From: Aeromicrobium marinum DSM 15272
GTDB taxonomy: Bacteria > Actinomycetota > Actinomycetes > Propionibacteriales > Nocardioidaceae
Direction: 5' to 3'
Assembly (NCBI RefSeq): GCF_000160775.2
Contig: NZ_CM001024.1
Span: 1,414,113-1,478,112, forward strand
DNA: 64,000 nucleotides
Numbering within the stretch: the first letter of the stretch is position 1; every line of letters starts with the position of its first letter. The notes beneath the pieces are model-generated. The model did not search any database. It had not been told where the DNA came from and saw nothing but the letters and a program-made list of their open reading frames with translations. Both the position numbers and the translations under genes were made by a program. This document shows positions 1 to 64,000 of the stretch, one piece after another.

Positions 1-27
1 CGCTCAGGATGCACGACGACCAGTGGT

Positions 28-33
28 TAGGAT
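28..33 (+). promoter_or_regulatory. -10 box of a leaderless promoter
   Basis: TAGGAT followed by six bases and then the ATG at 40. This spacing puts the transcription start on the start codon. The same layout recurs at many genes in this window. Confidence 0.45.
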
Positions 34-39
34 CACATC

Positions 40-276
40 ATGGCGAGGCTGCGGAGCATGCAACACGTGTCGGCCGACCGGATTTCTCTTCACCAGGAGA
101 CGGACTGCGGGTGGCGCAGCTTCCAGGCCGACGGCGAGCGGATCCTGCAGCTGGACACCTACGGCTCGGACGGCCGTGCCATCTCCGGCAAGGTGAGTCA
201 GTCGGTCCAGCTCGACCAGGCACATGCCCAGCAGCTGGTCGACATCATTCGACAGACCTTCCCTGGGGTGAAGTAG
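40..276 (+). CDS. Small conserved protein of unknown function
   Basis: A 78-residue soluble protein with no signal peptide or membrane segment. It is rich in Ser, Gln and Asp and reads as a compact beta-strand/helix fold (MARLRSMQHVSADRISLHQE at the N-terminus). The ATG follows a -10-like TAGGAT by six bases and has no clear ribosome site, so the message is probably leaderless. It ends two bases before the GTPase ATG at 279, so the two may be cotranscribed. I do not recognise a function. Similar short proteins occur in other actinobacteria, so it may be a core gene at the island edge rather than island cargo. Confidence 0.75.
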   Translation: MARLRSMQHVSADRISLHQETDCGWRSFQADGERILQLDTYGSDGRAISGKVSQSVQLDQAHAQQLVDIIRQTFPGVK

Positions 277-278
277 GT

Positions 279-938
279 ATGCCGTTCCCTTTGATCTTGC
301 TTGCCCCGCCCGTGGTCACCATCGGTGTGGCCGTCGCAAAGTTGCTGTACGACGAGAACGAGAAGAACAAGAAGAGGAACGCGAGCAAGAACAGCGGCAA
401 GAAGAAGCCCGCTCAGCAGAAGACCGTGGCCATTCTCGGTCCGCGTGGGTCAGGCAAGTCGTCGCTGGTGCAGCTGCTCGTCAACGGCCGGGTCCCCGAT
501 GTCGTCCGCCCCACAAACTTTCTCGAGACGGAGCACTCAACGACTCGACTGGGCAAGCACGAAGTGGCTCTCACCATCCACGACGTGTCAGGGGACCCTA
601 GTTCCAGGAAGCAGTGGAAGTCGGCTGCCAAGGCCGCCAACCTCGTCGTGTTCGCCATTTCGGCCGAGGCCGTGCTCACCGACGACGGGTACGAGACGGC
701 CAGATCCGCAGCAAACTTCTACGGCGGATTGGACTTCAAGCGGCGCACTGTCCTGGTCGTGAGCCACGCGGACATGGCCGAGCCGCAGACCTCTGAGACA
801 TACGAGCACCTGCTCAACCACGTGCGGGTGAAGACGCTCTTCAAGCTGGTCGGAGCAAAGGACCTCGTAGCAGCAAACTTGTTGAAGCACGCCGACCAGT
901 CGAGAGCGATCATCACCATCCGTACAGCTCTCAAATGA
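279..938 (+). CDS. Membrane-anchored small GTPase-like protein
   Basis: A 219-residue protein. Residues 3-24 form a hydrophobic N-terminal anchor, followed by a Lys/Asn-rich linker (25-48) and a P-loop domain. GPRGSGKS at 54-61 is the Walker A/G1 motif, a Thr-rich switch I lies near 88, DVSGD at 102-106 fits G3 (DxxG), SHAD at 162-165 occupies the G4 place (normally NKxD) and GAKD near 192 could be G5. The layout resembles Arf/SRP-receptor-beta-like TRAFAC GTPases, but the atypical G4 makes GTP specificity uncertain. Its stop overlaps the next start by 4 bp (ATGA), so it is the first gene of a three-gene unit. A role in defence is inferred only from location beside a restriction system. Confidence 0.7.
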   Translation: MPFPLILLAPPVVTIGVAVAKLLYDENEKNKKRNASKNSGKKKPAQQKTVAILGPRGSGKSSLVQLLVNGRVPDVVRPTNFLETEHSTTRLGKHEVALTIHDVSGDPSSRKQWKSAAKAANLVVFAISAEAVLTDDGYETARSAANFYGGLDFKRRTVLVVSHADMAEPQTSETYEHLLNHVRVKTLFKLVGAKDLVAANLLKHADQSRAIITIRTALK

Positions 939-1390
939 GCGCCCAGAAGCCGGCGTACATCTTGTCGTTGCAGCCTGCTGACCCCCGCGCCGACACCATC
1001 GTGGTCCTCGACGGGCGGCTGGTCTCTGCAAGTGAACGCGGTGCACGCCGGGTGGCAGAGGACTTCCTGTTCGAGGCCTCCTCCACCAGCACGCACCGCG
1101 CAGACTTCCGCGTCGCTGAGGTGCCTGTGGTGGAGACCGTCCCCTCCGCCCGACCCACTGACCTTCGGATCGCCCTGGTTGCTCGGACAGATGTCCCCAT
1201 CTCTGTGCTCACGACGGCTCTCGAGGTGATCTGCGACGCCTCCCACGTGCGGGTCGCCGCCGCCGATGTCGAGGGACTGCTCACGGCCCCCGTCCCGCGG
1301 TACAACTCCATCACCAGGCAGGTGACGCCGTCGCGGGGCGGAGTAGTTCAGCGGATTGTCGACTGGCTCAAGTTCCAGCTACGGAGATGA
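935..1390 (+). CDS. Unknown protein of the GTPase operon
   Basis: A 151-residue protein translationally coupled to the GTPase gene (ATGA overlap at 935-938). It has no signal peptide. The sequence alternates beta-strand-like stretches (YILSLQP, IVVLDGRLV, LRIALVAR) and ends in an amphipathic basic helix (VVQRIVDWLKFQLRR) that could lie on a membrane or on a partner. No family recognised. Tight coupling suggests it works with the GTPase, for example as effector or regulator; that is inference. Confidence 0.65.
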   Translation: MSAQKPAYILSLQPADPRADTIVVLDGRLVSASERGARRVAEDFLFEASSTSTHRADFRVAEVPVVETVPSARPTDLRIALVARTDVPISVLTTALEVICDASHVRVAAADVEGLLTAPVPRYNSITRQVTPSRGGVVQRIVDWLKFQLRR

Positions 1391-1397
1391 GAGAACC

Positions 1398-2165
1398 TTG
1401 ACCACACTTCCGGACCGTCCTGAGGAACGGCGCATCATCATTGTTCGTAGTCCTCAGGACTACGAACAGGTCGACTTTGAGGAAACCTCCGAGGTCACCA
1501 GGAACGGCGATGTCGCTTTCGTCTCGAGCCAGCCCGAACGTAGTGCCGGGCAGCTCGTCCTTGACCTGCAACGACGAGGGTTGCTGGAGGCCGGGGCTGT
1601 CCTCGTCCAGAACCCATTCAATCCGCTTTCCTACTTCAGGATCGACGACGCCGAGGACCAGATCGGCATCAGGAAGTCGCACCTCATCGTCCAGCTCTGC
1701 CAAGTTCTCGGTGCCTCCAAGGTCTCGGTGATCTCGGCCCGCGACGAGAAGCACAACCTCGAGATGCGGGTCGAAGCTGGTCTCGTCGTCCCGCGGGGCA
1801 GTTTGAAGGGCGAGGGGAACCGGAAGCGGCTCGAATCGTTCGTGGCGTCCGCCAGCATCATCGATGAGCTCACGGGTAGCGCGGCACCAGACATTGAGAC
1901 GGCCCGGGATCTCCTGGAACGTGCGGGACTCGACGACGACATCGCCCTGCATCAGCTGGTAGTCGCGCGCGCGCACCCCACGAACACGCTCAGGAAAAGG
2001 ACCGTCAAGGTGAACATGACGCAGGAGGCCAGCCGCACCATCGATGCCGTGATCGAGGCACGACACCTTCTGGCCAAAGCAGGCGGAAAGTTCCGCTCCT
2101 CCGAGGTGCGCCGGACTAGCGTCACCTTCACATACGAGATCGAGTTCGGCGCTGACGTTTCTTGA
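1398..2165 (+). CDS. Unknown protein of the GTPase operon
   Basis: About 255 residues from a TTG at 1398, which has GGAG 11 bases upstream; an ATG at 1356 in the same frame would overlap the previous gene by 35 bases and adds a low-complexity Ser-rich start, so I prefer TTG. The protein is soluble, with an alpha/beta first half (RRIIIVRSPQDY, GAVLVQNPFNPLSYFRI), a helical middle and a beta-rich end (VTFTYEIEFG). No motif recognised. It closes the apparent three-gene unit headed by the GTPase and precedes the restriction gene by 16 bases. Confidence 0.65.
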   Translation: MTTLPDRPEERRIIIVRSPQDYEQVDFEETSEVTRNGDVAFVSSQPERSAGQLVLDLQRRGLLEAGAVLVQNPFNPLSYFRIDDAEDQIGIRKSHLIVQLCQVLGASKVSVISARDEKHNLEMRVEAGLVVPRGSLKGEGNRKRLESFVASASIIDELTGSAAPDIETARDLLERAGLDDDIALHQLVVARAHPTNTLRKRTVKVNMTQEASRTIDAVIEARHLLAKAGGKFRSSEVRRTSVTFTYEIEFGADVS

Positions 2166-2181
2166 GTAGCCACGGTGTGAT

Positions 2182-3525
2182 GTGCTCCGGATCGTGAGTG
2201 TCAACGACTTCGTCCCGGCTGACAGCAAGTTGGAGGCGGTGACTCGTCTCAGCGCGTTGGTCGGTGCGCCTCCAGAGGGCCTGGGTCCGGGCAGCAAGGA
2301 ACGGAAGACCTTGCTGGTCAACCTGGCCGCAGCGCTGGGTCTGACGGTCGACACCGACGCAGACAAGCCCGAGCTCGCGCGACAGATCTCGACCCTTCTC
2401 GGCATGGCATGGACACCTGACTGCTGGTCTGCCGGCCACACCATCACGCTGGTCGGGCTGAACAGGCTGCTCAGCGGCACGCACCGAGAGGTGAAGCGGC
2501 GCGAGACGCTCTCGCAAGGGAGCTCCTCACGGCATCCGGTCCCTGCCCGGAGCAAGCTCGAGGCTGTCACCCGCATCAGCTCGCTGACCGACGGTCCCCC
2601 GCAGACCCTCGGTCCGGGCAGCAAGGAGAGGAAGTCCGTCCTCACCGACCTGGCCGACGGCCTGGGTGCGCCCGTTGACGTCACCCTCGACAAGCCCCGT
2701 CTGGCGGAGGCTCTCGTCAATCACCTCGGAGGGTCATGGGACGACTCGTGCTGGTCGACCGGCAGCACCATCACGCTCGAGGGTCTCAACCGTGTCCTGA
2801 TCGGAGCCGAACGCAGGCTCAAGGCTGATTCTCCCGTCGTCGGTGGGATGTTCTCCTCCCCCGCCAAGGAGGCGCAGGCACTTCTTGCTGTGGTGGCTGA
2901 CGCCGTACCTGTGCGAATGGACGGACGCAGGAGCGTCGAGGAGATGCATGCGGCGGAATCGAGGCACTGGGCCCAGGACGAGTGGCGAGGCTTCTACTTC
3001 GAGCACATCGCTCTCCCTGCCCTTGTCAATGGCTTTGGCGGCGGCCCCACCACCGTGGAAAACACGGTCTTCGACTACAGCCTCGGTGAGATCTGGGACC
3101 TGAAGTGCCACGGCGACGACTCACCAGCGGCCATCCTCAACGCCTGTGAGGCGATCGACACCTGTCTGAAGACCAGAGGGTTCGGTCTGCTCGTGCTCGA
3201 AGGGACCACCGTCCTGGATGACGGTGAGTTCCGAGAGTGGCAGCGAGAATTTCGGGTTGCCAACGGTAGACCTCCGAAGCCGCGATCACGTCCTGCGGCG
3301 TACGAACGACGCTCAAAGGTCGCCTTCGTCCCCGCCCGGTTGGACGCCTTCTTCTTCGAGGACGGCCGATCGTTCGAGCTCGCGAAGGAGGAAGGGCTGG
3401 TGACCGTCATGTCGCAGGGGCGCCAGACAGACGGATCGCCGCGCAGGCCCAAGTACGTGCTCCAGACGGCAAAGGCCGAGGGCACCCGGTTCCACGTCGC
3501 ACACCTGCCACTGCCGGTCAGATGA
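2182..3525 (+). CDS. Putative type II restriction endonuclease with duplicated N-terminal domain
   Basis: A 447-residue protein read from GTG at 2182 (GTG at 2194 is an alternative). Residues 15-105 and 124-215 are two clear copies of one domain: both begin SKLEAVTR, share LGPGSKERK, and contain a CWS-G-TITL-GLNR stretch. The C-terminal part (about 240-447) has E274 in FYFEHIALPAL, then FDYSLGEIWDLKCH with D306-x-K308, a plausible PD-(D/E)XK nuclease core. The gene overlaps vsr by 4 bp and faces a C5-cytosine methyltransferase, which strongly suggests the restriction subunit. The repeated domain is probably for DNA recognition (inference). The cleavage site cannot be read from sequence. Confidence 0.65.
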   Translation: MLRIVSVNDFVPADSKLEAVTRLSALVGAPPEGLGPGSKERKTLLVNLAAALGLTVDTDADKPELARQISTLLGMAWTPDCWSAGHTITLVGLNRLLSGTHREVKRRETLSQGSSSRHPVPARSKLEAVTRISSLTDGPPQTLGPGSKERKSVLTDLADGLGAPVDVTLDKPRLAEALVNHLGGSWDDSCWSTGSTITLEGLNRVLIGAERRLKADSPVVGGMFSSPAKEAQALLAVVADAVPVRMDGRRSVEEMHAAESRHWAQDEWRGFYFEHIALPALVNGFGGGPTTVENTVFDYSLGEIWDLKCHGDDSPAAILNACEAIDTCLKTRGFGLLVLEGTTVLDDGEFREWQREFRVANGRPPKPRSRPAAYERRSKVAFVPARLDAFFFEDGRSFELAKEEGLVTVMSQGRQTDGSPRRPKYVLQTAKAEGTRFHVAHLPLPVR

Positions 3526-3950
3526 GCGGTGAGGAACCCGGTCGGGTCTCCCCGGGTGGAAAGTTCTCCCGACGGATGTCGAAGCTCGCGCGGGCAGACA
3601 CGGCGCCCGAACTCGCGCTACGTCGAGAGCTGCACCGTCGCGAACTTCGCTACCGGGTGCAGAAACATGTGCCCGGCAACCGGCGCCGTCGCATCGACGT
3701 CGCATTCACCAGAGCCAGAGTGGCTGTGTTCGTGGACGGCTGTTTCTGGCACGGCTGTCCGGAACACCACACCCAGCCCATCACCAATCGCGAATGGTGG
3801 GAGTGGAAGGTCCAGCGGAATCGCGACCGCGACGCCAACACCAACGAGCTACTCACACGACACGGGTGGACTGTGATCCGGGTCTGGGAGCACGAGGACC
3901 CGGCGGAGGCTGCGGACCGGATCGAACTACTCGTCCGGCGGCCTGACTAG
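3522..3950 (+). CDS. vsr: Very short patch repair endonuclease
   Basis: A 142-residue Vsr family nickase that repairs T:G mismatches arising when 5-methylcytosine deaminates. Catalytic Asp59 lies in RRRIDVAF; the family signature FVDGCFWHGCPEH follows at 70-82, and HGWTVIRVWEHE closes the fold. The ATG overlaps the stop of the putative restriction gene (ATGA). It sits tail to tail with the cytosine methyltransferase, the classic partner that creates the lesions it repairs. Length and motifs are normal, so the gene looks intact. Confidence 0.95.
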   Translation: MSGEEPGRVSPGGKFSRRMSKLARADTAPELALRRELHRRELRYRVQKHVPGNRRRRIDVAFTRARVAVFVDGCFWHGCPEHHTQPITNREWWEWKVQRNRDRDANTNELLTRHGWTVIRVWEHEDPAEAADRIELLVRRPD

Positions 3951-5233
3951 TCGGTGTTTTTCGAAGCAGCCTCGAGCACACTGGCCCATTGATCGCCCGA
4001 GCGCTCCATCTGAGCACGCGCGACGTGGGACACGACGCCAACGTTGACGCCGTTGCCAAGTTGCTTGTAGGTGAGTGCATCCGGCTGACCAGGGAAATCG
4101 AACCAGTCCGGCAGCCCTTGCAGACGGGCCGCCTCGCGAGGAGTGATGCGGCGAAGAGGCTTGCCGAGGATCGTCGTCTGGGTGATGGCGACCAGGGCAG
4201 GTACGTAGGTCGGCCGCTTGACGCGGATGCCGGACGGGCGGAAGTGCATGATGCAGTCCTCTAGGGAAGCAGAATCCTGCGCCTGCCACTCGAACTTCCG
4301 GCGCGACGCAGGAAGGTCTGCCAGGTCGTCAAACTCTTCCAACCAGGGGTCGAGGATGGCTGAGTGCTCCGTGTAGAACTCGGCGTTCTTGCGGAGGAAG
4401 TTCTTCTTCCATGCAGGAAGTTCCGGTGAGATCACCAGATCGTCGGAATGGATGAAGGCATCTACCCACACCGGGAACCCCGGGAGCTTCTCCACGCCGG
4501 CAGCACGAAGCCGCAGTACGAACTCGGACCAGACGTGGACCCAGTGCTGCTCGGTGGCCGTCAGGTCGTAGTTGGCGCGATCGGCGATCTCGCTCTCGTC
4601 CTGGAGGATGTCCGACAGCTTCCAGTCCTGCGGGTTCCAGCCCTCGATCGGTCGGTTCACCACCACTGGCTCGATCTCGTCCTGAGCACGATCATCGCCG
4701 ACGTAGGTGCCGACGATGAAGACGCGTTCACGGATCTGCGGACTGCCACCCATCCACGGCGGGAGCAGATGCGGGGAGAAGACGGCCGGGGTCGAACTGA
4801 CTTGGTAGCCGAGATCCCTCAGCGAGCTGATGATGACGTCCCACTCGTGGGTGTGGCGGGGCCCAGCAATATTGCGGACGTTCTCGAGCAGCACGATCGA
4901 CGGACGGTGCTCCTCCAGGATCCGCAGGATGTTCCAGAAGAGAGTGCCGCGCGCCTCGTCCATGCCTCGCTGGAAGCCAGACTTGGAGAACGGCTGACAC
5001 GGGAACCCCGCAGCCAGGACGTCGTGCGGCGGAACCTTCACGACCGGATCGGTCTCCGGCACGATGTCGCCAGCCACCGGCATGTTCCAGTTGTGCTGAT
5101 AGATCTTCGCGGCTGCCTCATCGATCTCAGACGCGTAGACGCACTCTCCGCCCAGCTCGGAGAGGGCGGCGTGGAACCCGCCGATCCCGGCGAACAAGTC
5201 GATGAAGGTGAATCTCGGAGTGCTCGAGCTCAT
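3947..5233 (-). CDS. dcm: DNA (cytosine-5-)-methyltransferase
   Basis: A 428-residue C5-methyltransferase, modification partner of the restriction system. Motif I DLFAGIGG (12-19) binds AdoMet; motif IV FPCQPFS (77-83) carries the catalytic Cys79; motif VI ENV is at 117-119; motif VIII reads QIRERVF; motif IX is RITPREAARLQGLPD and motif X GNGVNVGVV. The long segment between VIII and IX is the target recognition region, so specificity is not inferable. The stop shares bases 3947-3950 (CTAG) with the convergent vsr stop. A -10-like TAGGCT lies six bases upstream of the ATG. Confidence 0.95.
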   Translation of the reverse strand: MSSSTPRFTFIDLFAGIGGFHAALSELGGECVYASEIDEAAAKIYQHNWNMPVAGDIVPETDPVVKVPPHDVLAAGFPCQPFSKSGFQRGMDEARGTLFWNILRILEEHRPSIVLLENVRNIAGPRHTHEWDVIISSLRDLGYQVSSTPAVFSPHLLPPWMGGSPQIRERVFIVGTYVGDDRAQDEIEPVVVNRPIEGWNPQDWKLSDILQDESEIADRANYDLTATEQHWVHVWSEFVLRLRAAGVEKLPGFPVWVDAFIHSDDLVISPELPAWKKNFLRKNAEFYTEHSAILDPWLEEFDDLADLPASRRKFEWQAQDSASLEDCIMHFRPSGIRVKRPTYVPALVAITQTTILGKPLRRITPREAARLQGLPDWFDFPGQPDALTYKQLGNGVNVGVVSHVARAQMERSGDQWASVLEAASKNTD

Positions 5234-5239
5234 GTTCGA

Positions 5240-5245
5240 AGCCTA
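5240..5245 (-). promoter_or_regulatory. -10 box of the methyltransferase promoter (leaderless)
   Basis: On the minus strand TAGGCT is followed by six bases and the ATG at 5233. No ribosome site precedes the ATG, which fits a leaderless message. Confidence 0.5.
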
Positions 5246-5278
5246 TTCGCGCGGTCGGACATCGGACGGGATTGAACG

Positions 5279-5318
5279 CGTGTCGGCGGACGGTCCGGGA
5301 GGACCGTCCGCCGACACG
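5279..5318. terminator. Perfect 18-bp stem-loop between dcm and nrdJ
   Basis: An 18-bp perfect inverted repeat (5279-5296 with 5301-5318) with a 4-base loop GGGA lies 7 bases after the nrdJ stop. It is a strong terminator for nrdJ and shields the restriction genes from read-through. There is no clear U-tract, as is common in actinobacteria. Confidence 0.75.
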
Positions 5319-5324
5319 GCTCGC

Positions 5325-8237
5325 TCAGCTGCAGCCGCTGGTGCTGCCGCAGCCCTCGCACACGTGGCAGGAGCCGGCGGGGCGCATCTTGGTGCCGCAG
5401 GTCATGCACAGCGGGGAGTCGACGGCGGCGCCGGTGATGGCCTCCATCAGCTCGGCGCTGGTGTGGGCGGTGGCGGGGGCGGGCTTGGCGCCTGCGTCGC
5501 CTCGGACTTCGTCCTCACGGTCGCTTCGCTCCCTGGCGACCGCGGAGTCGTCGCCTCGGGCTTCGCCCTCACGGTCGCTGCGCTCCCTGGCGACCACATC
5601 GTCGGAGATGAGCTCGGCTGCCGTGGTGCCGTCGGAGATCGTCGGCTGGTGGCTGCCCGTGTCGAGGTAGCGCTGACGCTCCTCGGCCGAGTGGATGCCG
5701 AGCGCCGAACGGGCCTCGAAGTCCAGGTAGTCCAGGGCCAGGCGACGGAACGTGTAGTCCATGATCGACTGGCTCATGCGGACGTCCGGGTCGTCGGTCA
5801 GACCGGCCGGCTCGAACTTCATGTTGGTGAACTTCTGCACGAAGGTCTCGAGCGGCACGCCGTACTGCAACGAGATGCTGATCGCGATGCTGAAGGCGTC
5901 CATCATGCCGGCGAGGGTCGAGCCCTGCTTGCCCAGCTTGAGGAAGATCTCGCCGAGCGAACCGTCCTCGAGCGCGCCCGAGGTCATGTAGCCCTTGGCG
6001 CCGCCCACGGCGAACGATGTGGTGATGGCCTGGCGCGAGCGCGGCATCTTGCGGCGGATCGGCTTCTCGACGATGACTTCCTTGACCTCGACCTTGGTGT
6101 CACCCGAGGACTTGGCCTCCTTGCCGTCGCTGAGCGGCTGACCGACCTTGCAGTTGTCGCGGTACACCGCGAGCGCCTTGAGGCCGAGCTTCCAGCCCTG
6201 GAAGTAGACGTCCTTGATCTCCTCGACCGAGGCGGACTCCGGCAGGTTGACCGTCTTGCTGATCGCGCCGGACAGGAACGGCTGGCACGCGGCCATCATG
6301 TGCACGTGGCCCATCGGCTTGATGGAGCGCTGGCCCATCGCGGTGTCGAAGACCTCGTAGTGCTCGGTCTTCAGGCCCGGCGCGTCGACCACGTGACCGT
6401 TCTCGGCGATGTACTCGACGATCGCCTCGATGGTCTCGCCGGCGTAGCCGAGCTTCTTCAGGGCCGCGGGGATCGTCTGGTTGACGATCTGCATCGAGCC
6501 GCCACCGACGAGCTTCTTGAACTTGACCAGGCTGAAGTCCGGCTCGATGCCCGTGGTGTCGCAGTCCATCATGAAGCCGATGGTGCCCGTGGGCGCCAGC
6601 ACCGACGCCTGGCTGTTGCGCCAGCCGTTCTTCTCGCCGATCTTGAGGTTGTCGGCCCACTGCTTGGCGGCCTCACGGTGCACCGCGATGTCCATCGAGT
6701 GCAGCGTGCGGATCTCGTCGTTGGCGGCCTGGTGCTTGCGCATGACCCGCTCGTGCGCCGACGCGTTCTGCGCGAAGCCGTCGTACGGGCCGACCACACC
6801 GGCCAGCTCGGCCGAACGGCGGAAAGACGTGCCGGTCATCAGCGAGGTGATGGCGCCGGCCAGCGCGCGGCCACCGTCGGAGTCGTACGCCAGGCCCGAC
6901 GCCATGAGCAGCGCGCCGAGGTTGGCGAAGCCGATGCCCAGCTGGCGGTAGGCGCGCGTGGTGTCGCCGATCGCCTCGGTCGGGAAGTCGGCGAAGCAGA
7001 TGCTGATGTCCATCGCGGTGATGATGAACTCGACGGCCTTGACGAAGGTCTCGGTGTCGAACGAGCCGTCGTCCTTGAGGAACTTCAGCAGGTTCAGGCT
7101 GGCCAGGTTGCAGCTGGAGTTGTCCAGGTGCATGTACTCGCTGCACGGGTTGGACGCGGTGATGCGGCCGGCCTCGGGCGAGGTGTGCCAGTCGTTGATC
7201 GTGCCGTCGTACTGGATGCCCGGGTCGGCGCACGCCCACGCGGCCTCGGCGATGTCGTTCCACAGGCTGCGGGCGTCGACGGTCTCGATGACCTCACCGG
7301 TCATCCGGCCGCGCAGGCCGAACTCGGTGCCGTCCTCGACCGCGCGCATGAACTCGTCGTTGACGCGGATCGAGTTGTTGGCGTTCTGGTACTGCACGCT
7401 GGTGATGTCGGCGCCGCCGAGATCCATGTCGTAGCCGGCGTCGCGCAGGACGCGGATCTTGTCCTCCTCGCGCGCCTTGGTGGCCACGAACTCGGCGATG
7501 TCGGGGTGGTCGACGTCGAGCACGACCATCTTGGCCGCGCGACGCGTGGCGCCGCCGGACTTGATGGTGCCCGCCGACGCGTCCGCACCGCGCATGAACG
7601 AGACCGGACCGGACGCCGTGCCGCCGGAGGAGCGGAGCAGCTCCTTGGACGAACGGATGCGCGACAGGTTGAGGCCCGCACCGGAGCCACCCTTGAAGAT
7701 CAGACCCTCCTCGCGGTACCAGTTGAGGATCGAGTCCATCGAGTCGTCGACCGCGAGGATGAAGCACGCCGACACCTGCTGCGGGCTGGACGTGCCCACG
7801 TTGAACCACACCGGGCTGTTGAAGCTGAACACCTGGTGCAGCAGCATGTGGGTCAGCTCGTGCTCGAACACCTCGGCGTCGGCCTCGGTGGTGAAGTAGC
7901 CGTGGTCGCGGCCGGCCTGGGTGTAGGTGAGCACGACCCGGTCGAGCAGCTGGCGCAGGCTCTGCTCACGCTCGGGGGTGCCGACGGCGCCGCGGAAGTA
8001 CTTGGTGGTGACGATCGTGGAGGCGTTGACGCTCCAGAAGTCGGGGAACTCCACGCCACGCTGCTCGAAGACGTGCTCGCCGGTCTTCCAGTTGGTCTGC
8101 ACGACGTCGCGGCGCTCCCACGTGACGGCGTCGTACGGGTGCACGCCCTCGGTGGTGTAGACGCGCTGCAGGGACAGACCCTTGCGTGCGCCTGCCTTGC
8201 GGGAGGACCCGGTGGGTCCGTTGACCGTTTCCGTCAT
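5325..8237 (-). CDS. nrdJ: Adenosylcobalamin-dependent ribonucleotide reductase (class II)
   Basis: A 970-residue class II reductase that makes deoxyribonucleotides without oxygen. Recognisable parts include FNSPVWFNVG, the substrate-site stretch NPCSEYMHLDNSSCNLASLN with a redox Cys, and APTGTIGFMMDCDTTGIEPDF. The C-terminus SPLCMTCGTKMRPAGSCHVC is the Cys-rich thiol/zinc tail. AGGAG precedes the ATG. Residues about 881-914, in the linker before that tail, hold two copies of VARERSDRE(G/D)E-RGD, encoded by a DNA repeat also found between genes at 12259-12555. It follows nrdR by 70 bases, so the two probably form one operon under NrdR. Confidence 0.95.
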   Translation of the reverse strand: MTETVNGPTGSSRKAGARKGLSLQRVYTTEGVHPYDAVTWERRDVVQTNWKTGEHVFEQRGVEFPDFWSVNASTIVTTKYFRGAVGTPEREQSLRQLLDRVVLTYTQAGRDHGYFTTEADAEVFEHELTHMLLHQVFSFNSPVWFNVGTSSPQQVSACFILAVDDSMDSILNWYREEGLIFKGGSGAGLNLSRIRSSKELLRSSGGTASGPVSFMRGADASAGTIKSGGATRRAAKMVVLDVDHPDIAEFVATKAREEDKIRVLRDAGYDMDLGGADITSVQYQNANNSIRVNDEFMRAVEDGTEFGLRGRMTGEVIETVDARSLWNDIAEAAWACADPGIQYDGTINDWHTSPEAGRITASNPCSEYMHLDNSSCNLASLNLLKFLKDDGSFDTETFVKAVEFIITAMDISICFADFPTEAIGDTTRAYRQLGIGFANLGALLMASGLAYDSDGGRALAGAITSLMTGTSFRRSAELAGVVGPYDGFAQNASAHERVMRKHQAANDEIRTLHSMDIAVHREAAKQWADNLKIGEKNGWRNSQASVLAPTGTIGFMMDCDTTGIEPDFSLVKFKKLVGGGSMQIVNQTIPAALKKLGYAGETIEAIVEYIAENGHVVDAPGLKTEHYEVFDTAMGQRSIKPMGHVHMMAACQPFLSGAISKTVNLPESASVEEIKDVYFQGWKLGLKALAVYRDNCKVGQPLSDGKEAKSSGDTKVEVKEVIVEKPIRRKMPRSRQAITTSFAVGGAKGYMTSGALEDGSLGEIFLKLGKQGSTLAGMMDAFSIAISISLQYGVPLETFVQKFTNMKFEPAGLTDDPDVRMSQSIMDYTFRRLALDYLDFEARSALGIHSAEERQRYLDTGSHQPTISDGTTAAELISDDVVARERSDREGEARGDDSAVARERSDREDEVRGDAGAKPAPATAHTSAELMEAITGAAVDSPLCMTCGTKMRPAGSCHVCEGCGSTSGCS
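5496..5595 (-). repeat. Two in-frame copies of palindromic element Q inside nrdJ
   Basis: Copies at 5496-5541 and 5550-5595 (46 bp each, 54-bp period, thus 18 codons) begin GTCGCC and end GGCGACC. They match the intergenic Q elements at 12259, 12384 and 12509, apart from a deletion of about 7 bp. Translated on the nrdJ strand they give VARERSDREGEARGD and VARERSDREDEVRGD. Confidence 0.85.
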
Positions 8238-8307
8238 GGAACTGCTCCTGTGTGATGTGGCGTGCGGTGGTGGCGGTGCTGTGTGCGTTCTGGGTGGTGC
8301 GGGGTGT

Positions 8308-8808
8308 TCAGTTCTGGTGCTGATCGCCCGTGCGGGCGGTGTGCTCGGCCAGCTCGCCGTCGGCGGCGCTGGCCATGAGGGTGGCGATCTCGGCGGCGAA
8401 GTCGTCGGCGGAGTCGAACGCCTTGTAGACGCTCGCGAACCGCAGGTAGGCGACCTCGTCGAGTGCCTTGAGCGGCTCGAGGATGGCCAGACCGACCTGG
8501 TGCGCCTCGATCTCGGGGCAGCCCGAGGCCCGCAGCGTGTGCTCGACGGACTGACCGAGGCGGGCGAGGTCGTCGGTGGAGACCGGACGGCCCTTGCATG
8601 CCTTGGCGACGCCGGCGATGGCCTTGTCGCGCACGAACGGCTCGGTGGTGCCGGACCGCTTGAGGACCATGAGCTGCATCTGCTCGGTGGTGGTGAACCG
8701 CTTCTCGCACGCCGAGCAGGCCCGGCGGCGACGGATGGATCCGCCCTCGTCGGCGACCCGGCTGTCGAGCACCCGGGTGTCGGTGTGCTGGCAGAAGGGA
8801 CAGTGCAT
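8308..8808 (-). CDS. nrdR: Transcriptional repressor NrdR
   Basis: A 166-residue ATP/dATP-sensing repressor of ribonucleotide reductase genes. The N-terminal zinc ribbon is [15 protein letters not shown] ... [15 protein letters not shown] (Cys pairs near 3/6 and 31/34), followed by the ATP-cone domain ([19 protein letters not shown]). The start at 8808 is fixed by the zinc ribbon and an AGGAGG at 8815-8820; longer in-frame starts would add an unrelated tail. It is upstream of nrdJ in the same direction and has NrdR-box-like sites in its promoter, so autoregulation is likely. Confidence 0.95.
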
Positions 8809-8912
8809 GGCGGACCTCCTCGAGGCGGTGGTGAGGTGGATGAAACTGTGGGAAACCTGTGCGTACCCGGTGGACGACCGCGGATTCCTGTGGAGTACCG
8901 CCGTGCACCTGT

Positions 8913-8956
8913 GCACTAGATGTGGAGAACTACATGCATGTAAGTACTACATGTAG
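8913..8956 (-). promoter_or_regulatory. Paired NrdR boxes upstream of nrdR-nrdJ
   Basis: On the minus strand ACATCTAGTG (plus 8914-8923) and ACATGTAGTA (plus 8945-8954) repeat with the same core 31 bp apart, three helical turns, the spacing typical of NrdR box pairs. A third palindrome ACATGCATGT (8932-8941) lies between them. Right half-sites match the actinobacterial consensus better than left ones. Confidence 0.6.
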
Positions 8957-9074
8957 GGGCAACCGTACGCTGCCGGTCGGCCCGGTGCAAGCACTCTGCC
9001 AGCCTGATCTGACAGTTCTGCCGGTTCGGCGCATCAGTGCAGGTCAGGGGCTGTACGTGACCCGCGACACGCAG

Positions 9075-9080
9075 CATGAT
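9075..9080 (+). promoter_or_regulatory. -10-like box before the VOC gene
   Basis: CATGAT, then six bases, then ATG at 9087. This fits the leaderless layout seen across the window. Confidence 0.3.
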
Positions 9081-9086
9081 GAGCCC

Positions 9087-9509
9087 ATGAGCATGAACCT
9101 GAACCCCTACCTGCACCTGCACGACACGGCCCGTGAGGCGCTGGAGTTCTACCGCGACGCCCTCGGCGGGTCTCTGGAGCTCCTGACGTTCGGCGACTCC
9201 GGCATGAGCGACGATCCGGCCATCGCCGACCGGATCATGCACGGTCAGCTGACCACCGACGCCGGCCTGGTGCTGATGGCCTCCGACACTCCCCCGGGCA
9301 TGCCCGATCCGACCGCCGGCACGACGGTCTCGGTGTGTCTCAGCACCACCGATCCCGCCAACGACCTGAGCGGCACCTTCGCCGCCCTGGCCGAGGGCGG
9401 CGAGGTCAAGGAACCGTTCCACGTCGCGCCGTGGGGCGACCCGTTCGGAATCCTCGACGACAAGTTCGGCATCACCTGGTTGGTCAACGGAGCCGCAGCA
9501 CAGGAGTGA
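9087..9509 (+). CDS. VOC superfamily protein (PhnB/glyoxalase-like)
   Basis: A 140-residue PhnB-like member of the vicinal oxygen chelate fold. NPYLHLHDTAREALEFYRDALGG is the family's N-terminal beta-alpha signature, and the second half (HVAPWGDPFGILDDKFGITW) gives the characteristic end with the metal-site region. The start at 9087 is chosen because upstream codons run into the NrdR operator. Members bind small molecules or metals; some confer drug resistance, but no substrate can be assigned. It stands alone between nrdR and a lipoprotein gene. Confidence 0.85.
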   Translation: MSMNLNPYLHLHDTAREALEFYRDALGGSLELLTFGDSGMSDDPAIADRIMHGQLTTDAGLVLMASDTPPGMPDPTAGTTVSVCLSTTDPANDLSGTFAALAEGGEVKEPFHVAPWGDPFGILDDKFGITWLVNGAAAQE

Positions 9510-9514
9510 GCGCG

Positions 9515-9557
9515 TAGGCTCGCGCCACCGCAGCATCCATCGTTCGGGGGAACCATG
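9515..9557 (+). promoter_or_regulatory. Shared promoter-leader of a lipoprotein gene (copy 1)
   Basis: TAGGCT (9515-9520) is followed by a 34-base leader ending CGTTCGGGGGAACCATG. GTTC-GGGG-GAAC can form a small hairpin that overlaps the ribosome site. The same ending and the same 34-base distance occur at 16352-16394. Confidence 0.55.
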
Positions 9558-10394
9558 AACCGCCTCTCCATCGCCGTCGCTGTCGCCTGCTTGGTCCTGA
9601 CGGCAGCCGCCTGCTCGTCGGACGACGAACCCGCCGGCGTCCCATCCTCCGGCGGGGCCGACGACCTCGCGGCGGCGAGCGGGCCCTTCGCCGAGGCGGT
9701 CGCAGAGCTGCGGGACCTACCGGAGGTCGATCCGACCAGCGTCGACCCGCCCGTGCCGCCGGCAGACGTCGATCCGACGGTGTTCCTCGCGAACAGCCAG
9801 TGGGCGCTGGACCTCGCGGTCGACGCCCACGACGAGCGGTGGTGGGACTCGCCCCCGAACGGGGACGTGCTGCCCCAGCACCTCGCAGCCGGCGTGCCGC
9901 CGGCAATGCAGAACTACATCGCCGGGTTCGAGCAGTTCGACTCCGATCTTCCGTACACGCAGGAGTTCGTCGACCACTTCGCCGCCGACACCCAACCGAC
10001 CGGGCCGATGCGGATCGTCAGCGCCCGCTGGGCGGCCGAGCCCACCGAGTTCGCCACCATGGCACGCCTCGAGACGGTCGCCGTGGTCGACCTGGGCGGG
10101 GCCGACGCAGCGCGTCCCGTGGTGATCGTGCGGAGCGCGGCGATCGGCACCACCGAGCTGTTCGGTGGTCTCGGCTCCTACTCGTGGGGATTCACAACCG
10201 ACGTCTACGGCCACGACCCCTGCGTCCTGGCGCGGGACGGCGTCATCACCCCGGCCGAGGACCCCGATGGCGACGTCACCCTCGTCACCGCGCTGATCGA
10301 GCGCCTCACGTCCACCGAGGAGCTGGAGCCGCGCGAGGTCGACAACCGCCCGCTGGAGGAGTCGGTGGCCGAGGCCTGCGGGAGTTCGTCCTGA
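9555..10394 (+). CDS. Predicted secreted lipoprotein
   Basis: A 279-residue protein with a lipoprotein signal: a short basic start, a hydrophobic core and lipobox LTAAAC with Cys20, followed by an Asp/Ser/Gly-rich linker. The mature part is acidic with no recognised domain. It would be lipidated by Lgt and cleaved by LspA, both encoded in this window. The gene has the same leader as the lipoprotein gene at 16392. Function unknown. Confidence 0.8.
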   Translation: MNRLSIAVAVACLVLTAAACSSDDEPAGVPSSGGADDLAAASGPFAEAVAELRDLPEVDPTSVDPPVPPADVDPTVFLANSQWALDLAVDAHDERWWDSPPNGDVLPQHLAAGVPPAMQNYIAGFEQFDSDLPYTQEFVDHFAADTQPTGPMRIVSARWAAEPTEFATMARLETVAVVDLGGADAARPVVIVRSAAIGTTELFGGLGSYSWGFTTDVYGHDPCVLARDGVITPAEDPDGDVTLVTALIERLTSTEELEPREVDNRPLEESVAEACGSSS

Positions 10395-10476
10395 GCCTGC
10401 TGCCCTGCCCCCTGAGGCTGGTACATCTTCGGCACGATCTCGCGCTTCGCTGATTTGCGTCGTCCGAAGTGGGTAG

Positions 10477-10482
10477 TACGTT
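10477..10482 (+). promoter_or_regulatory. -10 box of dps (leaderless)
   Basis: TACGTT followed by six bases and the dps ATG at 10489. No ribosome site is visible. Confidence 0.45.
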
Positions 10483-10488
10483 CGAACT

Positions 10489-11058
10489 ATGACTACTTCT
10501 CCCCGTTTCACCGTTCCCGGTCTCAGCCAGGCTGAGGGCGAGAAGGTCGCGGGCATCCTGCAGGAGCGCCTGCACGCCCTCAACGACCTGGCTCTCACCC
10601 TCAAGCACGTCCACTGGAATGTCGTGGGTCCCCACTTCATCGCCGTGCACGAGATGATCGACCCGCAGGTCGAGGAGGTGCGCGGTTTCGTCGACGAGAC
10701 GGCCGAGCGCATCGCCACCCTCGGGTCTCCCCCGCTGGGCACCCCCGGTTCCATCGTGGCCGGCCGCAGCTGGGACGACTACTCGATCGCCCGCGGCACC
10801 ACCAATGAACACCTCGGCGCCCTCGAGATGGTCTACACCCAGCTCATCGGGGACCACCGCAAGGCGCAGGCGGCCACCGCCGACCTCGACCCGATCACCG
10901 AGGACCTGCTCATCGCGCAGATCAGCAGCCTCGAGCTGTTCCAGTGGTTCATCCGCGCCCACCTCGAGAGCACCACCGGTGGCCTGTCCACCGACGGTGC
11001 CGAGAGCGAGCAGGCTGCCGCCGACGCCGCGGGTGAAGCGGCCGACGTCACCGACTGA
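10489..11058 (+). CDS. dps: Dps family DNA-protection ferritin
   Basis: A 189-residue four-helix Dps protein. It oxidises Fe(II) with peroxide, stores iron in a dodecamer and protects DNA in stress. The ferroxidase signature is HVHWNVVGPHFIAVHEMID ... VRGFVDETAER. The C-terminal tail after about residue 165 is Ala/Glu/Asp-rich and acidic rather than Lys-rich, so DNA binding through that tail is unlikely. A strong terminator follows directly at 11073. Confidence 0.93.
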   Translation: MTTSPRFTVPGLSQAEGEKVAGILQERLHALNDLALTLKHVHWNVVGPHFIAVHEMIDPQVEEVRGFVDETAERIATLGSPPLGTPGSIVAGRSWDDYSIARGTTNEHLGALEMVYTQLIGDHRKAQAATADLDPITEDLLIAQISSLELFQWFIRAHLESTTGGLSTDGAESEQAAADAAGEAADVTD

Positions 11059-11072
11059 CCCACCTCATGCTC

Positions 11073-11108
11073 GGAAGCCCGCCCCCTCACGCAGGGTGGC
11101 GGGCTTCC
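11073..11108. terminator. Terminator between dps and the lipase gene
   Basis: An 11-bp stem, GGAAGCCCGCC at 11073-11083 paired with 11098-11108, lies between convergent genes and can serve both. Confidence 0.85.
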
Positions 11109-11121
11109 GTACGTGGAGGCA

Positions 11122-12126
11122 CTACCGGGCGTAGTCGCGCAGCTCGGGCTCGGCCGGGACGGTCTCTGCGCCGATCGTGTTCTTCGCCGTGACCCCCAGC
11201 GCCGACACGACGTCGAGGCCGAAGGTGAGCAGGTTGACCGACGGCATGGTCGGCCGCAAGCAGGTCGCCCGCGACACCCGGTCGAGCTGCGCGGGACCCG
11301 GGTTCGTCAACGCGTCGATGCCGATCAGCCAGGCCGCGTTGTCGTAGGCCATGCCGAAGTGCTCCACGATCTGCAGGGGGCACAGGTCCTGCACCATCGT
11401 GTTCGTCACGTTCGGCGCCGGCTCCAGGAACGACGGCGTCGGCGGGGCGACGATCTCGTCGTAGCGGGTGCCGATGACCGTGTAGTCGATGCCCGGAAAC
11501 GTCTCGGGGCCGTCGTTGAGCGCGGCGAGGAAGTTCGACCCGGCACTCTGCTGCCAGTTCGCCGCCGAGCAGCCGCCCTGGATCAGGCACAGGCCCACCC
11601 CGGACGTCGAGCCGTGGTTGGAGCTCGACAGGCCGACGTAGTCGTCGACCATCGCGCGGGTGTCGGGCCAGTACTTCAGCGCCCACCGGCCCACCATGCC
11701 GCCCTGGCTGTGGCCGACAATGCTGATCGGCCGGCCGGCGCGGGCGCGCATCGTGCGGATCGCGTGCACCACGTACTCGGCCGACACCTGGATGTCGCCG
11801 GTGGCGCCGTTCGGCGAGTCCAGCAGGCAGTAGGCGCGCCCGGCGGACTTCATGGCCTTGGCCCAGTTCCACGACCAGTTGGCCTTCGACGTCGAGGTGG
11901 TGCCGTGCAGGAACAGCACGGGAGCCTGCGATCCGGCAGCGAGGTTGCCGTGACAGCTCATCGCCGCGGCGGCCGTCGCCGCGGGCACGGTGAGCGGCGG
12001 GGTCCCGTCGGAGGACTCCGAGCCGACGGCGGCCGTCGGTGCGGCCAGCGTCGCGGCGACCAGCAGGCCGGCTGCGGCCGCCCACCGGCGCGTGGGACGG
12101 GGGCGGATCGGGGTGCTGCGCGTCAT
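11122..12126 (-). CDS. Secreted lipase / alpha-beta hydrolase
   Basis: A 334-residue hydrolase with a signal peptide (basic start RSTPIRPRPTRRW, then an Ala/Leu-rich core ending near AVGSES). VLFLHGT is the oxyanion-loop region and GHSQGG the nucleophile elbow with the catalytic Ser, so it belongs to the lipase/esterase (CALB-like, LIP2) group. Several Cys residues in the mature part (for example LCLIQGGCS) may form disulfides, consistent with export. The start at 12126 has GGAGG five bases upstream. Its promoter side faces the repeat array at 12202-12646. Confidence 0.85.
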   Translation of the reverse strand: MTRSTPIRPRPTRRWAAAAGLLVAATLAAPTAAVGSESSDGTPPLTVPAATAAAAMSCHGNLAAGSQAPVLFLHGTTSTSKANWSWNWAKAMKSAGRAYCLLDSPNGATGDIQVSAEYVVHAIRTMRARAGRPISIVGHSQGGMVGRWALKYWPDTRAMVDDYVGLSSSNHGSTSGVGLCLIQGGCSAANWQQSAGSNFLAALNDGPETFPGIDYTVIGTRYDEIVAPPTPSFLEPAPNVTNTMVQDLCPLQIVEHFGMAYDNAAWLIGIDALTNPGPAQLDRVSRATCLRPTMPSVNLLTFGLDVVSALGVTAKNTIGAETVPAEPELRDYAR

Positions 12127-12201
12127 GAGGTCCTCCGGGTCGACGATCACCTGATCAACGACCACCCGTGACCGGGGTCACGTGAGCGGAGTCGCCCTGA
12201 C

Positions 12202-12555
12202 GTTCGCCAGCCCGAGGAACGAGGGCGTGAGCGCAGCGAGGCAAACCTTGCGTAAGTGGGTCGCCTCGGGCTCGTTCCTCGCCCTCACGGTCGCTCCGCT
12301 CCCTGGCGACCGCACGGGTTGCGTTCGCCAGTCCGCGAGGAACGAGCGGACGTGAGCGCAGCGAGGCGAACCCCAGGTGAGTGGGTCGCCTCGGGCTCGT
12401 TCCTCGCCCTCACGGTCGCTCCGCTCCCTGGCGACCGCGATGCATCCGTTCGCCAGTCCGCGAGGAACGAGCGGACGTGAGCGCAGCGAGGCGAACCTCG
12501 CGTGAGTGGGTCGCCTCGGGCTCCGCCGTCACGGTCGCTGCGCTCCCTGGCGACC
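12202..12555. repeat. Array of alternating palindromic elements P and Q (125-bp period)
   Basis: P elements (12202-12246 degenerate, 12323-12371, 12448-12496) run from GTTCGCC to GGCGAAC. Q elements (12259-12311, 12384-12436, 12509-12555) run from GGTCGCC to GGCGACC. Successive P or Q copies are 125 bp apart. All are imperfect palindromes containing GAGGAACGAGC-type cores. This array fills most of the 557-bp gap between the lipase and amidotransferase genes. Confidence 0.9.
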
Positions 12556-12650
12556 AAGGGTGTGGTTTCGAGGCTGCTCGTTCCTCGCCCTGGCGACCAG
12601 GGGTGTGGTTTCGAGGCTGCTCGTTCCTCGCAGCACCTCAACCACCGAGG
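12556..12650. repeat. Element B copies, one hybrid with element Q
   Basis: GTGGTTTCGAGGCTGCTCG occurs twice (from about 12562 and 12605). The first copy breaks off into the end of a Q element (CCCTGGCGACC, 12588-12598). The second continues to CACCTCAACCACC (12634-12646), the complete element B also found at 21001-21150. Confidence 0.8.
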
Positions 12651-12683
12651 CTGCGCGAGCTTGCGAGGGTGCGCGGGGAAGGG

Positions 12684-13367
12684 TCAGTGGACCGTCAGGT
12701 AGCGCAGGGCGGCGTCGACGAGTGCCGTGGCGGCCGTCCGCGAGGTGTGCTCGAACTCCTTCGCCTGACGCACCAACGCCGCCGGGTCGACGCCCGCGGC
12801 TCGGACCTTGGCCGCGGAGTCCTCGACCCAGCGGGCGTAGGTCTCCGGCGTCACCTCGGGATGGAACTGCCAGGCGATGACCCGCGCACCACGAGTCTCG
12901 TCGACGAAGCACTGCGGACCGTGCCACGTGGACCCCAGGACCCGGGCGGTCTGCGGCGGCGCGAACGTGTCGTGGTGGAACTGACCCCACGGCCCGCGCG
13001 GGCACAGCTCGTCGTCGAGGGTGTCGATGCGCTGCCAGCCCAGTTCGGGAGCGTCCATCGCCCACGACGTGCCGCCGAGGGCCCGGGCGATCAGCTGAGC
13101 TCCGTAGCAGATGCCCATCACCGGCACCCCCGCTGCGAGCGACGCGCGCACCAGCCGTGACTCGGCCACGACCGGGTGCACGTGGGCCGGATCATGGGCG
13201 GACCGCTCGGAACCGAGCAGGAGCAGCAGGTCGCCGGGCACCCACTCGGCCGGCTCGGGCAGGCCGTCGCGGTCGAGGTCGACGAGATCCGCGCCGAGGG
13301 CCCGCAACCTCGCCGTGACGTGGCCGCCCTCACGATCGGTGGCGTCGGAGACGACGTGGACCAGCAT
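12684..13367 (-). CDS. Class I glutamine amidotransferase family protein
   Basis: A 227-residue GATase1 protein: GICYGAQLIA carries the nucleophile Cys, WQFHPEV the catalytic His and Glu. It is a stand-alone GuaA-like glutaminase domain of the kind in which the ammonia acceptor is unknown; some relatives hydrolyse gamma-glutamyl compounds. The start MLVHVVSD at 13367 is chosen because GAGACT plus six bases precedes it (leaderless); a start 15 codons earlier would run into that box. Confidence 0.85.
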   Translation of the reverse strand: MLVHVVSDATDREGGHVTARLRALGADLVDLDRDGLPEPAEWVPGDLLLLLGSERSAHDPAHVHPVVAESRLVRASLAAGVPVMGICYGAQLIARALGGTSWAMDAPELGWQRIDTLDDELCPRGPWGQFHHDTFAPPQTARVLGSTWHGPQCFVDETRGARVIAWQFHPEVTPETYARWVEDSAAKVRAAGVDPAALVRQAKEFEHTSRTAATALVDAALRYLTVH

Positions 13368-13373
13368 GCGCCC

Positions 13374-13379
13374 AGTCTC
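13374..13379 (-). promoter_or_regulatory. -10-like box of the amidotransferase gene
   Basis: Minus-strand GAGACT, six bases, then ATG at 13367. Leaderless layout. Confidence 0.35.
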
Positions 13380-13462
13380 CCCGACGATCGGGCGAACCGA
13401 GCCGTCACCCAACGTTCGGCATCCGTTGCGTCACCCCGGGACGCATGCGTCGTTAACGATGT

Positions 13463-15037
13463 GTGACGCAGATCATGTTCGGCCACGGTGTGGCCTCCGG
13501 TGACCCCTTGCCCACCTCGGTCGTCCTGTGGACCCGGGTCACCCCGACGCCCGAAGCGCTCCCCGGATCAGGGGTCGGCCCCGACACCTCCGTGACGTGG
13601 CAGGTCGCCACCTCGCAGGCGTTCAGCTCGATCGTGAAGTCCGGGACCGTGACCACCGGCACCGACCGCGACCACACGGTCAAGGTGGACGCGACCGACC
13701 TCGCCCCCGGCACCACCTACTGGTACCGGTTCGTGGCCGACGGGCAGAACTCCCCCATCGGCCGCACCCGCACCGCGCCCGCCGACGAGACCGCCACCGG
13801 CAAGCTGCGGTTCGGCGTGGTGTCGTGCGCGAACTACCAGGCCGGCTTCTTCAGCGCCTACCGCCACCTGGCCGGTCAGCAGCTCGACGCCGTGATCCAC
13901 CTCGGCGACTACATCTACGAGTACGCCAACGGCGAGTACGGCCTCGGTCAGGGCAACGTCGTCGTGCGACCGCAGCAGCCCGAGCACGAGATCCTCGTGC
14001 TCGACGACTACCGGCAGCGACACGCCACCTACAAGTCCGACCCCGACCTGCAGACGCTGCACGCCTCGGCGGCCTTCATCTGCACCTGGGACGACCACGA
14101 GACCGCCAACGACGCGTTCATCGGCGGCGCCGAGAACCACGACCCGGCCACCGAGGGTGACTGGGAGGCCCGCCGTCAGGCCGCCTTCCGCGCCTACGAC
14201 GAGTGGATGCCCGTGCGCATGTCGGGCACGTCGGCCATCGGCGACGGCTACCAGCTGTACCGGCGGTTCCGGTTCGGCCAGCTCGCCGACCTGTCGATGC
14301 TGGACCTGCGCACCTACCGCTCCGCCCCTGGCGGCGCGTTCGACTTCACCCCCATCCCCGACGCGCCGAACCGCAAGATCGCCGGCGACGAGCAGCTGGG
14401 CTGGCTGGAGTCCGGGCTGGTGGAGTCCGACGCCCAGTGGAAGCTGATCGGCAACCCCGTGATGATCACGCCGGTGCTGTTCCCCCCGCTGCCCAACCAG
14501 GTGCGCGACGCCCTGGTGGACTTCGCCGGGCTGCTGCCCGTGGAGGGCCAGGCGTACAACACCGACCAGTGGGACGGCTACACCGTCGAGCGCCGCCGCG
14601 TGCTGGAGTTCCTCGCCGACCACGGCATCATCAACACCGTCTTCCTCACCGGCGACATCCACTCCGGGTGGGCGTGCGAGCTGCCGGTCAACCCGGGTCT
14701 GGCGCCGTTCTCGACCAACATCGGCACCGAACTGGTGTGCTCGTCGGTCACCAGCAACAACCTCAAGGACATCGTCGGGGCCCCGCCGCGGTCGGTGTCG
14801 GTGGGCGTGGAGACCGCGATCAAGACCGCCAACCGGCACATCAAGTACCTCGACTTCGACAGCCACGGCTACTCGGTGCTGGAGGTGACGCCGTCCAGGC
14901 TGCAGATGGACTGGTACGTCATCAGTGACCGCGCCGACCCGCAGGCCACCGCCGCCTGGTCGACGTCGTACTCCGTCGAGGCAGGGACCCAACGCGTCCA
15001 GAAAGTCTCTGCACCGACCGTGGGAGGTGCGGCATGA
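13463..15037 (+). CDS. phoD: Alkaline phosphatase D family phosphodiesterase/phosphatase, no export signal
   Basis: A 524-residue PhoD-family metallophosphatase (Fe/Ca type). The N-terminal PhoD domain begins at once (FGHGVASGDPLPTSVVLWTR), followed by metal-site motifs HLGDYIYEYA, TWDDHETANDA and FLTGDIHSGW. Family members are normally Tat-exported, but here a TAA at 13454 in the same frame and the divergent gene at 13367 leave no room for a leader, so the product starts at GTG 13463 (or ATG 13475) without a signal. The stop overlaps the next ATG by 4 bp. Confidence 0.9.
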   Translation: MTQIMFGHGVASGDPLPTSVVLWTRVTPTPEALPGSGVGPDTSVTWQVATSQAFSSIVKSGTVTTGTDRDHTVKVDATDLAPGTTYWYRFVADGQNSPIGRTRTAPADETATGKLRFGVVSCANYQAGFFSAYRHLAGQQLDAVIHLGDYIYEYANGEYGLGQGNVVVRPQQPEHEILVLDDYRQRHATYKSDPDLQTLHASAAFICTWDDHETANDAFIGGAENHDPATEGDWEARRQAAFRAYDEWMPVRMSGTSAIGDGYQLYRRFRFGQLADLSMLDLRTYRSAPGGAFDFTPIPDAPNRKIAGDEQLGWLESGLVESDAQWKLIGNPVMITPVLFPPLPNQVRDALVDFAGLLPVEGQAYNTDQWDGYTVERRRVLEFLADHGIINTVFLTGDIHSGWACELPVNPGLAPFSTNIGTELVCSSVTSNNLKDIVGAPPRSVSVGVETAIKTANRHIKYLDFDSHGYSVLEVTPSRLQMDWYVISDRADPQATAAWSTSYSVEAGTQRVQKVSAPTVGGAA

Positions 15038-16293
15038 GCGGCGTCGGCGGACTCGGGCGCAGGACCTTCATCCGCGCTGCTGCGGCAGGCGGAGGCGCGG
15101 TCGTCATCTCCGGCGCGTCGGGTGCCCCGTGGGCCAACGCGCTCCTGGGCCCGATCGGCGCGAAGAAGCGCGTGTACGTGCTCGTCATCGACGGCGCGCG
15201 CCCTGACGAGATCGGTTTCGGCGGCTACATGCCGCGCCTGCAGGAGCTGAAGACGAGCGGCCGCTGGTTCCCCAACGCCCGCGCGCTGCCGATCCTGGAG
15301 ACCATCCCCAACCACACGATGATGATGACCGGCGTGCGGCCCGACCGCACCGGCGTGCCGGCCAACGAGATCTACGACCCGGCCCTCGGCGAGGTGCGGG
15401 AGATGAACCGTCCCGAGGACCTGGTCTTCCCGACGGTCATCGAGCGGCTCAACCAGGCCGGCAAGAAGACCGGCACGGTGCTCAGCAAGGACTACCTGTT
15501 CGAGATCTTCGGCACCCGGGCCACCTACCGGTGGGAGCCGTTCCCGCTGCTGCCGATCACCAACCACGCGCTCGACGTCTTCACGATGAGCGCGCTGCGC
15601 ACGATGGTGCTGACCGCGGATCCCGACATGGTGTTCTGCAACCTCGGCGACATCGACCGGCTCGGTCACGCCGACCTCACCGGCACCTCCCTGCAGCTGA
15701 CCCGCAAGCTGGCGCTGGCCTCCACCGACGCGCAGATCTGGTCGTTCGTGAACTGGCTGAAGCTGCTGGGCCGGTGGAAGGACACGACGCTGGTCGTGCT
15801 GGCCGACCACTCGATGGACTGGAGCGACCTGAACAAGGTCGTCACCCTCAACGGCGCCTTCAAGGGCAACCCTTTGCTGGACGGACAGTTCGCGTTCGCC
15901 GACAACGGCGGCGCCGACCTGCTGACCTACATCGGGCCGGCGTCGGGCAAGGCCGCGTCGATGACCGAGGCCAGGCGGGTCGCGCTCGAGACCACCGGCG
16001 TGCTGTCGGTGCACCTGCCCGAGGAGCTGCGGCTGGGCCCGAACGTGGGCGACCTGGTCGTGTTCTGCAAGGCCGGCTGGCGCTTCTCCGACCCGAGCCT
16101 GATCGACAACCCGATCCCCGGCAACCACGGCCACCCGGCCACGTCGCCGATCCCGTTCTTCATCGCCGGCGGCAAGATCTCGCCCGCGGTGCTGAGCGCT
16201 CCGGCCACGACGATGGACGTCGCCCCGACCGTCGGTCAGGTCTTCGGCCTCGGTGCGCCTCCCGGCGGGTACGACGGCGTCAGCCGCCTCTGA
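15034..16293 (+). CDS. Tat-exported type I phosphodiesterase / nucleotide pyrophosphatase-like protein
   Basis: A 419-residue alkaline-phosphatase-superfamily enzyme. The N-terminus GRRTFIRAAAAGGGAVVISG is a twin-arginine signal. Metal and nucleophile motifs are VLVIDGARPDE (Asp), ETIPNHTMMMTG (Thr nucleophile region), GDIDRLGH, LADHSMDW and GNHGHP. It is coupled to phoD (ATGA), so the two likely release phosphate or nucleotides from phosphodiesters. Its Tat signal contrasts with the signal-less partner. Confidence 0.85.
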   Translation: MSGVGGLGRRTFIRAAAAGGGAVVISGASGAPWANALLGPIGAKKRVYVLVIDGARPDEIGFGGYMPRLQELKTSGRWFPNARALPILETIPNHTMMMTGVRPDRTGVPANEIYDPALGEVREMNRPEDLVFPTVIERLNQAGKKTGTVLSKDYLFEIFGTRATYRWEPFPLLPITNHALDVFTMSALRTMVLTADPDMVFCNLGDIDRLGHADLTGTSLQLTRKLALASTDAQIWSFVNWLKLLGRWKDTTLVVLADHSMDWSDLNKVVTLNGAFKGNPLLDGQFAFADNGGADLLTYIGPASGKAASMTEARRVALETTGVLSVHLPEELRLGPNVGDLVVFCKAGWRFSDPSLIDNPIPGNHGHPATSPIPFFIAGGKISPAVLSAPATTMDVAPTVGQVFGLGAPPGGYDGVSRL

Positions 16294-16351
16294 GGCACTG
16301 CCCTCGTCCACAGGCGGTGGTCGGGGGCTGACAGGACGGCCCCGGCACCGC

Positions 16352-16394
16352 TATGTTCGCGGGCAACAGCCAGCGGGCGTTCGGGGGAACCATG
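16352..16394 (+). promoter_or_regulatory. Shared promoter-leader of a lipoprotein gene (copy 2)
   Basis: TATGTT (16352-16357), a 34-base leader and CGTTCGGGGGAACCATG, the same end and length as at 9515-9557. Confidence 0.55.
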
Positions 16395-16922
16395 TGGCGA
16401 GCAGTGGCGACGGTGATCAGTGGACTGATCCTCATCGGTGGGTGCGGGGGCGACGACCCGGTGCCGCGAGAACCCGAGCCGACGCCCTCGTCGACGGCGA
16501 CTCCCCCGCCGATGCCCGACCAGGCACGGGAGAACACCGTCGAGGGTGCGGCAGCGTTCGTGACCTACTACGTCGACGTGCTCAACTACGCGGCGGTGAC
16601 GGGGGATGTCGACGAACTGGAGGAGTTGACGGATCCGAGTTGCGAAGGATGCGCTCGATATGTCGAACTCTTCCGAAACACCTACGCCGACGGCGGCGCC
16701 ATATCCGGAGGTGCTTGGAGCCTTGGCACGATCACCATTCGAGACGACGGCATCGAGACCTTGGCCAGCACAGACGTGCAGATCAACGAGGGCCAATACA
16801 CAGCCACATCAAGCTCGGAACCCGAGGCCACGTCACGAACATCCGAACGACTCACGTTCGGAGCAGTGCTAACTGACGCCGGTTGGTCCACGACCCAGCT
16901 GTTCTTGGGAGATCCGAAGTGA
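16392..16922 (+). CDS. Predicted lipoprotein (DUF6318-like)
   Basis: A 176-residue protein with lipobox LIGGC, a Pro/Thr/Ser-rich linker, then a conserved-looking domain (EGAAAFVTYYVDVLNYA ... DPSCEGCARYVELF) with a Cys pair. The domain matches my memory of the actinobacterial DUF6318 family. The ATG at 16392, after GGGGGA, is chosen over 16353, which would place extra residues before the signal peptide. Its last bases overlap the next start (GTGA), so it forms a two-gene operon. Function unknown. Confidence 0.75.
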   Translation: MWRAVATVISGLILIGGCGGDDPVPREPEPTPSSTATPPPMPDQARENTVEGAAAFVTYYVDVLNYAAVTGDVDELEELTDPSCEGCARYVELFRNTYADGGAISGGAWSLGTITIRDDGIETLASTDVQINEGQYTATSSSEPEATSRTSERLTFGAVLTDAGWSTTQLFLGDPK

Positions 16923-17626
16923 TCTCGGTGCTCCTAATCCTCGCCCTCCAAGGCGGAACGGCCGCTCTTGGCGAGAGCGGAATCGACGTGACGCCTGGAA
17001 CGACCCACCCAGCCGTTCAACTAGAAGGCGTCCAAGAATCCGAAGGCCTGGGGCCCCGCGAAGGGCCCTTCCAGCCAATTGCTAGGCCGAACCCTCCACC
17101 GCAGCCGGTCGACGCCAACTGTTTGCCGGAAGCAGGCACGCAGCGTTGCTTCACGATCCCGCGCGACGATGAGGCGGACGAGCCGGAGGTGACGCCTGCG
17201 GATGTCGAGCGGGCCGTCCGGGAGGTCGGGCTCCCGGCGCTGACGGTGCAGATCCAGCCCGGCACCCGGACCCTCGTGAATGCCGACACGATCCTGCACA
17301 CCGTGCCGGCCGACTTCGAGCGGACGGTGTCGCTGCTGGGCTTCACCGTCGACCTCGTCGCAACCCCCGCGCAGTACCGGTGGAACCACGGAGACGGCAC
17401 GAGCAGCTCGACGGCTGGACCTGGACGGCCCTGGCCGGCGGCCGACGTCACGCACCGCTACCGGCGGGCGGCTGATGCCGTGCAGGCCAGCGTCGACGTC
17501 ACGTACCGGGTCACCTATCGGGTGAACGGTGGTGCGTGGCAGACGCTGTCCGCGCCAATCACCGCGGCCGGCCCGGCCACGTCGCTGCAGGTCGCCGAGG
17601 CAGCCCCGGTCCTCGTCCGCCCCTGA
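16919..17626 (+). CDS. Secreted protein with a PKD-like domain
   Basis: A 235-residue protein from GTG at 16919, coupled to the upstream lipoprotein gene by a GTGA overlap. A short hydrophobic start (ISVLLILALQGGTAALG) looks like a signal peptide. A Pro-rich stretch follows, then a beta-rich C-terminal domain with YRWNHGDGTSSST, resembling the PKD fold of surface proteins. Probably exported and acting with the lipoprotein at the cell surface (inference). Confidence 0.7.
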   Translation: MISVLLILALQGGTAALGESGIDVTPGTTHPAVQLEGVQESEGLGPREGPFQPIARPNPPPQPVDANCLPEAGTQRCFTIPRDDEADEPEVTPADVERAVREVGLPALTVQIQPGTRTLVNADTILHTVPADFERTVSLLGFTVDLVATPAQYRWNHGDGTSSSTAGPGRPWPAADVTHRYRRAADAVQASVDVTYRVTYRVNGGAWQTLSAPITAAGPATSLQVAEAAPVLVRP

Positions 17627-17689
17627 GCCGCACCTACCGCCACTCGAGCGGATCGGTTGCTCACCTACCGCCCGGGCGTCGGACGTGGG

Positions 17690-17722
17690 GCAGCCCCGGA
17701 CTCGGGTCGAGTCCGGGGCTGC
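17690..17722. terminator. Bidirectional terminator
   Basis: A 14-bp perfect stem (GCAGCCCCGGACTC at 17690-17703 with 17709-17722) with a 5-base loop, between convergent genes ending at 17626 and 17778. Confidence 0.85.
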
Positions 17723-17777
17723 GGAGGTACCTGGCGGTCCCGTGCGGGCTTCCCCACCCGGGCCGGGACCGCGAGGA

Positions 17778-18194
17778 TCAGTCGCCGTAGACCGGGACCG
17801 CGAGGGACGTGCCCATCTGCAGACCCGAGGCGTTGGGCAGGGAGTTGAGCCGGACGATGTCGTCGATGGTGTCGCGCACGTCGCCCGAGGGGTTGGCCGC
17901 CGCCGCGATGCTCCACATGGTCTGGCCCGGCTGCACCGTGATCATGGTGGTCTCGACGATGCGACCGGAGGCATCGGTGGCCGCCGTGGACGACCCGAAG
18001 GTGACGGCCAGGGCCGCGATGACCATGAGGGCGGCCAGCACGACCGCGACCCGGCCCCGGCGGGTCAGCCGCAGCTCGGCGGGGGCCGCCGGCTGGACCT
18101 GGGCGACCGCCCGCAGGTGCCGCTCCTGGCGCGGTGCGTCGTGGGCACGCGCCGGCCGGAAGGTGAACGGGAGTTCGGCGTGGATGCTGCTCAT
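17778..18194 (-). CDS. SOS-controlled LysM-domain division inhibitor (Rv2719c/DivS-like)
   Basis: A 138-residue protein with a cytoplasmic N-terminus, one membrane segment (VAVVLAALMVIAALAVTF, about 71-88) and an external LysM domain (ITVQPGQTMWSIAAAANPS ... IVRLNSLPNASGL). Architecture, size and closeness to lexA match the actinobacterial group that includes mycobacterial Rv2719c and corynebacterial DivS, which halt division during DNA damage. The ATG at 18194 has GGAGG five bases upstream. Two LexA boxes lie in its promoter, supporting SOS control. Here it is separated from lexA by two unrelated genes. Confidence 0.85.
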   Translation of the reverse strand: MSSIHAELPFTFRPARAHDAPRQERHLRAVAQVQPAAPAELRLTRRGRVAVVLAALMVIAALAVTFGSSTAATDASGRIVETTMITVQPGQTMWSIAAAANPSGDVRDTIDDIVRLNSLPNASGLQMGTSLAVPVYGD

Positions 18195-18290
18195 GGTGGC
18201 CTCCGTGGGGGAAGTGAGACGAAGAGTGGCGTGCTCGGCCGAACACGGCCCGCGTGTCATCCGACCTGGTCCGATGAAGGATCAAGAGGC

Positions 18291-18322
18291 ACGAACACGC
18301 GTTCGATCGAACACGTGAACGA
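18291..18322 (-). promoter_or_regulatory. Tandem abutting LexA (SOS) boxes
   Basis: ACGAACACGCGTTCGA (18291-18306) differs from the actinobacterial SOS box TCGAAC(N4)GTTCGA by one base. TCGAACACGTGAACGA (18307-18322) abuts it with a weaker right half. They lie 97-128 bases upstream of the LysM gene. Confidence 0.8.
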
Positions 18323-18476
18323 CAGTACGGGACACCACCGACAAAAGTGAAGAGGTGGATCGAACAAACTTTCTAGAGCCGTACTGCATGCCGTCTGACC
18401 TGCAGCGATGCCCGAAACTTGTGGTCCACACCACACGGTTCGGGCTCACCGAGCGGTGCAGGAGCACGTCGATGGG

Positions 18477-18482
18477 TACGGT
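18477..18482 (+). promoter_or_regulatory. -10 box of the YihY gene (leaderless)
   Basis: TACGGT, six bases, then ATG at 18489. The rest of the 294-bp gap holds only the SOS boxes and an AT-richer stretch near 18340-18375. Confidence 0.45.
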
Positions 18483-18488
18483 CGATGC

Positions 18489-19424
18489 ATGGGAGAACTG
18501 CGAAGCATCCTGACCACCGCGTGGAAGCAGGCGTCGTCGCGACAGGCGTCCCTGCTGGCGGCCGGGGTGGCGTTCTACGCCTTCCTGTCACTGTTCCCGG
18601 CGATGATCGCGGGGATCCTGACCTACGGCCTCGTCGTCTCGCCGGAGACCCTGACCCGGCACACCCAGGCCGTCGGCGACGCCCTGCCCGCCGATGCCGC
18701 CTCCCTCATCACCGGTCAGATGGAGTCGCTCGCCGACAGCTCCGGCGGGTCGCTCGGGTTCGGTCTGGCACTGGCCGTCGTGCTCGCGCTGTACAGCGCG
18801 AGCGGCGGCGTCGGCAACCTGGTGACGGCCGTCAACGAGATGTTCGGGTTCCCCGAGACCCGCAGCTTCATCAAGCGCAAGCTGCTCTCCCTCGGACTCA
18901 CCGCCGGCGCGCTGCTGTTCTTCGTCGTCACGATCACCCTCGTCGCCGTCGCGCCGGCCGTGCTGGACGCCCTGATCGACGTGCCCGGTCTGCGCATCGC
19001 GCTCGAGGCCGGACGGTGGGCGATGCTGCTGGGCGCCCTGGTCGTCGGCGTCGGCGTGCTGTTCCGGCTCGCCCCCGACCGCACCGACGAACAAGCCACT
19101 CCCCTGGTGAACCGTGGCGTGGTGGTCGCGGCAGCGCTGTGGCTGGTCGTGTCGCTCGGGTTCTCGCTCTACGTCGACAACTTCGGCAGCTACGGCGAGA
19201 CCTACGGCGCGCTGGCCGGCGTGGTGATCCTGCTGCTGTGGTTGTGGGCCGGGCTGTTCGCGATGCTGCTGGGCGCCTCGATCGAGTCGGTCCGCGAGGA
19301 AGCGGTGCTGGAGTCCGAGGACGACCTCAGTGACCCCGGCGTTCCGCCCGCCGCAGCCGGTGCGCACCGATCCGACGGGACAGACGATCCAGCGGTCGAG
19401 CGGGCCCGGGCATCGTCGACATGA
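18489..19424 (+). CDS. YihY/virulence factor BrkB family membrane protein
   Basis: A 311-residue protein with six hydrophobic segments. The family start is ASRQASLLAAGVAFYAFLSLFPAMIAG, with LALYSASGGVGNLVTAVNEMFG and YGALAGVVILLLWLWAGLFAMLLGA further on. The old RNase BN name for this family is not supported; its role is unclear, possibly transport. The start at 18489 is set by the leaderless -10 box. The last 98 bases overlap the 3' end of the opposite-strand SDR gene. Confidence 0.9.
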   Translation: MGELRSILTTAWKQASSRQASLLAAGVAFYAFLSLFPAMIAGILTYGLVVSPETLTRHTQAVGDALPADAASLITGQMESLADSSGGSLGFGLALAVVLALYSASGGVGNLVTAVNEMFGFPETRSFIKRKLLSLGLTAGALLFFVVTITLVAVAPAVLDALIDVPGLRIALEAGRWAMLLGALVVGVGVLFRLAPDRTDEQATPLVNRGVVVAAALWLVVSLGFSLYVDNFGSYGETYGALAGVVILLLWLWAGLFAMLLGASIESVREEAVLESEDDLSDPGVPPAAAGAHRSDGTDDPAVERARASST

Positions 19425-20169
19425 GCCGGCCGAGCACGCCGCGCCACGCCGGCAACGTCCGGTAGACCCGCTTGGTCCCGAACATGTCGACCAGCGAGGT
19501 CGCGACCTTCTCGGGCGTCAGCATCACGCCGCCGGCGAGCGCCTGACGAGCGCCGCCACCGGGCACCATGCCGTCGACCATCGCCGTGGCCACCCCGTCG
19601 GGACATACCGCGTGCACGCCGATCCCGTCGGGCAACAGCTCGGTCGCCAACGAGGTCGCCAGCGACAGCACCGCGGCCTTGGTGGCCGCGTAGGCGCTCA
19701 GGCCGGGCACCGGGGCGTGGGCGCTGAGGGAGGCCAGGATGCCGATCTCTCCCCCGGTCACGCCGCTCGCCGCCTGCTGCCGGAACACCTCGGCGGCCGC
19801 CCGCACACCCCAGGCCACCCCCAGGACGTTGACGTCGAACTGCAGCCGGATCTGGTCGGACGTGAGATCGACCAGGTCGCCCTCGAACAGCACGCCGGCG
19901 TTGCACACCCAGGCGCCCAGAGGCGCGATCGCTGCCGTGCGGGCCGCCGCGGCACGGTTGGCCTGCTCGTCGGTGACGTCGAGGGCGAACCCCTCCACCG
20001 CGCCGATCTCGGCCGCCGTCCGTGCGGCGTCGGCAGCGTCGACGTCGGTGACCACCACCTGGTAGCCGCGGGTCACCAGCTCGGCGGCCACGGCCCGGCC
20101 GATGCCCCGCGCGGCGCCCGTCACGAGGGCGGACCGGGGCTGGGACGGGGTGACGAGAGGGCGAGGCAT
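19327..20169 (-). CDS. Short-chain dehydrogenase/reductase
   Basis: A 280-residue SDR with TGAARGIG (NAD(P)-binding), NAG, an active-site Ser in ASLSAHAPV and YAATK. It reduces or oxidises an alcohol/ketone, substrate unknown. The long C-terminal extension (from about 235) is basic and overlaps the YihY 3' end in antisense for 98 bases. ATG 20169 is preceded by TAGGGT and seven bases. Confidence 0.9.
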   Translation of the reverse strand: MPRPLVTPSQPRSALVTGAARGIGRAVAAELVTRGYQVVVTDVDAADAARTAAEIGAVEGFALDVTDEQANRAAAARTAAIAPLGAWVCNAGVLFEGDLVDLTSDQIRLQFDVNVLGVAWGVRAAAEVFRQQAASGVTGGEIGILASLSAHAPVPGLSAYAATKAAVLSLATSLATELLPDGIGVHAVCPDGVATAMVDGMVPGGGARQALAGGVMLTPEKVATSLVDMFGTKRVYRTLPAWRGVLGRLMSTMPGPARPLDRLSRRIGAHRLRRAERRGH

Positions 20170-20205
20170 GGCCGTCACCCTAGTGGACGAGTCCCCGCGA
20201 CACGC

Positions 20206-20221
20206 TCGAACATGTGTTTGA
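20206..20221 (+). promoter_or_regulatory. LexA operator of lexA
   Basis: TCGAACATGTGTTTGA matches the actinobacterial SOS box with one mismatch in the right half. It overlaps a -35 TTGATC (20218-20223), which has a 17-base spacer to -10 TAGCCT (20241-20246). Confidence 0.85.
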
Positions 20222-20240
20222 TCGAACGCACCTTCGGTAC

Positions 20241-20246
20241 TAGCCT
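20241..20246 (+). promoter_or_regulatory. -10 box of lexA (leaderless)
   Basis: TAGCCT, six bases, then ATG at 20253; -35 TTGATC lies 17 bases upstream inside the SOS box. Confidence 0.55.
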
Positions 20247-20252
20247 GTGGGC

Positions 20253-20990
20253 ATGAGCGACGAGCAGAACACCCCCGGAACCGACGCCGCGGTCACCGAG
20301 CTCCCCGACGGTCCCGCCGACGCCAACGGGCTCACCGCGCGGCAGCGCCGGGTCCTGGAGTTCCTGCGCGACGAGGTCGAGAAGCGGGGCTACCCGCCGA
20401 GCATGCGCGAGATCGGGCAGGCGGTGGGGCTGGTCAGCACCTCGTCGGTGTCGCACCAGCTCAAGCAGCTGGAGAAGATGGGGCACATCCGCCGCGATCC
20501 GTTCCGCCCTCGCGCCATGGAGATCTTCCTGCCCGACGGCGGCGCGGCACGCCATGCCGTCAGCAGCGCCTCCGCGTCCTCGTACGACGAGACCGGGATC
20601 GACGACGCCCACCCCGAGGCGACCTACGTCCCGATCGTGGGACGCATCGCCGCCGGTGGTCCGATCCTCGCCGAGGAGCGCGTCGAGGAGATCTTCCCGC
20701 TGCCGAAGTCGCTCGTGGGCGACGGCACGCTGTTCCTGCTCGAGGTGTCCGGCGACTCCATGATCGACGCGGCCATCTGCAGCGGTGACTACGTCGTCAT
20801 CCGCCAGCAGCCGGTCGCCGAGAACGGCGAGATCGTCGCCGCCATGCTCGACGGTGAGGCCACCGTCAAGACGTTCCAGCGCAAGGACGGTCAGGTGTGG
20901 CTGCTGCCGCACAACGACGACTACTCCCCCATCGACGGCACCCACGCCACGATCCTCGGCAAGGTCACCGCGGTCCTGCGCCGCGTGTAG
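20253..20990 (+). CDS. lexA: SOS repressor LexA
   Basis: A 245-residue repressor of the SOS response. The N-terminal winged helix ([20 protein letters not shown] ... [19 protein letters not shown]) binds SOS boxes. The self-cleavage bond is Ala-Gly in GRIAAGGP; catalytic Ser lies in VSGDSM and Lys in ATVKTF. ATG 20253 is chosen over GTG 20247 because of the leaderless -10 spacing. The operator at 20206 indicates autoregulation, and the same boxes control the nearby LysM inhibitor. Confidence 0.97.
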
Positions 20991-20998
20991 GCCGGTCG

Positions 20999-21150
20999 GG
21001 GGTTTCGAGGCTCGCAGGCTCGCACCTCAACCACCGAGTGGTCGCGTCGGTGGTTTCGAGGCTCGCACGCTCGCACCTCAACCACCGAGTGGTCGGCCTG
21101 CTCGGTGGTTGAGGTGGCGCGAGGAACGAGCGCCCTCGAAACCACAAACC
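20999..21150. repeat. Three copies of palindromic element B
   Basis: Two direct copies (21001-21036, 21049-21086; GGTTTCGAGG ... CACCTCAACCACC) and one inverted copy (about 21103-21146; GGTGGTTGAGGTG ... CCTCGAAACCAC). They fill the gap between convergent lexA and galE and may act as a terminator. Related copies lie at 12605-12646. Confidence 0.85.
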
Positions 21151-21158
21151 TCCAGCGG

Positions 21159-22109
21159 TCAGCCGGCGTTCCAGGCGCTGGCGAACATCTGGTGCACCGT
21201 GTGCCGGTTCTCCCAACCCAGGTCGCGGGCCGCCTGCTCGCCGGTGGCCACGATCCGGGCCGGGTCGCCCGGCCGGGCCGGCCCGATCTCGGGTTCGAAG
21301 TCGATGCCCGTCGCGGCGGCCGCGGCGTCCATGATCTCGCGCACCGACACGCCCGACCCGCTGCCCAGGTTGTAGACCGCCTCGAGGGTCTCGCCCTCCA
21401 CCAGGCGCCGGGCCGCGACCACGTGCGCCTCGGCCAGGTCGGCCACGTGGATGTAGTCGCGCACGCACGTGCCGTCGGGCGTGGGGTAGTCGGTGCCGTT
21501 GATGCGAGGGGTGCGGCCCTCCCGCAACGCCTTGATCACCAGCGGGAACAGGTTGTGCGGGCTGGTGTCGTACAGCTCCGGCACGGCCGACCCGACCACG
21601 TTGAAGTACCGCAACGAGGTGTGCCGCAGACCCGATGACCGGCCCACGTCGGCGATCAGCCACTCGCCGATCAGCTTGCTCTCCCCGTACGGGGACTCCG
21701 GCCGGGTCGGGGTGTCCTCGGTGACCAGCTCCACGTCGGGCGTGCCGAACACCGCTGCGCTGGAGGAGAACACCAACGCGTCGACGCCGTTGGCCTCCAT
21801 CGCCTCCAGCAGCAGCACCGTGCCCTGCACGTTCTGCTGGTAGGTGTGCAGCGGACGGTCGACCGAGACACCGGCGTACTTGAAGCCGGCCAGGTGGATC
21901 ACGGCCTCCACGGAGTGGTCGGTCATCGCCCGGGTGATGGCGGCGGCATCGAGCAGGCTCGCCTGCACCAGCGGCACCTCGTCCGGCACGAACTCCGCGT
22001 GCCCGCTGGAGAGGTCGTCGATCACGACGCAGTCCATGCCGGCCAGCCCCAGGGCCCTGACGACGTGCGAACCGATGTAGCCGGCGCCGCCGGTGACCAG
22101 GATGCTCAT
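21159..22109 (-). CDS. galE: UDP-glucose 4-epimerase
   Basis: A 316-residue extended SDR that interconverts UDP-glucose and UDP-galactose. TGGAGYIGSH binds NAD, SSSAAVFG has the catalytic Ser and SPYGESK the Tyr-Lys pair. ATG 22109 is chosen over GTG 22112 because TAGGGT plus six bases precedes it. The -10 shares its TAG with the dinG stop (22119-22121), so galE may be read both with dinG and from its own start. It would supply UDP-galactose for envelope polymers. Confidence 0.93.
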   Translation of the reverse strand: MSILVTGGAGYIGSHVVRALGLAGMDCVVIDDLSSGHAEFVPDEVPLVQASLLDAAAITRAMTDHSVEAVIHLAGFKYAGVSVDRPLHTYQQNVQGTVLLLEAMEANGVDALVFSSSAAVFGTPDVELVTEDTPTRPESPYGESKLIGEWLIADVGRSSGLRHTSLRYFNVVGSAVPELYDTSPHNLFPLVIKALREGRTPRINGTDYPTPDGTCVRDYIHVADLAEAHVVAARRLVEGETLEAVYNLGSGSGVSVREIMDAAAAATGIDFEPEIGPARPGDPARIVATGEQAARDLGWENRHTVHQMFASAWNAG

Positions 22110-22115
22110 CACGCC

Positions 22116-22121
22116 ACCCTA
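22116..22121 (-). promoter_or_regulatory. -10 box of galE overlapping the dinG stop
   Basis: Minus-strand TAGGGT followed by six bases and ATG 22109; the TAG is also the dinG stop codon. Confidence 0.4.
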
Positions 22122-24065
22122 GCCAGCGTCGGCGTCGAGGCGCCGCAGTGCCGACAGCACCACGTCGCGGTCGGTCGTGCGCCACATGGTCGGCAGCGAT
22201 GCCGCGAGGAAGGAGCCGTACCGCGCCGTCACGAGCCGGGGGTCGAGCACGGCCACCACGCCCTTGTCGGTGGTGCGCCGGATCAGCCGGCCCGCGCCCT
22301 GCGCGAGCAGCAGGGCGGCGTGCGACGCCGCCACCGCCATGAAGCCGTTGCCGCCGCCCTTCTCGACCAACCGCTGCCGGGCGCTCATCAGCGGGTCGTC
22401 GGGCCGCGGGAACGGGATCTTGTCGATGATGACCAGCTGACAGGTGTCGCCGGGCACGTCGATGCCCTGCCACAGGCTCAGGGTGCCGAACAGGCAGGTG
22501 CTCGGCTCGGCGACGAAGCGCCGGGCCAGCTCGCTGAGCTGGGCATCGCCCTGGCACCAGATGTCGAGGTCGGGCAGCCGCTCCCGCACCGCCTCGGCGG
22601 CCGTCTCTGCGGCACGGCGGGACGAGAAGAGGCCCAGCGTGCGGCCGCCCGAGGCCTCGATGAGCTCGGTGATCTCGGCGATCTGCGCCTCCCCCAGGCC
22701 GTCGCGCGCCGGCGGCGGCAGATGCTTGGCGACGTACAGCATGCCCTGCCGGGCGTAGTCGAACGGCGACCCGACGTCGACCCCCGTCCAGTCGTCGCCG
22801 CCGGGGGCGAGCCCCAGGCTGCGGGCCACCGGGTCGAACCCCCCACCCACGGTCAGGGTGGCGCTGGTGAGCACCACGGTGCGGTCGGCGAACAGCTTGT
22901 CCCGCAGGCTGGCCGCGACGTCGATCGGCGCCACGTGCAGCCGGGGGCCGCCACGACCGTCGCTGCTCCACACCACCTGGGTGTCGCCCGCGGCGATCAT
23001 CCGCTCCGCGATCCGCCGGACGTCGTCGACCAGGCCTCTCGCCTGCTGGCGTCCCGGATCCGGCTCGGTGCCGCCGGTCTCCTTGGTGAACGCCGACAGG
23101 CAGGCCCGGGCGGTGTCGCGCACGAACGCGAGCACCTCGGCCAGCGGCTGCGGAAGGCTGTCGATGCGGCCCGGCTCGGTGCGGGTCAGCACGTCGGACA
23201 ACGACTCCGAGGCATCACTGAGGTCGTCGGCCGCGGTGTCCTCGGTGACGTGCGAGCGGGCCCGGCGGGCAGCTCGCTCGACCAGGCCGGGATCGAGCTC
23301 GTCGGTGGACGCCTGCGTCACCCGGGCGGTCAGCTCGTGGGCCTCGTCGATCACCACGGTGTCGTACTCCGGCAGCATCGGCACGCCGTCGATGGCGTCG
23401 ATCGCGAGCATCGCGTGGTTGGTCACCACCACCTGGGCTCGGTGTGCGTCCTCCTTGGCCAGCTCGGCGAAGCACTCGCCCGCGTACGCGCACCGGGAGG
23501 CTCCGAGGCACTCGCGATGGGTGACGCTGACCTGTCGCCACGCCGGGTCGCTGTGCGGCGGAGCCGCGTCCTTGTCGCCGGTGTGCCCGTCGGCGGCCTG
23601 CTGCTCGGCCCACGACCGCAGCTCGACGACCTCGGCGCCCAGCGTGCCCTCGGGCACCTCGATCAGCACCCCTTGGTCGTCCGGGGCGCCCTCGCGCACC
23701 CGGTGCAGGCAGGCGTAGTTGGCCCGGCCTTTCACGACCGCGTGGTGCGGCACCTCGTCCAGGGTGGCGCGGGCGGCCTCCTTCAGCGCCGGGATGTCGC
23801 GTTCGACCAGCTGGTGCTGCAGGCCGAGGGTGGCCGTCGCGATGACGACCCGCTGGTCGTGCAGCAGGCTCGGCACGAGGTAGGCCAACGACTTGCCGGT
23901 GCCGGTGCCGGCCTGCACCAGCAGGTGACGGCCGTCGGTGAACGCTCCGGCGATCTCCTCGGCCATCCGCTGCTGGCCGTCGCGGGGGGTTCCGCCGAGG
24001 GAGTCGACGGCGGCGGCGAGCACCGCAGCCACCGTGGGAGCCGGGTGGGAGGGCGCTTCGGGCAT
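22119..24065 (-). CDS. dinG: DinG/XPD-type ATP-dependent DNA helicase
   Basis: A 648-residue superfamily 2 iron-sulfur helicase. Walker A is AGTGTGKS, the DEAH box VIDEAHEL, and the Fe-S cluster cysteines lie in YACLHRV, ECLGASRC and AYAGECF. The C-terminal motif VI region reads QGAGRLIRRT. It unwinds forked or RNA:DNA substrates in repair. The start MPEAPSH at 24065 follows TAGCCT by seven bases, and that box overlaps the lgt stop. Confidence 0.92.
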   Translation of the reverse strand: MPEAPSHPAPTVAAVLAAAVDSLGGTPRDGQQRMAEEIAGAFTDGRHLLVQAGTGTGKSLAYLVPSLLHDQRVVIATATLGLQHQLVERDIPALKEAARATLDEVPHHAVVKGRANYACLHRVREGAPDDQGVLIEVPEGTLGAEVVELRSWAEQQAADGHTGDKDAAPPHSDPAWRQVSVTHRECLGASRCAYAGECFAELAKEDAHRAQVVVTNHAMLAIDAIDGVPMLPEYDTVVIDEAHELTARVTQASTDELDPGLVERAARRARSHVTEDTAADDLSDASESLSDVLTRTEPGRIDSLPQPLAEVLAFVRDTARACLSAFTKETGGTEPDPGRQQARGLVDDVRRIAERMIAAGDTQVVWSSDGRGGPRLHVAPIDVAASLRDKLFADRTVVLTSATLTVGGGFDPVARSLGLAPGGDDWTGVDVGSPFDYARQGMLYVAKHLPPPARDGLGEAQIAEITELIEASGGRTLGLFSSRRAAETAAEAVRERLPDLDIWCQGDAQLSELARRFVAEPSTCLFGTLSLWQGIDVPGDTCQLVIIDKIPFPRPDDPLMSARQRLVEKGGGNGFMAVAASHAALLLAQGAGRLIRRTTDKGVVAVLDPRLVTARYGSFLAASLPTMWRTTDRDVVLSALRRLDADAG

Positions 24066-24072
24066 GCGCGTC

Positions 24073-24078
24073 AGGCTA
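24073..24078 (-). promoter_or_regulatory. -10 box of dinG overlapping the lgt stop
   Basis: Minus-strand TAGCCT, seven bases, ATG 24065. Its TAG is the lgt stop codon. Confidence 0.35.
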
Positions 24079-24924
24079 GTCGGCCGGGGTCGTCGACGGC
24101 TCGGACCGGTCCACAGGTGCACCCCGGCGGCGTGACCACCAGAAGAACGCCGCAGCCAGCACGAACACCACGATCGACGTCCACACGTTGAGGCGGAACG
24201 GCCCGATCTCGTTGACGGTGTCGATGCGCAGCATCTCGATCCAGAACCGGCCGGCGGTGTAGAACATCACGTACAGCGCGAACGCCCGCCCGCCCGTGAG
24301 CCTCACCCGACGGTCGATGAGCACCAGCAGCAGGGCTGCGGCCAGGTTCCACAGCAGCTCGTACAGGAACGTGGGGTGGAAGGTCGCGAACTCCAGGAAT
24401 CCGGCCGGGCGGTTCTCGGGGTCGATCTCCAGCGCCCACGGCAGCTCGGTCGGGCGGCCGAACAGCTCCTGGTTGAAGTAGTTGCCGAGCCGGCCCACGG
24501 CCTGCGCGACCAGCAGACCGGGCGCGATCGCGTCGGCCACGGCGGCGAACGAGACGCCCGCCCGGCGGGCCGCGATGTAGGCGCCGAGGGCGCCGCCGGC
24601 CACCGCGCCCCAGATGCCCAGGCCGCCCTGCCAGATCTTCAGCGCGTCGACCGCGCTCTGGCCGTCGCCGAAGTACAGCTGGGGGTCGGTCGCCACGTGG
24701 TAGATGCGGGCGCCGACGATGCCGAACGGGATGGCCCAGATGGCGACGTCGCTGATGACGCCGTCCTTGCCGCCGCGCGCCTGGAACCGGCGCTCACCGA
24801 TCCAGATGGCCAGCAGGGCCCCGATGATGATGCCCAGCGCGTAGGCCCGCAGCGGGAACGGGCCGATCTCCCAGACGCCCGAGGAGGGGCTGGGGATCGA
24901 CTGGACGAGGGTCTGGGGGGTCAT
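24076..24924 (-). CDS. lgt: Prolipoprotein diacylglyceryl transferase
   Basis: A 282-residue polytopic membrane enzyme that adds diacylglycerol to lipobox Cys residues. Key motifs are PLRAYALGIIIG (His of other species replaced in the usual region), GGLGIWGAVAGG, and the signature GRLGNYFNQELFGRPT with essential Arg/Asn/Glu. Seven hydrophobic segments are visible. It is coupled to trpA (ATGA), the usual actinobacterial order trpC-B-A-lgt. The lipoproteins at 9555, 16392 and 37843 are candidate substrates. Confidence 0.95.
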   Translation of the reverse strand: MTPQTLVQSIPSPSSGVWEIGPFPLRAYALGIIIGALLAIWIGERRFQARGGKDGVISDVAIWAIPFGIVGARIYHVATDPQLYFGDGQSAVDALKIWQGGLGIWGAVAGGALGAYIAARRAGVSFAAVADAIAPGLLVAQAVGRLGNYFNQELFGRPTELPWALEIDPENRPAGFLEFATFHPTFLYELLWNLAAALLLVLIDRRVRLTGGRAFALYVMFYTAGRFWIEMLRIDTVNEIGPFRLNVWTSIVVFVLAAAFFWWSRRRGAPVDRSEPSTTPAD

Positions 24925-25718
24925 GCTCGCTCCACTCCGTCACGCAGGTCGGCGGCCAGCTCTCGCACGGCGGCGATGCCGCTGGCCTCGTCGGGGGCGT
25001 CCAGCAGGCACCGCACGATCGCGGAGCCGACGATCACGGCGTCGGCGTAGGCGGCGATCTCGCGGGCCTGGGCGCCGTTGCTGACCCCCAGGCCGACGCC
25101 GACCGGCTTGTCGGTGACCTCACGCAGGCGTGCCACGAGTGCCGGCGCGAGGCTCGACGTCTGCTGGCGCTGGCCCGTGACGCCCATGACGGCGGTGGCG
25201 TAGATGAACCCGCTGGCGGCCTCGGCCGTCATCGCGAGCCTCGCGTCGGTCGACGACGGCGCCACGAGGTAGACGCGGTCCAGGCCGTGGGCGCGGGACG
25301 CGGCGTCCCACTCGGCCCCCTCGTCGGGGATCAGGTCGGGCGTGATCATGCCGGCACCACCGGCAGCGGCCAGCTCGTCGGCGAACCGGTCGACGCCGTA
25401 GCGCTCCACCAGGTTCCAGTAGGTCATGACGACGGTGGGGGTGCCGGTCGCGGCCGAGGCGGCCACGACGTCGAAGACGTCTGCCGTCCGGCTGCCCGCG
25501 GCGAGCGCGATCTCGGCGGCGGCCTGGATCGTCGGTCCGTCCATGACCGGGTCGCTGTAGGGCAGGCCGACCTCGACGAGGTCCACCCCGCCGTCGATCA
25601 TCGCGCGGATCGCCGCGATCGACGTCTCCTTGGTGGGGAACCCGGCGGGCAGGTAACCGACCAGCGCGGCCCGGTTCTCGGCACGGGTGCGCTCGAACAG
25701 GTCGTCGATCGACGTCAT
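24921..25718 (-). CDS. trpA: Tryptophan synthase alpha chain
   Basis: A 265-residue TIM barrel that cleaves indole-3-glycerol phosphate to indole. Catalytic Glu lies in [17 protein letters not shown] and Asp in LIPDEG; the phosphate-binding end reads [12 protein letters not shown] 25718 overlaps the trpB stop (ATGA). Indole is channelled to TrpB. Confidence 0.96.
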
Positions 25719-26926
25719 GCCGACCCGGCGGGCTCGTCGAGCAGACCGAAGTACTCGGCCGCGGTGTGGACGTCCTTGTCGCCACGGCCCGACAGGTTGA
25801 CCAGGATCGTGGCGTCGGGACCGAGCTCCTGCGCCAGGGTCAGGGCGCCGGCCAGCGCGTGGGCCGACTCGATGGCCGGGATGATGCCCTCGGTCTTGCA
25901 CAGCAGATCGAAGGCGCTCATGGCCTGGGCGTCCGTGGCGGCGATGTACTTCGCCCGCCCGATGTCGGCCAGGTGCGAGTGCTCGGGGCCGACGCCGGGG
26001 TAGTCGAGGCCGGCCGAGATGGAGTGCGACTCAGCGGTCTGCCCGTCGGCGTCCTGCAGCAGGAAGGAGCGGGCACCGTGCAGCACCCCGACCTCACCCC
26101 CGCCGATGGTCGCGGCGTGCCGGCCGGTCTCGACACCGTCCCCGCCGGCCTCGACACCCACGAGGCGCACGTCGGCGTCGTCGACGAAGGCGGTGAACAG
26201 GCCGATGGCGTTGGACCCTCCGCCCACGCAGGCGACGGCGGCGTCGGGCAGGCGGCCGTCGAGTGCCAGCACCTGCTCGCGGGCCTCGTCACCGATCCCG
26301 CGGGCGAGGTCGCGCACCATCGTCGGGAAGGGGTGGGGTCCGGCGGCGGTGCCGAACAGGTACGAGGTGTGGTCGACGCTGCTGACCCAGTCGCGCAGCG
26401 CCTCGTTGATCGCGTCCTTCAGGGTGCGGCTGCCGGTGGTGACCGAGACGACCTCGGCGCCCAGCATCCGCATGCGGGCGACGTTGAGTGCCTGCCGCTC
26501 GGTGTCGACCTCTCCCATGTACACGACGCAGTCGAGGTCGAGGTACGCGCAGGCGGTGGCCGACGCGACGCCGTGCTGACCGGCCCCCGTCTCGGCGATC
26601 GCCCGGGGCTTGCCGATCCGCTTCGCCAGCAGCGCCTGGCCCATGACGTTGCGGATCTTGTGGGCCCCGGTGTGGTTGAGGTCCTCACGCTTGAGCAGGA
26701 TCCGGGCACCGGCGGCCTCGGAGAACCGGCTGGCCTCGTACAGCGGGCTCGGGACGTTGGCGTACTCGCGCATCATCCGGGCCAGCTCGGTGGTGAACGT
26801 GGGATCGGCCTGGGCCTCGACCCACGCCTGGGCGAGCTCCTCGAGCGGACCCACGAGCGCCTCGGGCATGAAGCGCCCGCCGAACCGGCCGAAGTGGCCG
26901 GACGCGTCCGGCTGGGAGTAGTTCAT
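25715..26926 (-). CDS. trpB: Tryptophan synthase beta chain
   Basis: A 403-residue PLP enzyme joining indole and serine. The PLP lysine lies in [11 protein letters not shown], the phosphate loop is GGGSNAIG, and catalytic Glu is in AETGAGQHG. It begins eight bases after trpC with no strong ribosome site, so translation probably depends on trpC. Length is normal for the TrpB1 type. Confidence 0.96.
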
Positions 26927-26934
26927 GGGGTGGT

Positions 26935-27741
26935 TCAGCTCCGATGGTGCAGGGCGGGGTGGGCGCCCGCCGCGACGAGGTCGGCCACCGACGCGCGCGG
27001 GTCGGCGTCCCGGACCAGCGTCTCACCGACGAGCACGACGTGCGCGCCGTGCTTGGCGTACTCGATGACGTCGTGGGGGCCCCGGACCCCGGACTCCGCG
27101 ATCCGGACCACGTGGTCGGGGATCAGGTCGGCGACCCGGGCGAAGGTGTCGCGGTCGACCTCGAGGGTCTTGAGGTTGCGGGCGTTGACGCCGATCAGGT
27201 CGGCGCCGGCGTCGAGCGCACGGGCGATCTCGTCGGCGTCGTGCACCTCGACCAACGGGGTGAGGCCGATCGAGCGGGCCCGCTCGACCAGGCTCTCGAG
27301 TGCGTTCTGTGGCAGCGCCGCGACGATCAGCAGGGCCAGGTCGGCGCCCGCGGCGCGCGCCTCCCACAGCTGGTACGAGGTGGTGATGAAGTCCTTGCGC
27401 AGCACCGGCACGTCGACGCGGTGACGCACGGCCCGCAGGTCGTCGAGCGTGCCGCCGAAGCGTCGCTCCTCGGTGAGCACGCTGATCGCGGCCGCACCGC
27501 CGGCGGCGTAGTCGCACGCCAGGGCGGCCGGGTCCTTGATGGTGGCCAGGGCGCCCTTGCTGGGGCTGGACCGCTTGACCTCGGCGATGACCGAGACACC
27601 GTCGGCGCGGAAGGCCGGCATGGGGTCCAGGGACTCGGGCTGGCGGGCGGCCTGCTCCTTGAGCTGGTCGAGGGACGTCTCGGCCATGCGCCGCTCGAGG
27701 TCGAGGGCGGCACCCTCGAGGATCTCGTCGAGAACGGACAT
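26935..27741 (-). CDS. trpC: Indole-3-glycerol phosphate synthase
   Basis: A 268-residue TIM barrel. Motifs [18 protein letters not shown] (catalytic Lys), GVNARNL and IAESGV are all present. It has a GGAGG ribosome site and an upstream -10-like TACTCT near 27773, so it heads the trpC-B-A-lgt unit. In many actinobacteria trpE and the Trp-associated membrane gene lie directly upstream; here they do not. Confidence 0.95.
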
Positions 27742-27832
27742 GACACCTCCTGACCGATGAACGCTTCTGATCCAGAGTAGACCCGGGGTGAGGGCACCCG
27801 AACACGGGTCTCGTCCGGCCGTCGCGCCTCTC

Positions 27833-27838
27833 TATGCT
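27833..27838 (+). promoter_or_regulatory. -10 box of the DUF4190 gene (leaderless)
   Basis: TATGCT, six bases, then ATG 27845. Confidence 0.5.
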
Positions 27839-27844
27839 CGGGAC

Positions 27845-28246
27845 ATGACGACGAACGAGCCGCCCCCGGGCACCGGGGACCACGACCCCTACGGCGGCAC
27901 GCCGCCGCACCACGGATCGACCCCTCCGCCGCCGGGCGGACATCCCCCACCCGGCGGCCACCCGCCGCAGCCTCCCGCCGCCGTGCCGGAGACCAACGGC
28001 AAGGCGTTGTGGTCGATGATCCTGGGCATCGTCGGCCTCATCTGCTGCGGGCTGTTCGCCGGCATCCCGGCCCTGGTGCTCGGAAGCCTGGCGCGGAACG
28101 AGATCACCGCGTCCGGCGGTCGGCAGGACGGCAGCGGCATGGCGACCGCAGGTGTCGTGCTCGGGAGCATCTCGATCGTGCTCTCGCTGGTCAGCATCGT
28201 CCTGTACTCCACCGGTGTGCTGACGCTCGACTTCTCGCTGGACTGA
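27845..28246 (+). CDS. DUF4190-type small membrane protein
   Basis: A 133-residue protein. The first 55 residues are Pro/Gly/His-rich (PPPGGHPPPGG), then two membrane helices (LWSMILGIVGLICCGLFAG and GVVLGSISIVLSLVSIVLY) with GSLARNEI between them, the usual DUF4190 pattern. Its function is unknown; such proteins may organise other membrane proteins through the Pro-rich tail. It ends nine bases before the convergent DUF2752 gene. Confidence 0.85.
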   Translation: MTTNEPPPGTGDHDPYGGTPPHHGSTPPPPGGHPPPGGHPPQPPAAVPETNGKALWSMILGIVGLICCGLFAGIPALVLGSLARNEITASGGRQDGSGMATAGVVLGSISIVLSLVSIVLYSTGVLTLDFSLD

Positions 28247-28255
28247 GCGCGCCGT

Positions 28256-28699
28256 TCAGGGCTGCAGGCCGACGCCCCACGGGGTCAACCGGAACACCCC
28301 GAACGCCAGCACGACGACGAAGGCGACCGTCGCGCCGCGCGGCCTGACGGGAACCAGGGGGACGTCGTGGCCACGGGCCCGGCGGGCGGTCCACACCAGC
28401 CACGAGATCGCGAGGAAGGCCACCAGGGCGACGGCCATCGCGTTGCTGCCGAGCGCCCCGACCACGTCACCGTGGGTGAGGTCGTTGACGGCCCGCATGC
28501 CTCCGCACCCCGGGCACGGCAGCCCGGTGAGCAGCAGGAACGGGCAGTACCCCCACGATCCCGACTCGTGCGGATCACGCACGTGCAGGGCCGCCGCGCC
28601 CAGCAGGCCACCGGCCCCCAGGAGCACCGGCGCCCGCAGGAGCGCGGCCCGCGACCGTTCGGCCGGCCGGACCGACGCTCCCGTCGGGGCGGTGGTCAC
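28256..28699 (-). CDS. DUF2752 membrane protein
   Basis: A 147-residue protein with hydrophobic segments around the conserved Cys motif CPFLLLTGLPCPGCGGMRA, typical of DUF2752. The GTG start overlaps the RDD gene stop (GTGA), so it is coupled to it. The Cys cluster suggests metal or redox binding (inference); function unknown. Confidence 0.85.
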   Translation of the reverse strand: MTTAPTGASVRPAERSRAALLRAPVLLGAGGLLGAAALHVRDPHESGSWGYCPFLLLTGLPCPGCGGMRAVNDLTHGDVVGALGSNAMAVALVAFLAISWLVWTARRARGHDVPLVPVRPRGATVAFVVVLAFGVFRLTPWGVGLQP

Positions 28700-29256
28700 G
28701 ACCGGACGGACACCGAGCTCATGACCTTGTCGTGCAGGGTCTGCTTGCGGGGGTCGAACAGGGGCCACAGCACGTCGACGAGCTGACCGAACGGGATGAA
28801 CCCGAAGCCGAACGCCACCAGCCAGCGCAGGAAGCCCATCCCGCCGCCGAGCACCGCGCCGGTGTCGGCGCGCAGGGTGCGGACACCGACGAGCTGCTTG
28901 CCCAGGCTCTGACCGCGCGTGCCGATGCGGACGCCACGGTTCCAGATGTCGAAGCCGAAGAACACCAGGCCACCGATGACCAGCACGAGGATGCCCAACG
29001 GGTCGACCGTGCCGGTGGCCTCGTCGGTCACGGGGTCGATCTCGAGGTCGCTGAAGGCCATGACGAGACCCACCACGACCGGGACGATCGCCACGGCCAC
29101 GGCGATCAGGCCGTCGATGACCGAGGCACCGACGCGGATCCACCAGCCGGCGTACACCGGACCCGCACCGGCCGGAGCGGGCTGCGCCCCGGGGTACGGG
29201 GTGCTGGCGTTCGGGTCGTTCGGGTACTGCGGGTACTGCGGGTACTGGTCCGACAT
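28696..29256 (-). CDS. RDD family membrane protein
   Basis: A 186-residue protein. The N-terminus is a Tyr/Pro-rich tail with YPQYPQYPN, encoded by three tandem 9-base units at 29221-29249. The RDD domain follows: WWIRVGASVIDGL (Arg-Asp), several helices and GQSLGKQLVGVRT. Some family members are transporters or assembly factors; no specific role is evident. The ATG at 29256 has a GGGGG site. Confidence 0.88.
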   Translation of the reverse strand: MSDQYPQYPQYPNDPNASTPYPGAQPAPAGAGPVYAGWWIRVGASVIDGLIAVAVAIVPVVVGLVMAFSDLEIDPVTDEATGTVDPLGILVLVIGGLVFFGFDIWNRGVRIGTRGQSLGKQLVGVRTLRADTGAVLGGGMGFLRWLVAFGFGFIPFGQLVDVLWPLFDPRKQTLHDKVMSSVSVRS

Positions 29257-29275
29257 GTCGGCCCCCTTCAACAGG

Positions 29276-29473
29276 TCAGTGGGTGGAGCGGTCCTGGCCG
29301 AATCCGGCCGAGGACATGATCTTGCCGAGCGGCGCCGCGAGCAGGGCGATCACGGTGCCGATGGTGAACAGGACCCAGTTGGGGTCGGGGATCAGGGCGA
29401 TCCCGCCGATCGTGGTGCCGACGAGGGCGACGATGACAGCGGTCCAGGACGCGGGCGACGATCCGTGCGACAT
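29276..29473 (-). CDS. HGxxPAxW-type small membrane protein of the trp region
   Basis: A 65-residue protein starting MSHGSSPASWTAVIVAL, with two membrane helices. The HGxxPAxW start is typical of a small protein (DUF6704-like in my memory) found between the Trp-associated membrane gene and trpC in actinobacteria. An AGGAG site precedes it. Here both neighbours have been displaced, which suggests rearrangement of the region. Confidence 0.75.
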   Translation of the reverse strand: MSHGSSPASWTAVIVALVGTTIGGIALIPDPNWVLFTIGTVIALLAAPLGKIMSSAGFGQDRSTH

Positions 29474-29526
29474 GCGAGGGCTCCTGAGGTTCGGGGGTGC
29501 GGTCCCAGCCTACCGTCAGGAACCGG

Positions 29527-30264
29527 TCACTGACCGGCGACCTCCGCGGCGTCGACCGTCGCGGGGAGCGCCCGCTCGGCACGACGGATCTCCACGGTGC
29601 GGCGCCGGCGGGAGTGCCGCTCGATCAGGTCGAGGACACCCTGGTAGTCCAGGCCCTTCTTGATGCCGATGACGATGCCGACGGTCGCGAGCAGGATCGC
29701 CAGGTCGAGGCGGACGGAGTAGCCCTGGATGCACGCACGGCAGTACGCACCCTCGAGCCGCAGCCGCTCGGCGTCGGTGAGCACGTCACGACCGACCAGC
29801 TGGGCGGGGCCGGTGAGCCCGGCCTTGGTGAGGAACCGGTCGTCGGCGTCGGCGTACTCCTCACGCAGGCAGCGCATGACGTTCTCGGGCAGCGGGCGGT
29901 TGCCGATGATGCTCATCTGCCCACGGATCACGTGGACGAACTGCGGCAGCTCGGTGATGCCGCACCGCTCGAGCAGCCGGCCGACCGAGGTGTACAGCGG
30001 CGAGTCCGCCGGGATGTTGAGGAACCGGACCTGGTTCTCGACCGGCACGACGTCGCGGTTGACGAGCTTCTCGGCGTTCTTGACCATCGTGCGGAACTTG
30101 ACGATCCGGACCACCTGGCCGTCGTCGATGCGACGCATCGACCGGTACAGCACCGGCCGCCCCGTGCCGATCAGCACCGCGAGGGCCGCGACGGTGAGGA
30201 CCGGCACCCACACGATGGCGCCGCACAGCACCAGCACCAGGTCCAGGGCACGTTTCATCTTCAT
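29527..30264 (-). CDS. Polyprenyl-phosphate sugar-1-phosphate transferase
   Basis: A 245-residue bacterial sugar transferase (WcaJ/PglC-type core). It starts polysaccharide or glycan synthesis on a lipid carrier. The N-terminal reentrant helix is LDLVLVLCGAIVWVPVLT, then KFRTM, ERCGITELPQFVHVIRGQMS and GNRPLP, the catalytic-core motifs, and GLTGPAQL. It lacks the large N-terminal multi-helix domain of WcaJ and instead has a second hydrophobic segment near 185-205. It follows the epimerase-like and glycosyltransferase genes in one operon. Confidence 0.88.
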   Translation of the reverse strand: MKMKRALDLVLVLCGAIVWVPVLTVAALAVLIGTGRPVLYRSMRRIDDGQVVRIVKFRTMVKNAEKLVNRDVVPVENQVRFLNIPADSPLYTSVGRLLERCGITELPQFVHVIRGQMSIIGNRPLPENVMRCLREEYADADDRFLTKAGLTGPAQLVGRDVLTDAERLRLEGAYCRACIQGYSVRLDLAILLATVGIVIGIKKGLDYQGVLDLIERHSRRRRTVEIRRAERALPATVDAAEVAGQ

Positions 30265-31043
30265 CAGGCCGGTCGCCTCTCACTCGTCGAGTCAGGCAGG
30301 GATCGGTCGTGGCCACGACGAACGGCACGACCGGGGAACAGGGAGCCGGCGGCGACGACGAGGCCGTGCACCAGCAGCCAGAGGCGGGCGTCGAGGCCCG
30401 CCACCCGGGAGGTCGGTGGACCGTCGAGCAGCGCGTCGATGGCCGCCGCCAGACGGGTGTACGTGGTGTGCAGCAACGACCGGCCGGTGCTGTCGCTGAT
30501 CCGGCCCGGGTACACGACCGACAGGCCGGCGCCCGGGTGCTGCCCGACGATGCGACGCAGCTCGGCCTCGACCACGGCCTTCCATCCCCCGTACGACCGA
30601 CGCGACTCGTCGGGCGCGACGGCGATGATGGACGACACGAGCACCACGTGCACGGGCGACCCGTGCGCGGCGTCGATCAGTCGCTGGACGGTGTCGACGT
30701 CACGGCGGACCGCGTCGGAGACGTCGGCGACGGCCGGGGAGCCGGGGTGCACGGGACCGAGGGCACAGACCACGACCCGCAGCGCCGCACCGGCGGGAAG
30801 GTCGAGGGTGTCACCCGCGACGACGACGGACGAGCCGCCCACGGCCAGCTCGCCGGCCTCGGCGCGGTCACGGGCGAGCAGGTGCACCGCGGATCCGGCG
30901 GCCGCGGCACGGGCGGCCACCGCGGCGCCGAGGCGCGTCCGGGGTCCGACGACGACGGTGACCGTCGTGGGAGCCGTGACTCCGTCGGAGCCCTGCGGGG
31001 CCGAGGGGGTGGCGTCCACGTCGAGGGTCGGCCGGCTGTCCAT
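30264..31043 (-). CDS. NAD-dependent epimerase/dehydratase-like protein
   Basis: A 259-residue Rossmann protein. VTVVVGPRTRLGAAVA replaces the usual GxxGxxG nucleotide motif with a degenerate form, SSIIAVAP occupies the catalytic Ser place and SYGGWKAVVE gives Tyr-xxx-Lys. It is shorter than typical sugar epimerases, so substrate is uncertain. Its position between a glycosyltransferase (gap 4) and a sugar-phosphate transferase (overlap 1) points to polysaccharide precursor work. Confidence 0.65.
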   Translation of the reverse strand: MDSRPTLDVDATPSAPQGSDGVTAPTTVTVVVGPRTRLGAAVAARAAAAGSAVHLLARDRAEAGELAVGGSSVVVAGDTLDLPAGAALRVVVCALGPVHPGSPAVADVSDAVRRDVDTVQRLIDAAHGSPVHVVLVSSIIAVAPDESRRSYGGWKAVVEAELRRIVGQHPGAGLSVVYPGRISDSTGRSLLHTTYTRLAAAIDALLDGPPTSRVAGLDARLWLLVHGLVVAAGSLFPGRAVRRGHDRSLPDSTSERRPA

Positions 31044-31047
31044 GGTC

Positions 31048-32238
31048 CTACCGTCCGCTCGCGGTGAGGATGCGCTCGAAGCGGTCGGCGCAGTCGGACA
31101 GCGCGAACTCACGTTCGGCGAGGGCTCGAGCATCGGCGCCGATGCGCTCGCGGCGCTCCGGGTCGCCGAGCAGCTCCGCGACCCACGTGGCGGCGTCGTC
31201 CATCGCGGTCTCGGCGGGCGCGAACACGCCGCCGCCGACGCCGGCGACCAGGTCGGCCGCCAGGTTCTCCGCCGGCATCAGGCCCAGGATCGGCCGGCCC
31301 GCGCACAGGTACGACAGCGTCTTGGACGGCACCGAGAAGGCGCCGGCCTGCTGGTCCAACAGCACCACCAGCACGTCGCCGCTGGCGAGCACCTCAGGGA
31401 GTCGTTCGTACGGCTGGAACGGCAGCAGCGTGACCGGCACGTCGTGGCGGGCGGCCTCGGCGCGAATGACCTCGACCGCGGGACCCTCGTTGACCACGAC
31501 CAGGCGGACGTCGCGGCCGGCCTCGCGGACGCGGCGTGCGACCGAGACGAGCAGCGCCGGGTCGTGCTTCAGCCCGAGGGTGCCGGAGTAGAGCAGGGTG
31601 AGGGTGTCGTCGAGGCGGTGCTCGACCGACCAGTCGTTCTTGCGCTCCCGGGGGACGATCTCGTCGAGGGGCGCCCAGTTCGGGATGACGGTGACCTTGT
31701 CGGCGGTGCCCCACTGACGGTGGACCTCGACGAAGGAGTCCGCGATCGCGACGACGGCGGACGACCGGCGCGAGCACCACCGCTCCGCGACGGCGACACC
31801 GCCCGCCACGTACCGGAACGAGCGCGACAGCTTGGCGCCGGCGAACGACCGCATGGCCACGGAGTAGACGTCCTGGTGCCACAGGACCCACGGCGTGCGG
31901 GTCACCATCATGGCGAGGGCGAAGATCGTGAGGGTCGGGATCTGCACGTTCGACATCAGGGCGACGTCGGGACGGACCCGCCGGACGTGACGCACCAGCT
32001 CGAACCCGAGGCGCACCTCCTGCAGGAGACGCTTGAGGAACTGGTCCTTCGCGAGGACGACACCGTCGCCGACGGTCTCGAACGTCAGCGACTCGTCGGG
32101 CCCGGCCACGAGGTGGCCCTTGCCGGAGACGTAGCCCGCACAGGAGGAGTGGACGACGTCATGGCCACGACGGGAGAGTTCCCGACTCAGCTGCACCTGG
32201 AACGGGTGCCCGCTGAAGTCGTGGACCAACATCCGCAT
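31048..32238 (-). CDS. Glycosyltransferase family 4 protein
   Basis: A 396-residue GT-B glycosyltransferase. The N-terminal domain begins MRMLVHDFSGHPFQVQLSRE with HxxxxSRELSRRGHDV, and the donor-binding domain has LLYSGTLGLKHDP and the signature region VPSKTLSYLCAGRPILGL. It transfers a nucleotide-activated sugar to a lipid-linked acceptor. AGGGG precedes the ATG. It heads a polysaccharide operon placed inside the his-trp region. Confidence 0.9.
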   Translation of the reverse strand: MRMLVHDFSGHPFQVQLSRELSRRGHDVVHSSCAGYVSGKGHLVAGPDESLTFETVGDGVVLAKDQFLKRLLQEVRLGFELVRHVRRVRPDVALMSNVQIPTLTIFALAMMVTRTPWVLWHQDVYSVAMRSFAGAKLSRSFRYVAGGVAVAERWCSRRSSAVVAIADSFVEVHRQWGTADKVTVIPNWAPLDEIVPRERKNDWSVEHRLDDTLTLLYSGTLGLKHDPALLVSVARRVREAGRDVRLVVVNEGPAVEVIRAEAARHDVPVTLLPFQPYERLPEVLASGDVLVVLLDQQAGAFSVPSKTLSYLCAGRPILGLMPAENLAADLVAGVGGGVFAPAETAMDDAATWVAELLGDPERRERIGADARALAEREFALSDCADRFERILTASGR

Positions 32239-32311
32239 ACAACTTGCCCCTTATTCGGCCGTCATCACTTCCGCAACTTGAGTAACGAGATCGGTCACCG
32301 CGAGTTACGGT

Positions 32312-32360
32312 CCCCGCCGTCGCAGCAACCATGCTGTCACGGCACCAGCCGACGGCGGGG
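32312..32360. terminator. Stem-loop in the gap between the Trp-associated gene and the polysaccharide operon
   Basis: An 11-bp stem (CCCCGCCGTCG at 32312-32322 with 32350-32360) enclosing a smaller CAGCA/TGCTG hairpin. It lies about 90 bases after the Trp-associated membrane gene and may end that transcript. The remaining 209-bp gap (32239-32447) is AT-richer near the glycosyltransferase start and shows no gene. Confidence 0.5.
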
Positions 32361-32447
32361 CGAGTTCGGCCCGCGACCCCAACTCTTCATCAGGACGAAA
32401 CGTGTTCACGCGTCATCAAGACGACTCGCCGCGTAACAAAGCGTCGG

Positions 32448-33011
32448 TCAGAGCGTCGGGTCGCGCCCGTCGTCGAGGGCCTTCCACAGGTCGGTACCCG
32501 TCGGTTCGACCGGTCGCGCGACGGCGTCGGTGCGGTCGTACCGGCTGCTCATCGCGGGCCACCGATGGCCGTGCAGGACCACCAGCACCCCCAGCACCGC
32601 GGCCGCCACGAAGGCCACGGCGGTGACCCACGGCCACGCCGTCGGGTCGGTCACGACGGGATCTCCGGTGGTGAAGGCCGCGACGGTCTGCAGACGCTCC
32701 TCGACCAGCGCGTCGGGGCCGGCGAACGTGCTCGCGGCTCCTCCGGCGGCCGCTGCGACGACCACCAGCCCGACCACCCGCCGCACCCACCCGGACGTCG
32801 ACAGCACCCCGAGCGCCGCGGCGGCCACGACCAACGCCAGCGCGCCGACCACCGGAACGGTCTCCGAGCCGGCGAGGGTGAAGGTGCTGCCCACGGCATC
32901 ACCGTCACCGACCACCGTGGTGCTCCAGGGCCGGCGGGCGGCGAGCCAGGCGCCCCCGCCGGTGAGGACCAGTCCGAGGACCACCGGGCCGTACAGCCTC
33001 CGGGCGTTCAC
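32448..33011 (-). CDS. Trp-associated membrane protein (TIGR02234-like)
   Basis: A 187-residue protein with four hydrophobic segments (for example [19 protein letters not shown] and [18 protein letters not shown]), including RPWSTTVV and a Trp-rich pattern. It fits the membrane protein usually found beside trpE in actinobacteria. The GTG start at 33011 overlaps the hisI stop (GTGA). trpE, normally between hisI and this gene, is absent. Function unknown; linked to tryptophan genes by context only. Confidence 0.8.
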
Positions 33012-33346
33012 AGCAGCCGATCGGCGTCGAAACACGTCGTGGCGCCGGTGTGACAGGTGGGGCCGGCCGGCGAGGCGACGACCAGGACGGTGTCGCCGTC
33101 GCAGTCCAGGCGGACCTCGTGGACGGCGAGGGTGTGGCCGGAGGTCTCGCCCTTCACCCAGTACTCACCGCGACTGCGGCTCCAGAACGTGGCTCGCCCG
33201 GTGGTGAGGGTGCGGTGCAGCGCCTCGGGATCCATCCACCCGACCATCAGCACGGCGCGGCTGTCGACGTCCTGCACGACGGCAGCGACCAGACCGTCGG
33301 CATCGGTCTTGAGTCGGGCGGCCACCGCCGGGTCGAGTGAGGTCAC
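33008..33346 (-). CDS. hisI: Phosphoribosyl-AMP cyclohydrolase
   Basis: A 112-residue enzyme for the third step of histidine synthesis. Motifs [39 protein letters not shown] (metal Asp) and [12 protein letters not shown] (zinc Cys/His) are present. GTG at 33346 is selected for its GGAGG nine bases upstream. It lacks the HisE domain, as usual in actinobacteria. It lies 41 bases after the ABC exporter gene. Confidence 0.95.
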
Positions 33347-33387
33347 GCCGTCGATCCTCCCACGGACCGGCGGGTCCACGGCCGCCA

Positions 33388-35196
33388 CTAGGAGGCCCCG
33401 AGGGCTGCCTGCGCGACCCAGCTGGTGTGCAGCCGGCTGTACACGCCACCGGCGTCGACCAGCTCCGCGTGGGTGCCGTCCTCGACCAGGCGACCGGCGT
33501 CGAAGACCAGGACCCGGTCGGCGTTCTCGGCCGTCGACATCCGGTGCGCGATCGTGACGCTGGTGCGACCGTCGAGCAGCCGGTCCAGCGCCCGGGTCGC
33601 GCGCAGCTCGGTCTGCGGGTCGACGGCACTGGTCGCCTCGTCGAGGACCAGGAACGACGGGTCGGCCAGGGCCGAGCGCACGAGCGCGACGAGCTGCCGC
33701 TCCCCCGCCGACAGGCCCTCGCCCCGCTGACCGACGCGGGTGTGCAGTCCCTGCGGGAGGGCGGCGAACCAGTCGACCAGCCCGAGGTTCGCGATGACCT
33801 CGACCAGCTCCTCGTCGGTGGCGTCCCGGCGGCCGTACCGCAGGTTGTCGGCCAGGGTGGCGTCGAAGAGGAAGCCCTCCTGCGGCACCATCACGACGTG
33901 CCGGCGCAGGTCGGCGAAGGGCACCTCGGACACGTCGGTCCAGGTGTCGCCCCGGCCCAGCGCGACCGACCCCTGGGTGGGGTCCATCAGGCGGGTCAGG
34001 ACCTTGGCGAACGTGGTCTTGCCCGAGCCGGTCTCGCCGACCACCGCGACCCGCTGGCGGGGCGCGATCGTGACGTCGACGTCGACCAGCACCGGCGGAC
34101 CGTCGGGGTAGGCGAAGCCGACGTGGTCGAACCGGGCCCCGAGGTCGCCGCCCGGCAACGGCTGACCGGCGGCTCCGGGGTCGACGACGTCGGCGGGCGT
34201 CTCCAGCAGCTCGATGACCCGGCGCCAGGACGCCACCGCGTTCTGCGCGTCCGTGATGACCTGCGTGGCCATCTGCGCCGGCCCCACGAACAACGTGATG
34301 AGGAAGATGAAGGCGATCACCGTGCCCATCGTGAGATCGCCGAGCAGCCCGAGGTAGAGGCCGATGCCCAGGACGGCGGCATTGGCGACACCCCCGACGA
34401 GGATGGCCGAGGCGAAGGTCGTCGCGACGATCGTCTGGGCCCTCACGTTGGCCGTGTAGTTGCCGGCGATCGAGTCGTCGATGCGCTGCTGCGTGCGCCG
34501 CTCGACGGCGTAGGACCGCACGACCGAGGCGCCCACCACGGGCTCGGCGATCGTCGACAGCAGGTCGGCGACGGAGGCCCGGACGATGTCGTAGGCGCGG
34601 GACATCGCCGCGGCGAAGTACCGGAGCGCCAGCACGAGCGGGATGAAGGAACCCAGCACGACCAGGGTTAGCTGCCAGGACAGGAACGCCATGACGAGCG
34701 TGGCCACCAGCATCTGCGCGAGGCTGATGATCATGATCATGCCCGTGAACTGCAGGAACAGGGACACCTGGTCGATGTCGGACGTGACGCGTGAGACCAA
34801 CGACCCTCGCCGCTGCGTGTTCTGGGTCAGCATCGACAGGTCGTGGACGTGCCGGAACGCCCGCACCCGCAGCTGGGTCAGTCCGCGTTCGGTCGAGGCG
34901 AAGATCCGGTACTTCGACAGGTAGCCCGCCCAGGCGGTCAGCCCCAGCACGACGGCGGTGATGCCGACGTAGGCGGCGATCCGTCCGGAGTCGATGCCGC
35001 CGGCGTCGCCGAGCCCGGAGTCGACCGCCCGCTGGACGACGATCGGGACGACCGACGACCCGGCCGTGCTCAGCACGGCGAGGAACAACGTGAGTCGCAG
35101 GCCGTCGGTGATGGCCGGGCTCAGCGCCAGTCCGCGCCGGATGACCGCCATGCTGCCTTCGCGGGCCGGTGCCTGCTCCGGCGTGGGTTCACTCAT
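33388..35196 (-). CDS. ABC exporter half-transporter with the canonical ATP site
   Basis: A 602-residue fused membrane/ATPase protein. Six helices are followed by Walker [10 protein letters not shown], signature LSAGERQL (non-canonical) and Walker [13 protein letters not shown] with the catalytic Glu. It overlaps the upstream half-transporter by 8 bp. The pair resembles mycobacterial Rv1272c/Rv1273c heterodimeric exporters. Substrate unknown; lipid or drug export is possible. Confidence 0.9.
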
Positions 35197-37009
35197 GGTC
35201 GACCTCCTCGCGGGCCTGGTCGTAGGCGTTGACGAGGTCGCGGTACCGGACCGACCGGTCCACCAGCTCGGCATGGGTGCCGCGGTCGACGATCCGGCCC
35301 CCGTCGAGGTGCACGACCTCGTCGGCCAGAGCGATCGTCGCCTTGCGGTAGGCCACCACGAGCACGCTCGGGCCGTCGCCGCCGGCAGACCGTTCGGCGA
35401 GCGCCCGCAGGATGCGCTGCTCGACCTCGGGGTCGAGCGCGCTCGTGGCGTCATCCATCACCAGCAACCGTGGCCGGCGGACGAGCGCCCGAGCGAGCGC
35501 GAGGCGCTGACGCTGACCACCGGACAGGCTCGTGCCGCGCTCGCCCAGCTCGGTGTCGAGACCGGCCGGCAACGCCGACACGAAGCGATCGGCCTGCACC
35601 GTCTGCAGGGCCGCCCAGACCTCCTCGTCCGGGACCTCGGCCCCCAGGGTCACGTTGGAACGCACCGAGTCGTCGAACAGGAACGTCGACTGCGGGACGA
35701 GCGCCACGGCGTCCGCCAGGGCGGCGTGGCTGAGGTCGAGCACCTCGGTGTCGTCGAGCCGCACGTGCCCGTCGGCCGGGTCCACGAGGCGGGTGACGAG
35801 CGAGACCAAGGTGCTCTTGCCGCTGCCCGTGGAGCCCACGACCGCGGTGACCGAGCCCGGCGGCACCTCGAAGGTGACGTCGCTGAGCACCGGCAGCTCG
35901 GCGTCGGGGTGCACGAAGCACAGGTCGTCGACGCGCAGACGGACCGCGGCGTCGCCGGGCAGGTGCTGCGTGCCGTACGCCATGGAGGCCGGGTCGTCGA
36001 GGACCCGGCGGATGCGGCTCCAGCCCACCACGCTGCGCGGCAGCTCGCCGAGCACCCATCCGATCGCGCGGACCGGCATCGCGACGATCGTGAACAGGAA
36101 GGCGACCTGGACCACGTCGCCCGGAGCGGTCGCCCCCGACTCGACCCGGCCGACGCCGATCAGCAGCACCAGGAGCACCCCGATGCTGGGCAGCGCCTCG
36201 AGCATCGGGTCGAACACCGCACGGATGCGACCCACCCCGATGTTGGCGTCGCGGAGGCGCTCGCTGGCCGCCGCGAACCGGGCGGTCTCCTCCTCCTCGC
36301 GGCCGAGCGACTTGACGACCATCGCGCCGTCGAACGACTCGTGGGCGACCGCGGACACGTCACCGCGCAGGCTCTGCGCCCGCGCCATGCGGGGACCCTG
36401 CCACCGCTGGTAGACGATGTTGACCGCGAACAGCAGCGGGAACACGACCAGGCCGACGAGGGTCAGCACCGGGTCGGCGGCGAGCATCGTGATGATCGCG
36501 ACGACCAGCATCGCGATCACCCCGATCGCCATCGGCAGCGCCATGAACACGCCCCACGTCGCCTCGACGTCGGCGTTGGCGTTCGACAGCAGCTGGCCCG
36601 TGGGGTGCGACTGGTGCCAGGCGAGCGGCAGGTCGAGGTACTTGCGGGTGACGGCACGTCGGTCGCCGCGGACGAGGCGGAAGAACACGATGCCGCCGAT
36701 CAGGCGGCGGCCCACGACGGCGACCATGCGCAGCACCGCCACGGCCATGAACAGCGCGACGCCGGTCCACAGGGCCCCGGTGACGATCTCGCCGTCGGCG
36801 AAGGAGGGCCGGATCACCTCGTCGGTGGCCCAGCCGAGCACCCAGGCGTCGGCGACGGTGGTGGCGCCGAACAGGGCGGAGAAGAACACGGCGAGCGCGA
36901 ACATGCCGCGTTCGCGGTCGATGCCCACGCGCATGACGGCGAGCCCCCGCCGGGTCAGGCGGGAGTCGTCGGTGGCTCCGAGGGAGTCCAGGGCGGGTTC
37001 AGCGGACAT
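35189..37009 (-). CDS. ABC exporter half-transporter with a degenerate Walker B
   Basis: A 606-residue partner of the next gene. It has six helices, Walker [10 protein letters not shown], canonical signature [14 protein letters not shown], but Walker [13 protein letters not shown] with Asp in place of catalytic Glu. Combined with the partner's LSAGE signature this gives one consensus and one degenerate ATP site, the mark of heterodimeric exporters. Its start overlaps hisF by 11 bp, so it is cotranscribed with histidine genes. Confidence 0.9.
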
Positions 37010-37760
37010 CGTGGCCGGCGGCGCGCAAGGTGTTCTTCACTGCTCCGATGGTGAGGTCCCCGAAGTGGAAGACACTGGCGGCGAGGACGGCGTCGGCGCC
37101 CGCCTCGACGGCGGGAGGGAAGTGCTCCAGCCGGCCGGCGCCACCGCTGGCGATCAGCGGCACCTGTACAACGCTGCGGACTGCCCGAATCATTTCCAGG
37201 TCGAAGCCTTTCTTCGTGCCGTCGGCGTCCATGGAGTTCAGCAGGATCTCCCCCGCACCGAGCTCGGTGGCCCGGCGCGCCCACTCGACGGCGTCCAGCC
37301 CGGTCGACTGCCGGCCCCCGTGGGTGGTCACCTCGAAGCCGCTGGGCTGGCTCTCGCTCCGCCGCGCGTCGACGCTGAGCACGAGGACCTGGTTGCCGAA
37401 CCGGTGCGCGATCTCGGCGATGACGTCGGGCCTCGCGATGGCCGCGGTGTTGATCCCGACCTTGTCGGCGCCGGCCCGGAGGAGCCGGTCGACGTCGTCG
37501 GTGGTGCGCACCCCGCCGCCGACGGTGAGGGGGATGAACACCTGCTCGGCGGTCCGGCCCACGACGTCGAACGTCGTCTCCCGGCCGCCGGACGAGGCGG
37601 TGATGTCGAGGAAGGTCAGCTCGTCGGCGCCCTCGGCGTCGTAGACCGTGGCCATCTCGACCGGGTCGCCCGCGTCGCGCAGCCGGGTGAAGTTGACCCC
37701 CTTGACGACGCGCCCCTGGTCGACGTCCAGGCAGGGGATGACACGGACGGCGAGACTCAC
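36999..37760 (-). CDS. hisF: Imidazole glycerol phosphate synthase cyclase subunit
   Basis: A 253-residue TIM barrel that closes the imidazole ring with ammonia from HisH. Catalytic Asp lies in [15 protein letters not shown] and in [13 protein letters not shown]; phosphate sites are VGGGVR and ASGGAG. GTG 37760 follows a -10 TAGGCT by six bases, so it is leaderless and starts a hisF-ABC-ABC-hisI transcript. Confidence 0.96.
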
Positions 37761-37766
37761 CCCGAG

Positions 37767-37772
37767 AGCCTA
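37767..37772 (-). promoter_or_regulatory. -10 box of hisF (leaderless)
   Basis: Minus-strand TAGGCT, six bases, then GTG 37760. The divergent lipoprotein gene has its own CACCAT at 37831-37836, six bases before ATG 37843. Confidence 0.5.
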
Positions 37773-37842
37773 CTCGGACCGTCCGTGCGGCGGACCGTGT
37801 GTCGCCCTGTCCGTGGGGGCCTGCGTGGTCCACCATCGAGAC

Positions 37843-38469
37843 ATGCGCATCCTGCTGCTCGCCCCGGTCCTTGCCCTCGTCCTGACCGCGTGCGGGTCCG
37901 ACCCGGACGACCCGGCTCCCACTCCGACCCCGACGGCCAGCCCCACGGCAACGACACCGGCACCGACACCGAGTCCGACGCCGTCGCCGTCGCCGCCGAC
38001 CGCCCCCCTCGAGCTCGCGCCCGGCCGGGTGGGTCCGGTCGAGGTGGGGATGACCCAGGCCGAGGCCGCTGCCACCGGCCTGTTCGAGGTCGACGTGCCC
38101 CCGCCGGAGGGGTGCGAGGGGGTGCGGCCGCTCGCGTGGGCAGAGCCGTACACCGGGCTGGTCGACGTGCTGTCCTCTGCCGACGGCACGATCATCAGCA
38201 TGGGGGTCCTGGGCGACACGACCCTGGCGACCGACACCGGCATCCGGGTCGGGTCGACCCACCGCGACATCGTCGCGGCCTACGGTGACCGCGCCACCGA
38301 GCCGGCGGCGGCCGGGTTCGGACAGACGGGCGTGTACGTGCAGGACGGTGACGCGTGGATCGGGTTCCTGTTCGACGTCGACCCGTCCCTCATGGACCTG
38401 GCCTACACCGTGACCTTCATGGAGGTCACCCGCGGCGAGCAGCCGAGGCTGATCCGATCCGGCTGCTGA
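37843..38469 (+). CDS. Predicted lipoprotein
   Basis: A 208-residue protein with signal MRILLLAPVLALVLTACGS (lipobox LTAC), a Thr/Pro/Ser linker of about 40 residues suited to crossing the peptidoglycan, and a globular domain with GPVEVGMTQAEAAATG and GIRVGSTHRDIVAAYG. Two halves show the (G-x-VGxT/S-xxE) repeat pattern seen in small periplasmic proteins. Function unknown. A CACCAT box six bases upstream suggests a leaderless message. Confidence 0.8.
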   Translation: MRILLLAPVLALVLTACGSDPDDPAPTPTPTASPTATTPAPTPSPTPSPSPPTAPLELAPGRVGPVEVGMTQAEAAATGLFEVDVPPPEGCEGVRPLAWAEPYTGLVDVLSSADGTIISMGVLGDTTLATDTGIRVGSTHRDIVAAYGDRATEPAAAGFGQTGVYVQDGDAWIGFLFDVDPSLMDLAYTVTFMEVTRGEQPRLIRSGC

Positions 38470-38484
38470 CCGGTCGTCGTCGGG

Positions 38485-39210
38485 TCAGACCGCCGCGACG
38501 GCGGCCAGCGCCTCGGGCAGGGTGAAGGCCCCTGCGTAGAGGGCCTTGCCGACGATCGCGCCCTCGACGCCGGTGCCGGCGAGTGCGGCGATGGCGCGCA
38601 GGTCGTCGAGGCTCGAGACGCCGCCGGAGGCGACGACCGGCTTGCCGGTGACCTCCGTGACCTGACGCAGCAGGTCGAGGTTCGGGCCCTGCAGGGTGCC
38701 GTCCTTGGTCACGTCGGTGACCACGTACCGGGCGCACCCGTCGCGCTCCAGCCGCTCCAGCACCTCGAACAGGTCGCCACCCTCCTCGGTCCACCCGCGG
38801 GCGGCGAGGGTACGACCCCGCACGTCGAGACCGACGGCGATGCGGTCACCGTGCTCGCCGACGACCTTGCGGCACCACTCGGGGTTCTCCAGCGCTGCCG
38901 TGCCGAGGTTGACCCGACGGCACCCGGTGGCCAGCGCGGCCTCCAGCGAGGCGTCGTCGCGGATGCCACCGGACAGCTCGACCTGCACGTCGAGGCGGCC
39001 GACGACCTCGGCGAGGAGCTCGCGGTTGGAGCCCTTGCCGAAAGCCGCGTCCAGGTCGACCAGGTGGATCCACTCGGCCCCGTCGGTCTGCCACTGCAGG
39101 GCTGCGTCGAGCGGGGAACCGTAGGAGGTCTCGCTGCCGAGCTCACCCTGGACCAGGCGCACGGCCTGCCCCTCGGCGACGTCGACGGCGGGCAGGAGTT
39201 CGAGAGTCAC
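38485..39210 (-). CDS. hisA: Phosphoribosyl isomerase HisA/PriA
   Basis: A 241-residue TIM barrel. [19 protein letters not shown] carries the catalytic Asp, ELSGGIRDD and VTDVTKDGT the phosphate and second-Asp sites. In actinobacteria this enzyme (PriA) also does the TrpF step of tryptophan synthesis; no trpF is seen in this window, which fits. GTG 39210 is fixed by TACGAT plus six bases. Confidence 0.95.
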
Positions 39211-39216
39211 CGGGCG

Positions 39217-39222
39217 ATCGTA
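39217..39222 (-). promoter_or_regulatory. -10 box of hisA (leaderless)
   Basis: Minus-strand TACGAT, six bases, then GTG 39210. hisA thus has its own promoter although it lies in the his cluster. Confidence 0.5.
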
Positions 39223-39256
39223 CCGACCCGCTCCCCCACCCCCACCTCCCCCTCGC

Positions 39257-39365
39257 GGCGGTGGATTCGCGACCGAAAGGTCCGGGCGGTGGGTTGGCGA
39301 CCGTATGAGGCCTCTTTCGGTCACCCTGACACCGCCGGGGCCCATTCGGTCGCGAATCCACCGCC
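39257..39365. repeat. Nested palindromic element after hisH
   Basis: Outer arms of 21 bp (39257-39277 with 39345-39365) are perfect inverted repeats. Inside, GACCGAAAG (39271-39279) also pairs with CTTTCGGTC (39314-39322), offering an alternative fold. A G-rich tail leads into GGTCA containing the hisH stop. Confidence 0.85.
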
Positions 39366-39382
39366 CTGACGGGAGGGGGGGG

Positions 39383-40015
39383 TCAGAGGGTGGCGATCCA
39401 GTTCTCCAGCAGGCGGCGGCCCGCGTCGCCGGACTTCTCGGGATGGAACTGCGTCGCCCACAACGGACCGTGCTCGACGGCCGACACGAACCGGTCGCCG
39501 GCGTACGCCGTCCAGGTGACGGACGGCTCCGGGAACGCCGGCGGCTGGCTGAGCACCCAGTCGCGCACCCCGTAGGAGTGCACGAAGTAGAAGCGCTCGG
39601 CCTCGACCCCGGCGAACATCACCGAGCCCGCGCCCGGCTCGACGGTGTTCCAACCCATGTGCGGCACCACCGGCGCCTGCAGCCGCTCGACCGTGCCGGG
39701 CCACTCGCCGCACCCCTCGGACCGCACGCCGTGCTCGATGCCCTCGCCGAACAGGATCTGCATGCCGACGCAGATGCCGAGCACCGGCCGTGACGCGATC
39801 AACCGGCGCTCGATGATGCGCACCCCGTCGACCTCGCGCAGACCGGTCATGCACGCCTCGAACGCACCGACGCCGGGCACCAGCAGACCGTCCACCTCCT
39901 GCGCGACGGCAGGATCGGACGTCAGGACGACCTCGGCACCGGCACGTTCGACCGCGCGCACGGCCGACCGCAGGTTGCCCGAGCCGTAGTCCAGGACCGC
40001 GACGGTGGTCGTCAC
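39383..40015 (-). CDS. hisH: Imidazole glycerol phosphate synthase glutaminase subunit
   Basis: A 210-residue class I amidotransferase feeding ammonia to HisF. GICVGMQ has the nucleophile Cys, TQFHPEKSG the His-Glu pair. GTG 40015 begins at [14 protein letters not shown] and lies four bases after hisB. A palindromic element follows 17 bases after the stop. Confidence 0.96.
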
Positions 40016-40019
40016 GCGA

Positions 40020-40619
40020 CTACAGCGCGCCCTTGGTGGACGGGATGCCCGTCTCGCGCGGGTCCAGCGCGATCGCCTCGCGCAGGGCACGCGCCAGCGC
40101 CTTGTACTGCGCCTCCGCGACGTGGTGCGGGTCGCGCCCGGCCAGCAGCGTCACGTGCAGCGTGATGCCGGCGTGGTGGGCGATCGACTCGAACACGTGC
40201 GACGTCAGCGATCCGCTGTAGGAACCGCCGATGACCACCGTGATCTGCCGCTCGGGCTCGCCGGAGTGCACGAAGTACGGACGGCCCGACACGTCGACGA
40301 CCGCGGTGGCGATCGCCTCGTCCAGCGGCACGGTGGCGTTGCCGTAGCGACGGATGCCGGCCTTGTCGCCCAACGCCTCGCGCAGGGCCTCGCCGATGCA
40401 GATGGCGGTGTCCTCGACGGTGTGGTGGGCGTCGATGTGCAGGTCGCCCTCGGACCGCACCGTGAGGTCGATCAACGAGTGCCGGGCCAGCGCCGTCAGC
40501 ATGTGGTCGTAGAAGCCCACCCCGGTGGAGATGTCGTGGCGGCCGGTGCCGTCGAGGTCGACCTCGACGACGACGTGCGACTCCGAGGTCTTCCGCTCGA
40601 TGCGTGCGCTGCGGCTCAT
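40020..40619 (-). CDS. hisB: Imidazoleglycerol-phosphate dehydratase
   Basis: A 199-residue manganese enzyme. Metal His/Glu motifs [11 protein letters not shown] and FESIAHHAG are intact. It lacks the phosphatase half of the enterobacterial HisB fusion, as in most bacteria. ATG 40619 overlaps the hisC stop (ATGA). Confidence 0.97.
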
Positions 40620-41695
40620 CGCTGCGTCACCTCTTCCAGGGCTCTGTGGAACGCGTCCATCTCGGTCGGGGTGCCGACCGACACGCGCAACCATCCGTCG
40701 GGTCCAGTCTCGCGGATCAGGACTCCGCGGTCGAGCAGACCCTGCCACACGGCGTGGCGGTCGTCGAATCGGCCGAACAGCACGAAGTTCGCGTCGGACT
40801 CGGCCACCGTGAACCCGCCGGCGGTCAGGCGGGCCGCAAGCTCGTCACGGCCCCGGCGCAGGTCGTCGACCCGGGCGAGCAGCTCGTCCGCGTGAGCCAG
40901 GGCGGCCGTGGCGGCCGCCTGGGTGACCGCCGACAGGTGGTAGGGCAGGCGGACGATGCGCAGCGCGTCGATCATGGCGGCGTGCCCGGCGACGTAGCCG
41001 AGCCGGCCCCCGGCCAGCGCGAACGCCTTGCTCATGGTGCGGGTGACCAGCAGCCGCGGGAACTCGTCCAGCAGCTCCAGGGCGGTGGGGGTGCCGGCGC
41101 GGCGGAACTCCGCATACGCCTCGTCGACGACGACGACACCCGGCGCCGCCTCCAGCACGTCGCGGGCGTGCGCGGGGTCGAGCGCCGTGCCGGTGGGGTT
41201 GTTGGGCGAGGTCAGCACCACCACGTCCGGCTGCTCGTCGGCGATCAGGTCGAGCGCGGCACCGACGTCGATGCCGAAGTCGTCGTCGCGGCGTCCGGAC
41301 ACCCACCGGGTGTGGGTGTTGCGCGCGTACTCGGGGTACATCGAGTAGGTCGGCGCGAACGACAACGCCGTGCGGCCCGGACCGCCGAACGCCTGCAGGA
41401 TCTGCTGCATGACCTCGTTGGACCCGTTGGCCGCCCACACCCGGTCGGGGCCGAGACCGTGGCCGAGGTAGTCGGCCAGAGCCGTCCGCAGGACCGTCGC
41501 CTCCCGGTCGGGGTACCGGTTGAGCGAGGTGGCCACGGCGTGGACCGCGTCGGCGATGTCCCGCGCGGTCTCGGCGCTGGGACCGTACGGGTTCTCGTTG
41601 ACGTTGAGCTGCACCGGGACGTCGAGCTGCGGTGCGCCGTAGGGCACCTCGTGACGCAGCTCGTCACGCAGCGGCACCCAGGAGGGTGCGCTCAC
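40616..41695 (-). CDS. hisC: Histidinol-phosphate aminotransferase
   Basis: A 359-residue fold-type I PLP enzyme. NENPYGPS and SPNNPTG bind substrate and cofactor, the Schiff-base Lys is in [15 protein letters not shown]. The GTG start overlaps the hisD stop (GTGA). Normal length. Confidence 0.96.
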
Positions 41696-42996
41696 CGGGC
41701 GAGCCTGACGGCGACGGCCTCACCGTGGCCGGGCAGGTCCTCCGCCGCCGCGAGGGTCACGACGTGCCCGCCGACCTCGCGCAGTGCCGCCTCGTCGTAG
41801 GTCACGACGTGCATGTTCTTGCAGAAGGCCCGCACCGACAGCCCTGAGGAGTGACAGGCGCACCCGGCCGTGGGGAGCACGTGGTTGGAGCCGGCTGCGT
41901 AGTCGCCCAGCGACACCGGGGTGAAGGCCCCCACGAAGATCGCACCGGCGTTGGTGATGCGCGCGGCGACGCCGGCGGCGTCCGCGGTCTGGATCTCGAG
42001 GTGCTCCGCGGCGTACGCGTTCGCCACGTCGATGGCCTGCTCGATGTCGCGCACCAGCACGGTGGCCGACTGCGGTCCGTCGAGGGCGGTGCGGATGCGC
42101 TCGGTGTGCGTCGTCGCCGGCACCTGCTTCTCGAGCTCCACGTCGACGCGGGCGGCGAAGTCCTCGCTGTCGGTGACCAGCACGCTGGCAGCCATCGGAT
42201 CGTGCTCGGCCTGGCTGATGAGGTCGGCCGCCACGAACGCGGCATCGGCGGTGACGTCGGCGATGATCGCGATCTCGGTGGGGCCCGCCTCGGAGTCGAT
42301 CGCCACGGTGCCCTGCAAATGACGCTTGGCGGCGGCGACGTAGATGTTGCCCGGACCGGTGATCAGGTTGACCGGCTCGACGTCGCCGCCGGTCGAGACC
42401 GTGCCGTACGCCAGCATCGCGAGCGCCTGGGCGCCACCGGCCGCGTACACCTCGGTCAGGCCGAGCAGGGCACACGCTCCGAGGATCGTCGGGTGGGGCA
42501 GGCCACCGAAGGCCGCCTGGGGCGGACTGGCCAGCGCGATCTCGCGGACGCCGGCCACCTGTGCGGGCACCGCGTTCATCAGCACCGTCGAGACGAGCGG
42601 CGCCAGACCACCGGGCACGTACAGGCCAACGCGGTCCATCGGCACGATCCGCCGCTCGACGGTGGCACCGTCGGCGACGACGGTGGTCACCGACTCCTCC
42701 AGCTCGGCCGCGCAGGTGCGTCGCAGGCGGGCGACGGACTCCTCCAACGCGGCACGGACCGCGGGATCGAGGTCCGCCAGGGCGCGTCGCAGCTCGTCCT
42801 CGGGCACCCGCAGGGCGTCGGGCCGGACGCCGTCGAAACGCTCCCCCGCGTCGAGCACCGCGGCCTCGCCGCGGGTGCGGACGTCGTCGCACAGCGGGAC
42901 GACCACGGCCAACGCCTGCTCCACGTCGACCTCGGCCCGCGGGACGATGTCGCGGTAGTCCACGGAAGTGTCCCGGAGGTCGAGTCGTCGCATCAC
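41692..42996 (-). CDS. hisD: Histidinol dehydrogenase
   Basis: A 434-residue zinc enzyme for the last two steps of histidine synthesis. Motifs [20 protein letters not shown] (metal Gln/His) and the C-terminal GSNHVLPT are present. GTG 42996, directly before the first ATG, is preferred because TAGACT lies exactly six bases upstream; ATG 42993 is the alternative. It heads the hisD-C-B-H operon. Confidence 0.96.
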
Positions 42997-43002
42997 GGAC
43001 CC

Positions 43003-43023
43003 AGTCTACGGAGCCACTACGCT
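43003..43023. promoter_or_regulatory. Compact divergent promoter hisD / ybaK
   Basis: The minus-strand -10 TAGACT (43003-43008) serves hisD and plus-strand TACGCT (43018-43023) serves ybaK. Each is six bases from its GTG. The whole intergenic gap is 33 bp. Confidence 0.5.
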
Positions 43024-43029
43024 CGCCCC

Positions 43030-43503
43030 GTGGCCACCGGCACCCCTGCGACCGAGGCACTGCGCCGAGCCGGCGTGGACTTCGTCCTGCACACCTACGC
43101 GCACGACCCGCGCGCCACCTCGTACGGGCTCGAGGCGGCCCGGGCGCTGCAGGTCGAGCCGGACCGGGTGTTCAAGACCTTGGTCGTCGCGCTCGACTCG
43201 TCGCGGGCCGTCGGCGTCGTGCCCGTGAGCCGGTCGCTGGACCTCAAGGCCCTCGCGGCGGCCCTCGGATCCAAGAAGGCCCAGCTGGCCGACCCTGTCG
43301 ACGCCGAACGGGTCACCGGCTTCGTGACCGGCGGCATCTCGCCGGTCGGCCAGAAGCGGCGACTGCCGACGGTGCTGGACGAGTCGCTGCAGCAGTGGGA
43401 CACGATCTTCGTCTCCGGCGGACGACGAGGCCTGGACGTGGAGGTGTCAGCCGACGACCTGGTCCGCCTGACCGACGGGGTCCTGGCCGCGATCGCCCGC
43501 TGA
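43030..43503 (+). CDS. ybaK: Cys-tRNA(Pro)/aminoacyl-tRNA deacylase YbaK
   Basis: A 157-residue YbaK-type editing protein that hydrolyses Cys-tRNA(Pro). VFKTLVVALD contains the key Lys, and GFVTGGISPVGQKRRLPTVLD is the family signature. GTG 43030 follows TACGCT by six bases. The 3' end overlaps the convergent membrane protein gene by 57 bases. Confidence 0.93.
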   Translation: MATGTPATEALRRAGVDFVLHTYAHDPRATSYGLEAARALQVEPDRVFKTLVVALDSSRAVGVVPVSRSLDLKALAAALGSKKAQLADPVDAERVTGFVTGGISPVGQKRRLPTVLDESLQQWDTIFVSGGRRGLDVEVSADDLVRLTDGVLAAIAR

Positions 43504-43974
43504 CGTCCCACGGGCGGAGAGCGCGACGAGGAAGACTCCCGCGAACGCCCCGACCGGCCACACCAGGAAGGCTGCCCAGGTGTCGACCACGAGCTCGGCG
43601 GGCACGAGGTCCCCGACCCCGACACCGGTGACCGCCGCCGGGTCGGGCGGTCCCCACGCCTGGCCGAGCTGCCACGCCAGCAGACCCGCACCGGTGGCCA
43701 GCACCCCGGTGGCCACCAGGGCGGTCGCCTGTCCGCCGAAGCGTCCTGCGCGAATGACCAGACCGGCGACGACACCGAACAGCGTCGACGCGACCAGGCC
43801 CACCACCATGAAGGCGACGACGACGCCGAAGAGCTCACGGGCAGCGTCCTCGCCCATCGCGAGACCGCGCTCGGTGACCGTCCAGTCGGCCGGTTCCGCG
43901 ACCGCCGCCCACACGCCACCGGCCGCAACCCCGACGATCGCCGCCACCACGGCCACGAGCACCAGGCGCCTCAT
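43447..43974 (-). CDS. Small integral membrane protein
   Basis: A 175-residue protein with four hydrophobic segments (LVLVAVVAAIVGVAAGGVWA, FGVVVAFMVVGLVASTLFG, LVATGVLATGAGLLAW, FLVWPVGAFAGVFLVAL). The layout resembles the DUF2567 family of actinobacteria (tentative). It is coupled to dnaE by ATGA. Function unknown. Confidence 0.7.
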   Translation of the reverse strand: MRRLVLVAVVAAIVGVAAGGVWAAVAEPADWTVTERGLAMGEDAARELFGVVVAFMVVGLVASTLFGVVAGLVIRAGRFGGQATALVATGVLATGAGLLAWQLGQAWGPPDPAAVTGVGVGDLVPAELVVDTWAAFLVWPVGAFAGVFLVALSARGTSAGDRGQDPVGQADQVVG

Positions 43975-46900
43975 GCGACGCAGCTCGGTCCGAGGAGCTC
44001 CTTGAGGTCGGCGATCAACGCCGACGACGCCGACACCCGGTAGGCCCGGTCCAGCCGCATCACCTTGGTGGGGCCGGTGCCGGTGAGCCGCAGGTGGACC
44101 TCCGACGCCCCGGGGTGCGCGGCCAGCACCTGCTTGAACCGCGCGATCGTGTCGGCCGTGCAGCGGGCCACCGGCATGCTGACCGCCACGGGTGCCTCGG
44201 AGCCGCTGGTGCTCATCGACGGCAGGGTCACCTCCAGGCCCATCAGCTCCAGGCCCTCGTCGCGACGACGGATCCGCGACTTGACGACGACGACTGTGTC
44301 GTTGACCAGCACCGGCGAGGCCAGCGCGTACGCGGCAGGGAACACCATCACCTCGACACCGCCCTCGAGGTCCTCGACCGTGATGGACGCCCAGGTGTCG
44401 CCCTTCTTGGACATCCGGCGGGACACGCCGGTGATGAGCCCGCAGATGGTGACGGTGGACCCGTCGGCGCGTTCGGTGTCGACCATCAACTCGCCCAGGG
44501 AGCAGTCGCTGCTGGCGCGCAGCACGTGCTCGAGTCCGCGCAGCGGATGGTCGGACACGTACAGACCGAGCATGTCGCGTTCGAAGGCCAGCAGCTGGGT
44601 CTTCTCCCACTCCGGCATCTGGTCGGGCACCGAGATGGTGATCCCGCTGGACGCGTCGTCGAGACCGTCGAACAGCGAGTCCTGACCGATCGCGGCGTTG
44701 CGCTTGAGGTCGACGTAGGCGTCGACGGCCTCGTCGGCGATCGTGGTGAGGGCACGGCGCCGGTGGCCCAGGGAGTCGAAGGCGCCCGACTTGATGAGGG
44801 AGTCGAGCATGCGCTTGTTGCACACGTGCAGCGGGACCTTGTCGAGGAAGTCGGGGAAGTCGGTGTAGGCGCCTGCCTGGCGACCCTCGACGATGCCGGC
44901 CACCACGTTGTCACCGACGTTGCGGATGGCCGACAGGCCGAACCGGATGTCCTCACCGACCGACGCGAACGTGCCGATCGAGTCGTTGACGTCGGGCGGC
45001 AGCACCTGGATGCCGAGCCGCCGGCACTCCCCCAGGTAGATGGCGGACTTGTCCTTGTCGCCGCGCGTGCTGGTGAGCAGCGCCGCCATGTACTCCGCGG
45101 GGTACCGGGCCTTCAGGTAGGCGGTCCAGTAGCTGATGACGCCGTAGGCGGCCGAGTGCGCCTTGTTGAACGCGTAGTCGGCGAACGGGACGAGGATGTC
45201 CCACAGGGTCTTGATGGCGCCCTTGGAGTAGCCGCGCTCCATCATGCCGGCCTCGAAACCGACGAACTCCTTCTCGAGCACCTCGCGCTTCTTCTTGCCC
45301 ATCGCGCGTCGCAGGTTGTCGGCCTGTCCGAGGGTGAAGCCGGCCAGCTCCTGCGCGATCGACATCACCTGCTCCTGGTACACGATCAGGCCGTAGGTGG
45401 TGCCGAGGATGGGCTTGAGCGCCTCGGTCAGCTCGGGGTGGATGTAGTCGATCGGCTGCTTGCCGGTCTTGCGCAGCGCGTAGTTGACGTGGCTGTTGGC
45501 ACCCATGGGTCCGGGCCGGTACAGCGCGATGACGGCCGAGATGTCCTCGAAGTTGTCGGGCTGCATCTGCCGCAGCAACGCCCGCATGGGCCCGCCGTCG
45601 AGCTGGAACACGCCCAGGGTGTCGCCCCGGCCGAGCAGGGCGTACGCCTCGGGGTCGTCGAAGGTCAGGTCCTCCAGCACCAGGTCGACCCCGCGGTTGG
45701 ACCTGATGTTGGACACCGCGTCGTCGAGCACGGTGAGGTTGCGCAGACCGAGGAAGTCCATCTTGACCAGCCCGAGCGACTCGCACATCGGGTAGTCGAA
45801 CTGGGTGATGATCGCGCCGTCCTGCTCGCGCTTCATGATCGGGACGATGTCGATGAGCGGCTCGCTGCTCATGATGACGCCGGCCGCGTGGACGCCCCAC
45901 TGGCGGATCTGCCCCTCCAGCCCGAGCGCGGTGTCGTAGATCTTGCGGACCTCGGCGTCGGCGGCGTGCAGGTCGCGGAAGTCCTTGCCGTCGCCGTAGC
46001 GGGAGTGCTTGTCGTCGAACAGCGCGGGCAGCGGCACCCCCTTGCCCATGACGTCGGCGGGCAGCGCCTTGGTGATCTTCTCGCCCATCGCGAACGGGAA
46101 GTCGAGCACCCGGTTGGCGTCCTTGATGGCGGCCTTGGACTTCAGCCGACCGAACGTCGCGATCATGGCGACCCGCTCGGAGCCGTACTTCTCGCTGACG
46201 TAGCGGATCACCTCGGCGCGCCGGCGCTCGTCGAAGTCGATGTCGAAGTCGGGCATCGACGGACGCTCGGGGTTGAGGAACCGCTCGAAGATCAGGCCGT
46301 GGGTCAGGGGGCAGAGATCGGTGATGCGCAGCGCGTAGGCGGCGATGGACCCGGCGCCGGATCCGCGTCCGGGGCCGACCCGGATGCCGTTGTCCTTCGC
46401 CCAGCCGATGAAGTCGGCGACCACCAGGTAGTAGCCGCAGTAGCCCTTGTCGCGGACGACCTGCAGCTCCATCTCGGTGCGCTCGCGCACCTCGTCGGAC
46501 ACGGTCTCGCCGTAGCGGGCGTGGATGCCGCGCCAGACCTCCTCGACGAACCAGGACTCCTCGGTGTGACCGGCCGGCACGTCGGCCCGCGCCATGTAGC
46601 CACCGTTGGACTCGGTGAACTCGACCTGGCAGCGCTCGGCGATCAGCAGCGTGTTGTCGCACGCCTCGGGCATCTCGTGCTTGTCCTCCCACAGCGAGCG
46701 CATCTCGGCGGCGGACTTGATGTAGTAGCCACCACCGTCGAACTTGAGCCGGTTCGGGTCGCTGATGGTCTTGCCCGAGGACACGCAGATCAGCGCGTCG
46801 TGGGCGTCGGCGTCCTCGGGATGGGTGTAGTGCGAGTCGTTGGTGGCGATGGCCGGCAGGGCGAGGTCACGCTTGAGTCGCATCAGGCCGTCGCGGACCC

Positions 46901-47498
46901 GGGTCTCGATGTCGAGGCCGTGGTCCATCAGCTCGAGGAAGAAGTTCTCCCTGCCGAAGATGTCCTGGAACTCCGCGGCGGACTCCCGCGCCTTCTCGTA
47001 GTTGCCGATGCGCAGCCAGGTCTGGATCTCGCCCGACGGGCAGCCCGTCGTGCCAATGAGTCCCTTCGCGTAGGTGTGCAGCAGCTCGCGGTCGGCACGT
47101 GGCTTGTAGTACTGCCCCTCGAGGCTGGAGCGCGAGCTGAGCCGGAACAGGTTGTGCATGCCCTCGGTGCTCTCGGCCAGCAGCGTCATGTGGGTGTAGG
47201 CGCCACCACCGGCGACGTCGTCGTCGCCGCCCTTGTTCCACTGCACCCGCTTCTTCTCCGAGCGGTGCGTGTTGGGCGTGAGGTACGCCTCGAGACCGAT
47301 GATCGGCTTGACCCCGTGCGCGCGTGCCTTGCTGTAGAAGTCGTACGCGCCGTGCAGGTTGCCGTGGTCGGTCATGGCGATCGCGGGCATGCCCAGCTCG
47401 GCGGTGCGCTCGAACAGACCGTCGAGAAGGGAGGCACCGTCGAGCATCGAGTACTCGGTGTGGACGTGCAGGTGCACGAAGGACGAGTCACTCGGCAT
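43971..47498 (-). CDS. dnaE: DNA polymerase III alpha subunit
   Basis: A 1175-residue replicative polymerase. The N-terminal PHP domain begins FVHLHVHTEYSMLDGASLL with metal His residues, consistent with a proofreading PHP exonuclease. The polymerase active site is MPDFDIDFDERRR, with GPGRGSGAGS before it; an OB domain lies near 1000-1080. MPSDSSF at 47498 is chosen with GAGGAGG upstream. It is the DnaE1 type, not the DnaE2 mutagenesis type. Confidence 0.96.
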   Translation of the reverse strand: MPSDSSFVHLHVHTEYSMLDGASLLDGLFERTAELGMPAIAMTDHGNLHGAYDFYSKARAHGVKPIIGLEAYLTPNTHRSEKKRVQWNKGGDDDVAGGGAYTHMTLLAESTEGMHNLFRLSSRSSLEGQYYKPRADRELLHTYAKGLIGTTGCPSGEIQTWLRIGNYEKARESAAEFQDIFGRENFFLELMDHGLDIETRVRDGLMRLKRDLALPAIATNDSHYTHPEDADAHDALICVSSGKTISDPNRLKFDGGGYYIKSAAEMRSLWEDKHEMPEACDNTLLIAERCQVEFTESNGGYMARADVPAGHTEESWFVEEVWRGIHARYGETVSDEVRERTEMELQVVRDKGYCGYYLVVADFIGWAKDNGIRVGPGRGSGAGSIAAYALRITDLCPLTHGLIFERFLNPERPSMPDFDIDFDERRRAEVIRYVSEKYGSERVAMIATFGRLKSKAAIKDANRVLDFPFAMGEKITKALPADVMGKGVPLPALFDDKHSRYGDGKDFRDLHAADAEVRKIYDTALGLEGQIRQWGVHAAGVIMSSEPLIDIVPIMKREQDGAIITQFDYPMCESLGLVKMDFLGLRNLTVLDDAVSNIRSNRGVDLVLEDLTFDDPEAYALLGRGDTLGVFQLDGGPMRALLRQMQPDNFEDISAVIALYRPGPMGANSHVNYALRKTGKQPIDYIHPELTEALKPILGTTYGLIVYQEQVMSIAQELAGFTLGQADNLRRAMGKKKREVLEKEFVGFEAGMMERGYSKGAIKTLWDILVPFADYAFNKAHSAAYGVISYWTAYLKARYPAEYMAALLTSTRGDKDKSAIYLGECRRLGIQVLPPDVNDSIGTFASVGEDIRFGLSAIRNVGDNVVAGIVEGRQAGAYTDFPDFLDKVPLHVCNKRMLDSLIKSGAFDSLGHRRRALTTIADEAVDAYVDLKRNAAIGQDSLFDGLDDASSGITISVPDQMPEWEKTQLLAFERDMLGLYVSDHPLRGLEHVLRASSDCSLGELMVDTERADGSTVTICGLITGVSRRMSKKGDTWASITVEDLEGGVEVMVFPAAYALASPVLVNDTVVVVKSRIRRRDEGLELMGLEVTLPSMSTSGSEAPVAVSMPVARCTADTIARFKQVLAAHPGASEVHLRLTGTGPTKVMRLDRAYRVSASSALIADLKELLGPSCVA

Positions 47499-47598
47499 CG
47501 CGACAGAGGCCTCCTCAGGCGGGTCGGTCGGGGAAGGACCCCAGCCTACGCGAGGGGTCCGACGGGTTCGGGCGGCACGCCGGGTGCCCCGGCGCGCC

Positions 47599-47604
47599 CA
47601 TACT
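47599..47604 (+). promoter_or_regulatory. -10-like box of the DUF1801 gene
   Basis: CATACT, six bases, then ATG 47611. GGAG in the spacer could also act as a weak ribosome site. Confidence 0.35.
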
Positions 47605-47610
47605 GGAGTG

Positions 47611-48024
47611 ATGGACACCGACCGGAACGACGACGGACCGCCGGCCCCCGAGACGGTCGAGGACTACATCACCGCGATGCCGTCCTACGACGTCGCACCG
47701 CGGCTGGTGCAGATGCGGGCGACGCTGCGGGCGGCGCTGCCGGACGCCGAGGAGGTGCTGAGCCATGGCCTGCCCGCCTACCGCCAGCACGGCGTCGTGG
47801 TGGTGCAGTTCTCCGGCCACGACGACTGGACCGCGCTGCACGTGTTCCCGCCCGGCCCGGTGCTGACGCGGTTCGCCGAGGCCCTGCAGCCGCACGCCGT
47901 GGCGCGCACGGCGATCCGGTTCTCGCTCGACGAGCCCCTGCCCACCGCGCTGGTCCACGACATCGCGGTGTTCCGGCTGGGTGAGGCCGCGGCCTACGCC
48001 GCCCGCAAGCGCGAGCGACGCTGA
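47611..48024 (+). CDS. DUF1801 (YdhG-like) protein
   Basis: A 137-residue protein. VEDYITAMPSYDVAPRLVQM, then AEEVLSHGLPAYRQHG and the final RFSLDEPLPTALVHDIAVFR match the DUF1801 fold, whose Bacillus members bind iron (frataxin-like). No metal role is proven here. It is divergent from dnaE. Confidence 0.85.
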   Translation: MDTDRNDDGPPAPETVEDYITAMPSYDVAPRLVQMRATLRAALPDAEEVLSHGLPAYRQHGVVVVQFSGHDDWTALHVFPPGPVLTRFAEALQPHAVARTAIRFSLDEPLPTALVHDIAVFRLGEAAAYAARKRERR

Positions 48025-48047
48025 CCGCGGCCTCCTCGGCCGACCTC

Positions 48048-48890
48048 TCAGCGGCTGCTGGCGACCTTGTACTGCCGGATCGACAGCGGCACGAAGACGA
48101 CCAGGATGATCACGACCCACAGCAGCGTGTAGAGCACGGGGTTCTGCATCGACCACGCGTCGGAGGTCGACGCCCCCGTGTTGCCGAACAGCTCGCGGGC
48201 CGCCTGGGTCAGGGCCGACACCGGGTTCCACTCCACGAACGGACGGAGAAAGCTGTTGAAGTTGTCCGTCGGCACGAAGGCGTTGGAGACGAAGGTCAGC
48301 GGCATGATGACGATGAACGAGGCGTTGTTGATGACCTCGACGCTCGGCACCAGCAGCCCGACCCACGCCATGATCCAGCTGACGGCGTAGGCGAACAGCA
48401 GCAGCAACAGGAAGCCAGACACCATGTCGATCACGCCGTCGCGGACTCGCCAGCCGACCAGCAGGCCGGTGAGGGCCATGATGATGAGCGACAGCACGTT
48501 GTAGACGATGTCGGACGTGGTGCGCCCGACCAGCACCGCCGACTGCGACATGGGCAGCGACCGGAACCGGTCGATGATGCCCTTGCTGATGTCCTCGGCC
48601 AGGCCGGCGCCGGTAAACGTGGCGCCGAAGACGACCGTCTGGGCGAAGATGCCGCCGATGAGGAACTCGCGGTAGTTGGACCCGTCACCCGGGTCGATGG
48701 CGCCGCCGAACACGAACGCGAACAGCAGCACGAACATGATCGGGCTGATCAGCACGAACACCAGGATCTCGGGGACCCGGATGATCTTGATGACGTTGCG
48801 CTTGGCCAGGACCCAGCCGTCGGTGACGACCCGGGTCAGCGACCCGGGCGCCGCGGGGGTCTCGGTGGTGGAGCTCAGCGTCGACGTCAT
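48048..48890 (-). CDS. ABC-2 type exporter permease
   Basis: A 280-residue permease with six hydrophobic segments, among them ILVFVLISPIMFVLLFAFVFGG and MPLTFVSNAFVP, the ABC-2 signature of DrrB-like drug exporters. ATG 48890 overlaps the ATPase stop (ATGA), forming a two-gene transporter. Confidence 0.92.
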   Translation of the reverse strand: MTSTLSSTTETPAAPGSLTRVVTDGWVLAKRNVIKIIRVPEILVFVLISPIMFVLLFAFVFGGAIDPGDGSNYREFLIGGIFAQTVVFGATFTGAGLAEDISKGIIDRFRSLPMSQSAVLVGRTTSDIVYNVLSLIIMALTGLLVGWRVRDGVIDMVSGFLLLLLFAYAVSWIMAWVGLLVPSVEVINNASFIVIMPLTFVSNAFVPTDNFNSFLRPFVEWNPVSALTQAARELFGNTGASTSDAWSMQNPVLYTLLWVVIILVVFVPLSIRQYKVASSR

Positions 48891-49864
48891 GACGACACCT
48901 CCTCGGTCTGGGCGTCGGCGTCCTCGGTGGGACGACCGGTCAGGGTCAGGAACACGTCGTCGAGGGTGGGTCGCCGCAGCCCGACGTCGAGGACGTCGAT
49001 CTTGCCGTCGCGCAGGCCCTCGAGCACCGCCAGCAGTCGGCCGGCACCGTCGCCCTCGACCGCTGCGGTCAGGCCGCGGCCGGTCTCGGTGGCCTGCACC
49101 TCGCCGTGGGCGACGCGGGCCAGGATGGCGGCCGTTTCGTCCCGTCGTGCCGGGTCGGCGACGACGACCTCGATGCGCTCGCCCCCGGTCTGGGACTTCA
49201 GCTCGTCGGCCGTGCCCCGGGCAATGGCCCGGCCGTGGTCGATGACGACGATGTCGTCGGCGAGCACGTCGGCCTCCTCCAGGTACTGCGTGGTGAGCAG
49301 CACCGTGGACCCCGACGACACCAGGTCGCGGATGACGGTCCACATCTGCTGCCGGCTGCGCGGATCGAGGCCCGTGGTGGGCTCGTCGAGGATCAGCACG
49401 GCCGGCTCGTTGACCAGCGCACCCGCCAGGTCGAGCCGCCGGCGCATGCCGCCGGAGTAGGTCTTGGACGGGCGGTCGCCGGCATCGGCCAGGTCGAACC
49501 GCTCCAGCAGGTCGCGGGCCCGGGCCGATGCCCGGTCCTTGCGCATGCCGTACAACCGGCCGACCATCTCGAGGTTCTCGTAGCCGGTCAGGTTCTCGTC
49601 GACCGCCGCGTACTGGCCCGACAGACCGATGCGTGACCGCACGCCCATCGGGTCGGACGCGACGTCGACCCCCGCCACCTCGGCGGACCCGCCGTCAGCC
49701 TTGAGCAGGGTCGCGAGGATGCGGACGGCCGTGGTCTTGCCCGCACCGTTGGGACCGAGCAGCCCGAGCACCTTGCCCTCGGGTACCACCAGGTCGAGCC
49801 CCTTGAGGGCCTCGACCTCCTTGTAGCGCTTGACCAGGCCCGTGGCCCGGATCATGTCAGCCAT
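48887..49864 (-). CDS. DrrA-type ABC transporter ATP-binding protein
   Basis: A 325-residue ATPase. Walker A is GPNGAGKTT, signature YSGGMRRRLDLA, Walker B LILDEPTTGLD, plus the C-terminal DrrA domain (after 230). It is close to daunorubicin-resistance ATPases. It energises the downstream permease to export a hydrophobic compound; substrate unknown. Confidence 0.93.
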   Translation of the reverse strand: MADMIRATGLVKRYKEVEALKGLDLVVPEGKVLGLLGPNGAGKTTAVRILATLLKADGGSAEVAGVDVASDPMGVRSRIGLSGQYAAVDENLTGYENLEMVGRLYGMRKDRASARARDLLERFDLADAGDRPSKTYSGGMRRRLDLAGALVNEPAVLILDEPTTGLDPRSRQQMWTVIRDLVSSGSTVLLTTQYLEEADVLADDIVVIDHGRAIARGTADELKSQTGGERIEVVVADPARRDETAAILARVAHGEVQATETGRGLTAAVEGDGAGRLLAVLEGLRDGKIDVLDVGLRRPTLDDVFLTLTGRPTEDADAQTEEVSS

Positions 49865-49955
49865 GACGTGACAACCCTTCTGTTTGTCCCCACCGGAACG
49901 TTCAGCAAGCACCTTGTCGTACTCCGCCGACAGAATCCATCGGCCGATCGGCTGA

Positions 49956-50909
49956 TCATGACGCATCGGCCGGCGCCGCGGGACGTCGTCGGTCCCCGCG
50001 GTGCAGCGCCAGAGCCGCCGCGATCGCGACGACGGCAGCCGCCGCCGTGGTGACGAGGCGATCGGCGGCCAGCCCCACCGAGGGGCCGAGCAGCCCCGAC
50101 GAGGCGACGAGGACGACCGTGGGCACGGCGAAGATCGCGGCCCGGCGCGTGTCCTGCACCATCGCCCATCCCACCATCGGCACCGCCGACACGAGACCCA
50201 GCACGACGGCCGCCGGACCGGGCACGACCAGCACGACCGCCACGGCCGCGGCCAGACCCAGCACCGTGCCGGAGACACGGTCACGGAGCTGGCGGGTCGT
50301 CTCGTCCCCGGACGGCCTGACGACGGTGGCCAGCACCAGCACGGCCCAGTACCCGTGCGACACGTCAGCCGCGACCACACCGTAGGTCGTGGCGGCCACG
50401 GCGACGGCCACGACCACCGCATGGCGCCGAGCGACCTGCATCCCGACGGGCTGCGCCGGTCCCTGCAGCCCCAGCGCGGCCAGGACGGCGACCACGGTCA
50501 GCAGCCCGGCCACCAGTCCGACGACGAAGGGCGCGCCCGGATCGCCGGGCAACGGCCCGACCGTCGCGGTCACGACCACCACCACCGGCAGCATCGAGCC
50601 GATCCCCGCCGAGGCGCGGGAGGACGGAATCTGCGCGAGGCCGGCCAGACCCGCCAGACCGGCGGCCGGCAGGGCCTGCTGGTGGGCGGCCACCCCCGCC
50701 ACCGCCAGGGCGACCGTGGCGGCCATCAGGACCGACCGGTGCGACCACGGCAGGCGGACGACCGCAGGGGGAAGACCGGCCACCAGTCCGACGAGCACGC
50801 CGAGCGCCGCACCACGGCCACCCGTCGCGGTGGCGGCCCCGAGCGCGACCACGCCGACGCCGAGCAGCACCCCCGCCGGTCGCAGCGCGGCGCGCGGCGG
50901 CAGGATCAC
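49956..50909 (-). CDS. FUSC-like multi-pass membrane protein
   Basis: A 317-residue protein with eight or more hydrophobic helices in two sets, each followed by an Arg-rich loop. SHGYWAVLVLATVVRPSG and DRVSGTVLGLAAA form the FUSC/aromatic acid exporter signature. It is shorter than full-length FUSC proteins because it lacks the cytosolic tail. A role in exporting small aromatic compounds is possible. Confidence 0.8.
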   Translation of the reverse strand: MILPPRAALRPAGVLLGVGVVALGAATATGGRGAALGVLVGLVAGLPPAVVRLPWSHRSVLMAATVALAVAGVAAHQQALPAAGLAGLAGLAQIPSSRASAGIGSMLPVVVVVTATVGPLPGDPGAPFVVGLVAGLLTVVAVLAALGLQGPAQPVGMQVARRHAVVVAVAVAATTYGVVAADVSHGYWAVLVLATVVRPSGDETTRQLRDRVSGTVLGLAAAVAVVLVVPGPAAVVLGLVSAVPMVGWAMVQDTRRAAIFAVPTVVLVASSGLLGPSVGLAADRLVTTAAAAVVAIAAALALHRGDRRRPAAPADAS

Positions 50910-50915
50910 GGCGGT

Positions 50916-52139
50916 TCAGACCTGGCGGTAGGTGCTGAGGAAGTGGCCGAGCCGGCCGATCGCGTCGGACAGGTCGCGGGCCCACGGCAGGGTCACGATG
51001 CGCAGGTGGTCGGGGTCGGGCCAGTTGAAGCCGGTGCCCTGGGTGATGAGGATCTTCTCGGCCTCCAGCAGGTCGAGGGCCAGCTGCTGGTCGTCCTTGA
51101 TCGGGTACACCTCGGGGTCGAGCCGGGGGAACACGTACAGGGCCCCGCGGGGTTCGACCACGCTGACGCCGGGGATCTTGCGCAGCTCGGCGACGGCGGT
51201 GTCGCGCTGCTCCAGCAGACGCCCACCGGGCAGGATCAGCTCGTTGATCGACTGGTAGCCGCCCAGCGCCACCTGGATCGCGTTCTGCGCCGGCACATTG
51301 GGACACAACCTCATCGAGGCGAGCAGGGTGATGCCCTCGAGGTAGTCACGGGCGCGCTCCAGGGGCCCCGTGACGACCAACCACCCCGCCCGGTAGCCGC
51401 AGACCCGGTAGGCCTTGGAGAGGCCGTTGAAGGTCAGGGTCAGCACGTCGGGGGCGATGCTGGCCATCGGGATGTGCTCGGCGTCGCCGTAGAGGATCTT
51501 GTCGTAGATCTCGTCGGCCATGAGGACGAGGTCGTGCTTGCGCGCGAGCTCGGCGATCTTGGTCAGGGTCTCGCGTGAGTACACCGCGCCGGTCGGGTTG
51601 TTCGGGTTGATGACGACGATCACCTTGGTGCGGTCGGTGATCTTGGCCTCGAGGTCGGCGATGTCGGGATTCCACTCGTTCGACTCGTCGCAGCGGTAGT
51701 GCACGGGCCGGCCGCCGGCCAGGTTGGTGACCGCGGTCCACAGCGGGTAGTCCGGGACGGGGATGAGGACCTCGTCGCCGTTGTCGAGCAGCGCCTGCAA
51801 CGCGATCTGGATCAGCTCGGAGACGCCGTTGCCGATCCACACGTCGTCGATGTCGATCTGCGGGAACCCGTCCTGCAGCTGGTAGTGGTGGACCACCGCC
51901 CGACGGGCGGACTGGATGCCCCGGGAGTCGGAGTAGCCGGCCGACCCGGGCAGGGCCGCGATGACGTCCTGCAGGATCTCGGCGGGCGCGTCGAAGCCGA
52001 ACGGCTGCGGGTTGCCGATGTTGAGCTTGAGGATCCGGTGGCCCTCGGCCTCCAGCCGGGCGGCTCGCGCACTGACGGGTCCGCGGATGTCGTACAGGAC
52101 ATCCCTCAACTTCTCGGACTGGCGCACGGACGGGCTCAT
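50916..52139 (-). CDS. Alanine-type aminotransferase (AlaA-like)
   Basis: A 407-residue fold-type I aminotransferase. LNIGNPQPFGFDAP, NPNNPTGAVYS, LTFNGLSKAYRVCGYRAGW (PLP Lys) and LRIVTLPW match the pyruvate/alanine transaminase group. It links glutamate and pyruvate with alanine. The gene lies six bases after the FUSC gene's start region, same strand. Confidence 0.92.
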   Translation of the reverse strand: MSPSVRQSEKLRDVLYDIRGPVSARAARLEAEGHRILKLNIGNPQPFGFDAPAEILQDVIAALPGSAGYSDSRGIQSARRAVVHHYQLQDGFPQIDIDDVWIGNGVSELIQIALQALLDNGDEVLIPVPDYPLWTAVTNLAGGRPVHYRCDESNEWNPDIADLEAKITDRTKVIVVINPNNPTGAVYSRETLTKIAELARKHDLVLMADEIYDKILYGDAEHIPMASIAPDVLTLTFNGLSKAYRVCGYRAGWLVVTGPLERARDYLEGITLLASMRLCPNVPAQNAIQVALGGYQSINELILPGGRLLEQRDTAVAELRKIPGVSVVEPRGALYVFPRLDPEVYPIKDDQQLALDLLEAEKILITQGTGFNWPDPDHLRIVTLPWARDLSDAIGRLGHFLSTYRQV

Positions 52140-52193
52140 GCGGACGATTCTCCCACCCCGCCCGCTCGCGACGCGCTCGTCCCCGTCCGCCTC

Positions 52194-52260
52194 CCCGCTG
52201 GGAGTGACGTTTCGGCCCCAGATCAGTCGATTTCAGGGCCGAAACGTCACTCCCAGCGGG
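52194..52260. repeat. 67-bp palindrome R1, left of the nuclease cassette
   Basis: A perfect 25-bp inverted repeat (52194-52218 with 52236-52260, starting CCCGCTGGGAGTGACG) with a 17-base loop. It lies nine bases beyond the stop of the nuclease-like gene. A near-identical copy is at 53296-53362. Confidence 0.95.
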
Positions 52261-52269
52261 AAGGCGAGG

Positions 52270-53244
52270 TCAGCGCCAGCGACGGCCGGGCTCCCAGTCG
52301 CCCCACCACACGGGTTCGTCGAGCGTCCAGCTCGCTGCACGGGTCCGTCGGGCCCGCATCCACGCGGTGACCAGACGCCCGGCGAGCGACCACCGGTCAC
52401 GGTGATCGAGCGCCGACACCCGGGCCACGACCAGACCGTGGTCCTCGAATCTCTCCTCCCGGGCGTTGTCCTCCGCGTGCGGAACTGCCTCGCGGTGGTG
52501 GGCACCGTCGCTCTCGATCACCAGACCGGACTCGGGCTCGAGCAGGTCGGCGACCCCGAGCAGCTCGCCACCCGGTCCGAACAACGGTGCGTTCACCCTC
52601 AGGGCAGGAATCCCCGCGTCGATCCGAGCGACGAGTCTGGTCCGGGTCTCCCACGGACTCGCCGACCGACAGGAGGCCCAGCCGAGGGCGCGCCGCGCCT
52701 GGACGATGCCTCGGGTCTTGCGGTGCGACGCGACGACCGCGTCCACCCGGTCGAGCGTGGTGCGGGGCGCTCCGTGGGTCGTGCTCAGCACCATGTCAAG
52801 GGCGACCACCGCCTCGCGGAAGTCGCGGGCGGTCCGCATCTCGTCGTACACCGCTCGGGCCATCGTCGATACCGGCCACCCGTCAAGGTCGAGGAACTCG
52901 TCGGGGTACAAGCCTGCCCGACACGGTTCGACTCCGCGGGTCGGCCGCAGCTGCGCACCCGCCGGGCAGTGCACCAGCACCCGTCGGACGGTCCGGTCGT
53001 GTCCTGAACCGGTGAACCACTCGTTGCCCTGGATCCGCAGCGACGCCCATCCGCCGATCGCGCACGCACCGGTGAGGAGCGGCCGCACGGCGGCGATCCG
53101 CTCGATCGTGGGATCGCCCCCTGAGCCTGCCGGTCGGACGACCCCGTGGGCCTGCCGTTGCCAGGCCGGTCCCCGCAGGGCCTTGGCCGACCACCCCGCC
53201 GCCAGCGCGTCGGACGTCCTCATCGATGCGGTCCACGGATCCAT
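52270..53244 (-). CDS. DUF559-type PD-(D/E)XK nuclease-like protein with AbiEi-like N-terminus
   Basis: A 324-residue protein. Its first 90 residues (helical, with WSAKALRGPAWQRQAHGVVR) resemble the winged-helix start of AbiEi-type antitoxins. The last 110 residues match Vsr-like DUF559 domains: SPWETRTRLVARIDAGIP, LLGVADLLEPESGLVIESDG, then HHREAVPHAEDN; Asp, Glu and Asp residues fit a nuclease core, but the usual Lys is not obvious. It stands alone between two 67-bp palindromes. ATG 53244 follows GACCAT by six bases. Function unknown. Confidence 0.75.
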   Translation of the reverse strand: MDPWTASMRTSDALAAGWSAKALRGPAWQRQAHGVVRPAGSGGDPTIERIAAVRPLLTGACAIGGWASLRIQGNEWFTGSGHDRTVRRVLVHCPAGAQLRPTRGVEPCRAGLYPDEFLDLDGWPVSTMARAVYDEMRTARDFREAVVALDMVLSTTHGAPRTTLDRVDAVVASHRKTRGIVQARRALGWASCRSASPWETRTRLVARIDAGIPALRVNAPLFGPGGELLGVADLLEPESGLVIESDGAHHREAVPHAEDNAREERFEDHGLVVARVSALDHRDRWSLAGRLVTAWMRARRTRAASWTLDEPVWWGDWEPGRRWR

Positions 53245-53295
53245 CCCGCGATGGTCGCCGAGCCGGCCGTCTCCGGCCCGTTCCTGTCCACAGCC

Positions 53296-53362
53296 CCCGC
53301 TGGGAGTGACGTTTCGGCCCCGGATCGGCCGATTTCAGGGCAGAAACGTCACTCCCAGCGGG
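53296..53362. repeat. 67-bp palindrome R2, right of the nuclease cassette
   Basis: Same arms as R1 (25 bp, one mismatch in the right arm) with a 17-base loop differing at three places, in the same orientation. Confidence 0.95.
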
Positions 53363-53406
53363 GAGGTGGGGTCAGCGGGAGGTGGGGTCAGCGGGAGGTG
53401 GGGTCA
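53358..53406. repeat. Three tandem 16-17-bp units ending in the rluD stop
   Basis: GCGGGAGGTGGGGTCA occurs at 53375-53390 and 53391-53406, and as a 17-bp variant at 53358-53374. The last unit provides the TGA stop of rluD. A related tail follows R1 at 52258-52272. Confidence 0.85.
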
Positions 53407-54345
53407 GTCGAGGTCGCGGACCGTGTCGAGCGCGGCCTGCAGGTCGGCCGGGTAGGTCGACGCGAAGTCGACCCGTTCGCCCGTGCGGGGGTGGTCGAAG
53501 CCGAGACCCAGGGCGTGCAGCCACTGGCGCTCCAACCCCACCCGCGCGGCCAGCGTCGGGTCCGCGCCGTAGAGCGGGTCGCCCACGCACGGGTGCTTGA
53601 TCGCCGCCATGTGCACGCGGATCTGGTGCGTGCGACCGGTCTCGAGCTTGATCGTCAGCAGGGAGGCGTACCGGTGGGCCTCGAGGGTCGCGTAGTGGGT
53701 CACGCTGGCCCGGCCGTCGGCCCGCACGGTGAACTTGAAGTCGTGCTTGGGGTGCCGCGCGATGGGGGCGTCGATCGTGCCGGTGTGCGGGTCGGGATGG
53801 CCCTGCACGAGCGAGTGGTACGTCTTGTCGACGACCCGGTCGCGGAACGCCTGCTTGAGCACCGTGTAGGCGTGCTCGGACTTGGCCACGGCCATCAGAC
53901 CGCTCGTGCCCACGTCGAGCCGGTGCACGATGCCCTGACGCTCCGGTGCGCCGGAGGTCGAGATGCGGTAGCCGCGGGCGGCCAGCGCGCCGAGCACCGT
54001 CGGGCCGGTCCAGCCGACACCCGGGTGGGCCGCGACCCCGACCGGCTTGTCGACCACCACGATGTCGTCGTCCTCGTGGACGATCGAGAGGGCGTCGACC
54101 GGGATGGGCACGACCTCGACGACCGGCGGCGCAGGAATCGTCGCCTCGAGCACCGCCCCGAACAGCACCCGCTCGGACTTGGCCGGCCGATGCCCGTCGA
54201 GCAGCACGTGTCCGTCGGCCACCAGCTCGCTGGCCCGGGACCGGGACAGACCGGTCAGCCGGGCGAGCGCGACATCGACCCGCTCGCCGTCCAGGCCCTC
54301 GGGGACGGAGATGACCTTGTGCTCGCCGGCCGGACGCCCGCTCAC
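53404..54345 (-). CDS. rluD: RluD-family 23S rRNA pseudouridine synthase
   Basis: A 313-residue enzyme that makes pseudouridines in 23S rRNA. The N-terminal S4 domain ([20 protein letters not shown]) is followed by [11 protein letters not shown] with the catalytic Asp, and [15 protein letters not shown] 54345 overlaps the lspA stop (GTGA). lspA-rluD is the usual actinobacterial pair. Confidence 0.95.
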
Positions 54346-54911
54346 CTCGCCTGCTCCCGGGTGCCGTCGAGGCCCACGCCCTGCAGCGAGCGCACGATGA
54401 TGACCGCGGCCGCCACGGTGAGGTAGATGTCGGCGATGTTGCCGACGAAGAAGCCGCCGTAGTCGATGAAGTCGACCACGTGCCCACGCAAGGGACCGGG
54501 CTCCCGGAAGATCCGGTCGGTGAGGTTGCCGACCGCACCGGCCAGCAGCAGTCCGAGCGCCACGGCCCACGTGCGGTCACGCAGCTCGGCCGACAGCTTG
54601 ACCACGAACACCACGACACCGACCGCGACCAGGCTGAGGACGACCGTCATGGAGGCGCCCATCCCGAACGCAGCGCCGGGATTGCGCAGGAAGGTCAACG
54701 ACAGGACCTCCGGCACCAGCACGATCGGGTCGGCGTCGGCGAGCCGCTCGACGGCCAGCACCTTGGTGACCTGATCGATGCCCCACGCGAGGAGCACGCC
54801 GACCACGAACACGGGACCGACCCGGCTGCGCGCGGCCGCGGCACCGTCGGGAGTCCCGGAACCGGGTCGTCCCTCGTCCGGTGGTCCCTCGTCCGGCTGG
54901 TGAGCGTTCAG
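54342..54911 (-). CDS. lspA: Lipoprotein signal peptidase, probable CTG start
   Basis: A 189-residue membrane aspartyl protease. The catalytic Asp residues lie in [12 protein letters not shown] and [11 protein letters not shown]; four helices are clear, and [13 protein letters not shown] is the family signature. No ATG, GTG or TTG fits before the first helix. CTG 54911 overlaps the traR stop as CTGA and has GAGG seven bases upstream, so a rare CTG start is likely. The 30-residue N-terminal tail is Asp/Gly/Pro-rich. Confidence 0.85.
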
Positions 54912-55309
54912 CGACGTTCCTCGCGCCGCTTGCACGTCATGCACTGGGTGGCGCGCGGGAAGGCCATCAACCGCATCTTGCCGATCGGCTCCCCGCAGAT
55001 CTCGCACTGGCCGTAGGTGCCGTGCTCGAGGCGGTCGAGCGCCTTCTCGGTCTGGTGCAGCAGCTCGCGCTGGTTGGCCGCGAGCGACATCTCGGCATCA
55101 CGCTCCAGCCCCTTGGAGCCGACGTCGGCCTGGTCGTTGCCCGCGCCGTCGACCCCGTCACGCAGCAGGTCCTGCAGGTCACGGGCGGTCTGGTCGAGCT
55201 CCAGGTGCAGGCGGGCCAGGTCGGCCTGCAGCTCGGTACGGACCTCGGCCAGCTCGGCGGGGGTCCAGGGGTCCTCGTCGGCGCGGACGACGAGCGTGGT
55301 CTTCGGCAT
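54908..55309 (-). CDS. TraR/DksA family zinc-finger protein
   Basis: A 133-residue protein with a helical hairpin (about 20-90) and a C4-type zinc finger, CEICGEPIGKMRLMAFPRATQCMTC. It resembles DksA-like RNA polymerase effectors, but the coiled-coil tip Asp residues cannot be judged without alignment. ATG 55309 follows TACTGT by six bases. Confidence 0.9.
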   Translation of the reverse strand: MPKTTLVVRADEDPWTPAELAEVRTELQADLARLHLELDQTARDLQDLLRDGVDGAGNDQADVGSKGLERDAEMSLAANQRELLHQTEKALDRLEHGTYGQCEICGEPIGKMRLMAFPRATQCMTCKRREERR

Positions 55310-55315
55310 GCGGGG

Positions 55316-55362
55316 ACAGTAGACCGGTCGGCCCCCGGAAGCAACTCCGCCCGCCGTAGGAT
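55316..55362. promoter_or_regulatory. Divergent leaderless promoters traR / ileS
   Basis: Minus-strand TACTGT (55316-55321) is six bases from the traR ATG. Plus-strand TAGGAT (55357-55362) is seven bases from the ileS GTG 55370. The 60-bp gap has no room for a T-box. Confidence 0.5.
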
Positions 55363-55369
55363 CGAGCGT

Positions 55370-58300
55370 GTGACCCACGCACCTGCCGACCCCCGCTCCT
55401 ACCGCGCCGTTCCGGCGCAGATCGACCTGCCCGCCCTGGAGCAGGGCGTCCTCGACCTCTGGCGGTCCGAGGGCACGTTCGCGGCCACGTTGGAGGCCAC
55501 CCGAGACGCCCCCCGGTGGACGTTCTACGAGGGACCACCGACCGCCAACGGCACCCCGGGCACCCACCACGCCGAGGCCCGCGTCTTCAAGGACGTGTTC
55601 CCCCGGTTCAAGACCATGCAGGGCCACCACGTCGAGCGCAAGGCCGGCTGGGACTGCCACGGGCTGCCGGTCGAGATCGCGGTCGAGAAGGAGCTCGGGC
55701 TCGGCGGCAAGCCCGACATCGAGGCCTACGGGGTGGCCGAGTTCAACGCCCGGTGCCGCGAGTCGGTGCTGCGCAACGTCGACCTGTTCGAGCAGATGAC
55801 CGACCGGCTGGGCTACTGGACCGACATGGCCCACCCGTACCGGACGATGGACACCGAGTACGTGCAGAGCGTCTGGTGGGCCCTGGCGCAGATCCACGCC
55901 AAGGGCCTGCTGACGGAGGACCACCGCGTCGCCCCGTACTGCCCCCGCTGCGGCACGACCCTGTCCGACCACGAGCTCGCGCAGGGCTACGAGACCATCG
56001 TCGACCCGTCGGTGTACGTGCGCTTCCCCCTCACCTCGGGCCCGTGGGAGGGGACCGACCTGCTGGTGTGGACCACGACCCCGTGGACCCTGGTCTCGAA
56101 CACCGCCGTGGCCGTACAGCCGGAGGTGACCTACGTGGTCGCCACGCACGGAGACGACCGGGTCGTCGTGGCCGAGGACCTCCTCGAGGCCGCGCTCGGT
56201 GAGGGGTGGACGGTCGTCGACCGGATCCAGGGCCGAGCGATGGAACGGTGGACGTACCGCCGCCCGTTCGACCTCGTGGAGTTCCCCGTCGAGCCGGCCG
56301 CGCACTTCGTCGTGCTCGCCGACTACGTGACCACCGACGACGGCACCGGACTGGTGCACCAGTCCCCCGCGTTCGGCGCCGACGACATGGCCGTGTCGAG
56401 GGCCTACGGCCTGCCGGTCGTCAACCCGATCGGCCCCGACGGGCACTTCGCCGCCGACGTGCCGATGGTGGGCGGGGCCTTCTTCAAGGTCGCCGACGAC
56501 GCCCTCGTCGCCGATCTGGTCGAGCGCGGACTGCTGTTCCGCCGGCTCGACTACGAGCACTCGTACCCGCACTGCTGGCGCTGCCACACGCCGCTGATGT
56601 ACTACGCGCTGCCGGCCTGGTACATCCGCACGACGGCGGTCAAGGACCGGCTGCTCGAGGAGAACGAGAACACGGCCTGGTACCCGTCGACGATCAAGCA
56701 CGGACGGTTCGGCGACTGGTTGGACAACAACATCGACTGGTCGTTGTCGCGCAGCCGCTACTGGGGCACACCCCTGCCGATCTGGCGCAACGACGCCGAC
56801 CCCACCGACGTGGTGTGCGTGGAGTCGCTGACCCAGCTCTCGGACCTCACGGGCCGCGACCTGGCCGACCTGGATCCCCACCGGCCGGCCATCGACGAGG
56901 TCACCTTCACCGTGGACGGCACCCCCGGCACCTACCGCCGGGTGCCCGAGGTGATCGACGCGTGGTTCGACTCCGGAGCCATGCCGTTCGCCCAGTGGGG
57001 GTACCCGCACGCGCCCGGGTCGGCCGAGAAGTTCGAACGCGCCTACCCCGCGCAGTACATCTGCGAGGCGATCGACCAGACGCGTGGCTGGTTCTACTCG
57101 CTGATGGCGGTCGGCACCCTGGTCTTCGACCGCAGCTCGTACGAGAACGTCGTCTGCCTCGGCCACATCCTGGCCGAGGACGGCCGCAAGATGAGCAAGC
57201 ACCTGGGCAACATCCTGCCGCCGATGCCGTTGATGGACGAGCACGGCGCCGATGCCCTGCGGTGGTTCATGGCGTGCTCGGGGTCGGCCTGGTCGGCCCG
57301 CCGCATCGGCCACACCGCGCTCACCGAGATCGTCCGCAAGGTGCTGCTGACCTACTGGAACACGGTCGCGTTCCAGACCCTGTACGCCCGGGCCGAGGGA
57401 TGGTCACCGGCGTCCGGCGAGGTCCCCGCGGTCGCCGACCGTGAGGTCCTCGACCGCTGGGTGGTCTCCGAGCTGCACCAGCTGACGCTGGACGTCACCG
57501 CCGCCCTCGAGCGCTTCGACACCGCCGACGCCGGCGCACGGCTGGCGAGGTTCGTCGACGACGTGTCGAACTGGTACGTGCGGCGCTCACGTCGTCGCTT
57601 CTGGCGCGGCGACGTCGCCGCGTTCGCCACCCTGCACGAGACGATCGACGTGCTGACCCGGCTGATGGCGCCCCTGGTGCCGTTCGTGACCGAGCGGGTG
57701 TGGCAGGACGTGGTGCGACCCACCGACCCCGACGCGGCCGCGTCGGTGCACCTGGCCGCCTGGCCCGTCGCCGACACCTCCTTGATCGTCGACGGTCTGG
57801 CCGACCGGGTCGACCTGGCCCGCCGCGTGACCGAGCTCGGTCGCGCCGCCCGCGCCGAGGCGAAGGTGCGCACCCGTCAGCCCCTGCGCCGGGCCCTCGT
57901 GGCGTCCACGGCCCACTCCCGGCTCGGCGACGAGCTGCGGGCCCAGGTCTGCGACGAGCTGAACATCGGCGAGCTCGCCTCGCTGGCCGAGGCGGGCGGC
58001 GACGTCGTCGACCACACGGCCAAGGGCAACTTCCGGTCACTCGGCCGGCGGTTCGGCCCCCGCACGCCGCTGGTCGCTGCCGCGGTGGAGGCGGCCGACG
58101 CCGCCGCGCTCGCCGCCGACCTGGCCGCCCACGGCACCGCCACCGTCACCGTGGAGGGCGAGGACGTCGAGGTCGGCCCCGACGACGTGATCGTGTCCGA
58201 GCGCCCCCGGGAGGGCTGGTCGGTGGTGAACGACCAGGGTGAGACGGTCGCACTGGACCTGGAGCTGGACGACGAGCTGCGTCGGGCGGGCCGGGCTCGC

Positions 58301-58525
58301 GAGATCATCCGCGCCGTGCAGGAGGCGCGCAAGGCGTCGGGCTTCGACATCACCGACCGGATCTCGCTGGCCTGGACCGGTGGGGAGCCGGTGGCCGACG
58401 CCGTCGGGACCCACCTCGACCTGATCGCCGACGAGGTGCTGGCCACCGACGTGCACCGGCTGGACGGTGATCACGCGTTCCACGACGAGGAGCTCGGTTT
58501 CGCCTTCAGCCTCACCCGGCAGTAG
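55370..58525 (+). CDS. ileS: Isoleucyl-tRNA synthetase (type 2, GxHH signature)
   Basis: A 1051-residue class I synthetase, long as in the eukaryote-like IleRS2 type. The HIGH motif place reads GTHH (residues 64-67, in PPTANGTPGTHH), with first and third residues swapped. The KMSKS motif is KMSKH (607-611). WDCHGLPVE and the editing domain (about 190-390) are present. IleRS2 enzymes tolerate mupirocin, and a GxHH clade is described as extremely resistant; see findings. Start GTG 55370 is set by TAGGAT seven bases upstream. Confidence 0.96.
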   Translation: MTHAPADPRSYRAVPAQIDLPALEQGVLDLWRSEGTFAATLEATRDAPRWTFYEGPPTANGTPGTHHAEARVFKDVFPRFKTMQGHHVERKAGWDCHGLPVEIAVEKELGLGGKPDIEAYGVAEFNARCRESVLRNVDLFEQMTDRLGYWTDMAHPYRTMDTEYVQSVWWALAQIHAKGLLTEDHRVAPYCPRCGTTLSDHELAQGYETIVDPSVYVRFPLTSGPWEGTDLLVWTTTPWTLVSNTAVAVQPEVTYVVATHGDDRVVVAEDLLEAALGEGWTVVDRIQGRAMERWTYRRPFDLVEFPVEPAAHFVVLADYVTTDDGTGLVHQSPAFGADDMAVSRAYGLPVVNPIGPDGHFAADVPMVGGAFFKVADDALVADLVERGLLFRRLDYEHSYPHCWRCHTPLMYYALPAWYIRTTAVKDRLLEENENTAWYPSTIKHGRFGDWLDNNIDWSLSRSRYWGTPLPIWRNDADPTDVVCVESLTQLSDLTGRDLADLDPHRPAIDEVTFTVDGTPGTYRRVPEVIDAWFDSGAMPFAQWGYPHAPGSAEKFERAYPAQYICEAIDQTRGWFYSLMAVGTLVFDRSSYENVVCLGHILAEDGRKMSKHLGNILPPMPLMDEHGADALRWFMACSGSAWSARRIGHTALTEIVRKVLLTYWNTVAFQTLYARAEGWSPASGEVPAVADREVLDRWVVSELHQLTLDVTAALERFDTADAGARLARFVDDVSNWYVRRSRRRFWRGDVAAFATLHETIDVLTRLMAPLVPFVTERVWQDVVRPTDPDAAASVHLAAWPVADTSLIVDGLADRVDLARRVTELGRAARAEAKVRTRQPLRRALVASTAHSRLGDELRAQVCDELNIGELASLAEAGGDVVDHTAKGNFRSLGRRFGPRTPLVAAAVEAADAAALAADLAAHGTATVTVEGEDVEVGPDDVIVSERPREGWSVVNDQGETVALDLELDDELRRAGRAREIIRAVQEARKASGFDITDRISLAWTGGEPVADAVGTHLDLIADEVLATDVHRLDGDHAFHDEELGFAFSLTRQ

Positions 58526-58543
58526 TCGGTCCGGCACGCAGAA

Positions 58544-58572
58544 GGGGCCCGATCCGTGACGGATCGGGCCCC
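58544..58572. terminator. Terminator between ileS and wag31
   Basis: Perfect 12-bp stem (GGGGCCCGATCC at 58544-58555 with 58561-58572), 5-base loop. Convergent genes, so it may act both ways. Confidence 0.88.
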
Positions 58573-58600
58573 CTCGTGCGAGACGTGCAGCGTGCTCGGC

Positions 58601-59389
58601 TCAGACGTCCTCGTCGCCCAGCAGCGACCGCAACCGGCGCGGGGCCGGGTCGGCGGCGTGGCTGGAACCTCCTGCTGCCGGGGCCTCGGACTCCGGTGAG
58701 GTCTGCGCGCTGCTGAGCTGCTCGAGCTGGCTCTGGAAGTAGTTCTTGAGCCGCGCGCGGTACTCGCGCTCGTAGGCGCGCAGGTGCTCGACCTCGCGCT
58801 GGAGCTCGTAGCGCTCCCGCTCGATGGTGGCGATCGCCTGCTCGCGACGCTCCTTGGTCTCGTCGTCGAGCTTCTGCGACCGGATGCGGGCGTCGGTCTC
58901 GACCCGGTCGGCCTTGCCGCGCGCCTCGGTGGTGAGTCGCTCGGCCTTGACCTTGGCCTCACCGACGATGCGGTCGGCCTCCTCCTTGGCCGCTTCCATC
59001 AGCTGGTCGGCGTTGGTGGAGGCGATCTCGAGCAGGCGGGCGGCAGCGGAGGACGCGTCGGCGACCGTCGGCGTGGCGCGGACCGGCTCGGGCTCGGGGG
59101 CCTTGGCGACCGGCTCCGGCTCGGGCTCGGGCTCCGGCTCGGGCTCCGGTGCGCGTTCGACGACCGGCGCGGCCGGGGCCTGCTGGGCCAGGGAGGGGAT
59201 CAGACCGGTCGGCTCACCGGTGGAGGCAGCCGCCACCTTGGCCCGCAGCTCGTCGTTCTCGACCGTGAGGCGCTCGAGCTCGGCCTCGACCTCGTCGAGG
59301 AACTGGTCGACCTCGCCCATGTCGTAACCCTCGCGGAGGCGGACGGGCGTGAATCGCTTGTTGCGCACGTCCTCGGGCGTCAGGGGCAT
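58601..59389 (-). CDS. wag31: DivIVA/Wag31 polar growth protein
   Basis: A 262-residue coiled-coil protein that marks the cell pole and directs wall growth. The DivIVA domain is MPLTPEDVRNKRFTPVRLREGYDMGEVDQFL, followed by an acidic Glu-Pro repeat (about 80-103) and a long coiled coil (about 115-215). GAGGTGA precedes the ATG. It is at its usual place downstream of sepF and yggT. Confidence 0.96.
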   Translation of the reverse strand: MPLTPEDVRNKRFTPVRLREGYDMGEVDQFLDEVEAELERLTVENDELRAKVAAASTGEPTGLIPSLAQQAPAAPVVERAPEPEPEPEPEPEPVAKAPEPEPVRATPTVADASSAAARLLEIASTNADQLMEAAKEEADRIVGEAKVKAERLTTEARGKADRVETDARIRSQKLDDETKERREQAIATIERERYELQREVEHLRAYEREYRARLKNYFQSQLEQLSSAQTSPESEAPAAGGSSHAADPAPRRLRSLLGDEDV

Positions 59390-59495
59390 GAGTTCACCTC
59401 GTGGTTGGAGAAAAGTCGATTGATTACCGGGCCCACCGTACTCCGTCGCCGCTCACACCTGCCACAGGAGTACCGGTGGTGCTGCCGCGTGTCGC

Positions 59496-59786
59496 TCACG
59501 TCATCGTTGCGGTGACGACGGCCATCAGGATCTGGATCCCGATCAGCAGCACCAAGGGCGACAGGTCGAGCGCGACCCCACCCAGACGCACCGGCGGGAT
59601 CACCCGCCGGATGGCACGCAGCGGCGGGTCGGTGACCATGTAGATGCCCTCGCACAGCACCGCCACGAAACCGCTGGGTCGCCAGTTGCGAGCCAGGAGC
59701 TGCACCCAGTCGATGACGAACCGGGCCAGGAGCAGCACGATCGCCACCCACAGGACAGAGTTGATCGCAGAAGCGACGCCGGCCAT
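59496..59786 (-). CDS. YggT family membrane protein
   Basis: A 96-residue protein with two membrane helices. LLARFVIDWVQLLARNW and TDPPLRAIRRVIPPVRLGGVALDLSPLV are the family signature. It lies between sepF and wag31, as in most actinobacteria, and may help division or osmotic adaptation; role not established. Confidence 0.93.
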   Translation of the reverse strand: MAGVASAINSVLWVAIVLLLARFVIDWVQLLARNWRPSGFVAVLCEGIYMVTDPPLRAIRRVIPPVRLGGVALDLSPLVLLIGIQILMAVVTATMT

Positions 59787-59791
59787 GGATC

Positions 59792-60259
59792 TCAGTTCTG
59801 GTCGTAGAAACTGCCGCCCGCGATGCGCTGCTTGTCCTCGTCGGAGACCAGGACGTTCTCGGGGCTGAGCAGGAACACCTTGTCGGTGACCCGGGTAATG
59901 GAACCATGCACCGCAAAAACCAGCCCGGCGGCGAAGTCGACGAGGCGCTTGGCGTCATCGACCTCGATCTCGGAGAGGTTCATGATGACGGGCACACCGG
60001 CCCGGAAGTTCTCGCCCACCGCCCGCGCGTCGTTGTACGTGCGCGGCGTGACGGTCTCGATCCGTGAGAGGTCGCGACCGGCGGTGCGCGGGGCGGGGCG
60101 CCGGCGCTCGTCGATGCTGGCGACCGTCGCCGGACGCACGACCGACGGCGTGCGCTGCTCACGCGCCGCGGGCGCGGGCTCGTCGTCGAGGATCTCGTCG
60201 TAGTCGGCCTGCTCGACCAGGCCGAGGTACTCGCCCATCTTCCGCATTGCGCCAGCCAT
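59792..60259 (-). CDS. sepF: Cell division protein SepF
   Basis: A 155-residue protein that anchors and aligns FtsZ filaments at the membrane. The N-terminal amphipathic helix (AGAMRKMGEYLGL) binds lipid and the C-terminal core (VPVIMNLSEIEVDDAKRLVDFAAGL ... VFLLSPENV) dimerises. AGGGG precedes ATG 60259. Confidence 0.96.
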   Translation of the reverse strand: MAGAMRKMGEYLGLVEQADYDEILDDEPAPAAREQRTPSVVRPATVASIDERRRPAPRTAGRDLSRIETVTPRTYNDARAVGENFRAGVPVIMNLSEIEVDDAKRLVDFAAGLVFAVHGSITRVTDKVFLLSPENVLVSDEDKQRIAGGSFYDQN

Positions 60260-60319
60260 GAGTGCCCCTTGTTCCTACCGCTGCGTGGTCCTGCCGGTGT
60301 CTGAATGACACCAGTGAGA

Positions 60320-61024
60320 TTACCCGAGTGCCGGCCGTTCGCCGAGTATCGAGCGCCCGACACGCAGGTGTGTCGCACCGGCGGCGACGGCCTGCTCGAG
60401 GTCGGCACTCATGCCCGCCGAGATCGTCGTGGCACCGGGGTGGTCGCGTCGCACCGCCTCGGCGATCTCGCGCAGGTCGTCGAAGACCCCGAGCGCCGGC
60501 ACCCCCAGGGGGGCCACGGTCATCACCCCGTCCAGACGCAGGCCCTCGGCGTCGGCGACCAGCGCGGCGAGCCGCTCGACCTCTGCGGGGAGGGCGCCGG
60601 AGCGGCCGTCGGACTCCTGCCCGTGGGCCGGTCCGAGGTCGACCTGCACCAGCGCTCCGAGCTCGCGGCCGGCGGCGACGGCCCCGCGGGACAACGAGGC
60701 GACCAGCTTGGGCCGGTCGACGCTGTGCACGACATCGGCGTATCGCGTCACGGCTCCCGCCTTGTTGGTCTGCACCGCACCGAGGAAGTGCCAGGTGAGG
60801 TCGGCCGCGACCTCCTCGGCCTTGCGGCCCGCCTCGGGGTGCCGGTTCTCGCCCACGTGCCGGACACCGAGGTCGGCCAGGATCTCGACGTCGGACGCCG
60901 GGTGGGTCTTGGTGACGACGACCAGGGTGATGTCGGCCCGACGCCGCCCGGCCCCGGCGCACGCGGCGTCGATGCGCGCCTCGACGGCCCGCAGACCGGC
61001 GGCCAGCTCCTCGCGCCGACTCAT
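60320..61024 (-). CDS. YggS/PLPBP family pyridoxal phosphate protein
   Basis: A 234-residue stand-alone TIM barrel that carries PLP and balances vitamin B6. VVVTKTHPASD has the PLP Lys, HVGENR and TWHFLGAVQTNK are family motifs, and SAGMSADLEQAV binds phosphate. It overlaps the pgeF stop (ATGA). Confidence 0.95.
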   Translation of the reverse strand: MSRREELAAGLRAVEARIDAACAGAGRRRADITLVVVTKTHPASDVEILADLGVRHVGENRHPEAGRKAEEVAADLTWHFLGAVQTNKAGAVTRYADVVHSVDRPKLVASLSRGAVAAGRELGALVQVDLGPAHGQESDGRSGALPAEVERLAALVADAEGLRLDGVMTVAPLGVPALGVFDDLREIAEAVRRDHPGATTISAGMSADLEQAVAAGATHLRVGRSILGERPALG

Positions 61025-61668
61025 CGGCGCACCGCCACCATGCCGAACCGGCCGGCATCGCCCCGGCGGTGCGAGAAGTACCGGTCGTCCTCCAGGGTGC
61101 AGGCCGACAGGTCGTGGACCGTGGCACGGGCCCGGTTCAGCTGGTCCACGACGCCGGCTCCCAGGTCGGCCGCCGGCGTGCCCCAGCTGGTGGTGGAACG
61201 GGTCGCGGGGACGGCCGCGGCGACCTCGTCGGCCAGGGCCGCGGGCAGCTCGTAGCAGCGACCGCAGACGTGCGGGCCGACCCAGGCATGGACCGCTGAC
61301 GCCCCGCGCTCGCGCAGCGCACCGATCGCGGCCGGGACGACCCCGGAGACCACGCCGCTGCGGCCGGCGTGGACGACGCCGAGCAGACCCTCCGACGGCG
61401 CGGCGATCACCACGGGCACGCAGTCGGCCACCCGCACGAGCAGTCCCCGGTCGCGCTCGGACCCCAGGAGGGCGTCGACCGCGTCGATCTCGTCACCCGC
61501 GCCATCGGCCCAGGCGACCTCGGCGCCGTGCACCTGCCGCATCCTCACGAGGGACCGCAGGCCCAGCGCGGAGGCCAGCCGCTGCCGGTCCCCCTGGTCG
61601 ACCAGGTCGAGCTCCCGGTCGGTGACGACCACCTCGACCGCGCCGTGGGTGACACGCCGGGCGAACAC
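61021..61668 (-). CDS. pgeF: Polyphenol oxidase family protein (YfiH/PgeF)
   Basis: A 215-residue protein with the multicopper-oxidase-like motif: MRQVHGAEV, RVADCVPVV and GVVHAGRSG give His, Cys and His of the metal site. In Escherichia coli PgeF edits cell-wall precursors; purine nucleoside activity is known for relatives. GTG 61668 lies directly after the ftsZ stop. Confidence 0.92.
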   Translation of the reverse strand: MFARRVTHGAVEVVVTDRELDLVDQGDRQRLASALGLRSLVRMRQVHGAEVAWADGAGDEIDAVDALLGSERDRGLLVRVADCVPVVIAAPSEGLLGVVHAGRSGVVSGVVPAAIGALRERGASAVHAWVGPHVCGRCYELPAALADEVAAAVPATRSTTSWGTPAADLGAGVVDQLNRARATVHDLSACTLEDDRYFSHRRGDAGRFGMVAVRR

Positions 61669-62820
61669 TCAGCGCAGGAAGTCGGGCACGTCGAGGTCGT
61701 CGCCGTACTCCACGGGCATCGGCTCGAGCGTCGGCCGGGGCGCGTCGACCGCGGGCGGACGTGCCCCGTCGAGGTGCGGGTCCGGCGGCAGGTAGGTGGC
61801 TCCGGGGGTGGACTCGGGGGCCGTCGGGCTCTGGTCGCGCAGCAGGGCCGGCTGCGAGGCGTCACGGACCTTCGGCTCGCCGCCGTCGAACCCCGCGGCG
61901 ATGACGGTGACCCGGACCTCGTCGCCCAGGGCGTCGTCGATGACCGCACCGAAGATGATGTTGGCGTCGGGGTGGACCGCGTCGCTGACCAGACCCGCGG
62001 CCTCGTTGATCTCGAACAGCCCGAGGTCCGAACCGCCGGCGATCGACAGCAGCACGCCGCGGGCCCCCTCGATGGACGCCTCGAGCAGCGGGCTGGACAC
62101 CGCCATCTCGGCGGCCACGGCCGCCCGGGAGTCGCCCCGGGCCGAACCGATGCCCATCAGCGCCGAGCCGGCGTCGGACATGACCGACTTGACGTCGGCG
62201 AAGTCGAGGTTGATCAGGCCCGGGGTGGTGATGAGGTCGGTGATGCCGGAGACACCCTGGTGGAGCACCTGGTCGGCCTGACGGAAGGAGTCGAGCAGGC
62301 TGACGTTGGGATCGCTGATGGAGAGCAGTCGGTCGTTCGGGATGACGATGAGCGTGTCGACCTCGTCGCGCAGCGCCTGGATGCCCACGTCGGCCTGGTT
62401 GGAGCGGTTGCGGCCCTCGAACTTGAACGGGCGGGTGACCACACCGATGGTGAGAGCGCCGAGCGACCGCGCGATGCGGGCCACGACCGGGGCACCGCCG
62501 GTGCCGGTGCCGCCGCCCTCGCCGGCGGTGACGAAGACCATGTCGGCGCCCTTGATGGCGGCCTCGATCTCCTCGGCGTGGTCCTCGGCCGCACGCTTGC
62601 CGATGTCGGGGTTGGCGCCGGCGCCCAGACCGCGGGTGGAGTCGCGACCGACGTCGAGCTTCACGTCGGCGTCGCTCATCAGCAGCGCCTGCGCGTCGGT
62701 GTTGATCGCGATGAACTCGACCCCCTTGAGGCCGACCTCGATCATCCGGTTGACGGCGTTGACGCCGCCACCACCGATGCCGACGACCTTGATCACGGCG
62801 AGATAGTTCTGGACAGCCAT
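61669..62820 (-). CDS. ftsZ: Cell division GTPase FtsZ
   Basis: A 383-residue tubulin-like GTPase that forms the Z-ring. [15 protein letters not shown] begins the GTPase domain, [12 protein letters not shown] is the tubulin signature and [11 protein letters not shown] the T7-like region. A Pro-rich linker ends in [10 protein letters not shown], the tail that binds SepF. GGAAGGA precedes the ATG. Its promoter region at 62821-62972 holds a marked palindrome. Confidence 0.98.
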
Positions 62821-62853
62821 GGCTGCGTCCTTCCGACTGCTTCCGAGTGCTCG

Positions 62854-62891
62854 AACTATGACCCTGAGGTAGAGGGTTATAGTTATGTCAA
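62854..62891 (-). promoter_or_regulatory. ftsZ promoter with palindrome after -35
   Basis: A minus-strand TTGACA (62891-62886) is followed directly by an inverted repeat (AACTAT-ACCCT at 62854-62865 with 62873-62884, one G:U pair, 7-base loop). The hairpin could be an operator or a 5' leader fold. Confidence 0.55.
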
Positions 62892-62972
62892 CCTGCTCCA
62901 CTGAGAACGGTACGGGCGACGACCCACCCTGCGGCCCCGACACGCCGGGCCGGGGCGAGCAACCGGCGCGGA

Positions 62973-63698
62973 TCAGCCGCGCGTCGTGGGCTGCTCGGGA
63001 GCACTGACGTCGTACTCGCTGGCCTGCACGCTGGCGAGCAGGGCCGTGAGCACGGTGAGCTTGTCCTCCCCGGCCTCCGCGCTGCCCCACCGGACCGTCC
63101 GACCGTCCACCAACCGGAACGTCACGGAGTCCTGGCTCTCGGCCGAGGCGGACGCGATCTGCCCGACCAGCCCCGGGTCGGCCGATCGCAGCTCCGCGAG
63201 CACCGACCCCAGGCTCTCCAGGGCCTGCTGACGCCGCCGGGGATCGTCGGTGGACACCTCGACGGCCGTGACGGGCGGTGGTTCGGGATAGTCGCGGAAC
63301 ACCGCACCGAACCGGTCGACCCCACGGATGGCACCGTCGGCCATGATCCAGGCCACCGCGGTGCGTTCGACCACCTCGACCGTGATCGTGCGGGGCCAGG
63401 AACGACCGACGTCGACCGACTCCACCAGCGGCAGCGCGCGCACCCGCTCCTCGACCCCGGTGACGTCGACCCGGGCGAGCGGGCGCCCCTGCGGCACCTG
63501 TGCGGCAGCCTCGACCTCGGCCGGGTCGAGGGCGCTGGTCCCCTCGACCTCGACCGACGACACGGCCAGCCACGAGGAGAACCACACCACCCACACCAGG
63601 GCGCCGACCGCCACCGTGGCGGAGAGCGCCAGCACGACCCGGCGAGCCAGGCGCAGCCGTTCGCTGCGCCGGCGACGGGCGAACCGCTCGGTGCTCAC
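62973..63698 (-). CDS. ftsQ: Cell division protein FtsQ
   Basis: A 241-residue single-pass protein. The cytosolic Arg-rich tail is followed by one membrane helix ([20 protein letters not shown]) and an external POTRA domain ([20 protein letters not shown]) and FtsQ domain. GTG 63698. It is the scaffold for FtsB/FtsL. Confidence 0.95.
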
Positions 63699-63722
63699 GT
63701 GACGATCCTCATGCCCTGTTCC

Positions 63723-64000
63723 TCATGCGCGGGCGCGGAGCAGGTCGAGGACGACCGGGCCGGCCGTCGTGATGTCGCCGGCACCGAGCGTCAGCAGCAG
63801 GTCGCCGGGACGCAGGTGGTCGAGCAGGAGGGCCGGCAGGTCGGCGACCGCCCCGCCGAGCAGCACCGGGACGCCCACGACCGCGTCGGCGACGAGCTCC
63901 GCACCGACCTGCGGGTCGGGGTCCTCCCGGGCGAGGTAGAGATCGGCCACGACGACCAGGTCGGCGGCGGACAGCTCGGCGCCCATCGCGGCGCCGAAGA
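63723..64000 (-). CDS. murC: UDP-N-acetylmuramate-L-alanine ligase, C-terminal part
   Basis: Only the last 91 residues are in the window. FGAAMGAELSAADLVVVADLYLAREDP is the typical MurC end domain, and the PGDLLLTLGAGD stretch closes it. The start lies beyond 64000. It is upstream of ftsQ (24-base gap), as usual. Confidence 0.9.
   Translation of the reverse strand, partial: FGAAMGAELSAADLVVVADLYLAREDPDPQVGAELVADAVVGVPVLLGGAVADLPALLLDHLRPGDLLLTLGAGDITTAGPVVLDLLRARA

Follow-up and report, generated by a model that had tools for sequence, protein, structure and literature searches.

Short palindromic repeats lie in frame in the linker of a class II ribonucleotide reductase in Aeromicrobium

The window analyzed here is the whole stretch of 64,000 nucleotides from an Aeromicrobium with a single-contig genome of 3,079,740 bases. 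Its minus strand carries nrdJ (5325–8237), which encodes a class II (B12-dependent) ribonucleotide reductase (RNR) of 970 amino acids, as judged from the open reading frame (ORF), its translation, NCBIfam, and Pfam. The product matches NCBIfam NF005122 with 1578.6 bits and contains the Pfam domains PF02867 (Ribonuc_red_lgC), PF08471, and PF12637 (TSCPD); all class II features checked, namely the B12-dependent RNR barrel, the TSCPD domain, and the terminal cysteine-rich tail, are present. The tail is encoded by codons 944–970 (5328–5408, minus strand; CMTCG...CHVCEGCGSTSGCS; translation and alignment), and its residues C944, C947, C957, C960, C963, and C969 are invariant in 36 aligned NrdJ proteins. 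Congener alignment and Pfam further delimit a hypervariable linker of residues 877–923 (TAAEL to AHTSAEL; 5469–5609, minus strand), which stands C-terminal of the TSCPD domain (residues 750–835) and ahead of the cysteine tail (944–969). In the AlphaFold2 model, residues 867–931 have pLDDT below 50; the whole model is poor (mean pLDDT, 56.6), with much of the core likewise of low confidence, so that linker disorder is not proven by pLDDT. For class II enzymes, a redox-active cysteine domain at the C-terminus has been described (PMC5704485, PMC9669993). In the enzyme described in PMC5704485 the cysteine-rich C-terminus is ordered, and the analogy to the flexible tails of class I enzymes is therefore limited.

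The linker contains two copies of a 46-bp palindromic element, hereafter designated Q, each running GTCGCC...GGCGACC on the plus strand, with a start-to-start distance of 54 bp. The copy closer to the 5′ end of nrdJ (5550–5595, plus strand) is read on the minus strand as VARERSDREGEARGD and covers residues 882–896, and that closer to the 3′ end (5496–5541, plus strand) is read as VARERSDREDEVRGD and covers residues 900–914. The reading frame stays open across both. Thus, the two in-frame copies with a 54-bp period, as well as the two peptides of the VARERSDRE type ahead of the cysteine tail that a preliminary description of this DNA had reported, are indeed present. The copy at 5550–5595 is identical at 46/46 positions to ten intergenic copies in the genome; this form, with 11 identical 46-mers (the NrdJ copy included) among 89 parsed copies, is one of the two most frequent in the genome. 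The copy at 5496–5541 differs from it at three positions, two of which compensate each other within one hairpin pair and turn GGGC/GCCC into GGAC/GTCC, so that the palindrome is preserved. The pair may stem from one duplication or from two insertions. The 22-base Q core GTCGCTNCGCTCCCTGGCGACC, allowing up to three mismatches, matches five sites in the window, two in nrdJ and three at 12290–12555, and it matches none in 100 shuffles; the description's statement that nrdJ shares the element with the non-coding DNA at 12259–12555 is thereby borne out.

In that non-coding region, flanked by two minus-strand genes, lie two Q copies of a 52-bp form (12260–12311 and 12385–12436) and one of the 46-bp form (12510–12555), all on the plus strand. 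They alternate with three inverted relatives, GTTCGCC...GGC(G/A)AAC, at about 12202–12246, 12323–12371, and 12448–12496 (12202–12496, plus strand). Structurally, Q consists of an outer stem, GGTCGCC/GGCGACC, and a GGGC-TTC-GCCC hairpin. Of the features of a MITE, Q has terminal inverted repeats, and a target-site duplication is not assignable because the linkers differ around the insert. Among the 89 parsed copies, 62 measure 46 bp and 27 measure 52 bp. A known RNA family was dismissed as the identity of Q, as Rfam returned no family for window positions 5000–13000 at E up to 1.

Genome-wide, the Q core has 91 matches with up to two mismatches, against none for a reversed control. Of these, 87 lie outside called genes, where Q is therefore also present in its own genome: the flanking genes are convergent for 37 cores, tandem for 45, and divergent for three, and two cores are unplaced, so that 82 of the 85 placed cores stand between convergent or tandem genes. 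Spacings below 1 kb between neighboring cores measure 106–180 bp in 42 of 54 cases. The four cores in ORF calls are the two NrdJ copies and two doubtful sites. One of the latter, in an ORF that we take to be a TetR-type N-terminus, is a 2-mismatch match only and was not counted as an insertion; the second was likewise left uncounted, as it falls beyond 100 consecutive N in a subtilase ORF whose tail appears to be out of frame. With about 89% of the window coding, a share taken from a home-made ORF caller (codon score) and not from a standard annotation, the occurrence of 2 of 90 Q copies in coding DNA has a binomial probability near 1e-82, a figure that ignores copy clustering.

Among the 49 Aeromicrobium genomes compared (G-numbers; G000 is the present genome), Q matches were found in nine: 91 in G000, 44 in G020, 14 in G048, 11 in G006, eight in G002, two in G041, and one each in G013, G036, and G038. 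Five genomes thus hold eight or more sites and four hold one or two. A shorter Q pattern gave 48 sites in G020, 14 each in G048 and G006, and nine in G002. Outside the genus, 13 of 245 family genomes have a match, with one site each (up to one mismatch). In the 30 loci that cover the 85 Q sites of G020, G048, G006, and G002, all Q sites are intergenic except that in the NrdJ of G048; this species has the one linker copy in addition to a five-copy array of 62-bp period just downstream of nrdJ. G002, with its eight or nine genomic sites, has none in its NrdJ. These distributions are best explained by a multiplication of Q in one Aeromicrobium clade, normally beyond the 3′ ends of genes.

An NrdJ match was obtained in 45 of the 49 genus genomes. 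The linker could be read in 41 NrdJ proteins, and the 39 from complete genes, our own included, were counted; the two others, L070 (G034) and L071 (G028), come from fragmentary genes and, by eye, are without the six kinds described below. A recognizable palindromic repeat occurs in 12 of the 39 linkers and belongs to one of six partly related kinds, which were picked after the linkers had been seen; among the other 24 species, a follow-up for repeats of their own covered G046 only. Q itself is present in two copies in G000 and in one copy in G048, and a diverged relative occurs in the linkers of G006 and G020. Three linkers (G019, G041, and G047) contain GTTGAGCCTGTCGAAAC, translated as the peptide VEPVET; three more (G012, G022, and G044) contain CCTAGCGACGAAGTCGCGGGAG, translated as PSDEVAG; G046 has a stem variant of the PSDEVAG repeat, and G010 has a repeat of the form GGTCGAGTAG...GTATCGAGACC with a GAGACC end. 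Aligned congeners therefore display two, one, or no Q copies, as foreseen for insertion in the preliminary description, whose suggestion of a genome-wide tally is answered by the 91 cores and four ORF calls given above. A repeat that is common in intergenic DNA sits open in frame inside a conserved gene, at a place where relatives have none or another one.

For nine of the 12 repeat-bearing linkers, further copies of the linker's kind of repeat are present in the respective genome. The VEPVET repeat is found in 10 of the 49 genus genomes and the PSDEVAG repeat in seven, with three of each group having it in NrdJ. The linker segment of G046, picked from the linker alone, has 20 sites in that genome including NrdJ, and no site in four other genomes. 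The repeat of G010 has one further genomic copy only, 55 bp upstream of nrdJ, and the variant of G006 and G020 has no other copy in either genome at up to two mismatches. Linkers with a repeat have a mean length of 50.3 residues (40–62, n = 12), compared with 27–45 residues for those without (n = 27; Mann–Whitney p of about 1e-5, uncorrected for kinship). Words resembling EPVE or APVE, which could be eroded VEPVET, occur in G008, G021, G024, and L070, and were scored as without repeat.

The history of these linkers was followed on a tree of nrdJ computed without the linker from 39 congeners and one outgroup (40 rows), which requires at least nine changes of repeat state, with G046 scored as empty. 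Eleven of the 12 repeat-bearing species fall in one clade of 15 species, with G000 as the first branch. G048 lies inside that clade beside G002, which has no linker repeat, and the Q-bearing G000 and G048 are parted by species with no repeat or with other ones. Moreover, the 46-bp element is letter-identical between G000 and G048, whose nrdJ regions are about 89% identical. From the tree separation and this difference in identity, the Q insertions of the two species look independent. Turnover is evident also at close range: in the clade of G019, G041, G022, and G010, the linkers hold three kinds of repeat, namely VEPVET, VEPVET, PSDEVAG, and the GGTCGAGTAG repeat, respectively.

Beyond the genus, 80 named NrdJ loci were compared, five of them from Aeromicrobium. 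The VARERSDRE-type peptide is found in none of the 80, so that an ancestral linker with a coincidental DNA match, the alternative raised in the preliminary description, is not borne out. VEPVET- or VELVET-like peptides appear in the NrdJ linkers of several Nocardioidaceae among these loci, and a search of seven such genomes gave 9, 36, 142, 3, 60, 3, and 13 VEPVET/VELVET-type sites; as the seven were chosen for the linker peptide, these counts show recurrence and not a rate. The comparison genomes had one site (Kribbella) or none (Jiangella and Janibacter). Repeats of this sort also enter other proteins. Among the fetched non-NrdJ copies, 30 of 56 VEPVET copies (those of G035, G036, G038, and G046 being excluded) and two of 16 PSDEVAG copies lie inside ORF calls; the hosts, read by eye, include DnaX (PSDEVAG in G041 and VEPVET in G008), NuoG, NuoF, CarA, and GrpE. 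An acyl-CoA dehydrogenase of G046 contains two copies of the repeat local to that genome. VEPVET being this frequent in other proteins, NrdJ is not special for this repeat, and the notion of NrdJ as the sole decorated gene was rejected for it. Tolerance of repeats is thus general, and what is distinctive is that so many kinds use one NrdJ linker.

Collectively, the preliminary interpretation of an in-frame palindromic insertion into NrdJ is supported, and we consider it probable that dispersed palindromes are from time to time inserted into genes and persist if they encode an elastic, hydrophilic linker, with the linker of NrdJ being used repeatedly. Of the short structured repeats that, like Q, would now and then enter genes, those would survive that leave the frame intact, introduce no stop codon, and encode a peptide that the protein can tolerate. 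The NrdJ linker, as the tether of the cysteine tail, would have received several repeats, unrelated or related only distantly, on separate occasions in different species, and it would need only to be long and tolerated, letting the tail reach the active site. The act of insertion itself is inferred, and the insertions were presumably neutral for the enzyme. Since other repeats occupy the same spot of NrdJ in related species, one loose stretch of this protein seems to have been refilled repeatedly by wandering DNA.

A different reading takes the inserts to be adaptive, the palindrome-derived peptides tuning the length and charge of the tail linker and hence the dNTP supply or the mutation rate, so that selection keeps the linker filled. 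Consistent with it are the repeats in 12 of the 39 counted linkers, the occurrence of Q in no other verified gene of its own genome, and the fact that in all six kinds the used frame has the highest (four) or joint highest (two) content of Asp plus Glu among the stop-free frames, as counted by eye; according to PMC3733652, genes of replication and repair contain repetitive extragenic palindromes (REPs) and are, in many species, the sole decorated ones, a pattern for which mutators are put forward there as a speculation. On the other hand, 27 of the 39 linkers have no repeat, the peptides vary in sequence and length, and such peptides occur also in other proteins. A second RNR-like locus of 25–27% identity is furthermore present in five of the 12 repeat-bearing species (G000, G006, G046, G047, and G048), so that those species may have an RNR besides NrdJ, although the same search found none in the other seven. 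Taken together, we regard adaptive inserts as unlikely. Similarly improbable is the proposal that, in Nocardioidaceae, the linker of NrdJ serves as a permanent landing site, in which whatever repeats are active in a genome are captured repeatedly because they alter the reach and charge of the cysteine tail and hence the dNTP supply; if it were true, selfish DNA would provide the material from which an enzyme of DNA synthesis is tuned.

Repeated filling might also reflect a local hot spot, in which nrdJ attracts repeats that spread over a short range from neighboring intergenic copies, through template switching or gene conversion. The five Q copies just downstream of nrdJ in G048 next to its linker copy, the only other copy of the G010 repeat 55 bp upstream of nrdJ, and a copy of VEPVET that in both G041 and G022 stands upstream of nrdJ at a distance of about 50 bp hint at such short-range spread. 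However, our own nrdJ has no flanking Q, the nearest cluster being about 4 kb away; the linker repeat of G022 differs in kind from its upstream repeat; and the array copies of G048 end in GGCGAAC, whereas its linker copy ends in GGCGACC. A hot spot is accordingly conceivable but rather doubtful. Still less credence, and slightly less than for adaptive inserts, is given to a hairpin that acts as RNA in the nrdJ message, through stability or pausing, with the peptide as a by-product. The compensatory change in one NrdJ copy agrees with it, and in 76 short-class copies the outer three pairs are paired in 172 of 228 cases, compared with a shuffle mean of 144.7 and a maximum of 157, a signal overstated by the shuffles since the Q copies are related; 30 long-class copies, by contrast, do not exceed the range of the shuffles (47 of 90, compared with 43.4 and a maximum of 50). 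The pairing count leaves out 65 core matches that fail the length filter, some of them repeated in overlapping loci. The empty Rfam search likewise speaks against an RNA role. Finally, chance resemblance or slippage in an old linker, with no insertion at all, could appeal to the variable, low-complexity character of the linker, but it is refuted by the identity with ten intergenic copies and by the distribution of the core, absent from all 100 shuffles, and hardly deserves any credence.

Returning to occasional entry and survival in a tolerant linker, the case adds Actinobacteria and ribonucleotide reductase to the known range of in-frame palindromic insertions. A natural series of zero, one, or two inserts, of several kinds and in related species, offers a one-enzyme test of why repeats are frequent in genes of DNA synthesis. 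It also carries a warning: what looks like a conserved motif in the linker of an annotated protein, VARERSDRE, VEPVET, or PSDEVAG for example, can instead be repeat DNA.

The preliminary description had named Rickettsia as the precedent, which holds, although not for Rickettsia alone: PMC3733652 lists intragenic examples of such repeats from several phyla, many of them in genes of DNA synthesis and repair, and questions whether this pattern could arise by chance. The main text of PMC3733652 has no mention of actinobacteria or actinomycetes, nor of nrd or ribonucleotide reductase, and the NrdJ case fits its pattern in a phylum and a gene not found there. Among the matches listed in a literature search, which covered few subscription papers, no paper deals with repeats in NrdJ or with these repeats in Actinobacteria. 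Like Q, the Rickettsia palindromic elements are short, dispersed, and translated in frame inside proteins (PMC3733652; the behavior is compared here, not the sequence). They differ in that Aeromicrobium belongs to a different phylum, that several kinds of repeat enter one linker, and that Q is otherwise intergenic.

The REPs of the GTAG and CGTC super-families resemble Q in being short palindromes, although of 20–40 bp compared with the 46–52 bp of Q, and in lying mostly between convergent or tandem genes, clustered, with some copies intragenic and many of the latter in genes of DNA synthesis and repair (PMC3733652). Unlike them, Q has no constant end tag: CGTC stands at the start of 11 of the 89 copies, and GTAG next to the 3′ end of one of 89 and upstream of none. 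RAYT proteins (Y1 transposase, PF01797) were found in none of the 49 genus genomes by a search whose control was positive in five of 14 cases, and mobilization of Q by RAYT was therefore rejected. Lacking both constant end tags and a RAYT, Q is not assigned to the REPs of either super-family. BIMEs are pairs of REPs in alternating orientation. In the cluster at 12202–12555, where Q alternates with its inverted relative, the arrangement, though not the sequence of E. coli REPs, is BIME-like, whereas the Q pair in NrdJ is, unlike BIMEs, a 54-bp tandem direct repeat free of any inverted partner.

Peptides encoded by dispersed palindromic repeats occur in further proteins of congeneric Aeromicrobium genomes. 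In two congeners, PSDEVAG and VEPVET peptides, products of two of the repeat kinds found in congener NrdJ linkers, sit in a linker of proteins that we read as DnaX (locus L209, 1799–1820; locus L216, 1768–1787), a second DNA synthesis protein with differing repeats. The NuoG-like proteins of three congeners (loci L182, L189, and L206) start with MTVDEVSTGSTG, which is the VEPVET repeat translated from the opposite strand, and an acyl-CoA dehydrogenase of congener G046 (locus L270, 1253–2344) carries two in-frame, inter-domain copies of the G046 local repeat, a stem variant of the PSDEVAG kind.

In the window, a long hairpin with the arms GTCGGCGGACGGTCC and GGACCGTCCGCCGAC (5283–5318) lies directly past the nrdJ stop and, judged by eye, is probably the nrdJ terminator. 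The minus-strand coding sequence upstream of nrdJ (8320–8900), also inspected by eye, reads like NrdR, which regulates RNR. The window holds an additional palindrome besides Q, an 83-bp unit having 31-nt arms (GGGAGTGACGTTTCGGCCC...) of 97% complementarity, whose two copies (52188–52275 and 53295–53377) are 92% alike. A third repeat kind, GTGGTTTCGAGGCTGCTCGTTCCTCGC...CTCAACCAC (12561–12650 and 20984–21151), is present in the window as both direct and inverted copies and is similar to two kinds from congeners, VEPVET and GGTCGAGTAG.
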